DNA of 64,000 nt from a bacterium. GTDB lineage: Bacteria > Cyanobacteriota > Vampirovibrionia > Gastranaerophilales > Gastranaerophilaceae. Under the pieces are notes generated by a model. That model was not told where the DNA came from. It did no database searches and saw only the letters and a list, made by a program, of their open reading frames with translations. Of this stretch, positions 1 through 64,000 are shown one piece after another; positions within the stretch are counted from its first letter, which is position 1; the number at the start of each line of letters is the position of its first letter. The translations under genes and the position numbers were made by a program. The stretch spans positions 1 to 64,000 of the forward strand of contig JAFXXK010000016.1 of NCBI GenBank assembly GCA_017542305.1, written 5' to 3'.

Positions 1-104
1 ATGTGAAGTTATTGTGTGAGACACTTCATATCGAAATTCCAAATGAGTATAGATAACTGCAAATAACAGTTTGTAGGGGAGTTCTGATACTCCCCTATAA
101 AAAT

Positions 105-150
105 GGCTATTTATCAACTGTTTATTGTGACATAGCCTTTTTTATTTTTT
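105..150 (+). terminator. possible terminator of a gene upstream of the window
   Basis: GGCTAT (105-110) can pair with ATAGCC (132-137) and a long T-rich run follows to about 150. The loop is long, about 21 nt, so the call is moderate. A separate perfect 9-bp inverted repeat lies just before it (74-82 with 89-97) but has no T run on either side. Confidence 0.4.
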
Positions 151-670
151 TAATTTTAAAACAGGTAAAATAAAAATTTGCTATTTAATAATCAAAACTT
201 TGTTAAAAATCTTTAAAATTGGCTGTTTATTGGTAAGTGCTTACAGGTATTTAAGCAGTTTGAAACTTGCAGAATGCAAATTTTTGTACCAAAATAATTA
301 TCGAATCTACTGTTCAAAATACTCAAACTGCATGTTATTTTACAGAGGGGTTGAAACCACCTTTATCGTGGGGTGCGGGAGCGAGCTGAGGGCGAAGGCT
401 TGATTACGAAATAATTGAAAATCATGTAGTAATCAACCGTAGACCCGTTAATAGCGAGCGACCAAGACACAAATCCAAGACAATATGTGAATATTGGGGT
501 TTGAATTTTAGCAAGTACAAATAAGTGCAACAAAGTGCAAAAATAAATTATCTCGCATTAAATCTCATTCTCACAGATAACTTAATTTTGTTCTGAGTGT
601 CAAATTACAATTATGTTTTTTAAAAATGTCAGTGTATTAATATACTCCGAAAATATAATCCGACGATTAA
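151..670. other. long non-coding stretch with a GC-rich patch
   Basis: No convincing gene is visible. Most of the stretch is very AT-rich, but roughly 343-475 is locally G-rich and can fold: GGTT-GAAA-ACC near 350, CCAC with GTGG near 357-372, and TTGATTAC near 400 with GTAATCAA near 429. A structured RNA or a remnant repeat fits better than a protein. I do not recognise a known RNA family. Confidence 0.35.
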
Positions 671-698
671 TTGGCAAAATCATGAAATTTTATAAAAT
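671..698 (+). promoter_or_regulatory. promoter of the ferritin-like gene
   Basis: TTGGCA (671-676), 16 bp, TAAAAT (693-698). The predicted transcript start near 705 leaves room for the AAAGGAG ribosome site at about 712-718 and the ATG at 727. Confidence 0.5.
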
Positions 699-726
699 AT
701 CTTTGTACATTGAAAGGAGTATATTT

Positions 727-2055
727 ATGACATTTAATCCTCTGAAAGAAAAAGGAATGCCATTAGAAAAACAACTCAGAAATTGGCACCAGATTGTAGC
801 TAAACCTTATAAAAAGCAGAAAGTTGATTGCTACACAAGAACCCGTCAAATTTTGATGAACGGTATTGAAGTTGAAGGTTGGGGATTTAAACACCAATTC
901 AACAGATTTATGACAGATATTGACGGTGAAGACAGGGCTGATATATCAAGAATAGGACGCATTGAAAATCAACAGCAAATGACTTGTAATTGGTTGTGCC
1001 CGGAAGATCAATCCGTACTTGAAACAACTCTCGGTTATGAGCAGGTAGCAGTTGATTTAACAGCATGGCTCGCTCAAAATGAACCTGACAAATATGTTAA
1101 AGAGACTTTTAATTTCGGGTTATTGGAAGATTTTGATCATTTGTACAGATATGCACAATTTGCCTATATGCGAGAAGGAATCGAACCCGATGACATAGTA
1201 CAGGGTCAAACTGATGTAATATTAGGTCGTCCGACGCAACACCACCATAACTGTAATGGTCTCAGACTCCGCAAACATTACGATAAAATGAAAGCCGCAC
1301 CCCAGACTAAAGTTAATATTTTAACCGTTCTTTCAGGCGAACAGCAAACACATAATTTTTATGCCGAACACGGGTTTATGTACGGGGATCATGTATTAAG
1401 AGAAACTTATGCGGAAATAAAAGATGTCGAAGAAGAACACGTTACAATGTATGAATCCTTAATTGACCCTGCGGAAACTATGTATGAAAAATTACTGCTT
1501 CACGAGTTTACGGAAGTTTGTAATTATTATACATGTTTAAAAGATGAAGTTGACAACGAAATCAAAAAATACTGGGAAATATTCCTTGATATGGAAATCG
1601 GACATTTACAGATTGCGGCGGACATATTTAAAAAATATGAAAAAAGAGACCCCGAAGAAATTATAGGGTCTGAAATAATAATACCCTGCAGATTCAAAAA
1701 CCAAAAGGCTTATGTCCAAAAAATTCTTGAAAAAGAAATTAACAAGCGACTTGCACCCGACGGCGAATATTATAATTCTGTTGATGAAATTCCTAACGAC
1801 TGGGCAAGTTACAAAGTGCAGGAAAGAGTTGCCGAAATTTCAGCTCCGTCAGAAAATTGTATTAATGTAGTTGAATTTTACCATGACAGAGATATTGTAG
1901 AAGCAAGTGACGAGCTTAAAGACAAAGAAATTTCACTGCTCGAAAAAGGTTTGCAGGTAAAGGCATCAGCACAAAATACCGTTTTACCCGATAAACTTGA
2001 AAACATGATAAAAAAACACGAACAACGAAAAGAAATGAAAGAAAAAATAATATAA
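727..2055 (+). CDS. ferritin-like (putative di-iron) protein of unknown function
   Basis: Soluble protein of 442 residues with no signal peptide. The start at 727 is preferred over the longer frame from 613 because AAAGGAG lies 8-9 nt before it. The middle resembles a ferritin or rubrerythrin four-helix bundle: EEEH near residues 235-238, HEFTEVC near 259, and MEIGHLQ near 289-295. Together these give two ExxH-type pairs able to bind two metals. The N-terminal third contains a Cys-containing NWLCPED stretch and a later HHH cluster that I cannot place. Oxygen, peroxide or iron handling is an inference from the fold only; no rubredoxin-type CxxC motif is present. The gene has its own promoter and a strong terminator, so it is probably monocistronic. 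Confidence 0.6.
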   Translation: MTFNPLKEKGMPLEKQLRNWHQIVAKPYKKQKVDCYTRTRQILMNGIEVEGWGFKHQFNRFMTDIDGEDRADISRIGRIENQQQMTCNWLCPEDQSVLETTLGYEQVAVDLTAWLAQNEPDKYVKETFNFGLLEDFDHLYRYAQFAYMREGIEPDDIVQGQTDVILGRPTQHHHNCNGLRLRKHYDKMKAAPQTKVNILTVLSGEQQTHNFYAEHGFMYGDHVLRETYAEIKDVEEEHVTMYESLIDPAETMYEKLLLHEFTEVCNYYTCLKDEVDNEIKKYWEIFLDMEIGHLQIAADIFKKYEKRDPEEIIGSEIIIPCRFKNQKAYVQKILEKEINKRLAPDGEYYNSVDEIPNDWASYKVQERVAEISAPSENCINVVEFYHDRDIVEASDELKDKEISLLEKGLQVKASAQNTVLPDKLENMIKKHEQRKEMKEKII

Positions 2056-2064
2056 TTTTACAGG

Positions 2065-2093
2065 AAACAGCCTCAATAAAGAGGCTGTTTTTA
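2065..2093 (+). terminator. rho-independent terminator after the ferritin-like gene
   Basis: A perfect 10-bp stem, AAACAGCCTC with GAGGCTGTTT, loop AATAAA, followed by T residues. Confidence 0.85.
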
Positions 2094-2170
2094 TATATAA
2101 AATTCAGAACGATATTTACAATAATAAATATAGTTTTGCTTATAATAATTTTTCGTGCTAGTTTTTTGTT

Positions 2171-2752
2171 ATGAGTGTTGAGGAAGAACTAAAGGAAGTA
2201 AAAGATTTATGCGAACAGTGCCAAAACTGTCCGCTCGGCGCAACCCGAACTAATATTGTTTTTTCTGCCGGTGTGCCTAATTCAAAATTAATGTTAATAG
2301 GAGAAGCTCCGGGATACTATGAAGATCAGCAGGGAGAACCGTTTGTCGGGAAAGCCGGACAGCTTCTCGACAAAATTTTTGCATCCGTCGGTTTATCAAG
2401 GCAGGAAAATGTATATATATGCAATACCTTAAAATGCCGTCCGCCAAATAACAGAGATCCTCTGCCGGAAGAAAAAGAAGCTTGCAGAGCCTTTCTTGAT
2501 GCTCAATTAGAAATTCTTAAACCACGTATAATTTTGCTTTGCGGAAAAGTAGCATTGACATCAATGCTAAATACGACTTCAGGCATAACAAAGGTTAGGG
2601 GAAAGTGGTTTGAGGGTCCGTACGGAAGCCGTATGATGCCGATTTATCATCCGTCATACCTGTTGAGAAATGACTCAACGGAAAAAGGCAGTCCAAAATG
2701 GCAAATGTGGCAGGATATCAAAGAAGTTAAGCGTGTTTATGACGAGTTATAA
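2171..2752 (+). CDS. udg: uracil-DNA glycosylase, family 4 (Fe-S)
   Basis: Removes uracil from DNA as the first step of base excision repair. It is 193 residues, normal for family 4. Cysteines at about 14, 17 and 20 with the CNTLKC pair near 85-90 supply the 4Fe-4S ligands. The GEAPGYYEDQQGEPFVGK motif (about 44-61) binds and activates the substrate, and HPSYLLR (about 159) is the C-terminal motif. There is no Shine-Dalgarno; a weak TGC-TAGTTT box ends 6 nt before the ATG, and a better TATAAT lies at 2141-2146, so the mRNA leader is absent or about 18 nt long. It is followed closely by an antiporter gene. Confidence 0.9.
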   Translation: MSVEEELKEVKDLCEQCQNCPLGATRTNIVFSAGVPNSKLMLIGEAPGYYEDQQGEPFVGKAGQLLDKIFASVGLSRQENVYICNTLKCRPPNNRDPLPEEKEACRAFLDAQLEILKPRIILLCGKVALTSMLNTTSGITKVRGKWFEGPYGSRMMPIYHPSYLLRNDSTEKGSPKWQMWQDIKEVKRVYDEL

Positions 2753-2773
2753 TGTTCGTGATAAAATAATTTT

Positions 2774-4090
2774 ATGAGTATTATTTTAAATCCCGTTATA
2801 ATATCAGTAGTTTTGCTTTGCATATTATGTTTATGCAGGGTAAATGTACTTTTGGCAATAATTATTTCGGCGATAGTTGCCGGATTAACGGGCGGAATGG
2901 GTATCGGAAATGTTATGGATACCTTTATTTCGGGTATGGGAGGTAATGCTGAAACCGCATTGAGTTATATTTTGCTTGGAACTTTTGCCGCAGCAATGAC
3001 CCATACGGGATTAGCGACTATTTTGGCAAAAAAAATAGCCGCTGCAATTAACGGCAAAAAATTTGTTTTGTTATCCATAATTACGGGTATTGCAATGCTT
3101 TCACAAAACCTTATCCCTGTTCATATTGCGTTTATTCCGATTTTAATCCCGCCTTTATTGCATGTTATGAATAAACTCAGCCTCGACAGACGCTCGGTTG
3201 CCTGTGCCCTGTCGTTCGGTTTGAAAGCCCCGTATATTACCATTCCTGCCGGATTCGGTTTGATTTTCCAGGGGCTGCTTGCAGAAAATATTACCCTGAA
3301 CGGAATGGAAGTTTTTAAAAATGATATTTGGAAATCAACCTGGATTTTGGGTGTTGGTATGTTTATAGGTTTGCTGGTTGCAGTTCTTATTTCATATAGA
3401 AAACCCCGCACTTATCCTGATATTGAATTTGCAAAAAATAAAATAGAAGAAGACGATGAAGAAGCGCTCAAACTCAACAAAAACCATTATATAACGCTGA
3501 TAGGCGCGGTTGCAACACTTGTTGTTCAATTACTTACAAAATCATTGCCGTTAGGCGCTTTGGTAGGTTTAGGAATAGTTTTTGGCGGTGGAGCCGTCAG
3601 CCATAAAAAAATGGATAAACTTATCAATGAAGGTATCGGTCTGATGGGATACGTTGCTTTTGTAATGCTTGTAGCCGCAGGGTTTGCTCTTGTGCTGAAA
3701 CAGACCGGCGGTATCGAAGTTCTGGTAAATGCCGTTATACCGTTTATGCAGAACAGCAGAATTATTGCAGTAACTCTTATGCTTATTATCGGCTTGTTTG
3801 TAACAATGGGAATAGGAACATCCTTTGGTACAATCCCGATTTTGGCGGTACTGTTTGTTCCTGTTTGTTCACATTTGGGATTTTCACCTGCCGCAACCAT
3901 TGTGATTTTGGCGGCAGCTGCAGCATTGGGAGATGCCGGTTCTCCGGCTTCCGATACAACTTTAGGTCCTACTGCAGGATTAAACGCAGACGGTCAGCAT
4001 AATCATATTTCTGATACTTGTATCCCGACATTTTTACATTTCAATATTCCGCTCATTATTTTTGCTATAATTGCGGCATATTTGTTTTAA
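2774..4090 (+). CDS. Na+/H+ antiporter family (NhaC-like) membrane transporter
   Basis: Polytopic inner-membrane protein of 438 residues with about ten or more hydrophobic segments. The N-terminal part, rich in Gly and Met with GTFAAAMTHTGLATILAKK, and the later GIGTSFGTIPILAV and GDAGSPASDTTLGPTAG segments resemble the Na_H_antiport_2/NhaC group. The Asp/Ser/Thr-rich last motif is typical of the ion path. The substrate is not fixed by sequence; Na+/H+ exchange is the usual assignment, but amino-acid transport is possible. There is no ribosome site: a TGA-TAAAAT box (2759-2767) ends 6 nt before the ATG, predicting its own leaderless transcript although the upstream gene ends only 21 bp earlier. 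Confidence 0.7.
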   Translation: MSIILNPVIISVVLLCILCLCRVNVLLAIIISAIVAGLTGGMGIGNVMDTFISGMGGNAETALSYILLGTFAAAMTHTGLATILAKKIAAAINGKKFVLLSIITGIAMLSQNLIPVHIAFIPILIPPLLHVMNKLSLDRRSVACALSFGLKAPYITIPAGFGLIFQGLLAENITLNGMEVFKNDIWKSTWILGVGMFIGLLVAVLISYRKPRTYPDIEFAKNKIEEDDEEALKLNKNHYITLIGAVATLVVQLLTKSLPLGALVGLGIVFGGGAVSHKKMDKLINEGIGLMGYVAFVMLVAAGFALVLKQTGGIEVLVNAVIPFMQNSRIIAVTLMLIIGLFVTMGIGTSFGTIPILAVLFVPVCSHLGFSPAATIVILAAAAALGDAGSPASDTTLGPTAGLNADGQHNHISDTCIPTFLHFNIPLIIFAIIAAYLF

Positions 4091-4186
4091 TTTTTGTAAA
4101 AAAAGCTTTTTATTTTCAAATCATTTGAGCAAAATATTCAGTTTATAAGTTTTTATATATATGTGTTAGAAATTTAAAGGTTAGAA

Positions 4187-5410
4187 ATGAGTATTCAAAG
4201 AATAAGTTTTACCTCATCGTTGTTAAGTAATATACCGACCGCAAAGCAGGAAGAAATTAAAGAACAGGAAAAATCGGTTGAACAGGAAACAGAAACGGAA
4301 GAAGTTTCTGATGAATCCGAAGAAACAGAAGAATATGATTATTCAGAAAATACCGATGATATTGCAAATCCGCTTGATTATAAAAAAAGTCATACCGTAA
4401 GAAATTGGTCAATCGGTTTGAGTGCGGCTGCTGTTTTGATAGGATTGGGAGTTGCCGGACGTAAAGGTAAACTTGGCACAGGACTTCAAAAAGCTCTGGG
4501 TGGCGGAGAAAAAGCCGCAGAACACAAAGCCGGTGATGCCGCAGGACATGTTAAACCGGGTGGCGAAACAAAAGTTGAAGAAATTACTACAGAAGAATTT
4601 GAACATATAACAGAAAAAGAACCTGATTTTGTATACGGAGGCAAAAAGAAAACAACAACAGAAGAACCTATTCCATCAGGCAGCGAAACAAAAGTTGAAA
4701 CACCAAAAGAAGAACAAACTCCAACAAAGGTTGAAACAATAGCTGAACCTCCAAAAGCTAAAACTATCACAAAAGCCGAAAAAGCAGCTATCGATGCAAA
4801 ATTAGATACTTCATTACCCAAAATAGAAAAAGAAATGTTGACTATTAAAGCTCCGACTATCCAAGAATTGGAAAAAATGGGATTTGATATGTCTAAATTT
4901 AATATGACAGGTAAACCTGAATCTATAAAAGAATTGATAATAGGGGATAAAAAATATTTTCTTAAATATAGTGATAAAGGTAAATTAGATTATGTATATC
5001 AAGGTTCAAAAGATACAGAATATTACTATAATACAGATGCTACAGTATCAGTTCTTGATGGAAAAATAAGCTGGCTTTCTTTTGAAAAAGATCGTAAACA
5101 TACAGTGTATTACTATAATTCGGATGGAACTTTTGATTGGAGTAATATCCGTGATAAAATTAATCATACTGAATACCGGTATGATGATAAAGGACTGTTA
5201 AGAAATTTGCAAATCAAAGAGAACGATAACAGTACGATTGTAAAAGATATAGAATATATTCACGGAACAGATAAGCCGGCTAAAATAACTTATGGTGCAT
5301 CCAGCTGGAATTCCCAAAAAGCATTAAAAATAGAAATTTATGACGGAAAACCCACCCCTTTAAAAGAAATTTATATCAAAGACGGTGAAGAAATAACCGA
5401 AGTAGTATAG
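4187..5410 (+). CDS. lineage-specific single-pass membrane protein with acidic head and Tyr-rich repeats
   Basis: I do not recognise this 407-residue protein. It opens with ISFTSSLLS, then a strongly acidic Glu-rich segment (about 20-60), one predicted membrane helix (about 72-92, NWSIGLSAAAVLIGLGVAG), a low-complexity Lys/Glu/Thr/Pro linker (about 95-210), and a C-terminal domain (about 240-407). That domain has repeated aromatic units (YYYNTDATVS, YYYNSDGTFD, YRYDDKGLLR), like the YD-type beta repeats of surface proteins. No classical signal peptide is present. A membrane-tethered domain with a beta-repeat head is inferred. Confidence 0.6.
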   Translation: MSIQRISFTSSLLSNIPTAKQEEIKEQEKSVEQETETEEVSDESEETEEYDYSENTDDIANPLDYKKSHTVRNWSIGLSAAAVLIGLGVAGRKGKLGTGLQKALGGGEKAAEHKAGDAAGHVKPGGETKVEEITTEEFEHITEKEPDFVYGGKKKTTTEEPIPSGSETKVETPKEEQTPTKVETIAEPPKAKTITKAEKAAIDAKLDTSLPKIEKEMLTIKAPTIQELEKMGFDMSKFNMTGKPESIKELIIGDKKYFLKYSDKGKLDYVYQGSKDTEYYYNTDATVSVLDGKISWLSFEKDRKHTVYYYNSDGTFDWSNIRDKINHTEYRYDDKGLLRNLQIKENDNSTIVKDIEYIHGTDKPAKITYGASSWNSQKALKIEIYDGKPTPLKEIYIKDGEEITEVV

Positions 5411-5419
5411 AGTACCATA

Positions 5420-5448
5420 TTGCGGGCTGTATAAATAAATGTTATAAT
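5420..5448 (+). promoter_or_regulatory. promoter of the HNH-like gene
   Basis: TTGCGG (5420-5425), 17 bp, TATAAT (5443-5448). The leader to the ATG at 5489 is about 35 nt. Confidence 0.55.
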
Positions 5449-5488
5449 ATAGATACAGAGTATAATATAACATTTCTGCAAGCCTGAT

Positions 5489-6529
5489 ATGGAAAATAAC
5501 ACAATAATCAATGAAGAAAATTATTTACGACTGTACTATGATATACCTTTTGAGGGTTCGACATCAGCCGGAAAACCGTTGCGCAAACTAAGAAATATAA
5601 CCTGCCCCTATCGGGGAATAAAAATTATCCCCGGCACTGCTCTGAAACCGTTTGAAAGGGGCCTTGCGAACTGTAAAACCGCGTCGGAAGCAGTTACTCT
5701 TTTGTCTGACTATTCGGATAATCTGCTGCCGACAGAAAAATCTGTTTATGCAATTTTGAAAGATTTCGCCAAACTTAATCCTGATGATAATATTCAAAAT
5801 TGCTTACAAATGCTATACACGAACAGTCTGACAAGGTTAAAACTTGAAGAATTTTGTGTACTTGATGATGTGGATTCCCTGTCCTGTAAACTTTCACCAT
5901 CAACTGCAATAAAACTCAGAGAAAAAACCACTCTCTGCCGTCAGCTAATACTAAGTGATAATAAAAAAGACACATTTAAGAGAAAAGCTTTCTTAAATTC
6001 CCTTGATGAAATTAACCCAAAAGAAAACGAAAAGGAAATTTTCGGCGACATAAAAAATAAAGCTCTGTTTTTACCGACATCAGGCAGCAGCAAACACGCA
6101 TTCATAGTTAAATATGCATCAAGAACTCATACTGAAGCCGTCAGACGTATATTCATTGCATCAACAGGTTCCATAGAGCATATTGTTCCCCAGTCTATGG
6201 GCGGACTTAACACAATAGGCAATTTTCTTTGGACGACAGCAAGCGGAAACCGTTTCAGGGAAAATATGCCGCTTTTATGGTACATAAAACGTTTTCCTAA
6301 AATTCCGAATTATGCACAGATGTATATAGATGATGTTATAAGAGAGATTCATAACGGCAAATTAGAGGGGAATGAAACTTATCCGTATAAAATTAAACAA
6401 AAGCTTCTTGAGGCATCGGAAGGGAGAATTTTGATAAGCCTTTCCGGATATAAATATACCGAACAAGATGCCGCCGAAGCCGAAAAAGAATACCACTACA
6501 GATGGGAAAAATTTAATAAAAACAGATAA
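5489..6529 (+). CDS. HNH-nuclease-like protein of unknown function
   Basis: 346 residues, soluble. Residues about 226-255 read SIEHIVPQSMGG, then NTIGNFLW and NRFRENMPL. The E-H-I-V-P-x-S start and the spaced Asn residues match the beta-beta-alpha-metal core of HNH nucleases. An N-terminal CPYRG (about 39) sits where related proteins carry a CxxC zinc pair, but the second Cys is missing. The rest is Lys-rich and helical. It stands alone, with its own promoter and no restriction, toxin or phage partner beside it. DNA cleavage is inferred, and the enzyme could be inactive or act on RNA. Confidence 0.5.
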   Translation: MENNTIINEENYLRLYYDIPFEGSTSAGKPLRKLRNITCPYRGIKIIPGTALKPFERGLANCKTASEAVTLLSDYSDNLLPTEKSVYAILKDFAKLNPDDNIQNCLQMLYTNSLTRLKLEEFCVLDDVDSLSCKLSPSTAIKLREKTTLCRQLILSDNKKDTFKRKAFLNSLDEINPKENEKEIFGDIKNKALFLPTSGSSKHAFIVKYASRTHTEAVRRIFIASTGSIEHIVPQSMGGLNTIGNFLWTTASGNRFRENMPLLWYIKRFPKIPNYAQMYIDDVIREIHNGKLEGNETYPYKIKQKLLEASEGRILISLSGYKYTEQDAAEAEKEYHYRWEKFNKNR

Positions 6530-6719
6530 ACGCAAAAATTCAGGTAACTGATATAACCACTTAATAATATTTTTTACAGTATTTCGCTCAAAAAACAAAA
6601 AAATTGTTACCTTTCTTGATAAAAATTTACGTTATGAAACATTTTGAACTTTTTGGCATGGTTCATGCTAGAGTATTTATACAAAGTTTGAATAACCGGA
6701 TTAGTTAAGGAGATAAGGA

Positions 6720-7436
6720 ATGTCAGAATACCTGAGCAAAGAAGAGATTAAACAATGGAGAAGCTCATTAGAAAAAATTACTTTAGAGGAATATGCTGCC
6801 AGATTAGGGAAAAAAATAGCGGAAGATAAACCTACCAACGACCTCGCAGATATTGTATTACACGGTCAACCGGTTATATCTTATAATGAAAGCTGGTCTC
6901 AACCTAAGACCGAACGTATAACAACAATTGCACAACGTGCATTTGACAGAGAACAGGAAATCTCACCATCTCCGTTCTCAATTTCTAAATTAAAACTTAG
7001 TATCAGCGATGATAATAACTCTGCCAGAGCAAAGAAAGCCCCAACTAAGTCCGCAGCCGGAAAATCAGCTGCAGGAGCTGTTGAAAAAATTAAACCGGAA
7101 ACAAAACCAGCTAAAGCTAAAAAAGAAACAGCTAAAGCTCCAAAGACTCCAAAGGCTGTTAAAGCAGTTGCGGAAGTTATGTCGGCTAAGTCAACCGGAG
7201 ATGATTTAAGGGATGAAGTCAGAGTTGTATTCAGAAAAGCTCTTACCGACAGAGAACAAAAAGTTTTCGATTATTTTGCAGAACATAAAAATGAAGTTGT
7301 TTATGCTAAAGATTTAGCAGTATTACTTGATTTACCAAGAGATTATGTTTACAAATATATTAAAAATCTGAGAGCAAAAATCGAAGGTGAAAAGCTTGAA
7401 AACGCCGATAAAGGCGGTTTTATCCTCCATGTATAG
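6720..7436 (+). CDS. winged-helix protein with Ala/Lys-rich histone-H1-like linker
   Basis: 238 residues. The N-terminal region (1-100) is mixed helical. Residues about 103-155 are built almost only of Lys, Ala, Pro and Thr (KPAKAKKETAKAPKTPKAVK), as in histone H1 tails and bacterial nucleoid proteins. Residues about 165-238 look like a winged-helix domain (ALTDREQKVFDYFAEHKNEV, then LAVLLDLPRDYVYKYIKNLR). AAGGAG lies 5-10 nt before the ATG. A DNA-binding or nucleoid-organising regulator is inferred from composition and fold; the target is unknown. A shared bidirectional terminator separates it from the flotillin gene. Confidence 0.6.
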   Translation: MSEYLSKEEIKQWRSSLEKITLEEYAARLGKKIAEDKPTNDLADIVLHGQPVISYNESWSQPKTERITTIAQRAFDREQEISPSPFSISKLKLSISDDNNSARAKKAPTKSAAGKSAAGAVEKIKPETKPAKAKKETAKAPKTPKAVKAVAEVMSAKSTGDDLRDEVRVVFRKALTDREQKVFDYFAEHKNEVVYAKDLAVLLDLPRDYVYKYIKNLRAKIEGEKLENADKGGFILHV

Positions 7437-7451
7437 TATAGAATATACAAC

Positions 7452-7483
7452 AAAGAAGCCCTGAATTAATTCAGGGCTTCTTT
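7452..7483. terminator. bidirectional terminator, perfect 16-bp-arm palindrome
   Basis: The segment is a perfect inverted repeat with A runs on the left and T runs on the right (core GAAGCCCTGAA with TTCAGGGCTTC). It can terminate both the winged-helix gene on the plus strand and the flotillin operon on the minus strand. Confidence 0.9.
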
Positions 7484-7498
7484 ATGTGTTTACAGAAA

Positions 7499-9073
7499 TT
7501 ATTTTTTGCTTTCTTTATTTGCAGGCTTTGCGGCAGCAACGGTTTTTTCTTCATCAATTCCGTTATCTACCTTACCTAAGATTTGCGGTAATTCAATACC
7601 TGCCTGATTTGCAAGGTCGTGCATTGCAGGGAGAGCCTTAATCAGATCTTTCATAAAGTTTGCGGTAGTTGAACCGTTAGCTGAACCTGAACCGCCGTCC
7701 CAAACAGTAATCTTATCAAATTTAATATTTTTAATAGCTTCAACCTGTTTGGAAACAAGATCTTCGATTTTTTCTATCATTAAGAAGCTTGTTGCAATTT
7801 CAGGACGATTATTGCTGATTTTAACGAGTTCTTCGTAACCTTTTGCTTTAGCTTCCAATACGGCTTTCACACCTTCTGCTTCCGCAAAATATTTAGCTTT
7901 GATAGCATCAGCTTCACCATAAGCGATACGTCTTGCCTTTTCAGCTTCTGCATCAGCCTGAACCTGAATTTTAAGTTTTTCAACTTCTTGTCTTGCAAGT
8001 TCTTCTTTCTTTAATTTAGCTTCTTCCTGCTCTTTCTGAGCTAATAATACATCACGCTGAGCGTTAGCTTTTGCGACTTCCCCTTCACGGAATGCATCAG
8101 CCTGTTTAACAGCCAATGTAGCATTGTATTCAGCGATGTTTGCTTTTGAAATATTTTCACCTTCAACTGCCTGAGCTTCAAGGTTAGCTGTTTTAATACG
8201 CTGATCTTTCATTGCGTTAGTTTTACCGATTTGAGTTTGAGCTAACTGTTCGGCAACCTGTACTTCTCTGATTTTTTCTGCTTCAGCTTCACCGATTACC
8301 GCAGATGAATTAATGTTAGCGGTTTGGACACGTTGTTCTTTTTCTGCGTTGGTTTTACCGATTAAGGTTTGAGCTGTTTGTTCGGCAACCTGTACTTCTT
8401 TTTCTTTATTAGCTTCAGCTTCACCGACAGCACCGAGTTTTTCCTGTTGTGCAACTTCAACTTTAGCTTTGTTGATAGCTTCAGCAGCTGCTTTTTTACC
8501 GATAGCGTCAATATAGCCTGATTCATCGGTAATATCTTTGATGTTTACGTTGATAATTTCAAGACCGATTTTGTTAAGCTCTGTATTAACGTTTGCATTA
8601 ATCTGTTCGAGGAATTTTTCACGGTCCTGGTTAATTTCTTCGATTGTTAATGTTGCGATTGCAAGACGTAATTGACCTAAAATGATATCGCTTGCCTGAA
8701 CAATGATTTCACTTTTACTCAAGTTCAAAAGTCTTTCTGCAGCATTAATCATTATGTTTTCTTTGGTAGAAATACCAAAAGTAAATGTTGACGGAACTGC
8801 AACACGGATATTACCTTTAGAAAGTGCACCTTTCAGGTCAATATCTGTTGTCATAGGTTCTAACGATAATACCGCATAGTCCTGAATTAACGGAATAACA
8901 AATGTACCTCCGCCGTGAACACATTTTGCGGTTTTATTTCCGCCGGTTTTACCGTAGATTACAATAATTTTGTTTGACGGACAACGTTTGTACTGGTTTG
9001 CAAAGAATATTGCAATAGCAAGCAAAATCAGCACCGGAACCCTGATTACCGTCATAAATGTTAATAAATCCAT
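7499..9073 (-). CDS. floT: flotillin-like SPFH-domain protein
   Basis: Scaffold of membrane microdomains, 524 residues. An N-terminal hydrophobic helix (about 8-26) is followed by the SPFH/band-7 domain (about 27-190) and a long Glu/Ala-rich coiled coil (about 190-420) that drives oligomerisation. The C-terminal region ends in a charged tail. Within the coiled coil about 35 residues are repeated almost exactly (KEVQVAEQTAQTLIGKTNAE and REVQVAEQLAQTQIGKTNAM). AAAGGAG precedes the start. It lies 15 bp behind an NfeD-type gene, the same order as yuaF-floT (yuaG) of Bacillus, which supports flotillin over other SPFH proteins. Confidence 0.85.
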   Translation of the reverse strand: MDLLTFMTVIRVPVLILLAIAIFFANQYKRCPSNKIIVIYGKTGGNKTAKCVHGGGTFVIPLIQDYAVLSLEPMTTDIDLKGALSKGNIRVAVPSTFTFGISTKENIMINAAERLLNLSKSEIIVQASDIILGQLRLAIATLTIEEINQDREKFLEQINANVNTELNKIGLEIINVNIKDITDESGYIDAIGKKAAAEAINKAKVEVAQQEKLGAVGEAEANKEKEVQVAEQTAQTLIGKTNAEKEQRVQTANINSSAVIGEAEAEKIREVQVAEQLAQTQIGKTNAMKDQRIKTANLEAQAVEGENISKANIAEYNATLAVKQADAFREGEVAKANAQRDVLLAQKEQEEAKLKKEELARQEVEKLKIQVQADAEAEKARRIAYGEADAIKAKYFAEAEGVKAVLEAKAKGYEELVKISNNRPEIATSFLMIEKIEDLVSKQVEAIKNIKFDKITVWDGGSGSANGSTTANFMKDLIKALPAMHDLANQAGIELPQILGKVDNGIDEEKTVAAAKPANKESKK

Positions 9074-9088
9074 AATAATCTCCTTTTC

Positions 9089-9628
9089 TTATGCTTTTTC
9101 TATATATAATCTGTTATTTTCATATTTTAAGACTTTAACGCTGTCAAAAGCTTTTATTTCTTCTGATGTGGTATTTACAGCCTCTTCAATAGATAATTGT
9201 TCATTAAAACTTATTTCAATCTGCCCTTCACCGTTAGGGACAAAATTGGTATAAGCTCTGCCTATAAGTCCTACAGACTTTGACAAATCCTTAATAACTC
9301 TTTTATTTAATTTTTTGACCAAATACATTGTATATGATGCCAAAAACATTATTAATAACCCAAATGCAATTGAAATCAGGGCAACGGCAAATGCAGGCAA
9401 ACCCCAAACTTTAATACAAGTCAGCCCCATCCATCCGAATCCCATCAGAAAACCTAATACTGACTGAATAGATATAAAATCAAATGATGTTTCTGTCTCA
9501 ATCGAAGATGTGAAATCTGTATGAACCTCGGTATCACCGCCAAATACAGAAAATAATAACATTTTTAAAACAAATAAAGTAGTTGAGAATAGTGCAATGT
9601 AATAATATACTGTTGTTATTTTTTCCAT
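9089..9628 (-). CDS. NfeD/YuaF-like membrane protein
   Basis: 179 residues: an N-terminal membrane helix (about 8-28), an extracytoplasmic acidic loop, two or three helices between about 55 and 105, and a C-terminal small beta domain (about 115-179). The last part resembles the OB-fold of NfeD proteins (GLIGRAYTNFVPNGEGQIEI, then a VKVLKYENNRLYIEKA end). It is first gene of the minus-strand pair with flotillin; NfeD proteins typically partner with SPFH proteins. AAAGGA lies upstream of the ATG. Confidence 0.7.
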   Translation of the reverse strand: MEKITTVYYYIALFSTTLFVLKMLLFSVFGGDTEVHTDFTSSIETETSFDFISIQSVLGFLMGFGWMGLTCIKVWGLPAFAVALISIAFGLLIMFLASYTMYLVKKLNKRVIKDLSKSVGLIGRAYTNFVPNGEGQIEISFNEQLSIEEAVNTTSEEIKAFDSVKVLKYENNRLYIEKA

Positions 9629-9746
9629 AATAATATCCTTTCAGCTCCATTATATAGATTTAATTAAAATTGTAATCATATAAAAGATTGAAAAATACGG
9701 TAATTCATGCTACAATTCCAATCAGGATTAGGGAGTAACATTATCT

Positions 9747-10439
9747 ATGACAAAAGAAAAAAAAGAGAAAAAATCATATTCCGTACGTACAGCACAACAG
9801 TTTAACCGTTGGAGAAGTTTATTTCAATTTTTAGTATGCAAAATCTTCTATATGATTAGATTTAAATTGGTATACAGACTTGAAGTTCACGGGCTGGAAA
9901 ATGTGCCAAACAACAATGAATATATTGTATGTCCCAATCACTTATCAACACTTGACCCGCCGTTAATGGTATCGGTATTTCCGAGAAGTGTTGCATTTAT
10001 GGCAAAAAAAGAATTATTTGATATAAGATTCCTCAGATGGTGGATAGATTGGCTCGGAGCATTTTCCGTAAACAGAGAAAGCCTTGCCCCGTCAACCATA
10101 AAAACTGTTAAAAACATCAAAAACAGTAATTGGGTACTCGGAATATTTCCGCAGGGAACAAGAGGAGTTCCCGGAACAATTACCGGAGTATCCAAAGGTT
10201 TTGCGGGATTAGCAAAAATAACAAAATGTGCCGTCTTGCCTGTAGGTATCATAGGTACAAATGAAGTTAAACGAATACCGTTTTCAGGCAAGATTATCGT
10301 AAACATAGGCAAACCGATACCATATAACGATGATTTGGATTTAATGCTTGAACAATGGGCAAATGCCATTCAAGAACTGACCGGATTTAAGTACATAGCA
10401 ACAGAAGAACCCCCTGTAGAAACGGGTATAGAAGAATAG
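9747..10439 (+). CDS. plsC: 1-acyl-sn-glycerol-3-phosphate acyltransferase (PlsC family)
   Basis: Adds the second acyl chain to lysophosphatidic acid in phospholipid synthesis, at the inner membrane. 230 residues. The acyltransferase motifs are clear: NHLSTLDP (HxxxxD, about 64-71), FPQGTRG (about 134-140) and the proline motif VLPVGIIGT. An N-terminal hydrophobic stretch (about 26-40) anchors it. The upstream TGC-TACAAT box (9708-9716) and AGGGAG site support the start. It is immediately followed by a second PlsC-family gene. Confidence 0.85.
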   Translation: MTKEKKEKKSYSVRTAQQFNRWRSLFQFLVCKIFYMIRFKLVYRLEVHGLENVPNNNEYIVCPNHLSTLDPPLMVSVFPRSVAFMAKKELFDIRFLRWWIDWLGAFSVNRESLAPSTIKTVKNIKNSNWVLGIFPQGTRGVPGTITGVSKGFAGLAKITKCAVLPVGIIGTNEVKRIPFSGKIIVNIGKPIPYNDDLDLMLEQWANAIQELTGFKYIATEEPPVETGIEE

Positions 10440-10451
10440 ATGGAGATTATG

Positions 10452-11174
10452 ATGAAGGAACAACGAAACTATAACAGAAGATATGCTAAAGAATACGGCT
10501 TTTGGAGATCCGTCTGGTATCTGTCGTTTTTATACCTTGTAGCAGTTCCGTTTTTCACTATATTTTATAAATATAAAATTACGGGCACTGAAAACATCCC
10601 AAAACGAAACAGTAATGGGAAATTCATATATACAGCAAATCATGTATCCATATTTGACCCGTTTTTAATAGCATTTGCAACAAAAAGACTTATGGCTTTT
10701 ATGGCAAAAAAAGAACTGTTTGAAGCTGATAATGAGCTGAAACAATTTACTAATTTGGTTATATCATTAGGTGCATTTGCCGTTGACAGAAACAAACCGG
10801 AAATTGCAACTTTTAAAACAGTAAAAGATATTTTTACAACGAAATGGGCACTTGCAGTATTTCCTCAGGGTGGAACAAGACCTTACGGTAAACTTGAAGG
10901 AATAAAAAGAGGGTTTGGTGTTATTGCAAAAGCAGTTAAAGCTGACATTATTCCGGTTGCAATAGGCAATTTTTCAGGTTATCCGAAATTATTCCCATTT
11001 AAAAGACAGACCGTAAATCTGCATATTTGCGAACCTATTTCATATAAACTTCCGGATGATGAAATCACCTACAGATGGTGTGAAGAAATTTCCAAAAACG
11101 CAGAATATGAACACGACTTTCCTAAACCTGAAAGTATGTCGGAAGAACCTGTTTTAGAAAAAACTACAGTATAA
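10452..11174 (+). CDS. second PlsC-family acyltransferase
   Basis: 240 residues from this start. GGAG at 10442-10445 lies 6 nt before the ATG at 10452 but overlaps the two earlier in-frame ATGs (10440 and 10449), so 10452 is preferred. The frame is open from 10440, directly after the upstream stop. Motifs: NHVSIFDP (about 63), FPQGGTRPYG (about 136) and DIIPVAIG. It is a clear paralogue of the gene before it, sharing the FMAKKELF segment. The two enzymes may differ in acyl or head-group preference, or this one may remodel other lipids; sequence does not decide. Confidence 0.8.
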   Translation: MKEQRNYNRRYAKEYGFWRSVWYLSFLYLVAVPFFTIFYKYKITGTENIPKRNSNGKFIYTANHVSIFDPFLIAFATKRLMAFMAKKELFEADNELKQFTNLVISLGAFAVDRNKPEIATFKTVKDIFTTKWALAVFPQGGTRPYGKLEGIKRGFGVIAKAVKADIIPVAIGNFSGYPKLFPFKRQTVNLHICEPISYKLPDDEITYRWCEEISKNAEYEHDFPKPESMSEEPVLEKTTV

Positions 11175-11183
11175 AAATTATTA

Positions 11184-11387
11184 TTAATCACTTTCAGCAA
11201 TTACTGTGGTAATAAGTTCTCCGTAATTATTAACATGCCCGTCGGTTTCTTCTACTATGTATCTTAATTCGGGTCTGTTTTCTATAGCTGATCTTGCTTT
11301 TGTCATAGCTTCTTCAAGATCCGTAAATTCGCCTATTAATGTTTTTGAAAATTCTGAATAATCTTTTTCTGTGTAAACGTGATACAT
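11184..11387 (-). CDS. small uncharacterised protein
   Basis: 67 residues, cytosolic, alpha/beta-looking (YHVYTEKDYSEFSKTLIGEF, then helix EEAMTKARSAIENRP, then strands LRYIVEET and ELITTVIAESD). AGGAGAG lies 6-7 nt before the ATG, so I regard it as real. Function unknown. It runs towards the convergent acyltransferase operon with only 9 bp between. Confidence 0.65.
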   Translation of the reverse strand: MYHVYTEKDYSEFSKTLIGEFTDLEEAMTKARSAIENRPELRYIVEETDGHVNNYGELITTVIAESD

Positions 11388-11442
11388 ATTTTCTCTCCTT
11401 TTGATTTTATAATACTACTTGAAATTTTTATGTAAACAAGCT

Positions 11443-11473
11443 AAAAAAAACCGATAAACTTTTTGTTTATCGG
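11443..11473 (-). terminator. terminator of the tolC-like gene
   Basis: CCGATAAAC (11451-11459) pairs with GTTTATCGG (11465-11473), 5-nt loop. On the minus strand the stem is followed by eight T residues (11450-11443). Confidence 0.8.
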
Positions 11474-11547
11474 GTCCTATTACTTAATTTATAAGTAATT
11501 GGAGGATGACTATATTTATTATAAATTATAAAACAATTATACCATAA

Positions 11548-12948
11548 TTACAATTTACTGCCAACAGCTTTATATAAACCTATATAATCAACCATACATT
11601 CTATGTTTTGCTGGGCTACAAGTTTATCCATAGAAAGAAGATTTTCCTGAACCTGAATTAAATCAAGCCTTGAAATTACACCCTGATTATATTTCTTTTG
11701 GGTATAGGCATAATCATTTTTTTCTAATTCTGCCTGCTTTAGTGTTGCCTCCATTTTTTCTCTGTCCTTCTTAACGGAAACAAGTGAGTCATTAACCTCC
11801 TGTATTGCAGTCAAATTGGTTTTGTAATAGTCCTGCAATAACCTTTCATAAGTCGCTTTCTTTAATCTCAGATTAGCAACTCTAGCACCACCTGTAAATA
11901 AAGGTAACATTGCACCTGCAGCTAATGCCCCCAACATTCCCTTGGTTGACCATGCACTGCCCAGAGTCGACGCATTAAATAAAGCTACACCGGTCAGATT
12001 AATCGTCGGTAAGAATTCCTTTTTGGCAACTCTCACATCTATACCGGCTTTTTCTACCATTGTTTCCGCTTTCATATAATCCGGACGCTGAACAATTATA
12101 TCCGATGATATTTCTTCAGGAATTACACCCGTAAAATCAATTTTATCATAAGGCGTAATTGCCAATTCGGAAATATTATCAGGACTTTCACCAATAAGTA
12201 CGGCAAGTGCATGCATTAATTTTTCACGCTGCTTCTGAAATTCTATTAATTCGGTCTGTCCTGCAACAAGCGACTTATTTGCCCGTATCGTATCCGCAGT
12301 TGAAATCAAACCTTCCTTGTTACTTATAAGCATCAAATTATATATATCCTGCCTTGTTGCAACAATTTTTGACTGCAACTCAATAATTTTATCAAGTCTT
12401 ACTATATTAAGATAAGTTGCACCAACAGCTCCGGCAATTGCTATATATGCCGCACGTTCATCATATTGTGATGCCTCATATTGTTTTTTGGAAGCTTTTG
12501 TTTTATCTCTGTTTTTAAGAAAAATATCAGCTTCATAATTAACATAAGCAGGGGTAGCAAAAGACCAGTCCCAAGATGATTTACCCGGCATTTTTGCATA
12601 GGCGGGAGCAAATCCTGCACCAATAGTAGGCAACTCACTTGCAAACTGAATTTTTGTTGCCTGATAATACTCTTCAACGGCTAATGTTGCCATTTTTAAA
12701 TCATAATTGTTTTGAATAGCTCTGTTTATATATCCGCTCAAATTGCTATCATTGAAATTATCCCACCATTGAATGTTAACATAATCATATTTATATGCAT
12801 CCGACTTTTGGTGTTTACTTTTTTTAACCATGCTCTTAAAAACTTTTGGAGATTTTTGGGAATTATCGGTTGATGTTTTTGCAAAAACCGGTATTGTATT
12901 TATTCCCAACATACATACTAAAAGTGCTGCCGCTAAAGTCTTTTTCAC
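11548..12948 (-). CDS. TolC-family outer-membrane efflux protein
   Basis: Outer-membrane channel of a tripartite exporter. 466 residues with a signal peptide (about 1-23, hydrophobic core ending in VFAKTS) and the two-fold repeated OEP domain of long helices. Typical pieces are NNYDLKMATLAVEEY near the start of repeat one, RPDYMKAETMVEKA opening repeat two, and LPLFTGGARVANLRL. It starts at GTG with AAGGAA about 9 nt upstream. It is divergent from marR-emrA-emrB, the likely partners, and its promoter is overlapped by the inverted repeat at 13003-13044. This gene is good evidence for an outer membrane. Confidence 0.85.
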   Translation of the reverse strand: MKKTLAAALLVCMLGINTIPVFAKTSTDNSQKSPKVFKSMVKKSKHQKSDAYKYDYVNIQWWDNFNDSNLSGYINRAIQNNYDLKMATLAVEEYYQATKIQFASELPTIGAGFAPAYAKMPGKSSWDWSFATPAYVNYEADIFLKNRDKTKASKKQYEASQYDERAAYIAIAGAVGATYLNIVRLDKIIELQSKIVATRQDIYNLMLISNKEGLISTADTIRANKSLVAGQTELIEFQKQREKLMHALAVLIGESPDNISELAITPYDKIDFTGVIPEEISSDIIVQRPDYMKAETMVEKAGIDVRVAKKEFLPTINLTGVALFNASTLGSAWSTKGMLGALAAGAMLPLFTGGARVANLRLKKATYERLLQDYYKTNLTAIQEVNDSLVSVKKDREKMEATLKQAELEKNDYAYTQKKYNQGVISRLDLIQVQENLLSMDKLVAQQNIECMVDYIGLYKAVGSKL

Positions 12949-12992
12949 TTATTGTTTCCTTTTTAATAATCTCTTGCTTTTTTATATTTAAT

Positions 12993-13021
12993 ATGTTAGC
13001 ATAATATTGTTGTAAATGCAA
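12993..13021 (-). promoter_or_regulatory. promoter of the tolC-like gene
   Basis: On the minus strand: TTGCAT (13021-13016), 17 bp, TAACAT (12998-12993), with a TGC just before the -10 box (extended -10). The spacer contains the left arm of the putative MarR operator. Confidence 0.6.
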
Positions 13022-13044
13022 CACATTTTTTTTACAACAATATT
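13003..13044. promoter_or_regulatory. putative MarR operator, 14-bp inverted repeat
   Basis: AATATTGTTGTAAA (13003-13016) and its exact reverse complement (13031-13044) are separated by 14 bp. The left half also holds a smaller palindrome, TGTTG-taaatg-CAACA (13009-13024). The arms cover the spacer and -35 of the tolC promoter and the -35 (TTTACA, 13031-13036) of the marR promoter, so one bound regulator could control both sides. MarR binding is inferred from position. Confidence 0.65.
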
Positions 13045-13070
13045 TGAATACAAAATATAAACAAAATACT

Positions 13071-13547
13071 ATGACAAAAAACAATTCGGACAAAATACCG
13101 CACTATACTGAAAGCATATTCTACGAGCTTAAACAAATGGCTCGCATATTGAAATTTCATGCTGATCAAGTATTTGAAGAATTAAATTTTGAAATTTCTC
13201 CGGGAGAATACTGCACTCTGGATATTATCATGTGTAACCCGTCTCTGTGCCAGCGTGATTTGTCTAAACTGCTCTTGCTTGACAGAGCCAATACGGGCAG
13301 AATACTCAATAATCTGGAAGCTAAAGGTTTAATCGTCCGTACAGTAGATACAAAAAATAACCGTCTTATAAAAAAAGTCGATATTACAAAAGACGGTTCT
13401 GACGAGCTTAACAGAATAAATCATTTGATTATAGATAAATATCACAAAATAACAGAAAAAATTCCTCAGAAAGAATTTGATTCTGTAAGACTGTCTATAA
13501 GAAAATTACGAGAAAATATGGAAAAACAAATCGAAAATAAAATATAA
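13071..13547 (+). CDS. MarR-family transcriptional regulator
   Basis: 158 residues from the ATG at 13071, the usual MarR length. A TTG at 13044 would add nine residues but lies inside the operator arm. A helix-turn-helix with wing spans about residues 50-115 (PSLCQRDLSKLLLLDRANTG, then RILNNLEAKGLIVRTVDTKN). There is no ribosome site; TATAAA at 13056-13061 predicts a leader of only a few nucleotides. MarR proteins usually repress a neighbouring pump until a small ligand binds; here the emrA-emrB and tolC genes on both sides are the obvious targets. Confidence 0.85.
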   Translation: MTKNNSDKIPHYTESIFYELKQMARILKFHADQVFEELNFEISPGEYCTLDIIMCNPSLCQRDLSKLLLLDRANTGRILNNLEAKGLIVRTVDTKNNRLIKKVDITKDGSDELNRINHLIIDKYHKITEKIPQKEFDSVRLSIRKLRENMEKQIENKI

Positions 13548-13562
13548 ATGTAAGAGGTAAAA

Positions 13563-14576
13563 ATGGAAGAACAGCAAAAAACAGAAAATACTGAAGAAGT
13601 AAAAGAAAAAGAGAAAAAACAAATAAAAGGAGTTAAAAGAACAATTACTCTTGTTTTGTTAGTTATTATGATAATAGGAATTGCATACTTCATTTTTGAT
13701 TCCTTAAAATACCAAACTACTGATGATGCCTATGTTGAAACAACAACAGTATCTGTCGCTCCAAAAGTCAGCGGACACATAATCAAGGTTTACATTAAAG
13801 ACAATCAGCCGGTTAATGAAGGGGATTTAATCGCCGAAATTGACCCTACTGATTATGAAATAAGTCTTGATAAGGCTGATGCGGCTTATGAAAGAATGCT
13901 CCTTAACCAGCAAAATGCAAAAGCAAACCTTTCAGCCTCAAAATCAAATATTGAACTTGCGAAAAAAGATTTGGACAGATATACAAAATTGTATGAAGAA
14001 GGCGCTGTTTCAAAACAAACATTAGATGCAGCTCAGGCAAAATACGATTCTGCTCAGGCTAATTTGACCAATGCTGAACAAGCTATTCTTTCCGACAGTG
14101 ACGATAAAGTTGCTGATGCTGATTTAAGAGCATTAAAAGCAGCCAAAGAACAGGCTTCCAAAAACCTTGAATATACAAAAATATATGCACCTCAAACCGG
14201 AACCATAGCAAACAGACGCGTCGAGAAAGGAATGTACGTTAATGTTGGTTCACCCTTATGCGTCATCGTTCCCAACGAAGTTTGGATTGTCGCAAACTTT
14301 AAAGAAAATCAGCTTAAAGGTATGAAACCCGGACAGGTTGTTGATATTAAAGTTGATACTTATCCAAATAAAGTATTCAAAGGCAAAATTGACAGCATAC
14401 AAAGGAGTTCAGGTGCAAAATCAAGCCTGTTCCCGCCGGAAAATGCCGTTGGTTCTTTTGTAAAAATTGTTCAAAGAATACCTGTTAAAATTGTATTTAC
14501 AGAAAAAATTAATCCGGATGAATATAACATCGTACCCGGAATGTCTGTTGTACCTAAAGTTCATATTAACGAATAA
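13563..14576 (+). CDS. emrA: HlyD/EmrA-type membrane fusion protein
   Basis: Periplasmic adaptor linking an inner-membrane exporter to TolC. 337 residues: a charged cytosolic head, one membrane helix (about 26-45), then the split lipoyl-like domain (GHIIKVYIKDNQPVNEGDLI near 70-90) around a coiled-coil hairpin (about 95-190), the second lipoyl half, and a beta-barrel domain (KGMKPGQVVDIKVDTYP). AAGAGG lies 5 nt before the ATG. The gene order marR-emrA-emrB, with gaps of 15 and 8 bp, indicates one operon. Confidence 0.85.
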   Translation: MEEQQKTENTEEVKEKEKKQIKGVKRTITLVLLVIMIIGIAYFIFDSLKYQTTDDAYVETTTVSVAPKVSGHIIKVYIKDNQPVNEGDLIAEIDPTDYEISLDKADAAYERMLLNQQNAKANLSASKSNIELAKKDLDRYTKLYEEGAVSKQTLDAAQAKYDSAQANLTNAEQAILSDSDDKVADADLRALKAAKEQASKNLEYTKIYAPQTGTIANRRVEKGMYVNVGSPLCVIVPNEVWIVANFKENQLKGMKPGQVVDIKVDTYPNKVFKGKIDSIQRSSGAKSSLFPPENAVGSFVKIVQRIPVKIVFTEKINPDEYNIVPGMSVVPKVHINE

Positions 14577-14584
14577 CTAAAATT

Positions 14585-16141
14585 ATGGAAAATACAGCTC
14601 AAATTGATGATGATGAAAAATATCTGCCTAAAAACCCATGGCTAAGCACCATGCCGGTATTATTGGCATGTTTTATTTATGTAATGGACGGTACTATTGC
14701 AAATGTTGCATTACCCCATATGGCAGGCAGCTTTTCCGCTACCCGGGATGAGAGCATGTGGATTTTGACAAGTTACCTGATTTCATCCGGTGTTGTAATT
14801 CCTTCCGTTGACTTTTTCAGTAAACTGTTCGGAAGAAAAAACTTCTACGTAATAAGCGTTCTGTTATTTACCATTGCTTCATTCCTTTGCGGAACAGCAA
14901 CTTCTTTGGGACAGATGGTATTTTACAGAATATTACAGGGTGCTGGCGGTGGCGGTATTGTCCCGCTGTCTCAGGCAATTATGATGGAAAGCTTCCCCAA
15001 AAAACGCCGCGGCACAGCTATGGCAATTTTCGGTATGGGCGTAATTATAGCTCCGATTATCGGACCTATGCTCGGGGGCTGGATTACGGATAATTGGTCA
15101 TGGCCATGGATATTCTTTATTAACGTACCTCTAGGCTGCATTGCCGCTGTCTTGGCAAAAAGTATTTTATTTGACCCCCCGTATGCTCACCGACAAAAAA
15201 ACGTTAAAATTGACGGTATGGGGTTTTTATTCCTTATTTTATGGCTATGCACTTTACAAATATTCTTCGATAAAGGTAATAATGCCGATTGGTTTAATGC
15301 CCCATGGATTTGCTGGTTGTTTACTTTTTCCTGTATTTTTGGAATTTGTTTTTTCATATCACAAATTGCCAGAAAAGAAACACTTGTTGACCTAAGCGTA
15401 TTAAAAAATAAGGAATTTGTAATAGGAACCTTTATTCAGGTTATAATGGCTTCGGTACTGTACGCATCAATAGCTATTTTACCGCAATTTTTACAAAGCA
15501 TGATGGGATATACAGCTTTCTTAAGCGGAATGTCAATGATGCCGCGAGGAATAGGAAGTTTTTCCGCGACAATTGTATGCGCACTTATTGCAGACAGGGT
15601 AGACAAACGTAAACTCGTCGCCGCAGGTTTGTTATTCCTTGGCGGCGCAGGTATTGCATTCGGATTTTTAAATCTACAAATAGCACAGATAAATATTATG
15701 ATACCAAACTGTCTTATGGGTTTTGGCATAGGTCTTGCAATGATTCCGATTATTAACCTGTCAATGGAAACCCTTTCAAATCAGCAGATGACAAATGCCT
15801 CCGGCTTACAAAACTTATTCAAAAATATTGGGGGAGCAATAGGAACATCACTCGTTGCAACTATGCTTACACGTTTTGCTCAGGTTCACCAGAACATGAT
15901 GGTAGGAAATCTGAACGAACTGAACCCCGTTTATGCTGAACACTTAAAGACCACTGCCGGAGCTTTAATGCAATACAACAGCCAGGATATGGCAACATAT
16001 ATGGCGCAATATTCAATGTATGGACAGCTTATTAAACAATCTACCCTTTGGGCATTTATGGATGCATTCAGGATTTTTGGACTTCTCTGTCTTGTTATTA
16101 TACCGCTATTGCTATTCTTTAAAAAAGGTAAAACAGCATAA
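14585..16141 (+). CDS. emrB: EmrB/QacA-type (DHA2, 14-helix) drug:H+ antiporter
   Basis: Inner-membrane pump of the major facilitator superfamily, 518 residues, the normal length for 14 helices. The DHA2 motif in helix 1 (YVMDGTIANVALPHMAG) carries the conserved Asp. Motif A follows helix 2 (KLFGRKNFYV) and motif C lies in helix 5 (GMGVIIAPIIGPMLGG). Partner of the adaptor 8 bp upstream and of the divergent TolC-family protein. Substrates cannot be read from sequence; hydrophobic toxic compounds or bile components are typical. Confidence 0.88.
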   Translation: MENTAQIDDDEKYLPKNPWLSTMPVLLACFIYVMDGTIANVALPHMAGSFSATRDESMWILTSYLISSGVVIPSVDFFSKLFGRKNFYVISVLLFTIASFLCGTATSLGQMVFYRILQGAGGGGIVPLSQAIMMESFPKKRRGTAMAIFGMGVIIAPIIGPMLGGWITDNWSWPWIFFINVPLGCIAAVLAKSILFDPPYAHRQKNVKIDGMGFLFLILWLCTLQIFFDKGNNADWFNAPWICWLFTFSCIFGICFFISQIARKETLVDLSVLKNKEFVIGTFIQVIMASVLYASIAILPQFLQSMMGYTAFLSGMSMMPRGIGSFSATIVCALIADRVDKRKLVAAGLLFLGGAGIAFGFLNLQIAQINIMIPNCLMGFGIGLAMIPIINLSMETLSNQQMTNASGLQNLFKNIGGAIGTSLVATMLTRFAQVHQNMMVGNLNELNPVYAEHLKTTAGALMQYNSQDMATYMAQYSMYGQLIKQSTLWAFMDAFRIFGLLCLVIIPLLLFFKKGKTA

Positions 16142-16165
16142 TATTTACAATTAAAAAATTTATGC

Positions 16166-16194
16166 TTGACAAAAAAATTCTTCCATGCTATAAA
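16166..16194 (+). promoter_or_regulatory. near-consensus promoter in front of the repeat element
   Basis: TTGACA (16166-16171), 17 bp, TATAAA (16189-16194), with TGC before the -10. One of the closest matches to consensus in the window, yet no open reading frame starts soon after it. The predicted start is near 16201. Confidence 0.7.
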
Positions 16195-16200
16195 TGTTGT

Positions 16201-16250
16201 GGGGTAAATGTATATTTATAAGTCTTGTCAATCGACGAGACTTTCTTTTT
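16201..16250 (+). ncRNA. possible ~50-nt small RNA ended by a terminator hairpin
   Basis: Transcription from the promoter at 16166-16194 would start near 16201. At 16220-16243 a 10-bp stem (AAGTCTTGTC with GACGAGACTT, one G-U pair, loop AATC) is followed by TCTTTTT, a classical terminator. The product would be a very short RNA, or the hairpin may attenuate a longer repeat transcript. No known family is recognised. Confidence 0.4.
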
Positions 16251-16405
16251 GTCTAAAGCCCTATTCATAAGCACTTGCCAATCGACTGGACTTTCTTTTT
16301 ATTCACAGCATACCCAAACCCTTACCAATCGACGAGACTTTCTTTTTATTCACAGCATACCCAAACCCTTACCAATCGATAAAACTTTCGTTTTGCCCAA
16401 AGTAC
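16226..16405 (+). repeat. four imperfect tandem repeats of about 47-50 bp
   Basis: The core CAATCGACGAGACTTTC followed by four or five T occurs around 16228, 16278, 16325 and 16373. The second and fourth copies have diverged. The spacers after copies two and three are identical (ATTCACAGCATACCCAAACC), so the array grew by tandem duplication. Only copy one forms a good hairpin. Confidence 0.7.
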
Positions 16406-16462
16406 GTTAAAACCCTCTAAAAGAATGATAAAAAGTTAAATATTTTTTTGTATTATCTTATT

Positions 16463-16786
16463 ATGTATGACTATCAGGAAGAAATTGAAGACAAAGCATT
16501 AAAAAGCGTCGGGTTGGAATTGATGTTTATGACACCCGAAAAATGCAGCAGCGATAAAGGTATAACCGCTGTTGAACTTGCCAAAATCGTTAATCTTCCT
16601 GTTGAAATCGTTAAAAAGAAACTTGTCATACTGAAAGATTCGGGCTTGGTTAATGTTAAGGGGATTAACCCCAAATATTGGAAATTTGATAATTATAATT
16701 TCCAGAGAATGGATGAAGATGATGATGTTTACAGACTGCTCTGTAACTTTGATGATGTTGATTTCGACAGATTTTTCCAATACTAG
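16463..16786 (+). CDS. small winged-helix-like protein
   Basis: 107 residues. The ATG at 16463 is preferred over the TTG at 16448, which lies in front of the promoter box. TATTAT (16451-16456) ends 6 nt before the ATG and no ribosome site exists, so a leaderless mRNA is predicted. Residues about 25-60 read as a helix-turn-helix (GITAVELAKIVNLPVEIVKK) with a short wing (KDSGLVNVKGINPKYW), and the tail is very acidic (MDEDDD, DDVDFDRFF). A small transcriptional regulator is inferred. Its stop codon overlaps the stop of the convergent galT. Confidence 0.6.
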   Translation: MYDYQEEIEDKALKSVGLELMFMTPEKCSSDKGITAVELAKIVNLPVEIVKKKLVILKDSGLVNVKGINPKYWKFDNYNFQRMDEDDDVYRLLCNFDDVDFDRFFQY

Positions 16787-18270
16787 GAATTTAATGATGC
16801 CATAAATCTTGCAAATGCAGCTTGTCCCTGCTCATCCCGTTTAAATACTGCCGCACATTCTAACATTTTTATAAATTCATGCCCTGTTTCTGTTTGTATA
16901 ATTTCCATGATATTATCATCAGAAATATCATCATATTCCAGCAGGAAGCTCTCAACCCATGCCGCATGTTTAGCGGTTTTTTCATCGGCTCTCAAATCCT
17001 CGCCGTTGAGAATTTTATGTGCAATTAAATCTAATTCTTCTTTTAAACGCGCAGGAAGTATAGCAAGCCCCAATACTTCCATTAAACCGATATTTCCTTT
17101 TTTAATATGCTGATACTGTGGATAAGTGTGATATAATCCGTCAGGAAACTCCTGCGTTGTCATATTGTTTCTTAATACAATATCCATTTCATATAAATCA
17201 CCCGTTTTTCTTGCAACAAGTGTCACCGAATTATGACTTACACCGCCAATTCTGTCATAGATATTTACGGATTCATCGGTATAACTTTTCCATCTTGAAA
17301 CTATATGATCGGCGCATTTTATAAGTTTTGTATAATCCCTGTATCTCAAACGTATTGTTGATACCGGCCAGTTTAATATACCAATCTGGACATCTTCAAA
17401 TCGTTTAAGGGTATAATATTTTTCAACAGAAGCTCTTGCTATTGCCAACTCCTGATTACCACCCTGAAAATGCTCATGAGATAAAATTCCGCCGCCTATA
17501 ATCGGTAAATCTGCATTTGCACCTACGAAATAATGCGGAAATATGTTAATAAATTCAAATAATTTGGTAATTGTATCTTTATTTATCTCCATAGGTTTAT
17601 GTTCGGAATTAAATGCAATACAGTGTTCGTTAAAGTAAAAATACGGAGAATATGTAAAAAACCAATTTTCATTATTTACGGTTATCGGAATATTCCTTAT
17701 ATTATGTCCTGCCGGATAACCTTCTCTGCCGGCATAACCCTCGTTTTCGGCACAAATCAGACATTTCGGATATTTTACGGCTTCTTCATCGGTCGGGTCA
17801 AAATTTGCACATTCAGGTTTGGTCATATTTATTGTTAAATCAAATCTGCCGTATTTTGAAGAAACAGCCCAGCGGATATCGTTTGTAATAATTGATTTTT
17901 TTACTCTGTTAGAATCGTTTGAAAATTTAAAAAACCAGCTTGTGGCTCTTTTCGGGGTAACTCTGTACATTTTTTTAAAATTATCTATAATCTCATGAGG
18001 CATAGGTATTACCGATGCCATGATTTTTGTTTCTAATCTGTCTTTTGCCTCTTTTGTGTTTTCTATAACATTATGAGCTGCGGCATAATCTGATATTTCG
18101 CTTAAAACTTCTTCCAAATCCACATTTGTATAATCTTCCGCCGGTTCGGTATAGCTGCTTATTTCTGCAGCTTCAAGAATCCTGTTGGTAATAAATGTCT
18201 TATCAAGTATATTTACGAGATTATTTTCGATACAGTACGAAATAAGTTTTTTTATGGCTTCATCTATCAT
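16783..18270 (-). CDS. galT: UDP-glucose--hexose-1-phosphate uridylyltransferase, class II
   Basis: Leloir pathway enzyme that exchanges UMP between UDP-glucose and galactose-1-phosphate. 495 residues, the length of the longer class II (Firmicutes-type) GalT rather than the ~350-residue class I. The substrate region SSKYGRFDLTINMTKPECAN, the CLICAENEGYAGREGYPAGH segment and the active-site GGGILSHEHFQGG (about 262-274, HxH) are all present. GAGGA lies 5-6 nt before the ATG. No galK or galE is adjacent. Last codon shares the CTAG at 16783-16786 with the opposite gene. Confidence 0.88.
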   Translation of the reverse strand: MIDEAIKKLISYCIENNLVNILDKTFITNRILEAAEISSYTEPAEDYTNVDLEEVLSEISDYAAAHNVIENTKEAKDRLETKIMASVIPMPHEIIDNFKKMYRVTPKRATSWFFKFSNDSNRVKKSIITNDIRWAVSSKYGRFDLTINMTKPECANFDPTDEEAVKYPKCLICAENEGYAGREGYPAGHNIRNIPITVNNENWFFTYSPYFYFNEHCIAFNSEHKPMEINKDTITKLFEFINIFPHYFVGANADLPIIGGGILSHEHFQGGNQELAIARASVEKYYTLKRFEDVQIGILNWPVSTIRLRYRDYTKLIKCADHIVSRWKSYTDESVNIYDRIGGVSHNSVTLVARKTGDLYEMDIVLRNNMTTQEFPDGLYHTYPQYQHIKKGNIGLMEVLGLAILPARLKEELDLIAHKILNGEDLRADEKTAKHAAWVESFLLEYDDISDDNIMEIIQTETGHEFIKMLECAAVFKRDEQGQAAFARFMASLNS

Positions 18271-18429
18271 TATGTCCTCTTTTCTTGTTTAAGCCCCATA
18301 AATCTGCATATATTTTAGCATTTATCTGAAAAAATTAAAAGCCTGAAATTTTTATATTTCAATTTGACCGTTTTTGACGTATCGGGCATGTACTATATAT
18401 TTGTGAAGAGGAAATAAGGAGAACACAAA

Positions 18430-18807
18430 ATGAATACGATAGAAAAAATGGAAAATGAATATATGAAAGCCTTAAAAACTAATCCCTGTAATGCATCTCT
18501 AAATAATGACTACGCAGTATTTCTTTATAAATATAAACACGACTACGCAGCTGCACTTATGTACCTGAATCGTGCCGTAAAATTTAATCCCGCAAACAGC
18601 GTTTATATTTCTAACATAAACAAAATCCTAAGAACACAAAAAACAAACACCCGCCGTCGTTACTATATTTTCAGCTTTGTTGTTGCTGCTGTAATGCTGT
18701 GGATAGGGTATAACGGATACACCAACTTTATGAACATATTTTCTCTGTTCGTTCTTATCCAAATAGTTTTAAATTATCAAAATAACCTTTACAAAATATA
18801 TTCTTAA
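18430..18807 (+). CDS. small TPR protein with C-terminal membrane anchor
   Basis: 125 residues. Residues about 8-60 contain one to two tetratricopeptide-like units (NPCNASLNNDYAVFLYKYKH, then DYAAALMYLNRAVKFNPANS), and residues about 80-118 contain two hydrophobic segments. AAGGAG lies 7-8 nt before the ATG and a strong terminator follows. It is probably a membrane-bound protein-interaction adaptor; the partner is unknown. Confidence 0.65.
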   Translation: MNTIEKMENEYMKALKTNPCNASLNNDYAVFLYKYKHDYAAALMYLNRAVKFNPANSVYISNINKILRTQKTNTRRRYYIFSFVVAAVMLWIGYNGYTNFMNIFSLFVLIQIVLNYQNNLYKIYS

Positions 18808-18841
18808 ACTAATCTGTAATTCTAATTATTTATCCACCGAT

Positions 18842-18865
18842 TCCGAACATGGTTCGGATTTTTTT
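18842..18865 (+). terminator. terminator after the small TPR gene
   Basis: TCCGAAC pairs with GTTCGGA around a 3-nt loop (ATG), followed by seven T. Confidence 0.85.
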
Positions 18866-18972
18866 GCGCAAAATGTAACAAAAAATTTACAAAACTGAAA
18901 GAATTTCTAAAGTTTTAAAAAAATTTTCCGTAATAAAAATTACAAGGTTAGAAACTTTAAGGAGCAAAGAAA

Positions 18973-19107
18973 ATGTATAAATATGCTATATGGCCGGGTG
19001 CCTACAGTTTTAAGAATGAAATCGGACTGTTTCTTGAATTTTTCAAAGACAGATTGAAATTCTTAATTAAACAGATTGAAGAAACAGAAAAAGCTATTGA
19101 AAAATAG
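18973..19107 (+). CDS. 44-residue small protein
   Basis: Reads MYKYAIWPGAYSFKNEIG, then an amphipathic helix of aromatic, Lys and Glu residues to the end (final residues KAIEK). AAGGAG lies 8 nt before the ATG (18959-18964), and a good terminator follows at 19194-19216, so the transcription unit is self-contained. There is no membrane helix; the C-terminal two thirds would form a charged amphipathic helix. Function unknown. Confidence 0.6.
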   Translation: MYKYAIWPGAYSFKNEIGLFLEFFKDRLKFLIKQIEETEKAIEK

Positions 19108-19193
19108 GTTTGGCTGTTGATAAAAGGGAATATGAGAAAGAGATAAATATACTCGATATAAGTGTTCAAAAAGAGAGTTTACTATGTGGTTCT

Positions 19194-19216
19194 GACCGGC
19201 AAAGTCCGGTCTTTTT
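19194..19216 (+). terminator. terminator after the 44-residue small protein
   Basis: GACCGG pairs with CCGGTC around a 6-nt loop, followed by five T. Confidence 0.8.
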
Positions 19217-19223
19217 GTTATGT

Positions 19224-19874
19224 TTACGGGGTGAATAAAGCTATAATATCATCTTTTGTCAAATTCGGATTTATTTCTTTTATCGTGGTTATGCCTGAAG
19301 CATCCACATGCTCATGAAAAATTTTCTCCAGCAATTCTCTGTTACAATCATATAAGATTGAACCGTGCTGCAAAATATACCCCTGTTTTCGGCATTGCGC
19401 GGAGCCTATTAATTTTTTCCCCTCGTAACAAAGGTCTGCTCCCGTTGAAATAAGCATACAATAATCGTATTTGGTATCAATTTTTTTCCCGCCGCCAAAA
19501 TCAAGTTCTATCCCGATTTGCTTAAATTTATCAATTAAAATTTGTGAAATTTCTATATAAGATTTAACGACATTTTCTCCGTGCTTCAAATAACTTGTTG
19601 GACAAACAAAACTATATGTGATTTCATCATCATGCAATAATGCCCTGCCGCCGGTCAGACGTCTTACAACATCGACATTAATCTCTTTTAAAAAACCGGT
19701 ATCAAGAAAATTATCCGATTGATTTTTCCCTAAAGAAATACATGCGGGTGACCAGCCGTATAGTCTGAATATCGGCTCATTTGACTGCTCAGAGATTGCG
19801 GTTTCCAGCAGCTCATTGTCAATTCTCATATTTTCCGCACCTGAATTAATGCTGTATGGGATAAATTTAACCAT
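19224..19874 (-). CDS. lipoate-protein ligase / octanoyltransferase family (LplA/LipM-like)
   Basis: Attaches or transfers lipoyl or octanoyl groups to lipoyl domains. 216 residues of the biotin/lipoate ligase fold. The RRLTGGRALLHDDE motif (about 70-83) matches the family RRxTGGGAVxHD, with the third Gly replaced by Arg. KLIGSAQCRKQGYILQHGS (about 155-173) is like LipM. The short length, without the accessory domain of LplA, favours an octanoyltransferase. It overlaps the upstream gene in TAATG, so translation is probably coupled to a secreted-protein gene, an unexpected partner. Confidence 0.75.
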   Translation of the reverse strand: MVKFIPYSINSGAENMRIDNELLETAISEQSNEPIFRLYGWSPACISLGKNQSDNFLDTGFLKEINVDVVRRLTGGRALLHDDEITYSFVCPTSYLKHGENVVKSYIEISQILIDKFKQIGIELDFGGGKKIDTKYDYCMLISTGADLCYEGKKLIGSAQCRKQGYILQHGSILYDCNRELLEKIFHEHVDASGITTIKEINPNLTKDDIIALFTP

Positions 19875-20761
19875 TATAAATCATTCTCTCTCTTGGTCAA
19901 ATTCTTTTCAAACTGTTCAAAAACTTCATTCCCGACAAACTGCTCTAATGCGGCTCTTTTTGTATAAAAGTCGGAGCGGGCTTTTACCTGTTCATCAAGT
20001 GCCGTTCTGTAATATGCATCCGTAATAAGAACTATTTCTCTTGACAGGCTTTGTGCAGATTCATAATATCTTTTTCTCTGGTCGGCTATTTGGGTTGTTA
20101 AATCAAGTTGTTTTTTCGCAGCCATATAATCCTGATACAAATCTACCGTCAACTGTTGCAAATCTTCGATTTTTCGGATCAACATAATCATATCTGCATC
20201 GGTAACTTTTGTATATTTATAATTTAAGGCTTTTGTATCCTGACCCATAATACTAAAGATATTACTGCCTAACATAGAACCTGCGGCTATCACCGGATTA
20301 CCTACTCCTGCACCGACAAGAGTTGACATACTCGCGATTGTCATAAGAACTTTTTTTACGGAATGTTCATTTGGTTTTCCCTCATCAGGATTTGCAAGTT
20401 TATACAAGGCAAAATTAATCGTATCGCTTTTTGATGCGGCACCCTGCCAAAGAAGTGTCAAATCCTCATACATATCGGTTTCATCTAATTCCAGCTCTTT
20501 TGAAATCTCTTTGGACATTCTTTTAATACTCAAATCCGCATAAGTTAAATCTTCGGTATCAATTTGAGATTTATCGGCTTTAAAAGAATCCTCATAAATA
20601 TTTTGTTTAATTTCAACATATTTCTTTTCGGGGTCATCGGTTAAACCGACACGAAAAGACGGTTCTCTGACATTTGCTTCATTTATGTCTTTTAATTCGA
20701 CATCAGCAAATGCCGGCATACACATCAAAGAAAGGAGGAATACTGCTAAAAGTTTCTTCAT
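19874..20761 (-). CDS. secreted coiled-coil protein, paralogue of the upstream gene
   Basis: 295 residues with a signal peptide (about 1-19, ending AFA). A Gly/Ala-rich hydrophobic centre (about 138-170, STLVGAGVGNPVIAAGSMLG) is followed by two long helices (about 185-285). The last part, KARSDFYTKRAALEQFVGNE, resembles the helix end of TolC-type hairpins. It shares the same layout and conserved spots (LLWQG, FALYKLANP, MIMLIRKIEDLQ) with the next gene upstream. The genes overlap by 4 nt (ATGA) and form one operon with the lipoate-type enzyme. A periplasmic or envelope structural role is inferred. Confidence 0.6.
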   Translation of the reverse strand: MKKLLAVFLLSLMCMPAFADVELKDINEANVREPSFRVGLTDDPEKKYVEIKQNIYEDSFKADKSQIDTEDLTYADLSIKRMSKEISKELELDETDMYEDLTLLWQGAASKSDTINFALYKLANPDEGKPNEHSVKKVLMTIASMSTLVGAGVGNPVIAAGSMLGSNIFSIMGQDTKALNYKYTKVTDADMIMLIRKIEDLQQLTVDLYQDYMAAKKQLDLTTQIADQRKRYYESAQSLSREIVLITDAYYRTALDEQVKARSDFYTKRAALEQFVGNEVFEQFEKNLTKRENDL

Positions 20762-21573
20762 TTTGCCCCTCCTGCGTTATAAAGAGTTGTATTGTAGTTG
20801 TACTGATACAAATGTAACCCGTCAACAACCTTTTTGCCCGCCAACCTCTGAAGTTCTAGGTGATATTTTTTTGCCTGTTCAAGATAATACAACTCCTGCA
20901 TGTGCATATTATCATACAGAGATGAGGATATGGTTATTTCAAGCAAATCGTCCTCTTCCATGGCTTTTCCGAAATTTCTGTTATACAACAATAATCTTGA
21001 ACGGGTTTCCTTTAACTGAGAAAGAGAATTTTTATAATTATAGTATGCCGTAATAATTCTATCCTGCAGATTTTCAACCAGACTTGCCAATTCAATCATC
21101 TCGGTATCCGTCAAAGGAACTTCTGTCGGCACATTCTTTTTATTGATTAAGTTCTGCGCTAATCTGCCTGCAGCAAAAGCTGACGTCTGGGTAAGATAAT
21201 TCCCGCCCATAAAAGCAGGTGCAAAAGAAGCTCCGGCAATAAGAGCCGACATTGTCTTTGACATAAGTGATGAATGGATTCTTCTTTGGCTTTCCGGAGT
21301 TGCAAGCTTTTTCAGGGCAAATCCTATGACCTGATTATTATCTACAGTACCTTTCCACAAAGCTTCTATATCTTCGAGGTCTTTTTCATGCTGTTTGTTA
21401 ATTATTTCCTGCAATGCGGTATCGTCATTAACCATTAACGAACCTTTATAATTAACATCGGATTTTGGAAGCTCCAGTTGAACCGGAGTATAGTCGTCCA
21501 GAAAAATATCCTCTGCATACCCCAAATTAACCGTTAAACAAAATATAATCGATAACAATAATATCTTCTTCAT
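20758..21573 (-). CDS. secreted coiled-coil protein, first paralogue of the pair
   Basis: 271 residues from the ATG at 21573. The longer frame from 21609 would put a hydrophilic stretch before the signal peptide (MKKILLLSIIFCLTVNLGYA). TGT-TATAAA (21588-21580) ends 6 nt before this ATG and predicts a leaderless mRNA. The layout matches its downstream paralogue: LEDIEALWKG, FALKKLATP, a Gly/Ala hydrophobic centre (about 113-145), then MIELASLVENLQDRIITAYY and a second long helix ending LELQRLAGKK. Function unknown. Confidence 0.6.
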   Translation of the reverse strand: MKKILLLSIIFCLTVNLGYAEDIFLDDYTPVQLELPKSDVNYKGSLMVNDDTALQEIINKQHEKDLEDIEALWKGTVDNNQVIGFALKKLATPESQRRIHSSLMSKTMSALIAGASFAPAFMGGNYLTQTSAFAAGRLAQNLINKKNVPTEVPLTDTEMIELASLVENLQDRIITAYYNYKNSLSQLKETRSRLLLYNRNFGKAMEEDDLLEITISSSLYDNMHMQELYYLEQAKKYHLELQRLAGKKVVDGLHLYQYNYNTTLYNAGGAK

Positions 21574-21687
21574 AACAAATTTATAACACAAGCAAAAGAA
21601 TAAATCCAACGATTGATATTTTATAAATCCAAAGATTGTTCTATTAAACCCGAAAAATCGCTAGAATATTTACTAAGAGAGGTCGTT

Positions 21688-22434
21688 TTGGAAGAGAACA
21701 GAGAAAAAGCGAAATATATGTCAAAGCCGAATTTGAGAGCTGTTAAAAAGTTTTCAACAGAAGCCGATAAATTAAGAGAGCAAAGTATGTACAAAGATGC
21801 GGTTGCTATCTATCTTAATGCTATTCTTATCGACAGAAATGATGTGAATTCATACTACGGATTAGGCTTGTGCTACAAATCTCTCGGAAACTATGCAAAA
21901 GCAATTAAGACTTTAGAAAAAGCTACCGAACTTAAACCGGATTTTTATGAAGCTTTTTACGAATTGGGTATCTGCCACCTTTTAGAGGGTATTCCCTGCG
22001 GAGCTATAAAGAATTTTGTATGTGCAATCAGAATTAACCCTGAAAATCCGAGTGCAATTTTACAGCTTGGGGTTGCGCATGAGCTATGTGAAGAAGAAGA
22101 CATGGCTTTGATGATTTATCAGAAGTTAATAGAAAATACTCCGAATTATATTAAAGCATACGAACATAAATCAAGACTTCTCATGAAATTAAAACGCTAT
22201 AAGGAAGCATGCGCAGTACTTATAAATCTTATAAAAATTGTACCGACATACGCAGATGCATATTTGGGTATTGCAACCTGTCTTGAAAAAACAGGCAACA
22301 AATCGGATGCACAAAGATATTACCGCAAGTTTATTAACCAAAGACCGCAGCTAAATCAGGCACAGTTTGCAAAAAACAGATTAAAAGATTTAAAACAAAA
22401 ATCCAAAAATATCGGTTATTTAAGTTTGGTATAA
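21688..22434 (+). CDS. TPR-repeat protein
   Basis: 248 residues from a TTG at 21688 preceded by AGAGAGG. The frame is open from 21613, but no ribosome site supports that earlier TTG. Four to five tetratricopeptide units run from about 25 to 225 (AVAIYLNAILIDRNDVNSYY, AKAIKTLEKATELKPDFYEA, GAIKNFVCAIRINPENPSAI and onward). No signal peptide. Such proteins act as interaction scaffolds. It is divergent from the secreted paralogue operon. Confidence 0.7.
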   Translation: MEENREKAKYMSKPNLRAVKKFSTEADKLREQSMYKDAVAIYLNAILIDRNDVNSYYGLGLCYKSLGNYAKAIKTLEKATELKPDFYEAFYELGICHLLEGIPCGAIKNFVCAIRINPENPSAILQLGVAHELCEEEDMALMIYQKLIENTPNYIKAYEHKSRLLMKLKRYKEACAVLINLIKIVPTYADAYLGIATCLEKTGNKSDAQRYYRKFINQRPQLNQAQFAKNRLKDLKQKSKNIGYLSLV

Positions 22435-22435
22435 A

Positions 22436-22915
22436 CTAACGTTTTGCGTATTTTAGAAACGTCTGAACTTTTGTCTGCATAAGTTCTTCGACTATTTTCC
22501 ATTGTCCGTCGGACTGTTTTTTCACAATCATATAAAATCTGAGTTTATATTTTTCGCCTGACGGCTGACGCATAGCCGAAATTTTAATACCTTTATCGGT
22601 TTTTGCCGTCGTAATATTTGTATAATTATTTTTGTATTGTCTGAGTTTTGCCGCTTTACTTCCGATTTTGAGTTGTCTTATGTAAGTATCCGTATCCGCC
22701 TCAACATCAACAAGCTCCCCCTCAGGGGTGATAACCTGCCTTATAATTTTTGCATCAGGTGAATACATATCCAATATTGAAGAACTGTATGAATTTGCCG
22801 CATTGACATAGTGCCTGAAAAATTTTAAGGCATCTGCATTTTCATCCGCAAGCACAGGACTGTTTATAAACCAGAAAACACTTATAAGCACAGCAAAGAA
22901 TAAAAAACGTTTCAT
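22436..22915 (-). CDS. secreted NTF2-like protein
   Basis: 159 residues from the ATG at 22915, chosen because AGGAG lies 5 nt upstream; the frame extends to 22963 without support. A signal peptide (about 1-22, ending VLA) is followed by a domain with helix FFRHYVNAANSYSSSILDMY and strands ending KYKLRFYMIVKKQSDGQWKI. This is the layout of NTF2/SnoaL-like pockets. Periplasmic location is inferred; the ligand is unknown. Confidence 0.6.
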   Translation of the reverse strand: MKRFLFFAVLISVFWFINSPVLADENADALKFFRHYVNAANSYSSSILDMYSPDAKIIRQVITPEGELVDVEADTDTYIRQLKIGSKAAKLRQYKNNYTNITTAKTDKGIKISAMRQPSGEKYKLRFYMIVKKQSDGQWKIVEELMQTKVQTFLKYAKR

Positions 22916-22973
22916 AAAAACTCCTTTTTGAACTATCAAATCAGAGTTTAAATTATTTATCATAACTTTTCAT

Positions 22974-23012
22974 CCGAAAAAACGGCTAGGGAAACCTATC
23001 CATAAGTTTCGG
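22974..23012 (-). other. two-part hairpin between a prepilin gene and an NTF2-like gene
   Basis: CCGAAA (22974-22979) can pair with TTTCGG (23007-23012), enclosing an inner stem of GGxTAGG with CCTAxCC around AAA. No T run follows on either strand, so it is not a standard terminator. It could be an RNA-processing or decay signal. I do not recognise a riboswitch. Confidence 0.35.
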
Positions 23013-23047
23013 GAAAATAGTCTGGCAAGCACCATACTGCTATATTA

Positions 23048-23818
23048 TTAATTACATTTTTTCTTCGGTCCGTTAAGTTGAAGTCCTGAACATTTTAAGT
23101 ATTCAAAATTTTCCTGCTGAAGCACCCACGCAGCACAACCTATACCCTGACCGTTCGGATTACAGTCAGTATCAAAAAGACGTTCTGTTCCTTCTATTCC
23201 GGTAGGTAGTACCCTGTCATTAACGACAACAAATTCAAATAAATCTTTACCCCACATATTAGGAGGATTTTCTCCGTTTACATCATAAAAAATTGCAGAT
23301 AATAAACTTGGATTCACCCTCCTAAACCATATACATGATCCGTCATTTAGTAATACTCTGTATGCGGCAGTACCGCCATAATTATAATTTGTTGCATTAG
23401 ACCCTGATAAATATTTATAAGTTCCGCTGTTAACACAACCAGGTTTATCCGTGCCACAGTCTTTTGATATATGTAAATACGGAACAAATACTGCGGCAAT
23501 TTCTTGTGCGGCTTCTGCATTATGAGCTTGAGTATTTCCTAGTTTAATTTCATCCAGTGCTTTGTTCATCAGGTATGCCTGTTGGAGGGTTGAATACATC
23601 TTTTTTAATTTTGTTATGGTCGCTTTATCATGATAATTTTGAATAAGAGTAGGTAATGTCAAAGCTGCAACAACACCGATAATACCGAGGGTAATTAAAA
23701 CTTCGGCGAGAGTGAAGGCAGCTTTCTTTTTGCCCTCTCCTAGGGGTGAGGGTAGAAAATCAATTTGAGCACTGCGAAAATTAGATTTTCGGGAGGGGGT
23801 TGTACATATTGTTTTCAT
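23048..23818 (-). CDS. type IV prepilin-like (pseudopilin) protein
   Basis: Exported pilin-like protein processed by prepilin peptidase. From the ATG at 23818 (AGGAG 4 nt upstream) it has 256 residues with a 34-residue leader. The cleavage/methylation segment KKKAAFTLAEVLITLGIIG has Ala in place of the usual Gly at -1, Phe at +1 and Glu at +5, followed by a hydrophobic helix (GVVAALTLPTLIQNY). The C-terminal domain holds Cys pairs (CGTDKPGC and the final KCSGL...KKKCN). The frame stays open upstream through a G tract to 24022, so a much longer protein is possible (see 23819-24026). Role in a type IV pilus or secretion pseudopilus is inferred. Confidence 0.75.
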   Translation of the reverse strand: MKTICTTPSRKSNFRSAQIDFLPSPLGEGKKKAAFTLAEVLITLGIIGVVAALTLPTLIQNYHDKATITKLKKMYSTLQQAYLMNKALDEIKLGNTQAHNAEAAQEIAAVFVPYLHISKDCGTDKPGCVNSGTYKYLSGSNATNYNYGGTAAYRVLLNDGSCIWFRRVNPSLLSAIFYDVNGENPPNMWGKDLFEFVVVNDRVLPTGIEGTERLFDTDCNPNGQGIGCAAWVLQQENFEYLKCSGLQLNGPKKKCN

Positions 23819-23928
23819 GAAACTCCTGCGAGCGAAGCTTATAATGTCGTGGCTCAGCCACCCCCCTCTTAGATTTCTAAGTTCGCTATCGCTCACTAAG
23901 AAATCTTGTTCTCCCCCTTGGAGAGAAC
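23733..23928 (-). repeat. series of five short palindromes inside the prepilin leader region
   Basis: Inverted repeats at 23733-23752 (CCCTC with GAGGG and CCTAGG core), 23775-23791 (CGAAAAT-tag-ATTTTCG), 23849-23861 (GTGGCT-c-AGCCAC), 23871-23906 (AGATTTCT...AGAAATCT) and 23908-23928 (GTTCTC...GAGAAC). All lie in the open prepilin frame. The last is shared with the 45.3 kb prepilin locus; the first four have no counterpart there. Confidence 0.7.
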
Positions 23929-24026
23929 TTGTTATTGTATTCTGCGAAGCAGTATCAAAACCCTCGAAACGCTTGCTATGAGAGGCTGCCCCCCCCCCTA
24001 AATGCCTTAAATGCAGATGTAGTCAT
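23819..24026 (-). other. out-of-frame upstream start and G tract of the prepilin locus
   Basis: ATG at 24026 (minus strand) has GGAGG 9 nt upstream and a TTGACA/CATAAT promoter. Nine codons later comes a run of 10 G (23998-23989). As given, this frame stops after 16 codons at TAG. The prepilin frame is open from 24022 down to 23048 and contains no ATG, GTG or TTG before 23896. With 9 or 12 G the ATG at 24026 would be fused to the prepilin, giving a 103-residue leader (9 G). Confidence 0.65.
23903..23946 (-). repeat. 44-bp module shared with the 45.3 kb prepilin locus
   Basis: The minus-strand sequence differs from 45386-45429 at 2 of 44 positions. In the prepilin frame it encodes SQNTI(T/I)SS(L/R)QGGEQD at both loci and contains a 9-bp hairpin with loop AAG. 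Confidence 0.9.
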
Positions 24027-24052
24027 AGTTTTAATCCTCCAGCTATATTACC

Positions 24053-24080
24053 ATTATGTCATATTTTTTGAGTTTGTCAA
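24053..24080 (-). promoter_or_regulatory. promoter of the G-tract prepilin locus
   Basis: On the minus strand TTGACA (24080-24075), 16 bp, CATAAT (24058-24053). The leader to the ATG at 24026 is about 20 nt and holds GGAGG (24040-24036). Confidence 0.65.
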
Positions 24081-24117
24081 GTGTAGAATTTACATATAGT
24101 CACTTATTTTCAAATTG

Positions 24118-24126
24118 TGCTAAAAT
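24118..24126 (+). promoter_or_regulatory. extended -10 of recG, leaderless arrangement
   Basis: TGC-TAAAAT ends exactly 6 nt before the recG ATG at 24133, so the transcript should start at or next to the A of the start codon. No Shine-Dalgarno is present. Confidence 0.6.
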
Positions 24127-24132
24127 CTGATT

Positions 24133-26514
24133 ATGATAGAAAATTTAGATCAGTTGCGACAGGCAATTGAGGTAGAGAGAAAATATAAATATATTGATAT
24201 TCAGGGGAAACAATATTCATTTTCGTCATTTATCAGAAAACTTGCCCGAAAACAATACAAAGAATCGGGTAAAAAACCAAAATGGACGGTTTTGCTTGAA
24301 ACTTTTGAGCACTACCCTTTAGCATCCGTACTTGAAAGAAAACGGGCAGTTGATTTGCTTGTAAAAGTCGTTAAATCCGAATTAGAAACAAAAAACGAAC
24401 CAGAAGAACAGAATAAAAACGACATTCCCAGAAACCCCAACGAAGTCGATGTTATGTATGTAAAAGGGGTTGGTCCGAAAATTGCCTATATGCTTAACAA
24501 ACTCGGAATATACACCGCAAATGATTTGATATGCTATTTTCCAAGAAAACATGTTGATTATTCATCAAGAACTCTGATTAGCCAGCTTAAGGAGGGTGAA
24601 ACAACGACTGTATTCGGTTATATCAAAACCGTTTCGATATACAATTCCGCAAAAGGCTTATCAATAACAAAAGTAGGTATTCAGGACGAAAGCGGCAAGC
24701 TTGAGTTGACGTTCTTTAACGCAAAAGCAAACAAATATGTTCAGGAGAGAATGCGTTCACAATTCCCGAAAAATGCAGGAATAATGCTCTCAGGAACCGT
24801 AAAACGTGACAGTTACACAAATAAACTTACCTTTGACAAACCAACATACTCCATTATGACAGGGGAATTTTTGACGGGAGAACAAACCAACCTTAACCTT
24901 GCAAGAATAGTTCCAATATACACCGTATGCGAAAATCTGAACATAAAAGTCCTGAGAAAAGCTATCTTCAACGCAATTACGCTCTACAAAGATTACATTG
25001 TGAATATTATTCCGGATGAAATCAGAGAACGGTTAGGCATTATGGATAAAAAGGAAGCCGTATCTCAGATACATTTTCCCGAAACAATGGATAAACTCGA
25101 ACAGGCAAGATTTTCTCTGGTATTTGAAGAACTGTTTTTACTTCAGTTGAAAATGGTCAGAGTTCGTGAAGCTAGTGCAAAAGAAAAAGCTCTGAACTTG
25201 AAAATAAAAGAAAACGGACTTGTCCGGCAATTTATAAAAAGTTTACCGTTCGAACTCACAGGCGGACAGAAGAAGGCTGTTAACGAAATTTTGCACGACC
25301 TCAACTCCGACCACCCGATGGCAAGATTATTACAGGGAGATGTCGGCAGCGGAAAAACCGTTGTAGCATGCATTATGCTTCTTGCTGCCGTTGAAAACGG
25401 TTATCAGGGTGCAATTATGGCGCCAACAGAAATCCTTGCCCAGCAGCATTATAACAATTTAGTAAACTGGCTGACTCCTATGGGGTTAAGTGTAGGTCTG
25501 TTCTTGGGCTCTCAGGGCAAACGGGTCAGAGAAAAATTCAGAACGGATTTAAGAAACGGACAAACAAATATTGCAGTCGGAACCCACGCACTTATTCAGG
25601 AGGATGTGGATTTTAATAACCTCGGAGCAATTGTTGTCGATGAGCAGCACAGATTCGGAGTACGACAAAGAAATATCTTAAAGAAAAAAGCTGCAAGTCC
25701 GCAGATGCTTACCATGACGGCGACCCCAATACCGAGAACTCTGGCGATGACGGTTCACGGTGATTTGGATTTAACAATTATTGATGAATTGCCAAAAGGC
25801 AGATTACCTATTAAAACCGCCCTGACCTTCTCCCATAAAAGCGTATATGAACTTATAGATAAAGAAGTTAGGGCAGGCAGACAGGCTTATGTAGTCTATC
25901 CGCTCATAGATGAAAGCGAAACATTATCAGCAAAAGCCGCAACCGTAGAGGCAGAAAAACTCAGGAAAGAAATTTTCCCGCAATATAAAATCGGACTGCT
26001 TCACGGGAAATTAAAAAATGACGAAAAAGAACAGGTAATGGCAGATTTTAAGGATAAAAAATACGATATTCTCGTATCTACAACCGTTGTCGAAGTCGGA
26101 GTCGATGTCCCTAATGCAACGGTTATGATTATAGAGAATGCCGAACGTTTCGGTTTATCGCAGCTTCATCAGCTCAGAGGACGTGTCGGCAGAAGTGATT
26201 TGCAGTCATACTGCGTACTTGTTTCAGGTTCACGTTCTATTGAAACAAGAGAGAGATTAAATATCATGACCCAGACAAACGACGGATTCGTTATTGCCGA
26301 AAAAGACCTTCAATTAAGAGGTCCGGGCGAATTTTTAGGCACACGTCAAAGCGGTCTGCCTGATTTGATACTATCTGATATAGTAAAAGATGCCAAGATA
26401 TTAGAACTTGCAAGAAACGAAGCAATAAATTTTGTAAAAACGAATAATCTCAACAATTATCCGCTGCTTGAAAAAGTAACCTCTTTACAGATGTTCAGCG
26501 GTTTGGAAATTTAA
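24133..26514 (+). CDS. recG: ATP-dependent DNA helicase RecG
   Basis: Branch-migrating helicase that remodels stalled forks and recombination intermediates. 793 residues, about 100 longer than E. coli RecG because of an extra N-terminal domain (about 1-105), as seen in cyanobacterial-type RecG. A helix-hairpin-helix-like VKGVGPKIAYMLNKLGI (about 112-128) leads into the wedge OB domain. Motor motifs are intact: GDVGSGKT (about 402-409), DEQH (about 503), TATPIPRTL (about 534) and LRGRVGRS in the second RecA lobe. Its stop directly abuts the stop of the convergent glycosyltransferase gene. Confidence 0.93.
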   Translation: MIENLDQLRQAIEVERKYKYIDIQGKQYSFSSFIRKLARKQYKESGKKPKWTVLLETFEHYPLASVLERKRAVDLLVKVVKSELETKNEPEEQNKNDIPRNPNEVDVMYVKGVGPKIAYMLNKLGIYTANDLICYFPRKHVDYSSRTLISQLKEGETTTVFGYIKTVSIYNSAKGLSITKVGIQDESGKLELTFFNAKANKYVQERMRSQFPKNAGIMLSGTVKRDSYTNKLTFDKPTYSIMTGEFLTGEQTNLNLARIVPIYTVCENLNIKVLRKAIFNAITLYKDYIVNIIPDEIRERLGIMDKKEAVSQIHFPETMDKLEQARFSLVFEELFLLQLKMVRVREASAKEKALNLKIKENGLVRQFIKSLPFELTGGQKKAVNEILHDLNSDHPMARLLQGDVGSGKTVVACIMLLAAVENGYQGAIMAPTEILAQQHYNNLVNWLTPMGLSVGLFLGSQGKRVREKFRTDLRNGQTNIAVGTHALIQEDVDFNNLGAIVVDEQHRFGVRQRNILKKKAASPQMLTMTATPIPRTLAMTVHGDLDLTIIDELPKGRLPIKTALTFSHKSVYELIDKEVRAGRQAYVVYPLIDESETLSAKAATVEAEKLRKEIFPQYKIGLLHGKLKNDEKEQVMADFKDKKYDILVSTTVVEVGVDVPNATVMIIENAERFGLSQLHQLRGRVGRSDLQSYCVLVSGSRSIETRERLNIMTQTNDGFVIAEKDLQLRGPGEFLGTRQSGLPDLILSDIVKDAKILELARNEAINFVKTNNLNNYPLLEKVTSLQMFSGLEI

Positions 26515-28113
26515 TCAGCTTTCACAAAAATCTGCCCAAGCTTTTTCATAAGCTTCTTCTATTTGTCTGACGTAAGTTTCGTAATCAGTAAACAGTTTTG
26601 ACGTTAAGACGGTCTGACGATAATTTTCTCTGTACCATTTCAATTTCTCAACATCTCTTGATAAATTTTTAGCAATTTTGATGTACTCATCCTCATTCCC
26701 TGCAATAAGATTATCTTGACCAAGCATATTATTTATTCTGGCTGCACCTTTTGCACTAATTGTCATACCGTTCAGAGTAACGACAGGAACTCCCATTAAA
26801 GCCTGCTCAATAGTTATTGTTAACCCGCTGAAAGGTGTCGGATCAAGGGCAATATCACAATAATCATAACATTTGAAATGACTGTTTTCTGTCGGAGTAT
26901 TATCAAAAATGACTCGGTAAGGACTAATTCCGAACTTATTAAATAACGGAATAAGTCTGTCAGTATCCCGCTGCTGTAACTGTGTTCTGTATATCAGCAG
27001 TTTTGAATTGGGAACGGCATTAAGAACCTTTGACCACAACAAGATAGTTGAAGTATTTAGTTTTGACGTGCAATTAAAACTTCCGAATGTTATATAATTA
27101 TTCTTTAACACAGGCAACGGAGTTATATCGGGTAAAGTTTGGTCCTTATTATTAAAGCAAAATCTGTTCATTCCGCATTCAATATACATAGGCTTTTCGG
27201 TATAATATTTCGCAAAATTTTCAGGAATGGTAAATTTATCAGCAAGAATGTAATCAACTTCCTTCATTCCGTATGTACCCAGAAAACCTAAATACTGAAC
27301 TATTACAGGAGCAGGTTTGTATATTAGTGACCAAATCGCTTTATGAGTATAGCCGCTTAAATCAACAAGAATATCAATGTTATCGGAATGAATTTTATCG
27401 GCAATTTCCTCATTTGTCATATTCGTACAGTTGTTATAGTTATACCCGATATTTTTTATTCTTTCTGTCACATGATCGGATTTTTTTGAGCAATCATATA
27501 AATTTATATCAAAATTTTCCTTGTTATGATGCTCCAGTATAGGCAAAACAAACGTCATCATTGCATGTCCATGAAAATCTGACGATAAATACCCTATTTT
27601 TAATTTCTTATTTTTATCATAACTTTTGCTATCATAACTAAACGGCTTTTTATCCTTCAAAAAGTCATTCCGGAAAATATCAACGTATTTTTCAAAAATA
27701 TTCTTTATATCTTTCAGTTCATAGTGTTTGCTCTTTATTATAATCTGCGTGAGCATTACAAAATTCTTTATATCCGGCTTTAATTCCATTTCTTTCAGGT
27801 AATACTCTATAGATTTATCGTTATCTCTATAAAAATACAAATAGCCCAACATGTCGTATGTATGCGCATCAGCAGTACAGAATTTCAACATTTGTTCGTA
27901 AACACATATTGCACTATCAAAATCCTTTAATTTGTAAAAACTGTACCCTAACTTTTTATATACTTTACATCTGTCGGCCATACTGATATTATCGGCTTCC
28001 AGCAAAGGATAAAAAACATCAATAGCATTCTTGTATTTCGCATTTGAATATAATTCATCTGCAATCTTAATCTGTTCCTTTATTTCAAGTGAGCTAATCT
28101 TAGAATCATTCAT
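26515..28113 (-). CDS. TPR plus OGT/SPINDLY-type glycosyltransferase (GT41)
   Basis: 532 residues. Residues about 1-155 hold three to four tetratricopeptide units; about 165-525 match the GT41 catalytic region of O-GlcNAc transferases: KLKIGYLSSDFHGHAMM (catalytic-site His region), DILVDLSGYT, PAPVIVQYLGFLGTYGM, YITFGSFNCTSKLN, and DPTPFSGLTITIEQALMGVP. It probably adds a sugar to Ser/Thr of proteins in the cytosol; target and donor are unknown. Promoter TTGACA-17 bp-TAAGAT (28148-28120) ends 6 nt before the ATG, predicting a leaderless mRNA. Confidence 0.8.
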   Translation of the reverse strand: MNDSKISSLEIKEQIKIADELYSNAKYKNAIDVFYPLLEADNISMADRCKVYKKLGYSFYKLKDFDSAICVYEQMLKFCTADAHTYDMLGYLYFYRDNDKSIEYYLKEMELKPDIKNFVMLTQIIIKSKHYELKDIKNIFEKYVDIFRNDFLKDKKPFSYDSKSYDKNKKLKIGYLSSDFHGHAMMTFVLPILEHHNKENFDINLYDCSKKSDHVTERIKNIGYNYNNCTNMTNEEIADKIHSDNIDILVDLSGYTHKAIWSLIYKPAPVIVQYLGFLGTYGMKEVDYILADKFTIPENFAKYYTEKPMYIECGMNRFCFNNKDQTLPDITPLPVLKNNYITFGSFNCTSKLNTSTILLWSKVLNAVPNSKLLIYRTQLQQRDTDRLIPLFNKFGISPYRVIFDNTPTENSHFKCYDYCDIALDPTPFSGLTITIEQALMGVPVVTLNGMTISAKGAARINNMLGQDNLIAGNEDEYIKIAKNLSRDVEKLKWYRENYRQTVLTSKLFTDYETYVRQIEEAYEKAWADFCES

Positions 28114-28119
28114 TACTTA

Positions 28120-28148
28120 ATCTTATCTTTATATCGGAATTTTGTCAA
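28120..28148 (-). promoter_or_regulatory. promoter of the GT41 gene, leaderless arrangement
   Basis: TTGACA (28148-28143), 17 bp, TAAGAT (28125-28120), then 6 nt to the ATG at 28113. Confidence 0.65.
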
Positions 28149-28260
28149 AAAATAAACGACCAAAAATAATGTAAATATATATTAAGCTGATATAACTAAA
28201 TTAAGCAATTATTTAAACTTTATATACTTTATAGATATAGAGATAGAGAAAGGAATATCT

Positions 28261-28608
28261 ATGGTACAACACTATATGCCAAGGGTATTAATGAAATCAA
28301 GTGCAGTCTCCGGAACCAGATCATTCGGAAGCACCAATGTCTATATCCAGAACAACTACGGCACTAACTACAACGGTGGCGGATTGTGGAACGGATATTT
28401 TCAACGCACATCAAGCTATAACAGCGGTACTCCCGTAACAATGGATCCGAGATATTACGGGAATCAATACAGTTACGGCGGATACGGATACGGATGCAAC
28501 ATGCCGCACTGGACTCAACAGGCAGTTGAAGGAAACTTTGTATTTGATTTCCTCAAAGGCGTATTTGGCGGCGGTAACGGCAACGGAAACGGCGGTTGTT
28601 TCTGCTAA
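28261..28608 (+). CDS. Gly/Tyr/Asn-rich small protein
   Basis: 115 residues. After a basic start (MPRVLMKSSAVSGTRSFGS) the body is rich in Gly, Tyr and Asn (YSYGGYGYGC, then GGGNGNGNGGCFC at the end), with one short hydrophobic helix (FVFDFLKGVFGG). AAAGGA precedes the ATG. The composition is that of flexible or self-associating low-complexity proteins. No family recognised. Convergent with a secreted VWA protein 8 bp away. Confidence 0.55.
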   Translation: MVQHYMPRVLMKSSAVSGTRSFGSTNVYIQNNYGTNYNGGGLWNGYFQRTSSYNSGTPVTMDPRYYGNQYSYGGYGYGCNMPHWTQQAVEGNFVFDFLKGVFGGGNGNGNGGCFC

Positions 28609-28616
28609 TATCATAA

Positions 28617-29327
28617 TTATTTAGTAATAATTTTAGCTTCAACTTTTTTTTGGACTTTGGTAGAGTTTTGCAAGCTTTTTGCAAGCTCTGCTGCCGTATT
28701 TGCAGTATAGAATTTACCACTTGTCACTAATGATGTGCATTTCAGTTGGTCTATATCATCTTCATCCGAAACATTAAAAGCAATTACATCAATTGTAACA
28801 TCTTTTCGTGTTCTGATAAGTTCCATAACATATTTGCAAGGACTTTCATCACAATTTTCTCCACCGTCGGTCAGGAGTATTATGTGTTTCTTTCCTCTGA
28901 ATCCTGCAAAATCATATTTTATCGCCTGTTTTAGAGAAAAGGTTATCGGAGTCATCCCTTTTGGGTGAACTTTTTCAAGTGCATAATTCATCGACTGAGT
29001 ATTCAGCCTCGTAATAGGAACCATCAATGTTGAAGCCCTGCAAGCCTCAAAAGGAGTGAAACCCATTTTATGCCCATATACTCTCAGCCCTACCATACTG
29101 TCAGGATTGATAGACGGCAAAAGATTTCTGACGGTATCTATCATCATATCAATTTTGCTTTGCCCATCAAGGTATTCGGTCATAGAATTTGAAAAATCCA
29201 GTATAAAAAGGGTTTGTTCTTCGGGTTCTTGGCTAAAACGGTAATTGTAGCTGTCATACACTCCGTAATCACCCGCAAACGCAGGCAGCAAAATTAATGA
29301 TAGCATTACAAATAACAGTTTTTTCAT
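28617..29327 (-). CDS. secreted von Willebrand factor A domain protein
   Basis: 236 residues with a signal peptide (about 1-18, ending AFA) and one VWA domain. The metal-ion-dependent adhesion site is complete: DFSNS (about 44-48), the Thr in KGMTPITFS, and TDGGE near 150. Cysteines (for example ENCDESPCKYV) could form disulfides in the periplasm or outside. A role in adhesion or assembly of an envelope complex is inferred. No moxR-type ATPase is next to it. Confidence 0.75.
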   Translation of the reverse strand: MKKLLFVMLSLILLPAFAGDYGVYDSYNYRFSQEPEEQTLFILDFSNSMTEYLDGQSKIDMMIDTVRNLLPSINPDSMVGLRVYGHKMGFTPFEACRASTLMVPITRLNTQSMNYALEKVHPKGMTPITFSLKQAIKYDFAGFRGKKHIILLTDGGENCDESPCKYVMELIRTRKDVTIDVIAFNVSDEDDIDQLKCTSLVTSGKFYTANTAAELAKSLQNSTKVQKKVEAKIITK

Positions 29328-29377
29328 AAATTGAATTTATGATAAATTTACGGATATTTCATTCCCTAACAGGGTAA

Positions 29378-30253
29378 TTAAATTGTAAGATTTCCGTCCA
29401 AATAACCTTTTATCCCGACAGGAACGGTTTGTTTTTTGGAAGAATGAGAGAACTTAAACCCGGAATATGCAGGAACATCAAGCAATTCTGCAGTTTCTTT
29501 AAAAATTTCTCTCAACCAAACCTCATTATCGCAGTCGGTAAATTCACCAAAAGCGATACCTTTGACGTGCTGACGGAACTGTTTCATGTTACATAATTGG
29601 GTAAGCATTTTGTCTATTTTATAAGCCGGCTCATTAACATCTTCCGTAAAGAATATAAAATCTTCCTCCGGAATAAAATCAATACCGCAGAGAGAGACTA
29701 TCGACGAAAGATTTCCGCCCCAGACAATACCCTCAGCCTCACCAAATTTTACAACCTCTGTTGACGGATATTCTTCCGAACAGCCCTTTAATACATTGAA
29801 AAATGATTTTTGGGTAGATATTTCAGGAACTTCGTTATTAAAATCCGACTGTGCCATAGGACCCGAAAAGGTAATCAAACCGGAACGTTTGAGCAGCATC
29901 AGAGATAAAACCGTAATATCCGAGTATCCGCAAAATATTTTCGGATTATTTCTTATCAGGTCAAAATCAATATATTTTAGTAATCTTAAACACCCGTAAC
30001 CGCCTCTGGCACATAATATTGCATTAACGTCTTTATTTAAAAATGCGTTATGCAAATCTTCAACACGCTCCTCATCACTCCCTGCCAAATACCTTTCCGC
30101 ATCAAACAAATGTTTTCCGAGAATGATTTTGTATCCCAAATTTTCAAAAAAAGATTTTGCTTTCATTATTTCATCGTACTGAACTTCGCCTGCTGGTGCG
30201 ATAATTGCAATAGTATCAGCTAATTTGAGATTTTTGGGTTTAATTAAATTCAT
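29378..30253 (-). CDS. ldcA: LD-carboxypeptidase (peptidase family S66)
   Basis: Trims the terminal D-Ala from muropeptide tetrapeptides during cell-wall recycling. 291 residues, normal length. The nucleophile lies in GYSDIT (about 105-110), preceded by ARGGYGCLRLL; WGGNLSSIVSLCG carries the catalytic Glu region and FKFSHSSKKQTVPVG the His. AAGGA lies 6-7 nt before the ATG. An MccF-type microcin-immunity peptidase has the same fold and cannot be fully excluded. Confidence 0.82.
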   Translation of the reverse strand: MNLIKPKNLKLADTIAIIAPAGEVQYDEIMKAKSFFENLGYKIILGKHLFDAERYLAGSDEERVEDLHNAFLNKDVNAILCARGGYGCLRLLKYIDFDLIRNNPKIFCGYSDITVLSLMLLKRSGLITFSGPMAQSDFNNEVPEISTQKSFFNVLKGCSEEYPSTEVVKFGEAEGIVWGGNLSSIVSLCGIDFIPEEDFIFFTEDVNEPAYKIDKMLTQLCNMKQFRQHVKGIAFGEFTDCDNEVWLREIFKETAELLDVPAYSGFKFSHSSKKQTVPVGIKGYLDGNLTI

Positions 30254-30278
30254 AAATTATCCTTTTTTTTAAATATTC

Positions 30279-30287
30279 TGCTATAAT
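30279..30287 (+). promoter_or_regulatory. extended -10 of dnaX
   Basis: TGC-TATAAT ends 9 nt before the ATG at 30297, leaving a leader of about 2-3 nt and no ribosome site. Confidence 0.6.
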
Positions 30288-30296
30288 TATATCATC

Positions 30297-32177
30297 ATGA
30301 ACGATAAATATATACCTTTATACAGAAAATATCGTCCGCAAAAATTAGAAGAAATTGTCGGACAGGAACATATTAAGAAAGCTTTGACAAATGCGATTTC
30401 TATGAACAGAATTTCGCATGCTTATCTTTTTACGGGACCGAGAGGTACCGGAAAAACATCGACCGCAAGAATTTTTGCTAAATCCCTGAATTGTATTGAC
30501 GGTCCTACGATTTCACCGTGCAACGAGTGCGAAAACTGCAAAAATATTACAAACTCAATTCCGATTGATGTAATTGAAATTGATGCTGCAAGTAACCGCT
30601 CCGTAAATGATGCAGATGAAATTATTAAAAAAGTCGTACTCGCACCTGTCCAGAGCAGATACAAAATTTATATTATAGATGAAGTCCATATGTTGACTCC
30701 GCAGGCTTTTAATGCATTATTAAAAACCCTTGAAGAACCGCCGGCTAATGTAATATTTATCCTTGCTACAACGGAAGTTCATAAAGTTCTTGATACGATT
30801 AAAAGCCGCTGCCAACGGTTTGATTTTAGAAGAATTACTACTGATGATATAGTAAAACACCTCAGATATATTTCCGATAAAGAGAAAATAAATATCACCG
30901 ATGATGCATTATTTACTATTGCGAAAAACTCTGCGGGCGGAATGAGGGACAGTATTGCATTACTTGATCAGCTAAGTATTTTAGACGGGGAAAAAGCCAT
31001 TTCTACCGATGATATTAATGCACTTCTCGGAAGGATTTCTTTTGATACTCTGAAAGAATTGAGCGATGCTGTCGTAAGTTCAAACCCGCAATCAGCTATC
31101 GAAGTATTGGAAAAGATTTATAACTCAGGCAATGAGCCTACTCAAATTTTACAAAACTTACTTGATTATTTTAAGAATATGCTTATTGTTAAAAACTGCA
31201 AACCTGATATAATTTTTGAACTTACGCAGCTGAACGAAGCACAAATAAAAGAATTAACCGAACAGGTAAAAAATCTTGAAACGCAGCAAATGACAGCTCT
31301 AATTGATAAGACTTCGGATTATATAAAAGAGATTAAAACAACAAATAACCCAAGATTATGGCTTGAAGTCGGAATAATTGACCTTGCAAATCTGACAGAA
31401 AACACTAGATTAGCAGATTTGCAAAACAGATTAGCAAGGCTCGAAGGCGGAGCAGTATCTCCAGTTAATTCTCAGAATTATGTTACCGCACCAACCCCGA
31501 TATCAACCGTTCACAAGATTAAAGAACAATTTATTGAACAGACAAAGAAACCGGAACAAGTTAAGCAGGAAGTAAAAACTCCGAAACCCCCAACCCCTGA
31601 ACCGGTACAGAAAACAGAACAACCTCAGGCTGAACCCGAACCCCGGAAAATTCAGGAAGAAGATTTTTCACCAATGCCTAAGGCTAAACCCATAGACAGC
31701 AATGATATTTCCGTATTATGGGGTAAACTGTTAGACCAAATTTCATCTGCTCCGACGAAAGCTTTACTGAAACAATGGGCAAATCCCGTAAAAATTACGG
31801 CTGAAGAAACCATTATAACTCTAAAAAATGAAATGTTTCTGACACAGGTTAACTCAACCGGTAAAAAAGCTTCAATTATAAAAGCATTAGACGCAATATT
31901 TTCTCAGGAAAATTCAAATGTAATAATGCGGCTTCCACTGCCGGAGGATGTAACGGTAAAACCTTTAATAGCAAAACCGCTCCAGATGAAACGTCTGCCT
32001 GATGAAATGCAGCCGCCTCCGCTTCCCGATGAAGAAGAAATACAGGAAGCCGTAGAAGAAGTTAAATCAAATACCGAAGAAACCGAGCCTAAAAAGAAAA
32101 CCGCTGCATATAGTGCAAGTCATTCAGATCAGGTAAATATGGTTATGGATTTATTTGACGGCAAAATTATCGAATAA
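30297..32177 (+). CDS. dnaX: DNA polymerase III subunits gamma/tau
   Basis: Clamp-loader ATPase of the replisome. 626 residues. Walker A GPRGTGKTS (about 46-54), a zinc knuckle (C at about 64, 73, 76 and 79), Walker B IIDEVHML, and the sensor SRC segment (IKSRCQRFDF) are all present. A Pro/Glu-rich linker (about 410-470) precedes the C-terminal tau domain. I saw no obvious A-rich slippage site for a short gamma form, but did not search exhaustively. Followed 75 bp later by atpD. Confidence 0.93.
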   Translation: MNDKYIPLYRKYRPQKLEEIVGQEHIKKALTNAISMNRISHAYLFTGPRGTGKTSTARIFAKSLNCIDGPTISPCNECENCKNITNSIPIDVIEIDAASNRSVNDADEIIKKVVLAPVQSRYKIYIIDEVHMLTPQAFNALLKTLEEPPANVIFILATTEVHKVLDTIKSRCQRFDFRRITTDDIVKHLRYISDKEKINITDDALFTIAKNSAGGMRDSIALLDQLSILDGEKAISTDDINALLGRISFDTLKELSDAVVSSNPQSAIEVLEKIYNSGNEPTQILQNLLDYFKNMLIVKNCKPDIIFELTQLNEAQIKELTEQVKNLETQQMTALIDKTSDYIKEIKTTNNPRLWLEVGIIDLANLTENTRLADLQNRLARLEGGAVSPVNSQNYVTAPTPISTVHKIKEQFIEQTKKPEQVKQEVKTPKPPTPEPVQKTEQPQAEPEPRKIQEEDFSPMPKAKPIDSNDISVLWGKLLDQISSAPTKALLKQWANPVKITAEETIITLKNEMFLTQVNSTGKKASIIKALDAIFSQENSNVIMRLPLPEDVTVKPLIAKPLQMKRLPDEMQPPPLPDEEEIQEAVEEVKSNTEETEPKKKTAAYSASHSDQVNMVMDLFDGKIIE

Positions 32178-32205
32178 ATATACATGCTCAAATAATGTTA
32201 ATTCC

Positions 32206-33665
<1,460 letters not shown>

Positions 33666-33683
33666 TTTGCGGAGTAAATAATT

Positions 33684-34076
33684 ATGCATTTAAAAATAAT
33701 TACACACGAAAGATTAGTTTTTGACGAAGATGTAGATGAAATCTACTCTCGCGGAACTGCGGGCGAATTTGGAGTTTTACCTAACCATATACCCATAATG
33801 TATGCTCTTGATATAGGAGTTACCAAGGTCGTTCAAAACGGTCAGGCAAGATATTTTGCTACTATGGGCGGAGTATTTCAGTTTAAGGACAATGAGGCAG
33901 TTATACTGACAGCTGCAGCGGAAGACGGCAATAATATTGATACAGCAAAAGCTCAGGAAGAATTTGAACGGGCAAAAGCTTTATTAGCCGAACAGAATGC
34001 GGAAATAGATGCTAAAAGAGCCGAAGCTGCACTAGCAAGAGCAATGGCAAAATTACAAGCTTCATTAAAAGGCTAA
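33684..34076 (+). CDS. atpC: F-type ATP synthase subunit epsilon
   Basis: Rotor-stalk subunit that couples and regulates F1. 130 residues: N-terminal beta sandwich (about 1-83, with GTAGEFGVLPNHIPIMYALD) and a C-terminal helical hairpin rich in Ala and Glu (about 90-130). GGAG lies 9 nt before the ATG and the gene follows atpD by 18 bp, so the two are one operon. Confidence 0.93.
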   Translation: MHLKIITHERLVFDEDVDEIYSRGTAGEFGVLPNHIPIMYALDIGVTKVVQNGQARYFATMGGVFQFKDNEAVILTAAAEDGNNIDTAKAQEEFERAKALLAEQNAEIDAKRAEAALARAMAKLQASLKG

Positions 34077-34086
34077 AATATCGCTT

Positions 34087-34269
34087 TTAATTATCAAAAA
34101 TTGAAGGTTTAATGTTCTTTGTCGTATCTTCAGGATTAAATATGGTTTGACAATTCATTTTAACAATATCCGCAACAGAGTTTTCTTCCGACTCGGATTT
34201 CTTTAAATCCTGCCAATAATTTTTGCCTAGATCGGGCATTCCCTGTTGTATTTCATTGAATTGTCCCAT
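34087..34269 (-). CDS. small uncharacterised protein
   Basis: 60 residues, acidic, with no membrane segment (starts MGQFNEIQQGMPDLGKNYWQ). GGAG lies about 10 nt before the ATG. Convergent with atpC, 10 bp apart. It may be real but evidence is only the open frame and ribosome site. Confidence 0.45.
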   Translation of the reverse strand: MGQFNEIQQGMPDLGKNYWQDLKKSESEENSVADIVKMNCQTIFNPEDTTKNIKPSIFDN

Positions 34270-34370
34270 AAAGCGATAACTCCATGTTTACACATTTCAT
34301 GTAACGGCGGTGAATTTCAAAACTTTAGCAATTACCGATTTATATTTATAAAACTTAATATTCATAAATG

Positions 34371-34401
34371 AAAAAGCAAGCTGAAATTCAGCTTGCTTTT
34401 T
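34371..34401. terminator. bidirectional terminator downstream of nusA
   Basis: AAAAAGCAAGCTGAA and TTCAGCTTGCTTTTT form a perfect 15-bp inverted repeat with A and T runs at the ends. It ends the rimP-nusA operon on the minus strand. Confidence 0.85.
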
Positions 34402-34419
34402 GAGTTTTAATCTTATGTC

Positions 34420-35655
34420 TTATTCTTCAATTTCTTCATCTGCTTCTTCAACAGGTTCTTCTTGCTGAATATCTTCTTCATCATATTCCTGCTGATTCAT
34501 TTCTTCTTCAATTTCTTCCTGAAGTTCATCCTCCTGTTCGAAATCGTCTTCAACAACTTCTTCAGGTTCAATGTAATTCTGTGAAGCTTCAGCTTTTTCC
34601 ATTTGAGTTACACTCTTGATATCTATCTTCCATCCGGTTAATTTATGAGCTAATCTTACGTTTTGACCTTCACGACCGATGGCAAGAGATAATTGATCAT
34701 CCGGAACAACAACCATAGCTTCGTGGTCGTCTTCGTCATCAGCCAAAATATCAACAGAAACAACTCTTGCCGGAGATAAAGAGTTAACAATGTATTCAAC
34801 CGGATCTTCAGAATATCTTACGATATCGATTTTTTCATTTTTCAATTCTGAAACGATTGTCTGAATACGGCTTCCTCTCGGTCCTATACAAGCACCTACG
34901 GAATCAACTTCCGGGTCATTTGACCATACCGCAATTTTTGTTCTGAAACCTGCTTCACGGGAAATAGATTTAATTTCAACGATACCGTCTTCAATTTCCG
35001 GAACTTCAAGTTCAAATAATTCTCTTACAATTTCAGCATGAGCGTGAGAAACAATAACCTGCGGTAATCTTGTTGTTTCTTTTACATTAAGAACAAATAC
35101 TCTGATTCTGTTTCCCGGTTTGTAATATTCTCCGGGGATTTGTTCTTTCTGAGGCATAATAGCATCAGTTTTACCGATATTAACTATTACATTTCTGTTT
35201 TCAACCCTCTGAATAATACCCGTAGTCAAAGTACCTTTTTTATCGAGAAATTCGTTCAATACAAGATTTCTTTCAGCTTCTCTTATTCTCTGAGTCAATA
35301 CCTGTTTTGCTGCCTGAGCTGCAATACGTCCGAATTGTTCGGGGGTAACTTCCAATTTAACTTCGTCACCTTCTTCAACATCTTCGTCAATTTCTTTTGC
35401 TTCAGCTAATGAAATCTGAGTTTCGTCATCTTCTACGTTTTCAACAACGACTTTCGTACTGAAAACACCGATTTCACCTGATTGCTCATCAAGAATTGCC
35501 TCTATATTTGTAGCTTCTTTGTTTCTCATGTGTTTTTTATAAGCTGCTACCATAGCATCACATAAAGAACTTACCAGAACGTCTTTGGATATTCCGCGTT
35601 CTCTTTCAAGTTCTTCTAAGGCTTCGTTTAAATTTCCGCCACCAATTTTAATCAT
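34420..35655 (-). CDS. nusA: transcription termination/antitermination factor NusA
   Basis: RNA-polymerase-associated elongation factor. 411 residues: N-terminal domain (about 1-125), S1 domain (KKGTLTTGIIQRVENRNVIV, about 138-205), and tandem KH domains (FRTKIAVWSNDPEVDSVGAC, GPRGSRIQTIVSEL, and REGQNVRLAHKLTGWKIDI). The C-terminus is a very acidic tail of about 50 residues in place of the AR repeats of E. coli. AAAGGAG lies before the ATG. Encoded directly after rimP. Confidence 0.93.
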   Translation of the reverse strand: MIKIGGGNLNEALEELERERGISKDVLVSSLCDAMVAAYKKHMRNKEATNIEAILDEQSGEIGVFSTKVVVENVEDDETQISLAEAKEIDEDVEEGDEVKLEVTPEQFGRIAAQAAKQVLTQRIREAERNLVLNEFLDKKGTLTTGIIQRVENRNVIVNIGKTDAIMPQKEQIPGEYYKPGNRIRVFVLNVKETTRLPQVIVSHAHAEIVRELFELEVPEIEDGIVEIKSISREAGFRTKIAVWSNDPEVDSVGACIGPRGSRIQTIVSELKNEKIDIVRYSEDPVEYIVNSLSPARVVSVDILADDEDDHEAMVVVPDDQLSLAIGREGQNVRLAHKLTGWKIDIKSVTQMEKAEASQNYIEPEEVVEDDFEQEDELQEEIEEEMNQQEYDEEDIQQEEPVEEADEEIEE

Positions 35656-35672
35656 GTCTTTTCTCCTTTATT

Positions 35673-36155
35673 TTAATCTATATATAATTTCGCTGATTGA
35701 ATGTTGCTTCTGGGGATAACGAGCTCCTGCCCGTCGTCGAAACGTAGAAATGTTAATCCGTCGGTATCGTTATAGTCGATAATCTCACCTTTGAATATTT
35801 TTTCTGTTTCATTCTCGAGTGGCTCTTTGAGCTTTATTGAAACCCTGCGCCCTTTGAAAATCACAAACTCTTTATCAGATTTGAATTTTCTTTCTAAACC
35901 TGGTGAAGATACCTCAAGATAATATTTTACAGGGATAAGTTCATCCAGAAAATCGCTCAGACTTCTTGTCACTTTTTCGCAATCATCAAGCGTAACATCT
36001 TTTTCTGATGAATAAAGGTAAATTCTCAAAAACCATCTGTGATTTTCTTTCACAAATTCTATTTCGATAGGAATATACCCGTAACGCATGGCAGTATTTT
36101 CGATTAGAGGAGTGATTTTTTCAAGGATTTCATACCTGTTAATATCTTGTTTCAT
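35673..36155 (-). CDS. rimP: ribosome maturation factor RimP
   Basis: Needed for 30S subunit maturation. 160 residues with the two-domain RimP layout: an N-terminal alpha/beta domain with RIYLYSSEKDVTLDDCEKVT and the motif YLEVSSPGLERKF (about 92-104), and a C-terminal SH3-like barrel (FKGRRVSIKL, then GEIIDYND and IPRSNIQSAKL). The order rimP-nusA is widely conserved; the usual infB does not follow here, as a small gene and terminator intervene. Confidence 0.9.
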   Translation of the reverse strand: MKQDINRYEILEKITPLIENTAMRYGYIPIEIEFVKENHRWFLRIYLYSSEKDVTLDDCEKVTRSLSDFLDELIPVKYYLEVSSPGLERKFKSDKEFVIFKGRRVSIKLKEPLENETEKIFKGEIIDYNDTDGLTFLRFDDGQELVIPRSNIQSAKLYID

Positions 36156-36191
36156 CCTGACACCATACCTTTCCGTACGCTTAATTAACCG

Positions 36192-36222
36192 AAAAAAGAA
36201 CGGGGATTCCCGTTCTTTTTTT
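36192..36222. terminator. terminator between the coiled-coil gene and rimP
   Basis: GAACGGG pairs with CCCGTTC (loop GATT) and is flanked by six A and seven T, so it can work on both strands. On the minus strand it ends the 36293-37951 gene. Confidence 0.85.
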
Positions 36223-36292
36223 GTGACAATACTGTCTGTAGTCTTATTTTATCGTAATTACATTTCATTGTAAAGTTATTCGTAAAGAAAAG

Positions 36293-37951
36293 TTACGAAG
36301 CTTGTTCACCTTTTTTAGCCTGCTCCTGTTTTATTTCATCTTTCTTCAGTGTTTTATATCTGTCCTGTTGTTCACTAATTGCAGATTTAAGTGTGGTTTG
36401 TTGAGCTTTTAATCCGTCAACAGTTTCGGTTGCAGCAGCAATAGCAGCTTCATTATCCGCTACTGCCCTTTCAGCATCTTTTGCTTCCTGTTCTTCTTTG
36501 GCGGCAGTTGTTTTTGCCTCATCTGCCAGTTTAGTTTCCTCATCGGCAGCTTTTTGAGCTTTTTCCATCTGTTCTTTTGCCTCATCTCTTTCTGTTTCCA
36601 GTTTGGATTTTTCTTCGCTTAATTTTGTATTTTGTTCTTTTAGCTGATTTGTTTGTTTATTCAAATCATCATTTTGTTTTTCAAGGTCTGCAATTTCTTT
36701 TTCAAGTTTTTGGTTAGCCTGTTCAAGTTGAGCTTTTTGCTGTTTCAAACTTGCAATTGTCGCAGAATTTGCTCCGTTAGTGTTGGATGCTTCTGCTGAA
36801 GCAATTTGACTGTCTAAATTCGAAATTTTAGATCTATTACTACTTATAGTTTGCTTATTACTATTTATAGTTGTCGTATTCTCTTGTACCTTATTATCAT
36901 TTTGGGTTATTTGATCATTATTCTTTTTAATATCTGCATCTTTTTTGTCAATCTGCGCTTGTTTGCCTTCCATAGTACCTTTTGCCTTTGCAGCGTCTTC
37001 TTTGAATTTCGAAGCTTTAGACTGATGTGTTTTTACATCTTTTTGGGCTTCTTTAGCCTCTTTGGCTTCTTTCTTGGCAACAGTTTTTAAGCTTGATTGT
37101 TTTGCTTTTGCTTCAGCCTTATTAGCTTTTGCAGTATCAATACTGCCATCCATACTCTGGAGTTCCTGCTGAGCACCATTAATTGCACCGTCTAATTCCT
37201 GAGAAGTATCCGCATCTTGCATTTGCTGAACCGAAGCACTGGTCTGCGCACTTGCAGCCTGAACCTGAGCCTGCCCTTGTTGCTGAGCTGCTGCGGCACC
37301 TCCTGTACTGTTGTTACCCGAACCTCCTCCGGTTTTACTTCCTTTGGAGAATAATCCTGCTACTGTTTTACCCAGGTCAACAGCACCTGCAATCGCACCT
37401 ACGGCACCCGCAATACCGGTCGTTACATCACTTATTTTTTGTAATGTACTCTTTTCCACCTGCGGATGGAGTTGACTATATGCATATCTGTCATAATCCT
37501 CCATCTTTTGCCAAGCACGATTACCGCTTCGTTGTGTTCCTCCGTTTATACCGTAACCTCGGGAAGCTCCGTAATCTTGATTACCGGTATAAATATCTTT
37601 TTTCATATCCCTGTAATCAGCCTGATTATTCGCATAACCGGAGCTTACATAATTTTTATTAACATTTCTGCTGTATATAGAACCGTTAGAAGACATGGCA
37701 CTGCTGCTTGCAGTTCCTCCGGATGCTCCTTTCGGGGACACAGTTTGCCCTGAATTTTGACTCTTTAAAATTGAACCTGAAGCGACAGTACGACCAAAAA
37801 TATTAGACGTAGAGTTGCTTGCCGTCTGTTTATTTACGGCAGCAGCCCCTCCTTCACCTGCTTTCTTCGCGGTCAAGTCGGATTTATTATTAGCGCTTGA
37901 AGCTTTAGCATTCAGAACGCCGGGTTTAAATCTCATTCCGTCGATACTCAT
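36293..37951 (-). CDS. long coiled-coil protein with glycine-zipper segment
   Basis: 552 residues with no signal peptide. Residues 1-160 are Ser/Asn/Gly-rich and disordered-looking. About 175-200 form a Gly/Ala zipper (VTTGIAGAVGAIAGAVDLGK) able to insert in or press on a membrane. About 235-540 are almost pure coiled coil in Lys, Glu, Gln, Asn and Ala with heptad patterns (LEQANQKLEKEIADLEKQND). A cytoskeletal or scaffold role is inferred from architecture only. AGAGAG precedes the ATG. Confidence 0.55.
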   Translation of the reverse strand: MSIDGMRFKPGVLNAKASSANNKSDLTAKKAGEGGAAAVNKQTASNSTSNIFGRTVASGSILKSQNSGQTVSPKGASGGTASSSAMSSNGSIYSRNVNKNYVSSGYANNQADYRDMKKDIYTGNQDYGASRGYGINGGTQRSGNRAWQKMEDYDRYAYSQLHPQVEKSTLQKISDVTTGIAGAVGAIAGAVDLGKTVAGLFSKGSKTGGGSGNNSTGGAAAAQQQGQAQVQAASAQTSASVQQMQDADTSQELDGAINGAQQELQSMDGSIDTAKANKAEAKAKQSSLKTVAKKEAKEAKEAQKDVKTHQSKASKFKEDAAKAKGTMEGKQAQIDKKDADIKKNNDQITQNDNKVQENTTTINSNKQTISSNRSKISNLDSQIASAEASNTNGANSATIASLKQQKAQLEQANQKLEKEIADLEKQNDDLNKQTNQLKEQNTKLSEEKSKLETERDEAKEQMEKAQKAADEETKLADEAKTTAAKEEQEAKDAERAVADNEAAIAAATETVDGLKAQQTTLKSAISEQQDRYKTLKKDEIKQEQAKKGEQAS

Positions 37952-38065
37952 GTTTGTACTCTCTCTTTATTAAGTTTTCATGTATATAAAAAAATTCCGA
38001 AAGCATGAATTTCAGAGAGTTTGCATGTTGTTACAAAACTTTACATTAGTTATGGGTATAAAAAA

Positions 38066-38863
38066 TTATTGCCAAACGTATTGAGAACCTGCGCTTGTAT
38101 CTTCTACTTTTACATAATTTGATAAAATTGTTTTTGCATTATCATCAGCGCAATTGCAGGGATAAATATGTTCTATATTTTTCTTCTGTAAGTACTTACC
38201 AAGTTCGTTTACTTCATCATCGGAACTGTTGATTAAATATACACCGCCGAAAACTGTTTCTATTTTTTCAACACCTGTGATATACGTTGCATAATCTATT
38301 ATATTCCTTAGTCCGCAATGTGAGCATCCGGAAAATATAATTAATCCTTTTTCTGATTTATATGCTAATGCTGTTTCATCAGGACTGTAATCCTTGGATA
38401 TATCATCAAATCTGACAGGAATCCCTCCCAAATATATCAGTTTTTTAGATAAAAATTTTGCCTCAGACGTTAATATAATATTGAAAAACTCATCCAGCTC
38501 ATCTTCAGATAATTTGTGATTATCTCCGGTGTACATATCACCATCTTCCGGTTTGAACACATAAGGATGAGCTATGAGCATTTTAGGATTAAATTTTACA
38601 CCTGAAGCTCGAAAATTCTCATACAAGGCCTGAAGTCTTGCTAATCCTCCAATACGACCAGAATGCCCATGAGATAATATTACATCGGTAATTTTAGACA
38701 TGTCTATATCCATATTATAAGTATTTTTTATAAACATATCAGTAGAACCGCAATCAAAAAGCAGCTTCCTGCTATCATCTTCTATCAAAAATGATAATCC
38801 ATGTTCAGAAATCGGATTGCTTTCCGGACGAGAATTATTATCAAACAAGACCGTTAGTTTCAT
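38066..38863 (-). CDS. metallo-beta-lactamase-fold protein with degenerate metal site
   Basis: 265 residues, similar to the MBL-fold group annotated as dihydropterin-ribofuranosyl-aminobenzene phosphate synthase. The first motif, normally SHGHxDHxGGL, here reads SHGHSGRIGGL: the Asp and third His are replaced by Gly and Arg. The distal motif FSGCSHCGLRNIIDYA is conserved. Metal binding may be altered or lost, so a changed reaction or a binding role is likely. TTGACA-17 bp-TAGAAT (38898-38870) ends 6 nt before the ATG; a leaderless mRNA is predicted. Confidence 0.7.
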   Translation of the reverse strand: MKLTVLFDNNSRPESNPISEHGLSFLIEDDSRKLLFDCGSTDMFIKNTYNMDIDMSKITDVILSHGHSGRIGGLARLQALYENFRASGVKFNPKMLIAHPYVFKPEDGDMYTGDNHKLSEDELDEFFNIILTSEAKFLSKKLIYLGGIPVRFDDISKDYSPDETALAYKSEKGLIIFSGCSHCGLRNIIDYATYITGVEKIETVFGGVYLINSSDDEVNELGKYLQKKNIEHIYPCNCADDNAKTILSNYVKVEDTSAGSQYVWQ

Positions 38864-38869
38864 ATTGCG

Positions 38870-38898
38870 ATTCTATATTATTATCTGAACTTTGTCAA
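38870..38898 (-). promoter_or_regulatory. promoter of the MBL-fold gene, leaderless arrangement
   Basis: TTGACA (38898-38893), 17 bp, TAGAAT (38875-38870), then 6 nt to the ATG at 38863. Confidence 0.7.
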
Positions 38899-38970
38899 TA
38901 TATAAAACTCTTGCCTAAGTACCATTTTTAGAATACTATATATACAGATAAATAAATTTGGGGAGAAGCT

Positions 38971-40341
38971 ATGGTTATTGAAAGACAAAAAGTAACGGAA
39001 CAGGATAAAGAATTAAGACGTTACAATTTTAATCCGGTAGAAAGCAACTTAACTCCGGAACAAGTGAAACTGGAAGCATCAAGGTGTCTGAATTGCAAAA
39101 ATCCAAGATGTGTTCAGGGTTGTCCCGTTAACATTCAAATCCCGAAATTTATACAGGCTTTAAAGGAAAACAATTTAAATAAAGCAGGCTCAATCATAAG
39201 AGAAACGAGCATGCTACCTTCCGTATGCGGCAGAGTTTGCCCTCAGGAAAGACAATGCGAAGGTAACTGCGTATTGGGAATAAAAGGAGAAGCAGTTGCT
39301 ATCGGAGCTCTGGAAAGATATGTAGGAGATAATACTTCTGCGGAAGATGTTGAAATTAAATCTACAGGGAAAAAAGTTGCAGTTGTCGGTTCGGGTTGTG
39401 CAGGAATAACAGCTGCCGCAGATTTAAGAAAAGCAGGTCATGAAGTTGTTGTATTTGAAGCTTTGCATGAATACGGCGGAGTTTTAAGATACGGAATACC
39501 GCCTTTCAGACTTCCGAGAACAGTTCTTGACAGAGAAATTTCCAACCTCAAAAATATGGGGGTTCAGTTTAAAAAGAACGTTATCGTCGGTAAATCCGTC
39601 ACGTTAAAACAATTAAAAGAAGACGGCTTTGATGCAATATTTATCTGTTCGGGAGCAGGTTTACCCAAAATGCTGAACATTAAAGGAGAAAACCTTAACG
39701 GAGTATATTCCGCAAATGAATTTTTAACTCGTGTAAATCTGATGCATGCAGGACAGGAAAACAGCATAACACCGCTCAGAGTCGGTAAAAAGGCAGCCAT
39801 TTTCGGCGGCGGAAACGTAGCGATGGATGCTGCAAGAACCGCCGTAAGAGTCGGTTTTGAAGAAGTATATATAATATACAGAAGAACAGAAAAAGAACTT
39901 CCTGCCCGATTGGAAGAAATCAGACACGCAAAAGAAGAAGGTATTATATTCAAATTTTTATATGCTCCAAAAGAAATTCACGGAGAAGACGGATATGTAA
40001 AATCTGTTGAACTTGAAGTAATGGAGCTTGGAGAACCCGATGAAAGCGGAAGAAGAAGACCTGTCTCGACCGGTAAAACCGAGTTTGTTGAGCTTGATAC
40101 AGTTATTGTTGCTTTAGGCACCGGACCTAACCCGATAATTCAGCGTTCAGCAGAAGCTGAAGGTTTAGATATAATAACTGACAAACGAGGATATATAACT
40201 GTTAGCGAAGACAACCGTTCAACTTCGGTTGAAACGATTTATGCAGGCGGAGATGTTGCTCCCGTCGGTGAATCTAATGCCATAAATGCAATGGGAGCAG
40301 GTAAAAAGGCTGCCAAAGCCATAAATGAGTTATTAAAATAA
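38971..40341 (+). CDS. gltA: glutamate synthase small-subunit-type NADPH oxidoreductase
   Basis: 456 residues. N-terminal Fe-S cysteines (CLNCKNPRCVQGCP near 42-55, CGRVCPQERQCEGNC near 90-105) precede an FAD Rossmann fold (VAVVGSGCAGITAAADL near 138) and an NADPH fold (AAIFGGGNVAMDAARTA near 273). The C-terminal motif ETIYAGGDVAPVG is present. It transfers electrons from NADPH in glutamate synthase or related complexes (GltD, NfnB/SudA). No large subunit is adjacent, so a stand-alone enzyme or partner encoded elsewhere is possible. GGGGAG lies before the ATG. Confidence 0.85.
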   Translation: MVIERQKVTEQDKELRRYNFNPVESNLTPEQVKLEASRCLNCKNPRCVQGCPVNIQIPKFIQALKENNLNKAGSIIRETSMLPSVCGRVCPQERQCEGNCVLGIKGEAVAIGALERYVGDNTSAEDVEIKSTGKKVAVVGSGCAGITAAADLRKAGHEVVVFEALHEYGGVLRYGIPPFRLPRTVLDREISNLKNMGVQFKKNVIVGKSVTLKQLKEDGFDAIFICSGAGLPKMLNIKGENLNGVYSANEFLTRVNLMHAGQENSITPLRVGKKAAIFGGGNVAMDAARTAVRVGFEEVYIIYRRTEKELPARLEEIRHAKEEGIIFKFLYAPKEIHGEDGYVKSVELEVMELGEPDESGRRRPVSTGKTEFVELDTVIVALGTGPNPIIQRSAEAEGLDIITDKRGYITVSEDNRSTSVETIYAGGDVAPVGESNAINAMGAGKKAAKAINELLK

Positions 40342-40345
40342 TTAT

Positions 40346-41239
40346 ATGAAAAAGTTATTTATTATATTGTTATTTTTGTCAGGTCTTTTTATACCGGCGT
40401 ACACATTTGAACTTGATACGTCGATAGACGATGAAATTCGCAAAAATTACGACTCATCAAAGCTTGAACAGGACGCTTTGCCTGATTTACCCAAAATCCT
40501 TAAAAATGATACAAATAACGTACCAAAGACAAATTCAAACACAAATACAACATACAAATCAAATAACGTACCTAAAACGAATATTGATACCGATTTTTCA
40601 ACAGGCAGAGAAAGAATGTCCGGAAAACTCTCGGGGATAAACGGGAATAATTCTTATACCGCAATAAAAATTCCTAAAGGTACAAAATTTAAAGTAAAAT
40701 CACAAACAAAATTATCCGATTGGAATACCTCGGGAGCAAGAGCAACATTCGTATCGACAGAACCTGTTACCAAAAGATATATTTCTGTTCCTGTAGGGAC
40801 AACGTTCAGGGGTGTTATAGAGGATTCACACCAGCCGAATTTTGCTGGAAATGGAGGTTTGTTGAAGCTTAAAGCGGATTCCGTTGTCCTGAGTGGCAAT
40901 TCGCACAGCATTGATGCAAAAGTTATAAGAGCTGATAATAAAAAAATATTTTTAAACAATATAAAAGGAAAACGCGGCTATGCTAAAGGGGTTGCAAATC
41001 AGGTCAGCAAAGGACAGCGCTTTTATACTAAATCGAGAAATGTATCCTCTAAAATGTCCTCAAATCCTGTCGGAACAATCTTATCTCCGATACCTACCAT
41101 TGTCGGAGCTGTCGGTTATACGGCAAATTTAATAGTATCTCCTGTCACAGCTTTATGGTCAAAAGGTTCGCATATAACTTTACCCGCAGGAACACCTTAT
41201 ACTCTTAAATTCAGACAAGATTTATATATCTACAAGTAG
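40346..41239 (+). CDS. secreted beta-rich protein, distantly VirB10/TrbI-like
   Basis: 297 residues with a signal peptide (about 1-20, ending AYTF). A low-complexity Asn/Thr linker with a repeated NNVPKTN (about 52-75) is followed by a beta-rich domain (about 95-297): IKIPKGTKFKVKSQTKLSDW, VPVGTTFRGVIEDSHQPNF, LKLKADSVVLSGNSH, and a final ITLPAGTPYTLKFRQDLYIY. These short phrases recall the C-terminal barrel of VirB10/TrbI proteins, but no conjugation genes are near. An envelope protein is likely; function unknown. It begins 4 bp after the upstream stop. Confidence 0.55.
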   Translation: MKKLFIILLFLSGLFIPAYTFELDTSIDDEIRKNYDSSKLEQDALPDLPKILKNDTNNVPKTNSNTNTTYKSNNVPKTNIDTDFSTGRERMSGKLSGINGNNSYTAIKIPKGTKFKVKSQTKLSDWNTSGARATFVSTEPVTKRYISVPVGTTFRGVIEDSHQPNFAGNGGLLKLKADSVVLSGNSHSIDAKVIRADNKKIFLNNIKGKRGYAKGVANQVSKGQRFYTKSRNVSSKMSSNPVGTILSPIPTIVGAVGYTANLIVSPVTALWSKGSHITLPAGTPYTLKFRQDLYIYK

Positions 41240-41324
41240 ATATCAAGATTTGTAACAAATATATAAATACTTGAATTTTCTTAAAAATCATTGTTTTATG
41301 TATATTATAAGAGAGTGAAATTTT

Positions 41325-42350
41325 ATGAGTTCTAAACCACAACCAAAACCCGGAGTCAGAACAAAACTTAATTCCGGCGGAAATAAAAAGAAATTTGATG
41401 ACAAAAGTAATAAAGGCAGCACTCCTGCCACTCCAAATCCTACTGCGCAGTCAGCAGCACAGAACTTACCTTCTATGCATTTAACAACAAGCACAAACTG
41501 GGCGGAAGAAACATCTAATTCTGTTTTGGGAATGGCAACTCCCGTAAGTTCAGAAAGAACTCTTGGGGAAAACAAAAAAGTTAAACTCCCCGAAATTACC
41601 ACTCCGATTATTCCGCTTCAGATTGACGAAGAAGAAGCTAAACAATCCAAAAAGAAGCAAGAAAAGAAAAAAGATCAGACACCAAAACCTGTTGTTACAA
41701 AAGCAGAAAAAGACGCTAAAAACAAATATAAAAAGAACAAAGAAAAACGACCCGGCCTGCTTGATGATATTAAAGCATCTATTTCGCAGGGAGTTGACAG
41801 TCTGAAAGTTGATTATGATCAGCTTGCACAAATTCAGGCTGAACTGCAGGGTTCTGCTGACGGAATGAAAACAACCATCAAAGACAGAGTCGACAGAATT
41901 AAAGATTACGCAAACAATGCCATGGCAAATATGCCAAAACCGGAAGCTCCGAAACCGCAAAAGAAAAAAGAACCTCAAATCGAGATACCGAAAGAGCTTC
42001 CAAAACCACCGAAGAAAGAAAAATCTCAACCTATATCTAAGACAGAAGTTAATGTTCAGAAACCGCAGCCGGCTCAGCCGAAACCTGTTTCAAATACAAG
42101 CATAGAAGAGGTAAGAAAAGCTTCGGAAGTTGCTGCAGAATCACAACAAGTGGAAGAAAAATCAAAAGATCAGGAACTTTCACAGGCAATTATGCGCAGA
42201 GACGGTGCTCAAAAGACATTGGCTTCTTTAAAAGCGCAGCTTAAATATGCAGGCGGAGAACAAAAAATCGCTTTGGAAGAACGTATCAAGAAGAAAGAAG
42301 CTCAGCTTGGCGAGGCATTAGAAATCATCGAAAAACTACAAAATTCATAA
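41325..42350 (+). CDS. Lys/Pro/Glu-rich low-complexity protein
   Basis: 341 residues, no signal peptide or membrane helix. Alternating disordered Lys/Pro-rich segments (KKKEPQIEIPKELPKPPKKE) and two helical pieces: about 145-200 (DDIKASISQGVDSLKVDYDQ onward) and a C-terminal coiled coil about 265-340 (LEERIKKKEAQLGEALEIIE). A cytosolic scaffold is inferred; no family recognised. Confidence 0.55.
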   Translation: MSSKPQPKPGVRTKLNSGGNKKKFDDKSNKGSTPATPNPTAQSAAQNLPSMHLTTSTNWAEETSNSVLGMATPVSSERTLGENKKVKLPEITTPIIPLQIDEEEAKQSKKKQEKKKDQTPKPVVTKAEKDAKNKYKKNKEKRPGLLDDIKASISQGVDSLKVDYDQLAQIQAELQGSADGMKTTIKDRVDRIKDYANNAMANMPKPEAPKPQKKKEPQIEIPKELPKPPKKEKSQPISKTEVNVQKPQPAQPKPVSNTSIEEVRKASEVAAESQQVEEKSKDQELSQAIMRRDGAQKTLASLKAQLKYAGGEQKIALEERIKKKEAQLGEALEIIEKLQNS

Positions 42351-42368
42351 AGTTATTTTTAAATCTTT

Positions 42369-42412
42369 AATTACAAAAACTTCACTCAAGTTTGAGTGAA
42401 GTTTTTGTAATT
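42369..42412. terminator. bidirectional terminator with 21-bp perfect arms
   Basis: AATTACAAAAACTTCACTCAA-like arm (42369-42389) and its exact complement (42392-42412) flank only two bases, GT. It lies between convergent genes. Confidence 0.85.
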
Positions 42413-42430
42413 AATACTATTTTTAAAACA

Positions 42431-42628
42431 TTAAAACTGATCCATAACTTTTTCAGCTTCAAGACGTCTCTGTTCTCTGCCCTTTTGAACAGCATTAATG
42501 GTTTTCTCTTTCTTAAAAGTTTCTTCCATATTTTCTTTGGTGAAAAGTGCCGGATTAAATGTATTGGTAAGCCATACACCAATAAATACAACTAATATTA
42601 AAATTAAAAAACGAACATATCCTGACAT
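42431..42628 (-). CDS. small single-pass membrane protein
   Basis: 65 residues. One membrane helix near the N-terminus (FLILILVVFIGVWLTNTF, about 7-24) and a charged, helical cytosolic tail (KKEKTINAVQKGREQRRLEA). AGGAG lies 8 nt before the ATG. Small anchored proteins of this design often modulate larger membrane partners; none is indicated here. It is divergent from hppA. Confidence 0.65.
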   Translation of the reverse strand: MSGYVRFLILILVVFIGVWLTNTFNPALFTKENMEETFKKEKTINAVQKGREQRRLEAEKVMDQF

Positions 42629-42737
42629 CTAGCCATCTCCTTTTTTTCCATTATAACATCATTTTTTAGTTTTGGCAATTATTTTTATATTGTAACATTC
42701 TTGTATAAAGCTAAAAAATATAATATAATCACACTGT

Positions 42738-42752
42738 GTAAAGTCACTTTAC
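42738..42752 (+). promoter_or_regulatory. 15-bp palindrome in the hppA leader
   Basis: GTAAAGT-c-ACTTTAC lies between TATAAT-like boxes (42719-42729) and the AAGGGAGAG ribosome site. It could be an operator or a small leader hairpin. Confidence 0.4.
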
Positions 42753-42768
42753 TACGAAGGGAGAGATT

Positions 42769-45195
42769 ATGATTAAAAAGTTTACTGCACTTAAGACATT
42801 AATGGCATTGCTTGCCGTTATGCTTATGGGTGTTGCGCCGGCTGTTGCCAGCGAAGCGGATTTAATCGTTCCCGATATTACGGGTGATAACTTTAATTAC
42901 CTGCTGATAGGTATTATTGTTTCATTTGTAGGATTAATTTTCGGGTTCATTGAATTTGCTAAAATCAGAAAACTGTCTGTCCATACAGCTATGGCAGATG
43001 TGGGTAATACTATTTTTGAAACCTGCAAAACCTACTTAATACAACAGGGCAAATTTTTATTCTGTTTGGAAGTATTAATTGCTTGCTGTATTGCATTTTA
43101 TTTCGGATACTTGCAGCAGATGCCGGTACAAGATGTTGCAATCATTATCGGTTGGTCTGTTATCGGTATTCTTGGTTCATACGGTGTTGCATGGTTTGGT
43201 ATCAGAATGAACACCCTTGCGAATGCAAGAACAGCATTTGCAGCATTAAAAGGTAACCCGCTCAATATTTTGAACATTCCTCTAAAAGCAGGTATGTCTA
43301 TCGGGGTTTGCCTTGTATCCGTTGAATTAATTCTGATGCTGACGATTTTATTATTTGTTCCGGGACATTTGGCAGGTGCCTGCTTCATTGGTTTTGCTAT
43401 CGGTGAATCTTTAGGTGCTTCAGCACTTCGTGTTGCCGGAGGTATCTTCACAAAAATCGCTGACATCGGTTCTGACCTGATGAAAATTCAGTTTGGTATC
43501 AAAGAAGACGATCCTCGTAACCCCGGTGTAATTGCCGATTGTACCGGCGATAACGCAGGTGACTCTATCGGACCTACTGCTGACGGTTTTGAAACTTACG
43601 GTGTAACAGGTGTTGCACTTGTTTCATTTATTTTGTTAGGTGTTAAACCCGAATTTCAGGTTCAGTTATTGACCTGGATTTTCGTTATGAGATATTTGAT
43701 GATTGTTACTTCGGTTGTTGCATACTGGTTTAACAATATCGTCAATATTTTCTATGCAAAGAAAACTGCAAAATTCGATTTTGAAAAACCGTTAACCAAC
43801 CTCGTTTGGTTTACGTCAATTCTTTCTATCGCTATGACCTTTAGTGTAAGCTATTGGTTATTAGCGCCGATGGGTGGTAATTTATGGTTAATCCTTTCCG
43901 CTATTATTTCTTGCGGAACATTGGGAGCTGCATTAATCCCTGAATTTACAAAGATATTCACTTCTCCAAAAGCCCTTCACACCGAAGAAGTTGTAACAGC
44001 TTCTAAAGAAGGCGGAGCATCTTTAACAATTCTTTCAGGTATTGTATCAGGCAACTTCTCCGGCTTCTGGATCGGAGCAGTTATTGTTGCATTAATGGGA
44101 TTGGCTTATTTTGCAAGTATTCATATCCCTGCAGATGTTATGATTTATTCATCAGTATTTGCATTCGGGCTTGTTGCATTCGGCTTCCTTGGTATGGGTC
44201 CTGTAACCATTGCGGTTGACTCTTACGGACCTGTTACGGATAATGCTCAGTCAGTATATGAATTATCATTGATTGAAGAAATTCCTGACGTTGCAGGAGA
44301 AATCGAAAGAGAATACGGTTTCAAACCGGATTTTGAAAACGCAAAACAATTCTTAGAAGAAAATGACGGTGCAGGTAACACCTTCAAAGCAACCTCTAAA
44401 CCTGTTCTTATCGGTACTGCGGTTGTTGGTGCTACCACAATGATTTTCTCACTTATTTTGGTTATCCAAAATACACTTGGTATTCAGCCTGAAGCTGTAT
44501 TGAACCTCTTGAATCCATATACATTGCTTGGTTTATTATCAGGCGGTGCGGTAATTTACTGGTTCTCAGGAGCTTCTATGCAGGCTGTTACAACAGGTGC
44601 TTACAGAGCTACAGAATATATTAAAGACAATATCAAACTTGATGATGAAAGCTCTAAATCAGCAAATCTTTCTAACTCAAAAGAAGTTGTTAAGATTTGT
44701 ACTCAATACGCTCAAAAGGGTATGATTAACATTTTCATCTCATTATTTGCTTTTGCCTTAGCTCTTGCTTGCCTGTCAGCACCTGTAATAGCCGAAAACG
44801 TTGAATTTGCAAACAGACCTGTTTCATTCTTCGTAAGCTACCTGATTGCTATTGCAGTATTTGGTTTATTCCAGGCTGTATTTATGGCAAATGCAGGCGG
44901 ATGCTGGGACAATGCTAAGAAAATTGTTGAAGTTGATATGAAAGAAAAAGGAACACCTTTACACGATGCAACCGTTGTCGGTGACACCGTTGGTGACCCG
45001 TTCAAAGATACTTCTTCAGTTGCTATGAACCCGATAATCAAATTCACAACATTATTCGGCTTATTGGCAATGGAAATCGCTATCAGCGAAGCATTCAGAG
45101 AAATTGCACCGATAGCAGGTGTAGTATTCTTAGTGATTGCATTATTCTTTGTATGGCGCTCTTTCTACGGAATGAGAATCCCGTCTAAGAAATAA
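42769..45195 (+). CDS. hppA: membrane-bound ion-pumping pyrophosphatase
   Basis: Couples pyrophosphate hydrolysis to H+ and/or Na+ transport across the inner membrane. 808 residues with a signal-like first segment and about 16 helices. Active-site motifs are recognisable but divergent: DPRNPGVIADCTGDNAGDSI where most enzymes have a DNVGDNVGD-type motif, YGPVTDNAQSVYELS in place of GPISDNAGGIAEM, and DTVGDPFKDTSS near the end. GNTFKATSK has Lys at the position that distinguishes potassium-independent (Lys) from potassium-dependent (Ala) enzymes. The ion cannot be assigned from sequence alone. Confidence 0.9.
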   Translation: MIKKFTALKTLMALLAVMLMGVAPAVASEADLIVPDITGDNFNYLLIGIIVSFVGLIFGFIEFAKIRKLSVHTAMADVGNTIFETCKTYLIQQGKFLFCLEVLIACCIAFYFGYLQQMPVQDVAIIIGWSVIGILGSYGVAWFGIRMNTLANARTAFAALKGNPLNILNIPLKAGMSIGVCLVSVELILMLTILLFVPGHLAGACFIGFAIGESLGASALRVAGGIFTKIADIGSDLMKIQFGIKEDDPRNPGVIADCTGDNAGDSIGPTADGFETYGVTGVALVSFILLGVKPEFQVQLLTWIFVMRYLMIVTSVVAYWFNNIVNIFYAKKTAKFDFEKPLTNLVWFTSILSIAMTFSVSYWLLAPMGGNLWLILSAIISCGTLGAALIPEFTKIFTSPKALHTEEVVTASKEGGASLTILSGIVSGNFSGFWIGAVIVALMGLAYFASIHIPADVMIYSSVFAFGLVAFGFLGMGPVTIAVDSYGPVTDNAQSVYELSLIEEIPDVAGEIEREYGFKPDFENAKQFLEENDGAGNTFKATSKPVLIGTAVVGATTMIFSLILVIQNTLGIQPEAVLNLLNPYTLLGLLSGGAVIYWFSGASMQAVTTGAYRATEYIKDNIKLDDESSKSANLSNSKEVVKICTQYAQKGMINIFISLFAFALALACLSAPVIAENVEFANRPVSFFVSYLIAIAVFGLFQAVFMANAGGCWDNAKKIVEVDMKEKGTPLHDATVVGDTVGDPFKDTSSVAMNPIIKFTTLFGLLAMEIAISEAFREIAPIAGVVFLVIALFFVWRSFYGMRIPSKK

Positions 45196-45215
45196 GACTG
45201 TAAAGTCATAGATTT

Positions 45216-45249
45216 AACAGGGTTGGTAAATTCCCAACCCTGTTTTTTT
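45216..45249 (+). terminator. terminator of hppA
   Basis: AACAGGGTTGG pairs with CCAACCCTGTT (7-nt loop) followed by a run of T. Confidence 0.9.
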
Positions 45250-45258
45250 ACACATGTA

Positions 45259-45286
45259 TTGCATAATCTTTAAAATATGCTATAAT
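45259..45286 (+). promoter_or_regulatory. promoter of the second G-tract prepilin locus
   Basis: TTGCAT (45259-45264), 16 bp, TATAAT (45281-45286) with TGC directly before the -10. GGAGG at 45298-45302 lies 8 nt before the ATG at 45311. Confidence 0.7.
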
Positions 45287-45310
45287 ATATATAACACGGA
45301 GGATAAGGCT

Positions 45311-46104
45311 ATGATAGGATTTTCGCACAGGGGGGGGGGGTAAAACTCAACCGCAGCAATGGTTTTGAGCATTTTAACCCTACGTCGCAGAATACAATAA
45401 TAAGTTCTCGCCAAGGGGGAGAACAAGATAAAAAGAAAGCTGCATTTACGCTTGCGGAGGTGCTAATCACCCTCGGTATTATCGGTATTGTTGCGGCACT
45501 GACAATGCCTGCATTACTACTGAATTTTGAGAAAAAGACGGCAGCTACAAAAGCTAAAAAGGTGTATTCCGAATTACTCCAAGCTATTGAACTTTCAGAA
45601 AGTCATAACGGGGAACTGAAAGAATGGACATTTCCCGAAGCAGCTTCCATCGAAAATACAAGAAATTTTGTCGATGAATATATAAAACCTTATTTTACAG
45701 ACTTGAAAGAATGCTCAACCGGATCTGATCGCAAATGCGGAGCAAGCGTAAGTGGAAACGGTGTAAATTATATTGTACCAAACGGAACAGGAATTGCTAT
45801 AGTAGCACTACCGAATCATAATTTATATATTTTGACGGATGTTAACGGAGCTGACGGGAAACAACATCAGGGACAAGACCGTTTTTACTTTGATACAAAT
45901 AATAGTACCAAAACCTTAAAACCATTTGGCTGGAAAGATGATGTTACTGTCAACGATGTTTTAAACGGTTATAACCATAATGGTGAACAAGTAGCGTGTA
46001 AGAAATCACGATCCGAAAACAACGAATCAGAACTGTACCGACACGGCTGCACTCTGCTCCTTATGCTGAAGAATTGGGAAATCGACAGCGAATACCCGTG
46101 GTAA
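45311..46104 (+). CDS. prepilin-like protein, start separated from body by an out-of-frame G tract
   Basis: The body (45421-46104) encodes KKKAAFTLAEVLITLGIIG, a hydrophobic helix and a C-terminal domain with Cys residues and a CTLLLMLKNWEIDSEYPW end. The only well-placed start is the ATG at 45311 (GGAGG 8 nt upstream). Six codons later comes a run of 11 G (45330-45340), and as given this frame ends at TAA (45341). The prepilin frame is open from 45307 but has no ATG, GTG or TTG before the GTG at 45460, which lies inside the methylation motif and would destroy it. With 9 or 12 G the ATG gives an intact prepilin with a leader of about 44 residues (9 G). OFF phase variant, pseudogene or homopolymer error are the choices; I favour the first. 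Confidence 0.7.
45330..45340 (+). repeat. run of 11 G inside the prepilin leader
   Basis: Mononucleotide tract between the start codon and the prepilin body. Its codon phase (A-GG GGG GGG) is the same as that of the 10-G run at 23989-23998. Confidence 0.9.
45386..45429 (+). repeat. 44-bp module shared with the 23.9 kb prepilin locus
   Basis: Differs from the minus strand of 23903-23946 at 2 of 44 positions. It encodes SQNTIISSRQGGEQD in the prepilin frame and leads directly into KKKAAF, whereas the other copy is followed by about 62 extra codons. Confidence 0.9.
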
Positions 46105-46107
46105 ACT

Positions 46108-46923
46108 CTATTCCATTTCAGCAACGGGATAAAGTTTTTTAAAATCACGAACAATACCTAAATCGATTTCACCGTAAACACCTGATTCATAAGTATCTGC
46201 ACCTGCGACTATCGCACCTATAGGATCAGTTATCATGGAGTTTCCGACGCAGCAAAGCTCTTTGTCCGCCAGACCTACCTGATTTGCTGTAACAAAATAT
46301 GTAAGAGTTTCGGTTGCACGGCACATATTCATACCCTGCCAGGTTTTTACAAAATCTGATTTAACTTTTTCCGAAAAAGCAGACAATGTACACCAGCCCG
46401 AAGGTGAAGCTATAATTTCTGCACCCTGCTGAATTAACTTTCTGTAATGCATAGGGAATTTTATATCAAAGCAAATACTCATCCCAACTTTTGCAAAATC
46501 AAAATCCGCAACAACAACTTCCTTACCCGCAGTAATAAATTTATCCTCGTTGCCGCCCGCAAAATTATACAGATGAATTTTGTCATACTTGGCAATAGTT
46601 TCACCGTTTCTGTTTATTGCAAAAGAAGTATTGTAACGTTTTCCGTCAACAAGTCTGATAACAGTACCTGCAATAATATTCGTATTAAACCGTTTAGCAA
46701 TACCCTGAACAACCTTTATTGTATCTCCGCCGTTTTCATCTTCAGGGTCATTTATAAATGATTTATCGCAAATCCCCGTTGAGAAAAATTCCGGCAACAC
46801 AACCAAATCAAGTTTGTTATCATCGCCATATTGATTAATAATTTCTTCCGCCTTTTCCAGATTTCCTGACTTATCTCCCAAAATAGGATTATACTGAACG
46901 CATAAAATACCTGCTTTTGTCAT
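46108..46923 (-). CDS. carbon-nitrogen hydrolase (nitrilase superfamily)
   Basis: 271 residues, one nitrilase domain. The catalytic Glu-Lys-Cys set is complete: Glu45 in VLPEFFSTG, Lys115 in YDKIHLYNF and Cys151 in MSICFDIKFP. Likely an omega-amidase, N-carbamoyl-amine amidohydrolase or similar amidase; the substrate is not evident. It is 11 bp downstream of nadE, in the same direction and with its own AAAGGAG, so a link to nitrogen or NAD metabolism is plausible. Confidence 0.8.
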   Translation of the reverse strand: MTKAGILCVQYNPILGDKSGNLEKAEEIINQYGDDNKLDLVVLPEFFSTGICDKSFINDPEDENGGDTIKVVQGIAKRFNTNIIAGTVIRLVDGKRYNTSFAINRNGETIAKYDKIHLYNFAGGNEDKFITAGKEVVVADFDFAKVGMSICFDIKFPMHYRKLIQQGAEIIASPSGWCTLSAFSEKVKSDFVKTWQGMNMCRATETLTYFVTANQVGLADKELCCVGNSMITDPIGAIVAGADTYESGVYGEIDLGIVRDFKKLYPVAEME

Positions 46924-46934
46924 TATTTTCTCCT

Positions 46935-48890
46935 TTATTTAAGCATATTTAATTTTTCTTCAAAACTTGTTTTCTTATAATTTATACCGGCTGAAACAAT
47001 CGGCTGATGGTACTCTGCCTTATTAATCGAACGGGCATCTACAATAGGTGCCGGCGGTAAAATTGACCATTTATATATGGCTGTTGACATTCTGCGGAAG
47101 AATTTTTCAAGCCATTCCAACTTCTGTTCTTTTGAAACAGGTTCGGATTTTTCATAAACAAATTCAACATTAATCATATCGTTTATTGACTGGTTAAGAT
47201 TTTCAACACGCCATATAATTTCGTCTAAAAATTCATACGGCATAAGCGCTTCTTCAGCCAGGAGAGGTTTTCCTGTTTTAGGGTTAATTGCCAATTCAGC
47301 ACCCGGACGTTTTTCAATAACAGATTGCGGAATGGCATTTTTCTGTTCACGATTTTCATTCATCCATCTTGCTAACGCAAACAATTTAGTTTTTGTAACG
47401 TCAGCTATCGGAGCATAACCGCCTGACATATCACCGTTAATAGTAGCGTAACCCATATAGGCTTCCGATTTGTCGGAGGTCGCAATAGTCAGACACTTAT
47501 CAAACTCGTTTGCAATTCCCCAAAGTATGGTCGCTCTTGCTCTTGCCTGAATATTGTCGTTTGTGAAAGACTGTTTGTATCTGAACTCCCATTTGTTTTC
47601 CATAGACGCAAAAAGTCCGTCAAACGTTTCTCTTGTCGCATCAAACATATCTTTTATCGGCACTTCAAGGAAATTTATTCCGAGATTTTCGGCTAATTCT
47701 TTTGCATCGTTTTTACTTGTACTGCTTGTAATTTTTGACGGCATACTTATACCGAAAACGTTTTCCCTGCCCAGTGCATCAGCTAATAATACCGCACATA
47801 CAGTAGAATCCAGTCCGCCCGATAACCCAAGACATGCGTGTTTAAACCCTGTTTTTTTGAAATAATCTCTTATTGACTGAATAATCGTCTTATATGTACG
47901 CTCCAAATCGGGTTCATGGTCTAATGTAAATGCCTTTTGAGAGTTCAAAGTTTTCTCTAACCCTTTTGGCAGCGGATAAATTTTTCCGTTATCATCAAAC
48001 GGATCAACTATGAAAAACTGTTCTTCATACGATTTTGCTCTGAATATAAGTTCACCGTTTTTATTATAAACTCTGCTTGCACCTTCATAAGAAACACAAT
48101 CCGCTGAACCTACCTGATTAACATAAGCTATCGGTGTCGAATGTTTTTTAGCGGCAAAAGAAAGCATATTATGCTTTAATTGTTCTTTTTTTGCTCTTGT
48201 AATTGATGCGGAGCAGTTAATCAATATATCCGGATGCTGTTCTTTTACAACAGTTTCAACAGGGTCAACCTTATAGAGATTTCTGTCAAAGAAATCAAAA
48301 TCGTTCCAGCCGTCCTCGCATACGATAATCCCCGCATTTTTATCATTGATTTTTGTAATCCTGTTTGCACTGTCAACAGGCGCACTTTCAAAATATCTGT
48401 AGTCGTTTAACTCCGAATAGTTCGGCAATAATGTTTTTCTGATTATTCTCTCGATTTTCCCATCTGCTAATACCGCAACGGAATTGTAGTATTTTTTACC
48501 GAATTTGTCATTATTAAATTCCACAAAACCTATTATTACTTTAGTTTTTCCAGTAGTTTTTGCTAAAGCTTCAAGCCACTCCCAACATTCTTCTGCCACA
48601 ACAGGAAATTTAACCAAATAATCCCCGAAAGGAATCCCTATTAAAAAGGTTTCGGGAAATACAACAGCCTTAACACACAGAAGTTCTGCCCATTCTATCC
48701 ATTTTTTAGCTTTCAGGGCATTATATTTGACGTTACCGGAAATCGGATTAGCCTGTGCAAGCACAATAGAATTATCCGATAATAACGGCTTAATTTCATT
48801 CGCAAGCTTTTGTTTTTCCTCAAATGAATATTTACTCTCGGCTAAATCCCTGTCTATTAAATCGGTTAGTTCGTAAATCTTATCATTCAT
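46935..48890 (-). CDS. nadE: glutamine-dependent NAD+ synthetase
   Basis: Last step of NAD synthesis: amidates deamido-NAD using ammonia released from glutamine. 651 residues. The N-terminal nitrilase-type glutaminase domain (about 30-300) carries PETFLIG (Glu), the RKTLLPNY Lys and VCEDGW (Cys). The C-terminal synthetase domain has the PP-loop GLSGGLDSTVC (about 351-361) and later ATSDKSEAYMGYAT. The full two-domain form is present. AAGGG lies 7-8 nt before the ATG. Confidence 0.92.
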   Translation of the reverse strand: MNDKIYELTDLIDRDLAESKYSFEEKQKLANEIKPLLSDNSIVLAQANPISGNVKYNALKAKKWIEWAELLCVKAVVFPETFLIGIPFGDYLVKFPVVAEECWEWLEALAKTTGKTKVIIGFVEFNNDKFGKKYYNSVAVLADGKIERIIRKTLLPNYSELNDYRYFESAPVDSANRITKINDKNAGIIVCEDGWNDFDFFDRNLYKVDPVETVVKEQHPDILINCSASITRAKKEQLKHNMLSFAAKKHSTPIAYVNQVGSADCVSYEGASRVYNKNGELIFRAKSYEEQFFIVDPFDDNGKIYPLPKGLEKTLNSQKAFTLDHEPDLERTYKTIIQSIRDYFKKTGFKHACLGLSGGLDSTVCAVLLADALGRENVFGISMPSKITSSTSKNDAKELAENLGINFLEVPIKDMFDATRETFDGLFASMENKWEFRYKQSFTNDNIQARARATILWGIANEFDKCLTIATSDKSEAYMGYATINGDMSGGYAPIADVTKTKLFALARWMNENREQKNAIPQSVIEKRPGAELAINPKTGKPLLAEEALMPYEFLDEIIWRVENLNQSINDMINVEFVYEKSEPVSKEQKLEWLEKFFRRMSTAIYKWSILPPAPIVDARSINKAEYHQPIVSAGINYKKTSFEEKLNMLK

Positions 48891-48956
48891 GATTTTTCCC
48901 TTATCCTATATATATATTATTTTATCAAAAAAATCTTTGATAATACATTTTATTGA

Positions 48957-48965
48957 TGATAATAT
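48957..48965 (+). promoter_or_regulatory. extended -10 of dnaG, leaderless arrangement
   Basis: TGA-TAATAT ends 6 nt before the ATG at 48972. No ribosome site is present. Confidence 0.55.
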
Positions 48966-48971
48966 ATAGTT

Positions 48972-50873
48972 ATGGCGAAAACTCTGGAAGAAGTTATATC
49001 GGAAATAAAGAGCCGGCTTGATATAGTGGATGTGGTATCCGAGCAGGTAATTTTAAAGAAAAACGGCAATCATTATTGGGGGCTTTGTCCTTTCCATAAA
49101 GAAAAAACACCGTCATTTTCGGTAAACCCTCAAATGGGTATTTACAAATGCTTTGGCTGCGGAGAGGGCGGTGATGCGCTGTCTTTTATAATGAAAACCA
49201 AAAATATGGAATTCATGGATGTTATAAAAGATTTAGCCGCAAAATTCGGGATAGAAATGCCCGTAACTTTCAAAAAAAATGAAGGTACAAAAGACTTAAA
49301 AGAACAAATGATGTCAGCCTGCGAAAAAGCAGCAATATTTTATCACGACTTTCTAATTAACCATAAATCTGCTGAAATTACCGAAGCTACAAAATACTTA
49401 AATGACCGCTCAATTTCCAGAGAAATTATTGATAAATTTACTCTCGGACTTGCACCAAAATCATATACAACGCTGTATGATATTTTGAAAAAAGAGTTTT
49501 CCGACGAAGTATTGGAAAAAGCAGGATTAATATTAAAATCAAAAGAGGGCAAAGGTTATATAGACAGGTTCAGAGGACGTATTATTATCCCTATTCAAAA
49601 TGAAAACGGGGATTATGTTGCCTTCGGGGCAAGAGCTTTGACTTCCGAACAAAGTCCGAAATATCTGAATTCCGCAGATTCGCTAATTTACAATAAAAGT
49701 AAACTCCTTTACGGATTATACACCGCAAAAGATGCAATTAAAAAAGATGACGGCGTAATTCTTATGGAGGGATATTTTGATGTAATTTCCGCTCAGGCAC
49801 ACGGGGTAGAAAACGTAGTCGGAGTATGCGGAACAGCACTAACATCCGACCATATTAAATTGCTTTCAAGATATACAAAATCAAGAAGAATTTATCTGTC
49901 TTTTGATACTGATTCCGCAGGTCAAAAAGCAACTGACCGAGGAGCAACCATTATCAGAGAAGCTTTTGCAGGATTAGGAAATATTAAACAGTTTGACGAA
50001 AGCTATATTTCGGCATCCGATGATAAATATTCGTGCGAAATCAGGGTAATTTCACCGCCGGAAGGGAAAGATCCCGATGAATTTATCCGTACCATAGGCG
50101 CCGATGCCTTCAAACAAATAGTTGCTAATGCCCCGCTGCTCATTGATTTTCAGATAAATAACTTTTTGAAACACAAAAAAGAATACAAATCGCCACAGGA
50201 AAAAATGGGATATATTAAAGAATTTATTCCTGTTCTTTTGGAGATTAATAACGAAATAATTCGTTCCGAATACATCAAAATGGTAGCGGATGCACTTAAT
50301 ATTGATGAAAAAGCCTTTGCTTCGGAAATACGAAAACAAGCTCGTATCAATAGTATGCAGCCTGCTCCTGATAATGAAGTTAAACAAATTGTAACAAAAA
50401 ATGTATCAATTTTAGAAAAAGCGCAAAAAAATTTATTGAGTGTTTTTTTTGTAGGCGACAGTCATTTTACGTTTGCCCAGATTAGCGAAATGATTGATAA
50501 TTCGTACTTTTCAAATAAAACGTTAATAAATGTAAAATCTACAATTGACAAATCGATTTGTACCGTAAATAATGTAAAGGAATTGATTGAGCAATTGTAT
50601 ACAGCGTATATAGAAAACCCAGAAATACAGCAAGTTTTGACGGATTTAATAAATACGGCTGAAACGTTTAATAATCTCTCCCCTGAAGATTTCAAAACGG
50701 TGATAGAAGAAAATATCAGAAAAATAAAAAAATGCAGGTGGGAAGAAGAAAAAGAGAAGATGCGAAATCTATACAAAAATGCAGATGAAGATGATACAGA
50801 AGCCCTGAAAATTCAGATGCAGCTAAGAGATAAGATTAATAACAGAATAAAATCGGAGAAAATTAATGACTAA
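48972..50873 (+). CDS. dnaG: DNA primase
   Basis: Makes RNA primers for replication. 633 residues. Zinc-binding CHC2 domain with [11 protein letters not shown] (Cys about 39, His about 42) and [10 protein letters not shown] (Cys about 61 and 64). The TOPRIM core carries [10 protein letters not shown] (about 264) and [10 protein letters not shown]. The C-terminal DnaB-binding region (about 440-633) is helical and poorly conserved, as usual. Last codons overlap the start of rpoD by 8 nt. Confidence 0.94.
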
Positions 50874-51966
50874 GAAAAGACAACCAAATTCATCAATTGT
50901 TAGTGTTTTGGATGATGAAACATTAAATCTTAATGATTTAGACGAGGATGAAAACATTGATGTTGACGCTAATGACGTTAACTACATGAACATGGATATC
51001 AGCACTGATAATATTGAAGATATAGTTACCGAAAAAATGGAAACTAAAATGGGTATCGACGATATCTATATGATGGGCGGTCATGATGAAGAAGTTAATT
51101 CCGACATCGAAGTACCAAAAGGTATTGCCGTTGATGACCCTGTAAGATTATATTTAAGAGAAATCGGAAGAATTAAACTTCTTTCAGCAAACGAAGAAAT
51201 TGAACTTGCAAGAAAAATTCTTGAAGGCGGTACTCCCGGAGCTATTGCTAAAAGAAAATTAGTTCAGGCAAATTTACGTTTGGTTGTAAGTATCGCTAAA
51301 AAATATGTCGGCAGAGGCATGTTGTTCCTTGACCTTATTCAGGAAGGTAATTTAGGTCTTATTCGTGCAGCAGAAAAATTCGACCACGAAAGAGGTTTTA
51401 AATTCTCAACTTATGCAACATGGTGGATTAGACAAGCTATTACAAGAGCTATTGCGGATCAGGCAAGAACTATCCGTATCCCTGTTCACATGGTTGAAAC
51501 TATTAATAAACTTAAAAAAGTTACAAGAAGACTGGCTCAGGAACTTTCAAGAAAGCCGACCGAAGATGAATTGGCTATCGAAATGAATGTTTCTATCCCG
51601 AAACTTCGTGAAATAATTAAAATTGCTCAGGAACCTTTATCACTTGAAACTCCTATAGGTAAAGAAGAAGATTCAAGATTAGGTGATTTCATCGAAGATA
51701 AAGAAGCTGATGCACCGATTAAAACAGTTGCTTCAGAACTCCTCAGAGAAGACCTTGCAGAAGTTCTCTGCACACTTTCTCCGAGAGAACGTGACGTTTT
51801 AAGACTTCGTTTCGGTATGGATGACGGCCGTCAAAGAACATTAGAAGAAGTCGGTCAGTTGTTCGGTGTTACTCGTGAACGTATCAGACAAATCGAAGCA
51901 AAGGCGTTGAGAAAACTCCGTCACCCGAACAGAAGCAAACGTTTAAGAGAATACGTTGAATCATAA
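50866..51966 (+). CDS. rpoD: RNA polymerase primary sigma factor (sigma-70/SigA)
   Basis: Main promoter-recognition factor. 366 residues. An acidic N-terminus without a full region 1.1 is followed by region 1.2 ([20 protein letters not shown]), region 2 ([20 protein letters not shown], with the [17 protein letters not shown] -10 reader), region 3, and region 4 ([18 protein letters not shown] and [18 protein letters not shown]). GGAG lies 7-8 nt before the ATG inside dnaG. The dnaG-rpoD overlap is the core of the macromolecular synthesis operon. Confidence 0.95.
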
Positions 51967-51976
51967 AATAAAAAAG

Positions 51977-52001
51977 CAGGGTTTGTAACCCTGTTTTTTT
52001 T
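51977..52001 (+). terminator. terminator of dnaG-rpoD
   Basis: CAGGGTT pairs with AACCCTG around TGT, followed by eight T. Confidence 0.9.
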
Positions 52002-52566
52002 ATACTATATCTGTTTCTACTATCTGCGGAACCGGAGAAATAATGATTTGCTCAATTAAATCGTCATTTATTTCACGCACTTTATGTCCTATTTTGGTTA
52101 TTTCATCATTTGTATCAAAAAAGAACCGCTTTGAATACCTTAATACCATCATCCCTTTTTGCGGATGCGGCTCGTATTTGTATATGTTGTGTTCAAAATA
52201 ATATCTGCCGTTTTGCTCACCGTTTTCAAGATAACTCAAAACAGCTTTATCCTGCTTTTTGTTTGCAATAAATTTCAGCAGCACAGTATTTTCTTTCTTT
52301 TCGATTTCATCGTCCGCATTTTTCGCAAATTTTATAGGATCTTTAACTTCGGGATAATAATATATTCCCACCATTTTTCCCCAGTTATCTTTCGTGTCAT
52401 TTGCGGGGAAATATTCGTTGTCATAGCCTTTATGAGTATCCGAAAACTTACTAAGCTTTAAGGTGTAAACCTCGTTATTAAAATGGATATTTTCGGCCTT
52501 TACGCTCTGGACAAAAAAGATATAGGTAAACATTAAAACAAGATAAACAATCACATTTGTTTTCAT
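52000..52566 (-). CDS. secreted protein of unknown function
   Basis: 188 residues with a signal peptide (about 1-24, ending VKA). The mature part is mixed alpha/beta, rich in Tyr, Lys and Asp, with no recognisable motif. GGGAG lies 7 nt before the ATG. A periplasmic location is inferred. Downstream of the chromate-transporter genes on the same strand, 82 bp away. Confidence 0.6.
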   Translation of the reverse strand: MKTNVIVYLVLMFTYIFFVQSVKAENIHFNNEVYTLKLSKFSDTHKGYDNEYFPANDTKDNWGKMVGIYYYPEVKDPIKFAKNADDEIEKKENTVLLKFIANKKQDKAVLSYLENGEQNGRYYFEHNIYKYEPHPQKGMMVLRYSKRFFFDTNDEITKIGHKVREINDDLIEQIIISPVPQIVETDIV

Positions 52567-52648
52567 AAAATTTCTCCCACAAATATTATGACCCGATAAA
52601 CAGCAAAAAACCTTAATCTGTCGGGGAATATTCTGCCATACGACAGGC

Positions 52649-53179
52649 TTAGACCAAATGGAAAACTCCGAGAATTAACCCCGCCAATGCGGATACCCCA
52701 AGATATATCAGCGGATCTTTTTTGACCCTGATACTCATAATTAGAAGCATTATAAACAGAATAAAAGTCCCCGGGTTTATAACATTTTCTCTGAAAAGAT
52801 TTATCGCAACACCGGCAAGCAACCCGCATCCGGCAGGTTTAAGCGCATGGATAGCCGCCTGAACGTACTTATTTTCTCTGAACTTTGCAAGCAGCTTTGC
52901 GACAATTACAACCAGAATTAATGACGGCAAAACAACCGCCGACGTTGCAACAAAAGCACCCAAAAGTCCAGATGTTACATACCCTGAAAAGGTTGCAACA
53001 TTTACCCCGACAGGTCCCGGGGTTATTGATGAAACCGCAAGCATATCGGATAACTGCTTTGCGGAATACCAACCGTAAACCTCCGATATATGGTATAAAA
53101 ACGGCAAAGTCGCATACCCGCCGCCAAATGCAAACAAGCCTGTTTTAAAGTATTCAAAAAACAACAATAAATATATCAT
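52649..53179 (-). CDS. chrA: chromate transporter, second half-subunit
   Basis: 176 residues, about five membrane helices. The ChrA domain motif FAFGGGYATLPFL (about 16-28) and TPGPVGVNVATFSGY (about 54-68) are present. Its ATG overlaps the stop of the first half by 4 nt. In short-chain ChrA systems two homologous single-domain subunits in opposite topology work together. Chromate export is the family function; in gut bacteria the physiological anion may differ. Confidence 0.82.
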   Translation of the reverse strand: MIYLLLFFEYFKTGLFAFGGGYATLPFLYHISEVYGWYSAKQLSDMLAVSSITPGPVGVNVATFSGYVTSGLLGAFVATSAVVLPSLILVVIVAKLLAKFRENKYVQAAIHALKPAGCGLLAGVAINLFRENVINPGTFILFIMLLIMSIRVKKDPLIYLGVSALAGLILGVFHLV

Positions 53180-53727
53180 GCCTGCTCACTATCCTTTTTC
53201 ATAAATACTTTATATAATATTCCGCAAACTATACTGCCTGTAATTATCCATACGGGATTAACTTTCATACAGGCAAGAATCAATGCAGCCATAAATATAA
53301 TTTTGGAAAAATTATCCGTAACACTTTTTGCCCAAACTTCTTTTATGGTAAGAATGACAAGAATAACAACACCAACCCCGACACCGGTAAAAATACTCTG
53401 AACGGAATGCTTTCCAACTAACTCTGAAAGTATATTTGCAATCAGGACTATGGCAAGAAACGCAGGTGCAATAACCCCTGTTATTGCAGCAACCGCACCT
53501 CTTAACCCTAAGATTTTATGACCCACAAATATTGAAATATTTGCGGCAATTACCCCCGGCAAACTTTGTGATAACGCAAAATACTCGATAATTTCCTCAG
53601 ACGTTACCCATCCTTTTTTTTCTGCAATTTCAGACTGCAAAATAGGCAAGATAACATATCCGCCGCCAAGTAGAATTGTTCCTATTTTAAAAAAAGTTTT
53701 AAAAATATTCCATACGGTTTTTTGCAT
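53176..53727 (-). CDS. chrA: chromate transporter, first half-subunit
   Basis: 183 residues, a paralogue of the following gene: FKIGTILLGGGYVILPIL (about 12-29) and SQSLPGVIAANISIFVGHKI mirror its motifs. TATAAT (53739-53734) ends 6 nt before the ATG with no ribosome site, so the pair is predicted to be led by a leaderless mRNA. Confidence 0.82.
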   Translation of the reverse strand: MQKTVWNIFKTFFKIGTILLGGGYVILPILQSEIAEKKGWVTSEEIIEYFALSQSLPGVIAANISIFVGHKILGLRGAVAAITGVIAPAFLAIVLIANILSELVGKHSVQSIFTGVGVGVVILVILTIKEVWAKSVTDNFSKIIFMAALILACMKVNPVWIITGSIVCGILYKVFMKKDSEQA

Positions 53728-53759
53728 AAGTATATTATAGGAGAAAAATTTTATTTATC

Positions 53760-54113
53760 CTACTGTAACTTTGGAACATTTATATTAGCATTTCCCCATG
53801 CCTGATTTATTGCCTGTTGTTCGGCATTTTGTTTTCTTGAATATTTTAAAGCTCTTCTCAAAGTGCTGACAGGTCCCCAAAAGATATTCTCTTTAAATGT
53901 TTTTCCGCCAACTTCGGCAGATAATCGGCAAAACGGCCATTTTCCGATAACATCTAAATAAGTAGACAGTTTATTTTCTTTGTCAGAATCAATTAAAGAA
54001 TACATTTTTCTTCTTAAATCACGAGGCAGATCTCTCATATAAGTATCAATTGCGGTACTTTTAGGATGCTTTAATACCAAGCCGAAACTTGGTTCAACTC
54101 TTTTTACTTCCAT
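53760..54113 (-). CDS. uncharacterised small protein
   Basis: 117 residues, basic, no signal peptide or membrane helix. It opens EVKRVEPSFGLVLKHPKSTA and contains helix YMRDLPRDLRRKMYSLIDSD. AAGGAG lies 7 nt before the ATG. No family recognised; probably lineage-restricted. Confidence 0.6.
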   Translation of the reverse strand: MEVKRVEPSFGLVLKHPKSTAIDTYMRDLPRDLRRKMYSLIDSDKENKLSTYLDVIGKWPFCRLSAEVGGKTFKENIFWGPVSTLRRALKYSRKQNAEQQAINQAWGNANINVPKLQ

Positions 54114-54135
54114 ATTTATACTCCTTATTATATTG

Positions 54136-54615
54136 CTATTTTTTGACTGTCAATCTCTCGAGTTTACGGACAAATCTTACAATAGGTTTTTCCCTGTCGG
54201 CAGAAATTGAATCTACAAGAATTGTTGTACAGCCTAACCTTTTTCCGCACAAAGTATCTGTTAAGGGCCTGTCACCTACAAATGCAGTAACTTCGCCCGT
54301 TATATTATGTTCATCCATTAATGCTTTTGCAACCTTTGTATCAGGTTTTGCAGCTTCAAAAGCTATCGGAAAATCGGTTACTTTTCTGACTTTTTCCATA
54401 TATTCCGGATTATGGTTATTTGATACAACCGCAACAAAAAAATCTTTTTTAACTTCTTCCAGCCAATTAAGAGTTTTTTCATCATAAAATGCCGTTTTTG
54501 ATGCCATCAGAGTACTGTCCAGGTCAAACAGCATCGCCTTAATCCCTTTTTGTTTCAGTTCTTCAAGATTTATATCGTATATGCTTTTTAAATTATAATC
54601 AGGTTTAAGAAACAT
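54136..54615 (-). CDS. yqeG: YqeG-family HAD phosphatase
   Basis: 159 residues of the HAD IIIA type. Motif I FDLDSTLMASK (about 31-41), motif II VVSNN, and motif IV GDRPLTDTLCGKRLG (about 118-132) are intact. The cyanobacterial and Bacillus YqeG group is linked to phosphatidylglycerophosphate dephosphorylation or ribosome-related roles; the substrate is not proven here. It overlaps the upstream U32 gene by 11 nt. Confidence 0.85.
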   Translation of the reverse strand: MFLKPDYNLKSIYDINLEELKQKGIKAMLFDLDSTLMASKTAFYDEKTLNWLEEVKKDFFVAVVSNNHNPEYMEKVRKVTDFPIAFEAAKPDTKVAKALMDEHNITGEVTAFVGDRPLTDTLCGKRLGCTTILVDSISADREKPIVRFVRKLERLTVKK

Positions 54616-55846
54616 GCTCTTTTACTCCAATAGTTCTTGTAATTGCGTATTTATAATCTTCCGGACTCTGAGATAATTTCATCCAGACATCGGCATTTGT
54701 ATTTGCTACCTGAATTTCATCGCCTTCTTCATCAATAATTTTTTCGACGGTTGCTCTGAATTGTTCTTTCGGGGTAATGATTTCAACTTCATCGCCTTTA
54801 TTCATTTTGTTTTTAACCTTGACAAGATATGTTCCGTCTTTTTCCTGTCCCTGAAATTCACATAAGAAATCCGCACCCGCTAAACCTTTTGAAATATCAT
54901 AACTGTAACTGTCAGGTTTATTTTCGCCTAACGCAAATCCCGTTGTGTAACCTCTGTTGCCGACTTTTAGAAGTTCAATATAGTATTTGCTTAAATCCGC
55001 ATTATTGTTACTCATATATTCATCAATAGCGGCTCTGTATGCTTTGGCTACAGCAGACACATAGTATAAACTCTTTGTTCTGCCCTCAACTTTCAGAGAA
55101 TCAACACCTGCTTCTATAAGCTGCGGAATATATTCGACAAGACATAAGTCTTTAGGACTTAAAATATGAGTACCTCTGTCATCCTGATTAATTTCATAAT
55201 ACTGTCCTGGGCGAGTTTCTTCAACCAACTTGTAACTCCAACGGCAAGGCTGAGAACAGTTGCCATGGTTTGCTTTTCTTTCTCCGTCAGTAAAATAATC
55301 ACTCAGCAAACATCTTCCCGAGAATGATACGCACTGTGAACCATGAACAAAACTTTCTAACTCAATATCCGGTACCTGACGTCTGATTTCAGCTATGTCT
55401 TTTATCGGAAGTTCTCTTGCCAAAATTACACGGCTGGCACCCAAATCTTTCCAGAATTTTACACTTTCATAGTTTAGAGTATTAGTCTGGGTACTGACAT
55501 GAATATCAGTATTTGGCATGTACTTTCTTACGATATTAAATACCCCGAAATCACTCAGAATAATCGAATCAGGCTTTGACTCCGCAAACCGTTCAATATT
55601 TTCTTCCAAAAGTTTTATATCATTGTTAAAAGCAAATATATTAAGCGTAAGGTATGCTTTTGCACCAAGTTCATGAGCCTTTGAAATTGCCTGTCCGAGA
55701 TTATCCATGGTAATCAGGCTTCCTTTTCGCATTGCCCTCAGACTGAAATCAACAACACCAAGATATACTGCATCTGCACCATATCGAATTGCATATTCTA
55801 ACTTTTCCAAATTGCCCGCAGGCAGTAATAATTCAACGTTTTTCAT
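54605..55846 (-). CDS. peptidase U32 family protein (RlhA/TrhP-like)
   Basis: 413 residues from the ATG at 55846. The frame runs to 55885, but the TTGATT-17 bp-TAATAT promoter (about 55884-55856) overlaps the longer version. The family signature CVSFSGRCLLSDYFTDGERK with NHGNCSQPCRW supplies the clustered Cys residues (about 160-195), preceded by the N-terminal PAGNLEKLEYAIRYGADAVY. Members act in prephenate-dependent hydroxylation of tRNA or rRNA. Coupled to yqeG downstream. Confidence 0.85.
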   Translation of the reverse strand: MKNVELLLPAGNLEKLEYAIRYGADAVYLGVVDFSLRAMRKGSLITMDNLGQAISKAHELGAKAYLTLNIFAFNNDIKLLEENIERFAESKPDSIILSDFGVFNIVRKYMPNTDIHVSTQTNTLNYESVKFWKDLGASRVILARELPIKDIAEIRRQVPDIELESFVHGSQCVSFSGRCLLSDYFTDGERKANHGNCSQPCRWSYKLVEETRPGQYYEINQDDRGTHILSPKDLCLVEYIPQLIEAGVDSLKVEGRTKSLYYVSAVAKAYRAAIDEYMSNNNADLSKYYIELLKVGNRGYTTGFALGENKPDSYSYDISKGLAGADFLCEFQGQEKDGTYLVKVKNKMNKGDEVEIITPKEQFRATVEKIIDEEGDEIQVANTNADVWMKLSQSPEDYKYAITRTIGVKEHVS

Positions 55847-55956
55847 ATCCATCTGTATATTAACCGAAAGAATATAAATAATCAACTAATCGGGTGATGT
55901 TTATTTTTGGATTTTTGAGAGAATAGATAATGTAAAGAGTTATTTTGGAGCATGAA

Positions 55957-56091
55957 ATGCAAACCATATCAAATGCAACCGTGGCTATAAAAGAAATATG
56001 GGAATTACAACATCCCGTTATGCACAAATGGTTTTTGTTCAGCGGCTTATCCATTGGGGTTTTGTTTGCATTTTTGTTCTTTGTTGTATAA
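55957..56091 (+). CDS. 44-residue membrane protein
   Basis: Begins MQTISNATVAIKEIWELQHP and ends in one hydrophobic helix (FLFSGLSIGVLFAFLFFVV). GGAG lies 6-7 nt before the ATG, which is very good for such a short frame. The N-terminal half could form an amphipathic helix on the cytosolic face. Not part of any neighbouring operon; function unknown. Confidence 0.6.
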   Translation: MQTISNATVAIKEIWELQHPVMHKWFLFSGLSIGVLFAFLFFVV

Positions 56092-56109
56092 ATTTTAACT
56101 GTTAAAATA

Positions 56110-56139
56110 TAAAAAACTGCCAAAAAATATTTTTGGCAG
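56110..56139 (-). terminator. terminator of the phosphohexomutase gene
   Basis: CTGCCAAAAA pairs with TTTTTGGCAG; on the minus strand the stem runs into six T residues. Confidence 0.8.
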
Positions 56140-56163
56140 CCGGATTATACTTTTTTCTTAAAC

Positions 56164-58431
56164 TTAAAACTTATATTCGGGAATTACAAACGGTTCGTTA
56201 TTTGCATCTTTTTCCACAAATTTTAAGTAGTATTCAAGTGCATCTTCTTTAGAACGTTTATACAATTCTTTTGAGATATATTTTTTATGGTATTCGGTTA
56301 TAGTACCGTCATAATTTCCCATTGCGCCTGCGTATAATTCAATAATGGATTTATCGGCACCTCCGCCGTATGCTTTTGTTTTGGCATCAGTACCCGACGG
56401 ACGAATTTCAATAAATTTATCATCGAACTCAAAGTAAGTTCCATCACCCACAAATTTAATCGACTTTAAGTTATCGAATATTAAACTTTTGAATGAATCA
56501 TTAAGAACTTCTCTAACGTCTGCAATAGTCATCTCTCCTTCCTTTACGGCAATTGCCATAGAGAGATAGAACAAATCATTTTTAGTTCGTTTCGCTTCAC
56601 CTTCAACTTTTGCTGCTTTGAGTTTTTCTATATCGGGTTCAGATTCGTTATAGTATGCAATATCTACACGGGTATCATATCTTCCGATAATTTTATTATC
56701 TTCAAATATTTCTCTTAAATATGAGGATAACGGTTTTTTATCGAGCTTTGCAACGAGTGCGGATGCAACAATGATAGCTTCTGTAGCACTCTTTTCTCTC
56801 ATTGCAACGGCAGAGCGTCCTGCAAGTGATTTTATCAAATCTTCCGTTCCCATAATCATTCCGCCGGATTCTTCACCGCCAAACAGGAGTCTCGGATTTT
56901 TGCCAAGATTTATGGAATTACCCAAAACATCATCTACAACAACATCTTTGTTCGGATGTTTTTTAATTTGCAACTCAACCTTTTTCATAATGTTTGCAAT
57001 TTCTTTGAAACCGACAGGAACATTAACAACTTTTACCCCCTGCTTTTTCGCCCATTCATCCCACGACAGGGCTGAAGCCGTTGTTTTAATCATAAATCTC
57101 GGATGATTATCCCATAAACCTTCTTCTTTCAGCTGTTTTGCCCAAAAATCCATCAGCATTAAAAATGCCTGATTTGCAGTAAATACGGTCAAAATTTTAT
57201 TCTTATCAAGCTCAACATAGTCAATACCGTTTTCTTCCAAATACGGTATCCTTGAAGCTTTTTCCGTTTGTGTAATTGTTAATCTGTCATGATCCGGATC
57301 AGTAATCAGGACAACCGTTCCGACAGGAAGCTTTTTGAGTTTTTCATCATAATGTAATGTTTCAATAACAGGGAAAAACTTCTGACCGCTCGGATGTTTT
57401 GCCAATACTGTTGCATCAACCGAATAATCATAAAAAGCTTTTTCACCTTTTGGGGTCGTGTCATATTTACCTATAGAATGGAAGAACGGATCTTCCTCAA
57501 TATTGAACCATACAAATTTATCGGAAATTCCAAGTTCCTCCAGCACTCTTGATAAAGTTCTGTATGCAGAACCACCGACATTCTCTACGGCAATTTTATG
57601 TTTAAACCCTTTTATTAAATCAAGATTTATTTTTTTAGCAACACCCGATTTAAGATATTCAACATATAAGTCAACACCGTCATTGAGTTTTGTCATAATT
57701 TTTTCATCGATTAACGGATTATCTTTTGCCGCAATTTTTATCTCATAAAAACCTTTTTTCTCGGTTTCGTTAAATATTTCCTGAATTTTATTGACAAATT
57801 CCAAAGATTCTTCGGGCAAATACTGTGAACCCTGAGAGTTAAGGTCTTTTGTCGCATTTTTAACAGAAATTCCATGGCTTGAAGTTATGTATTCTCCGCC
57901 AACTAAATCAAGTTTAAAAGCCAAAAATGAAGCAAGCCAAATAGGAATAGTTTTTCTGCCTTGAGGAACAAGTGTTTTTATTCCCTGTGCAGCCTGAATT
58001 CTTGCAATAGCATCCAAAAATATATCGGAATTATAACGAACTTCACGCCCTGCAACTTTTAAAATATCTTTACCTTTGTATTTCTCTTTTGCAACAAGAG
58101 CTTTTGCTAATGTTGCAAGGACAATTCCGACAAGGTTAATAGGAAATCTTGTATCAAGAGGGAATAATATATTTTGAGGCCCTCGTATACCTGCAGTTGA
58201 AACTTTTGCCTCTTTGGAATAATTTTCAAACCACTCATATAAATTTAATCCTTCCGGATTTTTCTTTGCATCGTATGGTTTGAGATGTCCTTTTTTTAAT
58301 TTAAAAGTAAATTCACCGTCTTTTGAAAAATCGAGCAAATCAAGATTTTTAATGTAATCGGGAGTCTTGTCATAAACACTTTTAAAAAGTTCATTTTCCA
58401 ATTTGTTTTCGGATGTTTTGCAGGCTTTCAT
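56164..58431 (-). CDS. large alpha-D-phosphohexomutase (phosphoglucomutase/phosphomannomutase type)
   Basis: Interconverts hexose 1- and 6-phosphates for cell-wall and glycogen sugars. 755 residues, well above the usual 450-600. The four-domain motifs are present: metal loop DPDHDR (about 378), sugar loop GGEESGG (about 515) and phosphate loop RPSGTDAKT (about 675). The phosphoserine loop reads TSSHGISVKN instead of the usual TASHNP. Long inserted segments lie before and between these loops. AAAAGGAG precedes the ATG. Confidence 0.85.
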   Translation of the reverse strand: MKACKTSENKLENELFKSVYDKTPDYIKNLDLLDFSKDGEFTFKLKKGHLKPYDAKKNPEGLNLYEWFENYSKEAKVSTAGIRGPQNILFPLDTRFPINLVGIVLATLAKALVAKEKYKGKDILKVAGREVRYNSDIFLDAIARIQAAQGIKTLVPQGRKTIPIWLASFLAFKLDLVGGEYITSSHGISVKNATKDLNSQGSQYLPEESLEFVNKIQEIFNETEKKGFYEIKIAAKDNPLIDEKIMTKLNDGVDLYVEYLKSGVAKKINLDLIKGFKHKIAVENVGGSAYRTLSRVLEELGISDKFVWFNIEEDPFFHSIGKYDTTPKGEKAFYDYSVDATVLAKHPSGQKFFPVIETLHYDEKLKKLPVGTVVLITDPDHDRLTITQTEKASRIPYLEENGIDYVELDKNKILTVFTANQAFLMLMDFWAKQLKEEGLWDNHPRFMIKTTASALSWDEWAKKQGVKVVNVPVGFKEIANIMKKVELQIKKHPNKDVVVDDVLGNSINLGKNPRLLFGGEESGGMIMGTEDLIKSLAGRSAVAMREKSATEAIIVASALVAKLDKKPLSSYLREIFEDNKIIGRYDTRVDIAYYNESEPDIEKLKAAKVEGEAKRTKNDLFYLSMAIAVKEGEMTIADVREVLNDSFKSLIFDNLKSIKFVGDGTYFEFDDKFIEIRPSGTDAKTKAYGGGADKSIIELYAGAMGNYDGTITEYHKKYISKELYKRSKEDALEYYLKFVEKDANNEPFVIPEYKF

Positions 58432-58583
58432 TTTATAATTCTCCTTTTAATTATAAGATTATACTATAAATTCCTTTATATTGAAATAATCCAAAGAAAT
58501 GAAATCAAAAATAAGGCTATAGACAATTTCTTGAAAATGTATTATACTGAGAACAACAGAAGAGAGATTTTAAGGATAAAATA

Positions 58584-58931
58584 ATGGCAAAAAATATTGA
58601 CACAGTACCTATAGAAGTCAGCATATTAACGGTTGATCACGATATTAAAGGGATAGTACACGTTTCAAAGTACACAAATACTAACCGTGAACTTACAGAT
58701 TTATTAAATGATAAAGAAAGACGTTTTCTTGCAGTAACAAATGCTGAAATTTATCCGAGAACAGGAAATCAAACACCGAGAAAATATAATTTTCTTGAAA
58801 TTCACATGGATTACGTTCTTATGGTACATCCGTCAACTCAGGCTGTATTCAAGGATTCAGGTAAATCTCAGGATGACATTGCCAGATTCAGAGAATTAAG
58901 AATGAAACTTAATCAGACAAGACCGTTTTAA
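58584..58931 (+). CDS. uncharacterised small protein
   Basis: 115 residues, beta-rich, no signal peptide (PIEVSILTVDHDIKGIVHVS, then ERRFLAVTNAEIYPR and FLEIHMDYVLMVHPS). The short strands and small size resemble a PilZ- or Hfq-like barrel, but no motif proves it. AAGGA lies 8-9 nt before the ATG. First of a same-strand run with the two paralogous membrane genes. Confidence 0.6.
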   Translation: MAKNIDTVPIEVSILTVDHDIKGIVHVSKYTNTNRELTDLLNDKERRFLAVTNAEIYPRTGNQTPRKYNFLEIHMDYVLMVHPSTQAVFKDSGKSQDDIARFRELRMKLNQTRPF

Positions 58932-58976
58932 TTATATTTTTATTAACTGAATAAATCGGAAGTATAGGAGACAACT

Positions 58977-59849
58977 ATGACTATTGTTCAAAGACCAAAT
59001 GGAGAAGTTTCTGCGGAATTGGAATGCGAACTTAGAAGATACAATTGGGGTGCTTTTTGGTTCGATTGGATATGGGGACTTGCAAACGGAGCCTTAGGTA
59101 AAACGAAATCTATCTTTCTGATTTATATAGTAACTTTTATAGGTCAGCTGATACTGGTATTTATGATTAAGCCGTTAATTGATACTATGGGAACCGTTCC
59201 GGCAATAATTGTTGCCGTACTTATCGGCTTAATCTTAATAGCAATAAATCTTATTGCAAAAATATATTACGGATTAAACGGTAACAGATGGGCATATCAG
59301 GGCAGAGCATTTTATGACATTCAAGATTTTTCAGCCACCCAGAAACGCTGGAATATGGCGGCAGGTATTTGTTTTTTAGTCATAGTTGTTCAAATTGTAT
59401 TATCATTGATATTTGTAGGTATAGGTGCTGCAATAACAGGAGCAAGTTTTGCTTCTATCGCTTCTCAAACCGCAGGTTCTTCTTCAATTAACAGTAACAT
59501 TGTAAAAGATATTGTTAACGGCGAAAAGACAAAAGGAGAATTTGCAACAGGAAAAGAAGCTGCCGATTATTTATTAACAAATTCCGCTTTTATTGAATCA
59601 AATAAAACTATAATGACAGCATCAAAGTACGGAGCTGAGTCCATTAAAATGACATCAAAGAATAATCCTGATATTGTATATTATTTATTCATGATTAAAA
59701 AGACTCCGAACTGTAATATTGAAGCTAAAAATTGTTCTGTAATAAGGTATCAAAAACTCAGTACGAATGATAAATTTATGGCTGTTGAAAAAGTCTATTT
59801 TGACAAATCCGGGAATGTTAAACAAGTAAAAATAACTAATAAAAAGTAA
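58977..59849 (+). CDS. DUF2628-like membrane protein with extra C-terminal domain
   Basis: 290 residues. The first 160 hold four membrane helices and two motifs shared with the next gene: CELRRYNWGAFWFDWIWGLA at the start and YYGLNGNRWAYQGRAF with DFSATQKRW after helix three. A soluble domain follows (about 175-290), with Cys residues (TPNCNIEAKNCSV) and strands ending VYFDKSGNVKQVKI. AGGAG lies 7-8 nt before the ATG. Function unknown. Confidence 0.65.
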   Translation: MTIVQRPNGEVSAELECELRRYNWGAFWFDWIWGLANGALGKTKSIFLIYIVTFIGQLILVFMIKPLIDTMGTVPAIIVAVLIGLILIAINLIAKIYYGLNGNRWAYQGRAFYDIQDFSATQKRWNMAAGICFLVIVVQIVLSLIFVGIGAAITGASFASIASQTAGSSSINSNIVKDIVNGEKTKGEFATGKEAADYLLTNSAFIESNKTIMTASKYGAESIKMTSKNNPDIVYYLFMIKKTPNCNIEAKNCSVIRYQKLSTNDKFMAVEKVYFDKSGNVKQVKITNKK

Positions 59850-59866
59850 TTTAGCGGAGGAAACTT

Positions 59867-60319
59867 ATGGAAAATATTAATAATTCTGAAATTAATAATC
59901 AGCAGACAGTTAATGCCGCTGAATTGGAAACCGAGTTAAGAAAATTCAACTGGGGCGCATGCGGATGTACCTGGATGTGGGGACTCGGCAACGGTTCTTT
60001 TAATAAGACTTGGCATGTTTTAATTGTCCAAGGCGTATGGATTTTGATGAACTATATACCGTTTCTTAATATATTAGGACTATTAACACTACCAGCATAT
60101 ATTGGACTTATGATATATTACGGATTCAACGGCAACAGATGGGCATTTGAGAACAGGGCATGGTGGAGTCTTGAAGACTTTACCGCAACACAAAGACGCT
60201 GGGCTATTGTAACTATAACAGTACTATGTATTACAATCTTATGCGTTATAATCGGTATTATAATCTTCTTTGTTGCCTTTGCAGCTATGCTTAGTTCTTT
60301 TGGGGCCTTTGGAAAATAA
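59867..60319 (+). CDS. DUF2628-like membrane protein, paralogue of the upstream gene
   Basis: 150 residues, four membrane helices, with TELRKFNWGACGCTWMWGLG and YYGFNGNRWAFENRAW followed by DFTATQRRW, matching its neighbour. It lacks the C-terminal soluble domain. GGAGG lies 7-8 nt before the ATG, 17 bp after the upstream stop, so the pair is one operon. Confidence 0.65.
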   Translation: MENINNSEINNQQTVNAAELETELRKFNWGACGCTWMWGLGNGSFNKTWHVLIVQGVWILMNYIPFLNILGLLTLPAYIGLMIYYGFNGNRWAFENRAWWSLEDFTATQRRWAIVTITVLCITILCVIIGIIIFFVAFAAMLSSFGAFGK

Positions 60320-60371
60320 AAAGTTTTCATGATATAATTGCCCTGTATTTATTATATGGGGATTATTTAGA

Positions 60372-61991
60372 GTGCAATTATTACTGATAACTATACTGGG
60401 ATTACTACTGAGACTGATTGGTATAAATAAACTTGAAGGGTTATGGAATGACGAATATGTATCGTGGATGATAGCTTCAACATCATTCAGCGACGGTTTT
60501 GTATCTGCAATGAAAGCACAATGTCATATGCCGTTTTATTATCTTTATTTAAAAATGTGCATGGCATGGGGCGGACAGAGCGATTTATTCCTGAGAATAA
60601 CATCATTAATTCCCGGAGTTTTATCCGTAATTGTAATGTATTTTGTCGGGTTACAAAAAGATAAAAAGACCGCAATATATGCATCTTTACTAACAGCAAT
60701 AAGCTCATTTTTAATATATTATTCGCAGGAAGTAAGACTTTATTCACTTCTGTTTTTATTTTCGGCATTGTCCTTATTGTATTTTTTAAGATTTTTGAAA
60801 AACAAAAATTTAACAAATCTGGGCGGACTGATATTGGCTGATTTTTTGATTTTATTCACCCATACAATAGGTTTTGTGTTTGTGTTCTTTCAGATATTGG
60901 CATTATCCGTTCTTATATTTAAAGAATATAAAAAACAGATTATTATATTATGGATTAGTTTGCTCTCATTAGGCGGAGTACTGCTACCGTTTGTATTAAA
61001 TATCTTTGGAACAAAAAGTTTTTCTCAATGGTGGGGACATTTTACGTTATCAAAAATCGGATTTCTGTTTACCGATTATTTTTCGCCTGTCTTGACAAAT
61101 CTTGTTAATGCTCCCGATAAATTGTTTTATAATCCGAACTTGGGTGCTATATGCTTAACCTTTATTACTCCGATAATAGCAATTTATTTTATCTATAAAG
61201 CAATTCATAAAAACAAACAGAATATAACGTTGTTCTCGGTTTTTATCGGAACTGTAACAGTATTAGCTATTGCTGCCATTATGGGTAAACTTGTATTTAT
61301 AACAAAATATTCTATCGAAATATACCCGATTCTGCTATTTTTGGCTGCATACGGAGCTTCATCTTTCAAAAAACAATATATTGAAATTGCACTTGTTTCA
61401 ATATTCTGTATAATAAATTTGCTTTATCTTGTTTTAAGTCCATCATCGGCACCTAGAATGCCGAGAAATGAAGGGCATAAGATTGTTGCGGATTTACTTG
61501 AAAATGCAAAACCTCTGGAAGGAGATTATATTCTTACCGAATACTATAATCAGGACAGATTTAAGAAATATTTTGATTTTGATAAATACAATGTTGTATC
61601 AATTGCAAAAGGCAATTTCCCCGAATATTTATCAAATGATTATGATTATGCTCAGATATATTCAAACGGAAAAACTCTGTATAAACCTTTATTTGCAGAA
61701 GAACGGAGAGGCTATCTGGAATATCGTCTAAAAACCGAAATTCTGGACAAACTTGAACAGGGCAAATCCGTATTTGTTATCACTAATAACAGCGTAGCTT
61801 TATATCCTCAGGATATTATGGAAAGAATTGCCGGTGATGAATATTCTTATGAAAAAATACCAATAATGTTTTTAATTTTTTCTTATATAAATAATCATAC
61901 AACAAATTACTTTGCGCAAAATCTTTCCGTAACCAGAATAGAAAGAAAAGGGGATTGGAGTATTATTAAGTTCACAAAATTTAACAAATAA
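60372..61991 (+). CDS. GT39-like membrane glycosyltransferase
   Basis: 539 residues with about ten to twelve membrane helices in the first 350 and a soluble C-terminal part. The first loop has WNDEYVSWMIA (about 24-34), the acidic pair expected in GT-C enzymes, followed by HMPFYYLYLKMCMAWGG. It probably transfers a sugar from a polyprenyl-phosphate donor to protein or lipid outside the membrane. It starts at GTG; an extended TGA-TATAAT at 60330-60338 can serve as promoter. Confidence 0.75.
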   Translation: MQLLLITILGLLLRLIGINKLEGLWNDEYVSWMIASTSFSDGFVSAMKAQCHMPFYYLYLKMCMAWGGQSDLFLRITSLIPGVLSVIVMYFVGLQKDKKTAIYASLLTAISSFLIYYSQEVRLYSLLFLFSALSLLYFLRFLKNKNLTNLGGLILADFLILFTHTIGFVFVFFQILALSVLIFKEYKKQIIILWISLLSLGGVLLPFVLNIFGTKSFSQWWGHFTLSKIGFLFTDYFSPVLTNLVNAPDKLFYNPNLGAICLTFITPIIAIYFIYKAIHKNKQNITLFSVFIGTVTVLAIAAIMGKLVFITKYSIEIYPILLFLAAYGASSFKKQYIEIALVSIFCIINLLYLVLSPSSAPRMPRNEGHKIVADLLENAKPLEGDYILTEYYNQDRFKKYFDFDKYNVVSIAKGNFPEYLSNDYDYAQIYSNGKTLYKPLFAEERRGYLEYRLKTEILDKLEQGKSVFVITNNSVALYPQDIMERIAGDEYSYEKIPIMFLIFSYINNHTTNYFAQNLSVTRIERKGDWSIIKFTKFNK

Positions 61992-62058
61992 TAATGAAAA
62001 ACGCAAAATTATTTTTTTATGAACGTAATATAAATACAAAGAAAGTGTTTTTGTGTGT

Positions 62059-63600
62059 ATGATAAAGATTAATGAAAGCGGGTATATAGGCGGGAAAGCC
62101 GGAGCTGTATTCAACAATAACAGCCGTAAACGCAATTCCGACATGCCGGCATTTACCGGTAAAGTTCCTCAAATACCAACATCATCATTGAGAGATGCTG
62201 TAGAATATATTCTGCCGTCATCCACAAAGGCATTAAAATTTTTGGGGTCAAACGGCGGTGAAATTCAGAATATCATTATTAATGCTGTAGGTACAGGTCT
62301 TGTTGCCCCTATTTTTATTAAGTACAATTTCCTATCCGAAGCAGATGAAGACACAAGAACATATTCGGCATGGCGCCAACCTGTTTCTGCAGTCCTTGCA
62401 GTAGCTACTCAGGCAGGATTAACAGCACCGTTTTATAAGATTTTTGATAACTGGGCAAACAACGGAACATTTGGAGAAGCCCTGAACAAAACCCCGTTTC
62501 AGGATGAATACTACATAACGAAATTAGTCAAAAAACAACATCCTAACGCTACAAAAAAACAGATACGCGATTATGTCAGAAACATAAAAGAAAGCCAAAG
62601 AAAAGCTCTTATAAACATGCTCGAAGAGGACAGTACCGTTTTCTATTCGAGAAAAGACGGCTCAAAACTAAAAATGAGTGATGCTTCATACCGAAACCTC
62701 CTGAATAGCACTATAGATAAGTTAGCAAAAGCCGATAAAAAATATTTGGATAACATCGAAAAAACAATCGCAAAAAGAACTGCCCGAAGCAAATATTACA
62801 GAACACACAACAAGGAAGCAACAGATTTACTTGCAGAATTTAATACTGAAATATCAAAAGCAAGAAATATGAAAGAGATTAACTCTTACCTGTCCCAAAA
62901 AATTTTGGAACTCAAGAAAGATAAAAATTCCGGTGAAATGGTTGCCATTTTTGAAGAAGTCCGCCAAAGAGCCAAAGTAGTTTCCGGCGGAAAAGATGCA
63001 ATTTCATTCAGCGATGTTCAACAGGCATTAATAGAAAAAGTTCATAAGATGCAGGAGCATGTAAAAAAATATAAAGATATAAAAACCGATGCGGAAGTTG
63101 AACAAATTGTAGAAGGGATTGTTCATGAAGAAAAAACCAAATTACAGTCTGCAATAGATTTTTATAAATCACTTAAAACAAACATCAATGAAAAATCTAA
63201 CATTACGGAATTAAGCAAACTTATTGAAGAAAAATGCAAAGAACTAAAAATCGAAAACAGCGGTTTGAATAAAAAATTTGTTGATGAAGTTGCAAATCAG
63301 CTTATATCGAGATCAAAGACCAATATGAAATGGTACAAACAATTTGTAGGAATTTTTGTTTCATTATCAATTCTGCCGTTTACATGCACATTATTAAACT
63401 GGATATATCCGAGATTTATGGATGTATTCTTCCCGAATCTTTCAAGTAAAAAACACGGAAAAGAAGCCTCAAAACTCGTAGAAATGGCACCAAAAATGTC
63501 CTCTTTTGCAAGCACTAATTTAAAACCTTCACAGTTGGCTTCAGTTTCAATGTCAGGTAATAATTTCGACTCATTTAAAAAGAAATCGGAGGTTGCATAA
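62059..63600 (+). CDS. lineage-specific protein with helical body and membrane segments
   Basis: 513 residues from the ATG at 62059 (a GTG two codons earlier is possible; neither has a clear ribosome site). The N-terminus contains PAFTGKVPQIP, a small FTG motif I associate with proteins of this lineage. Hydrophobic stretches occur near 75-130 and about 435-460 (FVGIFVSLSILPFTCTLLNW); the middle (160-430) is long, charged and helical. Function unknown. Overlaps the next start in TAATG. Confidence 0.55.
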   Translation: MIKINESGYIGGKAGAVFNNNSRKRNSDMPAFTGKVPQIPTSSLRDAVEYILPSSTKALKFLGSNGGEIQNIIINAVGTGLVAPIFIKYNFLSEADEDTRTYSAWRQPVSAVLAVATQAGLTAPFYKIFDNWANNGTFGEALNKTPFQDEYYITKLVKKQHPNATKKQIRDYVRNIKESQRKALINMLEEDSTVFYSRKDGSKLKMSDASYRNLLNSTIDKLAKADKKYLDNIEKTIAKRTARSKYYRTHNKEATDLLAEFNTEISKARNMKEINSYLSQKILELKKDKNSGEMVAIFEEVRQRAKVVSGGKDAISFSDVQQALIEKVHKMQEHVKKYKDIKTDAEVEQIVEGIVHEEKTKLQSAIDFYKSLKTNINEKSNITELSKLIEEKCKELKIENSGLNKKFVDEVANQLISRSKTNMKWYKQFVGIFVSLSILPFTCTLLNWIYPRFMDVFFPNLSSKKHGKEASKLVEMAPKMSSFASTNLKPSQLASVSMSGNNFDSFKKKSEVA

Positions 63601-64000
63601 TGGTAAGCATAAAACCGATTTCAAGCGTAATTAATAAAGTTTATCGTAACTGTTTTGAAAAACCGATGGTCAATTTATCCGAAAGTAATTTCATGAATTA
63701 CGGATATGACAAATTCGGTTCGAATATAAGAAGTTTTATTGACGGAGTCGGTATATTATCAATCATCTTAAAAGACGGTGTCGGTTGTTATATGTATGTA
63801 ACCCAAAGTCTTAATAATAAAAGTATTCCTGATGATAAGAGAAAATTTGTTGCTGCATTAGACTTGACCAACGGCGGATTAATGATTGCAGCACAAATTA
63901 TCATGCATAAGACAATTTCAAACAAGATTATCCAGAGCAAAATGTTTAATCACCTGTTTGGAAAACAATTTGACAGAAACACATCAAAAATGCTTCATTC
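63600..64000 (+). CDS. start of an uncharacterised protein, cut by the window end
   Basis: ATG at 63600 overlaps the upstream stop (TAATG) and has GGAGG 7 nt before it, so it is translationally coupled. The visible 133 codons begin MVSIKPISSVINKVYRNCFE and include GVGILSIILKDGVGCYMYVT, then a moderately hydrophobic helix (GGLMIAAQIIMHKTI). No stop before position 64000. Likely works with the preceding protein. Confidence 0.6.
   Translation, partial: MVSIKPISSVINKVYRNCFEKPMVNLSESNFMNYGYDKFGSNIRSFIDGVGILSIILKDGVGCYMYVTQSLNNKSIPDDKRKFVAALDLTNGGLMIAAQIIMHKTISNKIIQSKMFNHLFGKQFDRNTSKMLH

Follow-up and report, generated by a model that had tools for sequence, protein, structure and literature searches.

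The closest described counterparts of the loci analysed here are found in Neisseria and Campylobacter. In the opa genes of Neisseria, the reading frame is set by the repeat CTCTT. The opa genes are a dispersed family (about 11 genes) of variant surface proteins, and every gene has near its start a separate repeat that sets the frame (PMC3745409); to this extent the Gastranaerophilales loci are alike; however, opa uses pentamer repeats and encodes outer-membrane barrels, whereas the Gastranaerophilales genes carry G or C homopolymers, encode a predicted pilin fold, form a larger repertoire and appear to be off by default. The variable homopolymers of Neisseria are those of 8 or more (PMC5084427). 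The pilC1 and pilC2 genes resemble the present loci in having poly-G directly behind the start codon, within the signal-peptide region that is removed on export, with on/off control of translation and hence of pili (PMC13190605), but PilC/PilY1 proteins are tip adhesins encoded by two genes, while the Gastranaerophilales products are pilin-like subunits, for which each genome has tens to about a hundred genes. In Campylobacter jejuni many G/C homopolymers switch surface genes, NCTC11168 having 29 such loci with tracts of 7 or more (PMC4965091); these mostly specify enzymes that modify surface glycans and lack a common 5' module, whereas the Gastranaerophilales loci specify one structural family behind a common module. 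Poly-G translational phase variation at the starts of pilus genes (pilC) and switched repertoires such as opa are already known. The literature searched, which was incomplete, offers no precedent for the host group, for use in a large pilin family, for the scale or for the default-off phase, and no paper in it joins Gastranaerophilales with pilin phase variation.

The window (the whole stretch of DNA analysed, 64,000 nucleotides) belongs to a draft genome, here called G000, of 1.70 Mb in 27 contigs and 78% completeness. It contains two prepilin loci of the kind described above (Table 1). A preliminary description of the minus-strand locus at 23.0-24.08 kb had placed a promoter, GGAGG, an ATG at 24026, nine codons and 10 G in front of a prepilin frame, and the minus-strand reading agrees with it in every element and coordinate. 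From the A of this ATG up to the tract there are 28 nt (nine codons and one A), and the assembled ATG frame reads MTTSAFKAFRGGGSLS and then stops, after 16 codons as had been stated, while the open stretch of the prepilin frame begins at 24022, 306 nt 5' of the FTL codons at 23716. The expected fusion at 9 or 12 G is borne out by translation, which gives a single prepilin ORF of 325/326 aa from ATG 24026. The locus at 45.3 kb does need the same two lengths, as had also been claimed, its G11 being out of frame with ATG 45311.

Table 1. Coordinates of the features of the two prepilin loci in the window (ON, tract length that joins the upstream ATG to the prepilin frame)
Feature	Position	Strand	Basis
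Sigma-70-type promoter, TTGACA 24080-24075, 16 nt, CATAAT 24058-24053	24053..24080	-	sequence; activity presumed
Ribosome-binding site GGAGG	24036..24040	-	sequence; kept in module copies
Start codon ATG 24026-24024 and short leader, MTTSAFKAF. (ATG + 8 codons + A)	23999..24026	-	sequence
G10 tract, proposed frame switch, ON at 9 or 12	23989..23998	-	sequence; length-frame dependence, 209 loci
Translated leader, prepilin frame open, made of dispersed palindromic repeats	23717..23988	-	open-frame test; repeat comparison
In-frame internal ATG, AGGAG 4 nt upstream; within repeat, not conserved	23816..23818	-	sequence
Prepilin, predicted mature part from FTLAEVLITLGIIG, 222 aa + stop; type IV pilin-like model	23048..23716	-	
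GGAGG, second locus	45298..45302	+	sequence
ATG 45311 and short leader, second locus	45311..45329	+	sequence
G11 tract, second locus, ON at 12 or 9	45330..45340	+	sequence
Translated leader, second locus; GTTCTC..GGGGGAGAACAAGAT repeat common with 23.9 kb	45341..45444	+	
Prepilin, second locus, FTLAEVLITLGIIG to stop	45445..46104	+	

The same arrangement recurs throughout G000, where it may be treated as a module. The module holds 10 of the 13 runs of at least 8 G in this genome (on contigs C3, C5, C14, C16, C17 and C21, at the end of C10, at the start of C15, and twice on C26), and the promoter block TTGACAAA..ATATGACATAATGNTAATAT also lies 5' of 8 module copies. Two of the ten runs are cut off by contig ends; the remaining eight are followed by a prepilin on the same contig, and every one of these is off in the assembly and would be ON at a multiple of 3. 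The genome has 25 prepilins that exceed the PF07963 cut-off. Those without a tract have a Shine-Dalgarno (SD) sequence of the GGAGG type, equally placed, and an ATG at the equivalent position, directly in frame with the prepilin, and two with an eroded tract (C24:42.3 kb, GGAGGGGAT; C17:50.1 kb, GTGGGATGGGGGT) are likewise both in frame. The tract-less and eroded-tract paralogues therefore indicate that translation truly begins at the upstream ATG and that the fused frame is the functional one. Contigs break at the module, both at ends of C10, C12, C15 and C21 in G000 and at contig ends in G008, and pilin counts are for this reason underestimates. Two other homopolymers in G000 are associated with genes for repeat proteins: a G11 about 110 nt 5' of the ATG of a protein with RTX-like calcium-binding repeats (L065:1613-1623; G000:C10:65612), which may be a promoter-region tract, and a G8 inside a long reading frame that encodes a surface-type protein with TSGGAISNSG repeats (L062:1579, minus strand; G000:C4:53578).

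The linkage of tract and prepilin extends well beyond this genome. In the window, the only runs of at least 8 G are the two tracts of the prepilin loci, which yield 7 overlapping matches where 0.24 are expected, a number reached in 0 of 100 shuffles. A DNA pattern that makes no use of the flanks (G8, 14-44 nt, FTLAEV codons) was scanned across 382 genomes of the class, with the reversed pattern as control. Matches were found in 59 genomes belonging to 12 of 97 genera, all confined to two families of one order, that of G000 and one more; the 96 genomes from the remaining orders of the class gave none, and the control gave none in all 382. On these counts, together with the shuffles and the share of G000 runs that lie in the module, a chance homopolymer is rejected, and the preliminary description is upheld to the extent that the loci form a conserved module, with ten loci in G000 and hundreds across the order. 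The flanks vary from genus to genus while tract and prepilin remain linked, and named Gastranaerophilales metagenome-assembled genomes (MAGs) share module sequences with genomes of the same family. Viral contigs searched for the module gave no match. A G10 elsewhere (L117:183-192; G001:C56) lies in frame in a phage-like ORF that runs into a DNA-methylase-like protein, possibly a phase-variable methylase.

In the genus of the window (g1), congeners of G000 have up to 133 runs of at least 8 G. Prepilins number 4-9 in genomes with at most three such runs and 25-92 in genomes with 11-133 of them; this bimodal pilin content offers a good setting for dating the gain or loss of the phasome. In another genus, g6 (468 kb, genomes G210 and G292), a tract of at least 8 G lies just 5' of 42 of 61 prepilin motifs, and seven further loci have a C10 tract at the equivalent position (L469:19389, L471:14226, L476:12068 on the minus strand, L489:396 and 6529, L490:13505 and L492:12672; six are off, and one has an ambiguous start). 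A search of g6 for poly-A/T tracts at this position found none. The occurrence of poly-C equivalents, with no poly-A/T, points to a property of G:C homopolymers in DNA and not to a codon.

Open-frame comparison indicates that translation runs through the leader that separates the tract from the prepilin. Over this whole interval the prepilin frame is open at 93 of 107 genus-level loci, the other 14 having leader stops, and at 52 of 52 loci in other genera, or 145 of 159 over all sets; among leaders 90 nt or longer, 70 of 84 are open in this frame, against 1 of 168 for the other two frames. These counts bear directly on the reading that copied repeats have produced a decayed gene family in which most copies are frameshifted pseudogenes, a reading to which the leader stops, the out-of-frame majority of assembled copies and the contig-breaking repetition of the modules would all be congenial. 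Against it, nothing but the tract is defective 5' of the prepilin at the 145 loci, the prepilin frames downstream are 120-407 aa long and their ends are conserved, the two eroded tracts read in frame, and tract length depends on frame (see below); decay is accordingly very improbable.

The position of the start codon is a separate matter. The preliminary description had suggested that an ATG at 23818, preceded by AGGAG, might provide constant expression of a shorter form, so that the tract would choose between two leaders. The ATG and its AGGAG are indeed present and in frame, which is the basis for supposing that a short form is made constantly from such internal starts and that the tract merely lengthens the leader, but the SD spacing is just 4 nt and the segment is part of a dispersed repeat. 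Over 140 loci, an SD-preceded in-frame ATG or GTG between tract and prepilin occurs at only 10, the one at 23818 among them, and at 74 no codon of any type in that interval could act as a start, so that at these loci the upstream ATG must serve and expression must cross the tract. An internal start is thereby rejected as a general feature, and a choice between leaders is barely plausible. Stops within 40 nt of the tract in the off frames occur in 67 of 93 cases, against 48% at control positions; this excess is too weak to uphold a designed stop gate in both off frames, and that candidate was rejected.

The leader itself has an unusual composition. In the locus at 24 kb it is a chain, 270 nt long, of small palindromes, several of which recur outside prepilins, chiefly in intergenic sequence, and leaders in other species contain different translated repeats. 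In-frame dispersed palindromic repeats of this kind, both at 23717-23988 and in congeners (L083, L089, L104), read SPLGEG, HPELVSGS and LPRNDMGKK. A leader that is removed by cleavage, as predicted here, would tolerate repeat insertions. The Rickettsia palindromic elements are small palindromic repeats kept in frame within protein-coding genes. The Gastranaerophilales palindromes resemble them in style, although they pile up in the predicted cleavable leader.

If the tract sets the frame, then its length should depend on the frame relation of each locus, and the preliminary description had named a length-frame correlation as the test of its proposal. The correlation was found: over 140 loci the length modulo 3 depends on the ON class (chi2 49.9, P 4e-10), and there are 22 ON loci against 31.3 expected when lengths are permuted within genomes (P 0.009), these P values being guides since the loci are related. 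When the set is thinned by flank similarity the deficit of ON loci persists (for example 14 of 82, permutation P 0.0009), and inclusion of genera g6 and g10 brings the set to 209 loci, 28 of them ON and 181 off, or 13% ON as against 33%. Most genomes have a modal tract length, which is off at 148 of 168 loci, and the excess of off loci may stem partly from shared ancestry of the modules.

The further claim that the phase is identical at different loci stood only in part. ON corresponds to 0 mod 3 at 8 of 8 testable loci of G000, but at other loci and in other genera it corresponds to 1 or 2 mod 3, so that one absolute phase everywhere is rejected. The common feature of the loci, as judged from the assembled sequences, is that the prevailing tract length misses the frame, in most cases by a single base.

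All the loci come from draft metagenome assemblies, in which homopolymers are error-prone and the consensus of a MAG hides minority alleles, and the tract lengths might on this account be consensus errors in genes that are truly in frame. But errors would not be aware of the frame in several independent genera, nor would they produce a uniform G10 in two species, and the tracts themselves are real whatever their exact length. We regard such an artefact as extremely improbable.

Both states occur among like alleles, as seen between paralogues and between species. Near-identical paralogues of the same genome can differ by one G and have opposite states (L122 with G12, ON, and L315 with G13, off; L397 with G11, ON, and L395 with G12, off; L284 with G9, ON, and L283 with G10, off). 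Among near-identical pairs with flanks of at least 93% identity, however, length differs in only 2 of 12, and in g6 exactly G10 in a single off register is found at 39 of 42 loci, which is less scatter than free switching would suggest. The one clear pair of orthologues between G210 and G292, with G10 in both, is uninformative here. The uniformity of g6, the equal length of most high-identity pairs and the strong bias towards the off state would suit a programmed gate, in which a fixed out-of-frame tract gives a constant low level of product by RNA polymerase slippage or ribosomal frameshifting and no heritable switching takes place. Tract lengths nevertheless range from 8 to 15, with all three registers, sometimes within one genome. 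Moreover, the favoured off register is ON+1 in g1 and g10 but ON-1 in g6, so that no single direction of frameshift fits, and the one fixed direction and register that a programmed ribosomal frameshift would show across homologues is not found. That poly-C serves as well as poly-G also argues against a ribosomal signal specific to GGG. A programmed gate is unlikely overall, though transcriptional slippage at a fixed length is possible, most of all in g6.

The products are best described as prepilin-like. An N-terminal FTLxE cleavage/methylation motif is present (TIGR02532, 19.7 bits against a cut-off of 16.3), as is a match to PF07963 (27.5 bits against 21.2), and G000 encodes a prepilin peptidase (PF01478, 40 bits, G000:C6:31590). 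Some prepilins tolerate alanine immediately before the cleavage site (position -1). Both loci in the window have alanine there (..KKKAA|FTLAEV) and not the glycine found at L061 and L070, and for this reason the pilin assignment does not rest on the -1 residue. In six loci of the congeners G004 and G006 (L083, L087, L089, L090, L132, L162), the sequence FTLAEGATHVAQSAKPRRAAFTLAEVLITLG looks like a repeat inserted within the prepilin motif, with FTLAE duplicated in frame and the second motif intact. The AlphaFold model of the 23.0 kb protein (pLDDT 87.6) has a helix at 3-52 followed by a beta sheet. A Foldseek search of the PDB with this model gave no significant match, and in VIA structural alignment pilins rank first, with modest Z scores (PilA5 5.5, PAK 4.5, PilA4 4.4). 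The protein has a tract-less paralogue in G000 (L027, 75% identical), and comparison of 165 mature prepilins places all but a few in one divergent superfamily, linked via C-terminal regions. Their location would presumably be at the cell surface.

Taken together, the evidence makes it probable that these loci constitute a system of translational phase variation, off by default, in which a diverse pilin repertoire is switched by slipped-strand mispairing. At the locus at 24 kb, the ribosome would initiate at ATG 24026, translate about nine codons and enter the G tract. With a multiple of three (9 or 12 G), reading would continue across the leader with its repeats and on into the prepilin, and the prepilin peptidase would then cut the leader off before FTLAEV; with G10 or G11, a stop would be met soon past the tract and no prepilin would be made. 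Mispairing at replication would shift the tract by one G, so that the gene toggles. Since dozens of prepilins per genome would be switched independently, and the modal length is an off length, the pilins on any one cell would be a few drawn at random from the repertoire. The sequences themselves show the anatomy of the switch, translation of the leader, the need for the tract, the dependence of length on frame, in-frame reading of eroded copies, both states among near-identical paralogues and membership of one pilin superfamily. Slippage as the cause of the length differences, the reversibility and rate of switching, surface display and a bet-hedging role are parts of this picture that we infer.

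A more tentative extension is that the default-off state is a genome-wide gate, in which each lineage maintains a specific tract length (G10 or C10 in g6) and the coding phase is set one base out; we think this somewhat doubtful. If it were true, tens of pilins would be silent and would be expressed only via rare slippage, either heritably (at replication) or per transcript, and the variable under selection would be the coding phase and not the length of the tract.

The bias towards the off state and its dependence on frame are measurable from existing metagenomic reads, and because closely related species of the same genus lack the tracts, the gain or loss of an entire phasome can be studied by comparing members of a single genus. 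A 2025 review counts among the major open questions of the field why an abundance of phase-variable loci seems restricted to the genomes of pathogens, and whether this reflects database bias (PMC11868660). Gastranaerophilales are non-photosynthetic gut and rumen bacteria, related to cyanobacteria and without known pathogens, whose genomes would each hold homopolymer-gated pilin genes by the tens, up to about a hundred, a load comparable to or above that of C. jejuni.

Follow-up and report, generated by a model that had tools for sequence, protein, structure and literature searches.

The window analysed here, a stretch of 64,000 nucleotides of DNA from a member of the Gastranaerophilaceae, contains a prepilin gene (45259-46104) in which a run of G residues lies between the start codon and the prepilin body and, as assembled, leaves the two out of frame. 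Is this gene a reversible switch, a gene expressed through steady slippage, a damaged gene, or an error of assembly? The evidence below indicates that it is very probably one contingency locus of a genome-wide prepilin repertoire that is phase variable through slipped-strand changes in G tracts, and we regard the phase-variation reading as well supported, not proven.

A G tract separates the start codon of a prepilin gene from its body

An earlier reading of the DNA, made without database searches (the sequence-only reading), had described a promoter, GGAGG, ATG at 45311, six codons, 11 G residues and then TAA, and all of these are present to the base (Table 1). A consensus promoter scan of the locus listed other hexamer pairs; we consider the TTGCAT/TATAAT hexamers credible because paralogous cassettes contain TTGACA-N16-CATAAT, i.e. 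the same spacing between the -35 and -10 elements, and because the Shine-Dalgarno sequence (SD) likewise recurs in them. The pilin frame runs without a stop from 45307 up to a TAA at 46102-46104, and the earliest ATG, GTG or TTG within it is a GTG at 45460, 3' of FTLAEV, in agreement with the claim that no such codon precedes the methylation motif. ATG 45311 and the pilin frame are joined only at tract lengths that are a multiple of three (9 or 12 G), and translations of tract-length variants agree with the read-through into the prepilin that had been predicted for these lengths. Specifically, the predicted product with 12 G has 264 residues and begins MIGFSHRGGGVKLNRSNGFEHFNPTSQNTIISSRQGGEQDKKKAAFTLAEV; with 10 or 11 G it has 18 or 10 residues, respectively. 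The leader had been put at 44 residues, which is its length with 9 G but not with 12 G (45 residues). We do not attribute the G11 tract to chance, since about 0.02 tracts of at least 11 G would be expected in this genome (given its size and a GC content of about 36%, both strands counted) and five are present.

Table 1 Features of the prepilin switch region and of a second tract prepilin in the window
Feature	Position	Strand	Basis or remark
Promoter, TTGCAT (-35) and TATAAT (-10), 16-nt spacer	45259-45264 and 45281-45286	+	Sequence; spacing as in paralogous cassettes
Shine-Dalgarno sequence GGAGG	45298-45302	+	Sequence; conserved before paralogous starts
ATG (45311) and start of the leader (M I G F S H plus one base)	45311-45329	+	Sequence
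G11 tract	45330-45340	+	Off as assembled; a change of +1 or -2 would bring it into frame (12 or 9 G)
TAA that ends the ATG frame at 11 G	45341-45343	+	Sequence
Leader 3' of the tract, read in the pilin frame, VKLNRSNGFEHFNPTSQNTIISSRQGGEQDKKKAA	45341-45444	+	No start codon of its own
Palindromic repeat within the leader, GTTCTCGCCAAGGGGGAGAAC	45404-45424	+	Also in paralogue leaders
Prepilin body with stop codon; contains the FTLAEV methylation motif, an N-terminal hydrophobic helix and a globular domain that is variable	45445-46104	+	Pfam, TIGR02532, AlphaFold
Second tract prepilin (L039); C10 on the + strand at 23989-23998	23048-24026	-	Same cassette; in frame at 9 G; assembled off

The encoded protein scores above the cut-offs of both Pfam N_methyl (26.4 bits against 21.2) and TIGR02532 (20 against 16.3), and thus carries a class III signal with an N-terminal methylation motif. 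An AlphaFold model of the mature protein (pLDDT 89.6) has a long helix at residues 4-56 and a beta-rich C-terminal domain. In a profile search of the PDB, the matches to pilins and pseudopilins (best E 1.6e-5) were confined to the N-terminal part. A fold search against solved structures returned nothing at E 0.001 or better, with the PAK pilin 1oqw, at rank 2, as the best of the weak pilin matches (E 0.24, prob 0.66); since the pilin matches are weak throughout, the globular part appears divergent. The genome has one match to prepilin peptidase (PF01478) and five matches over the cut-off to PF00437 (T2SSE-family, type II/IV secretion ATPases).

The tract cassette recurs in the source genome

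The genome contains 13 distinct G tracts of at least 8 nt, ten of which lie in a cassette composed of promoter, SD, ATG, leader and tract. Eight of these ten precede an intact prepilin paralogue (on contigs C3, C5, C14, C16, C17 and C21, and two on C26), and the other two are cut off by contig ends (the end of C10 and the start of C15). All eight intact tract prepilins are in frame only at 9 or 12 G (0 mod 3), and all eight are assembled off, five with 10 G and three with 11 G, such that five need one G fewer and three one more. The sequence-only reading recognized the layout correctly at a single locus and missed its scale, the gene being one of many, among them the prepilin in the same window whose tract lies at 23989-23998. 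The leader of that second gene holds two palindromic repeats, and the prepilin at 45259-46104 shares a repeat containing AACAAGAT with the paralogues L037, L039 and L045.

Two further paralogues, L052 (GGAGGGGATG) and L036 (GGGATGGGGG), have the cassette with an interrupted tract and are in frame from the cassette ATG, so a frame that begins at this ATG and crosses the tract is the coding arrangement; judged from their sequences, they look like natural locked-on versions. Other paralogues have short, ordinary leaders, with a median of 8 residues for those that have no tract.

G tracts accompany prepilins across the family

Named relatives place the family of the source genome (f1) in the Candidatus Gastranaerophilales/Melainabacteria, which bears out the earlier assignment to a gut relative of the Cyanobacteria. 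A search of genome contigs with the single protein found no relatives; an alignment-based search did find them. Prepilin candidates and G tracts of at least 9 nt correlate in number across 34 f1 genomes (Spearman rho 0.88). The maximum per genome is in G011 (170 prepilin candidates, 128 such tracts), and prepilin-poor genomes of the same genus (G002, G005 and G007-G009) have 0 or 1 tract each. In about 400 kb examined of another genome, G033, a prepilin follows 32 of the 38 tracts of at least 8 nt. No tract was visible in the prepilins sampled from G021 (0 of 8) or from G025 (0 of 10), in the latter case in part because its contigs break off within leaders.

The closest relative of the window prepilin is a gene in G012 with 60% identity, the same layout and a tract of 10 G, and it too is off. 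Comparison of 3.7 kb around this gene with the neighbours of the window prepilin gave no synteny and no tblastn hits, and we therefore describe it as the closest relative and not as a positional orthologue. Orthologues with a start codon of their own directly beside the motif, the pattern that the sequence-only reading had named as speaking against it, are not the rule: in all 107 sampled tract prepilins the tract follows a start codon backed by an SD and precedes the body, and an SD-backed ATG lies between tract and motif in only 10 of them.

Most tract prepilins are assembled in an off state

The frame statistics cover 35 assemblies, which together supplied 107 distinct tract prepilins, relatives and paralogues being pooled; the sample was gathered by similarity and not at random. 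Only 13 of the 107 are in frame, where one third would be expected; of the others, 58 are one G short and 36 have one G too many. This deficit of on states has p=9e-7 over all 107 genes and a median p=0.003 when one gene is drawn per assembly, the latter being the safer figure because paralogues are not independent. On and off lengths therefore both occur at like loci (13 on and 94 off, with 0 of 8 on in the source genome). The shortest tract has 8 nt and the longest 15, and 10 is the most usual length (64 of 107). The in-frame length differs between genomes: it is 9 or 12 in G000, where the assembled lengths are 10 or 11; 11 in G033, where all tracts have 10 or 11 G and 26 of 32 have 10; and 11 in G024, where 4 of 4 tracts have 12. 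Such a frame, placed one step off the common length, would, we infer, keep all but a few of the many copies off at any one time.

The leader is kept open in the pilin frame

Of 112 prepilins with a tract of at least 9 nt and an SD-backed ATG, 101 have a spacer between tract and pilin that is free of stops in the pilin frame. Spacers are about 20 to 776 nt long; of the 65 that reach at least 100 nt, 54 stay open in that frame, compared with 1 and 0 in the other two frames. Spacers often carry palindromic repeats that are read in frame, and in the off frames a stop occurs at a median of 5 codons past the tract. The codons of the G033 leaders lack a third-position bias, so what appears to be kept is an open frame and not a peptide, and we make no claim of conserved leader peptides for that genome. 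An open frame kept without a conserved peptide fits a leader that is cut off.

In the leaders of L187, L088 and L254 an incomplete further copy of the prepilin motif (AAFTLAEGAT or AAFTLVEGAT) precedes the real one, which suggests that leaders may arise when pilin genes duplicate or recombine with one another.

Alternatives to a phase-variable switch

Most loci being off by one, and the near uniformity of the lengths in G033, would fit programmed slippage, in which RNA polymerase or the ribosome slips steadily on the G run to give a low, constant amount of product from a tract whose length is not meant to change; the narrow range in G033 could equally come from a fixed slippage signal of this kind. 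We nonetheless consider programmed slippage unlikely as an explanation, because the shift that is needed goes in both directions, between genomes as well as within the source genome, because 13 loci are already in frame and lengths span 8 to 15, and because locked-on paralogues without a tract exist. Errors of assembly are less likely still. The genomes appear to be metagenome assemblies, one per species, whose consensus tract lengths may hide mixtures, and several contigs end in these leaders, so true in-frame tracts could in principle have been called off by one in a short-read consensus. Such errors, however, would have had to occur in both directions (in the source genome, 10 for 9 and 11 for 12), and on-alleles occur at the same lengths. 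The tracts, cassettes and frames stand even if assembled lengths are wrong.

We give the least credence to the gene being a pseudogene that lost a start codon beside the motif, AAGATAAAAAG resembling a damaged ATGAAAAAG, with the upstream ATG and the G run unrelated to it. The lack of an in-frame start and the short leaders often found in non-tract paralogues would suit such a history, and yet the arrangement of ATG, tract and open leader recurs at 107 loci, and the body is intact and shares its 60% identity with an intact, tract-bearing relative. The idea of a decayed ATG was rejected, as the suspect bases belong to the AACAAGAT-containing repeat shared with paralogues. Phase-variable expression of a pilin-like protein, as the sequence-only reading had proposed, is supported by the paralogues, the relatives and the frame statistics, all of which fit translational phase variation.

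A model for a phase-variable prepilin repertoire

In the model that we favor for the phase-variable prepilins, replication slippage in vivo would add a base to the G tract or remove one. A ribosome that starts at the ATG would continue across the tract and into the prepilin only at a length of the in-frame class (9 or 12 G for the window gene, 11 for G033), and would otherwise stop within a few codons. We expect the prepilin peptidase to cut away the leader that precedes FTLAEV, so that this leader would act as a spacer that carries the switch and accommodates palindromic insertions as well as changes of the tract by three bases; the mature proteins would presumably be assembled into pili. As the common length (10-11 G) is an off length, only a few pilins would be on per cell, and each cell lineage could turn pilins on and off at random, with variation of the surface as the likely purpose. 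More broadly, we think it probable, with less assurance than for the window gene itself, that the Gastranaerophilaceae hold one of the largest known single-family repeat-switched repertoires, of tens to more than 100 pilins, each switched by its own G or C tract within an expendable leader, and with frames set against the usual length so that pilins are off by default and appear in rare random combinations.

The proposed mechanism is not new, and Campylobacter, Helicobacter and Neisseria provide its classic examples (PMC8437040, PMC2823697, PMC3745409); the present case differs in its lineage, in the focus of the tracts on a single pilin family, in copy number, in the off-centred frame, and in a leader that carries both switch and repeats. 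C. jejuni has 12-29 poly-G tracts per genome that mediate translational phase variation (PMC8437040), and H. canadensis has 29 coding regions with such tracts (PMC2823697). In Campylobacter and Helicobacter the tracts lie in mixed genes, mainly those for surface sugar synthesis, whereas in the Gastranaerophilales, a lineage related to the Cyanobacteria, they are concentrated on one pilin family and number up to 128 (of at least 9 nt) per genome. The repeats of the Neisseria opa genes sit in the part that encodes the signal peptide. As in opa, each copy of a paralogous surface-protein family here has its own repeat switch inside a cleaved leader, the cleavage being predicted in our case. There are about 11 phase-variable opa copies (PMC3745409). 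Unlike opa, the prepilins have mononucleotide G or C tracts, prepilin leaders that contain palindromic repeats, and several times more copies, which are mostly off by consensus. Rickettsia palindromic elements are inserted in frame in protein-coding genes. The repeats described here are likewise palindromic and in frame within coding genes, but they lie in a leader that is expected to be cut off, and the likeness is one of layout.

We found no report of phase variation in the Gastranaerophilales in the open-access literature, and open-access papers on the group that concern pili or pilin describe no such repertoire, as judged mainly from their titles and abstracts. In the meningococcus the whole predicted phase-variable set comprises 115 genes (PMC5084427). 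If our reading is true, an uncultured gut lineage next to the Cyanobacteria varies its pili at a scale that rivals this set, within one protein family. It could also explain Gastranaerophilales prepilins that seem frameshifted or start-less in gene calls.

Other tracts

Some prepilins have a C tract in place of the G tract (with a leader such as MLNREDLRVCPPPPRK), namely L099, L110 and L113 in G033 and L194, L200, L213, L222 and others. In G033 the bases flanking the C tract match, though modestly, the G-tract core in reverse complement, which would fit an inversion of the core.

Two contigs filed as viral in IMG/VR (L254 and L255) carry tract prepilins of this pilin family and may be host DNA or prophage flanks; a search of viral contigs with the leader DNA pattern gave no match.

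Not every tract is linked to a pilin, some lying within or before other genes. An 11-G tract (L002, G000:C10:65612-65622) lies in an untranslated region about 100-200 nt upstream of an RTX-like protein with GGKGNDTI repeats and is possibly a transcriptional switch of another surface protein. An 8-G tract (L061, G000:C4:53578-53585) lies in the N-terminal part of a large autotransporter-like protein that bears a signal peptide, and an in-frame 12-G tract (L078, G013:C5), a candidate switch, lies within an acyltransferase-like membrane protein.
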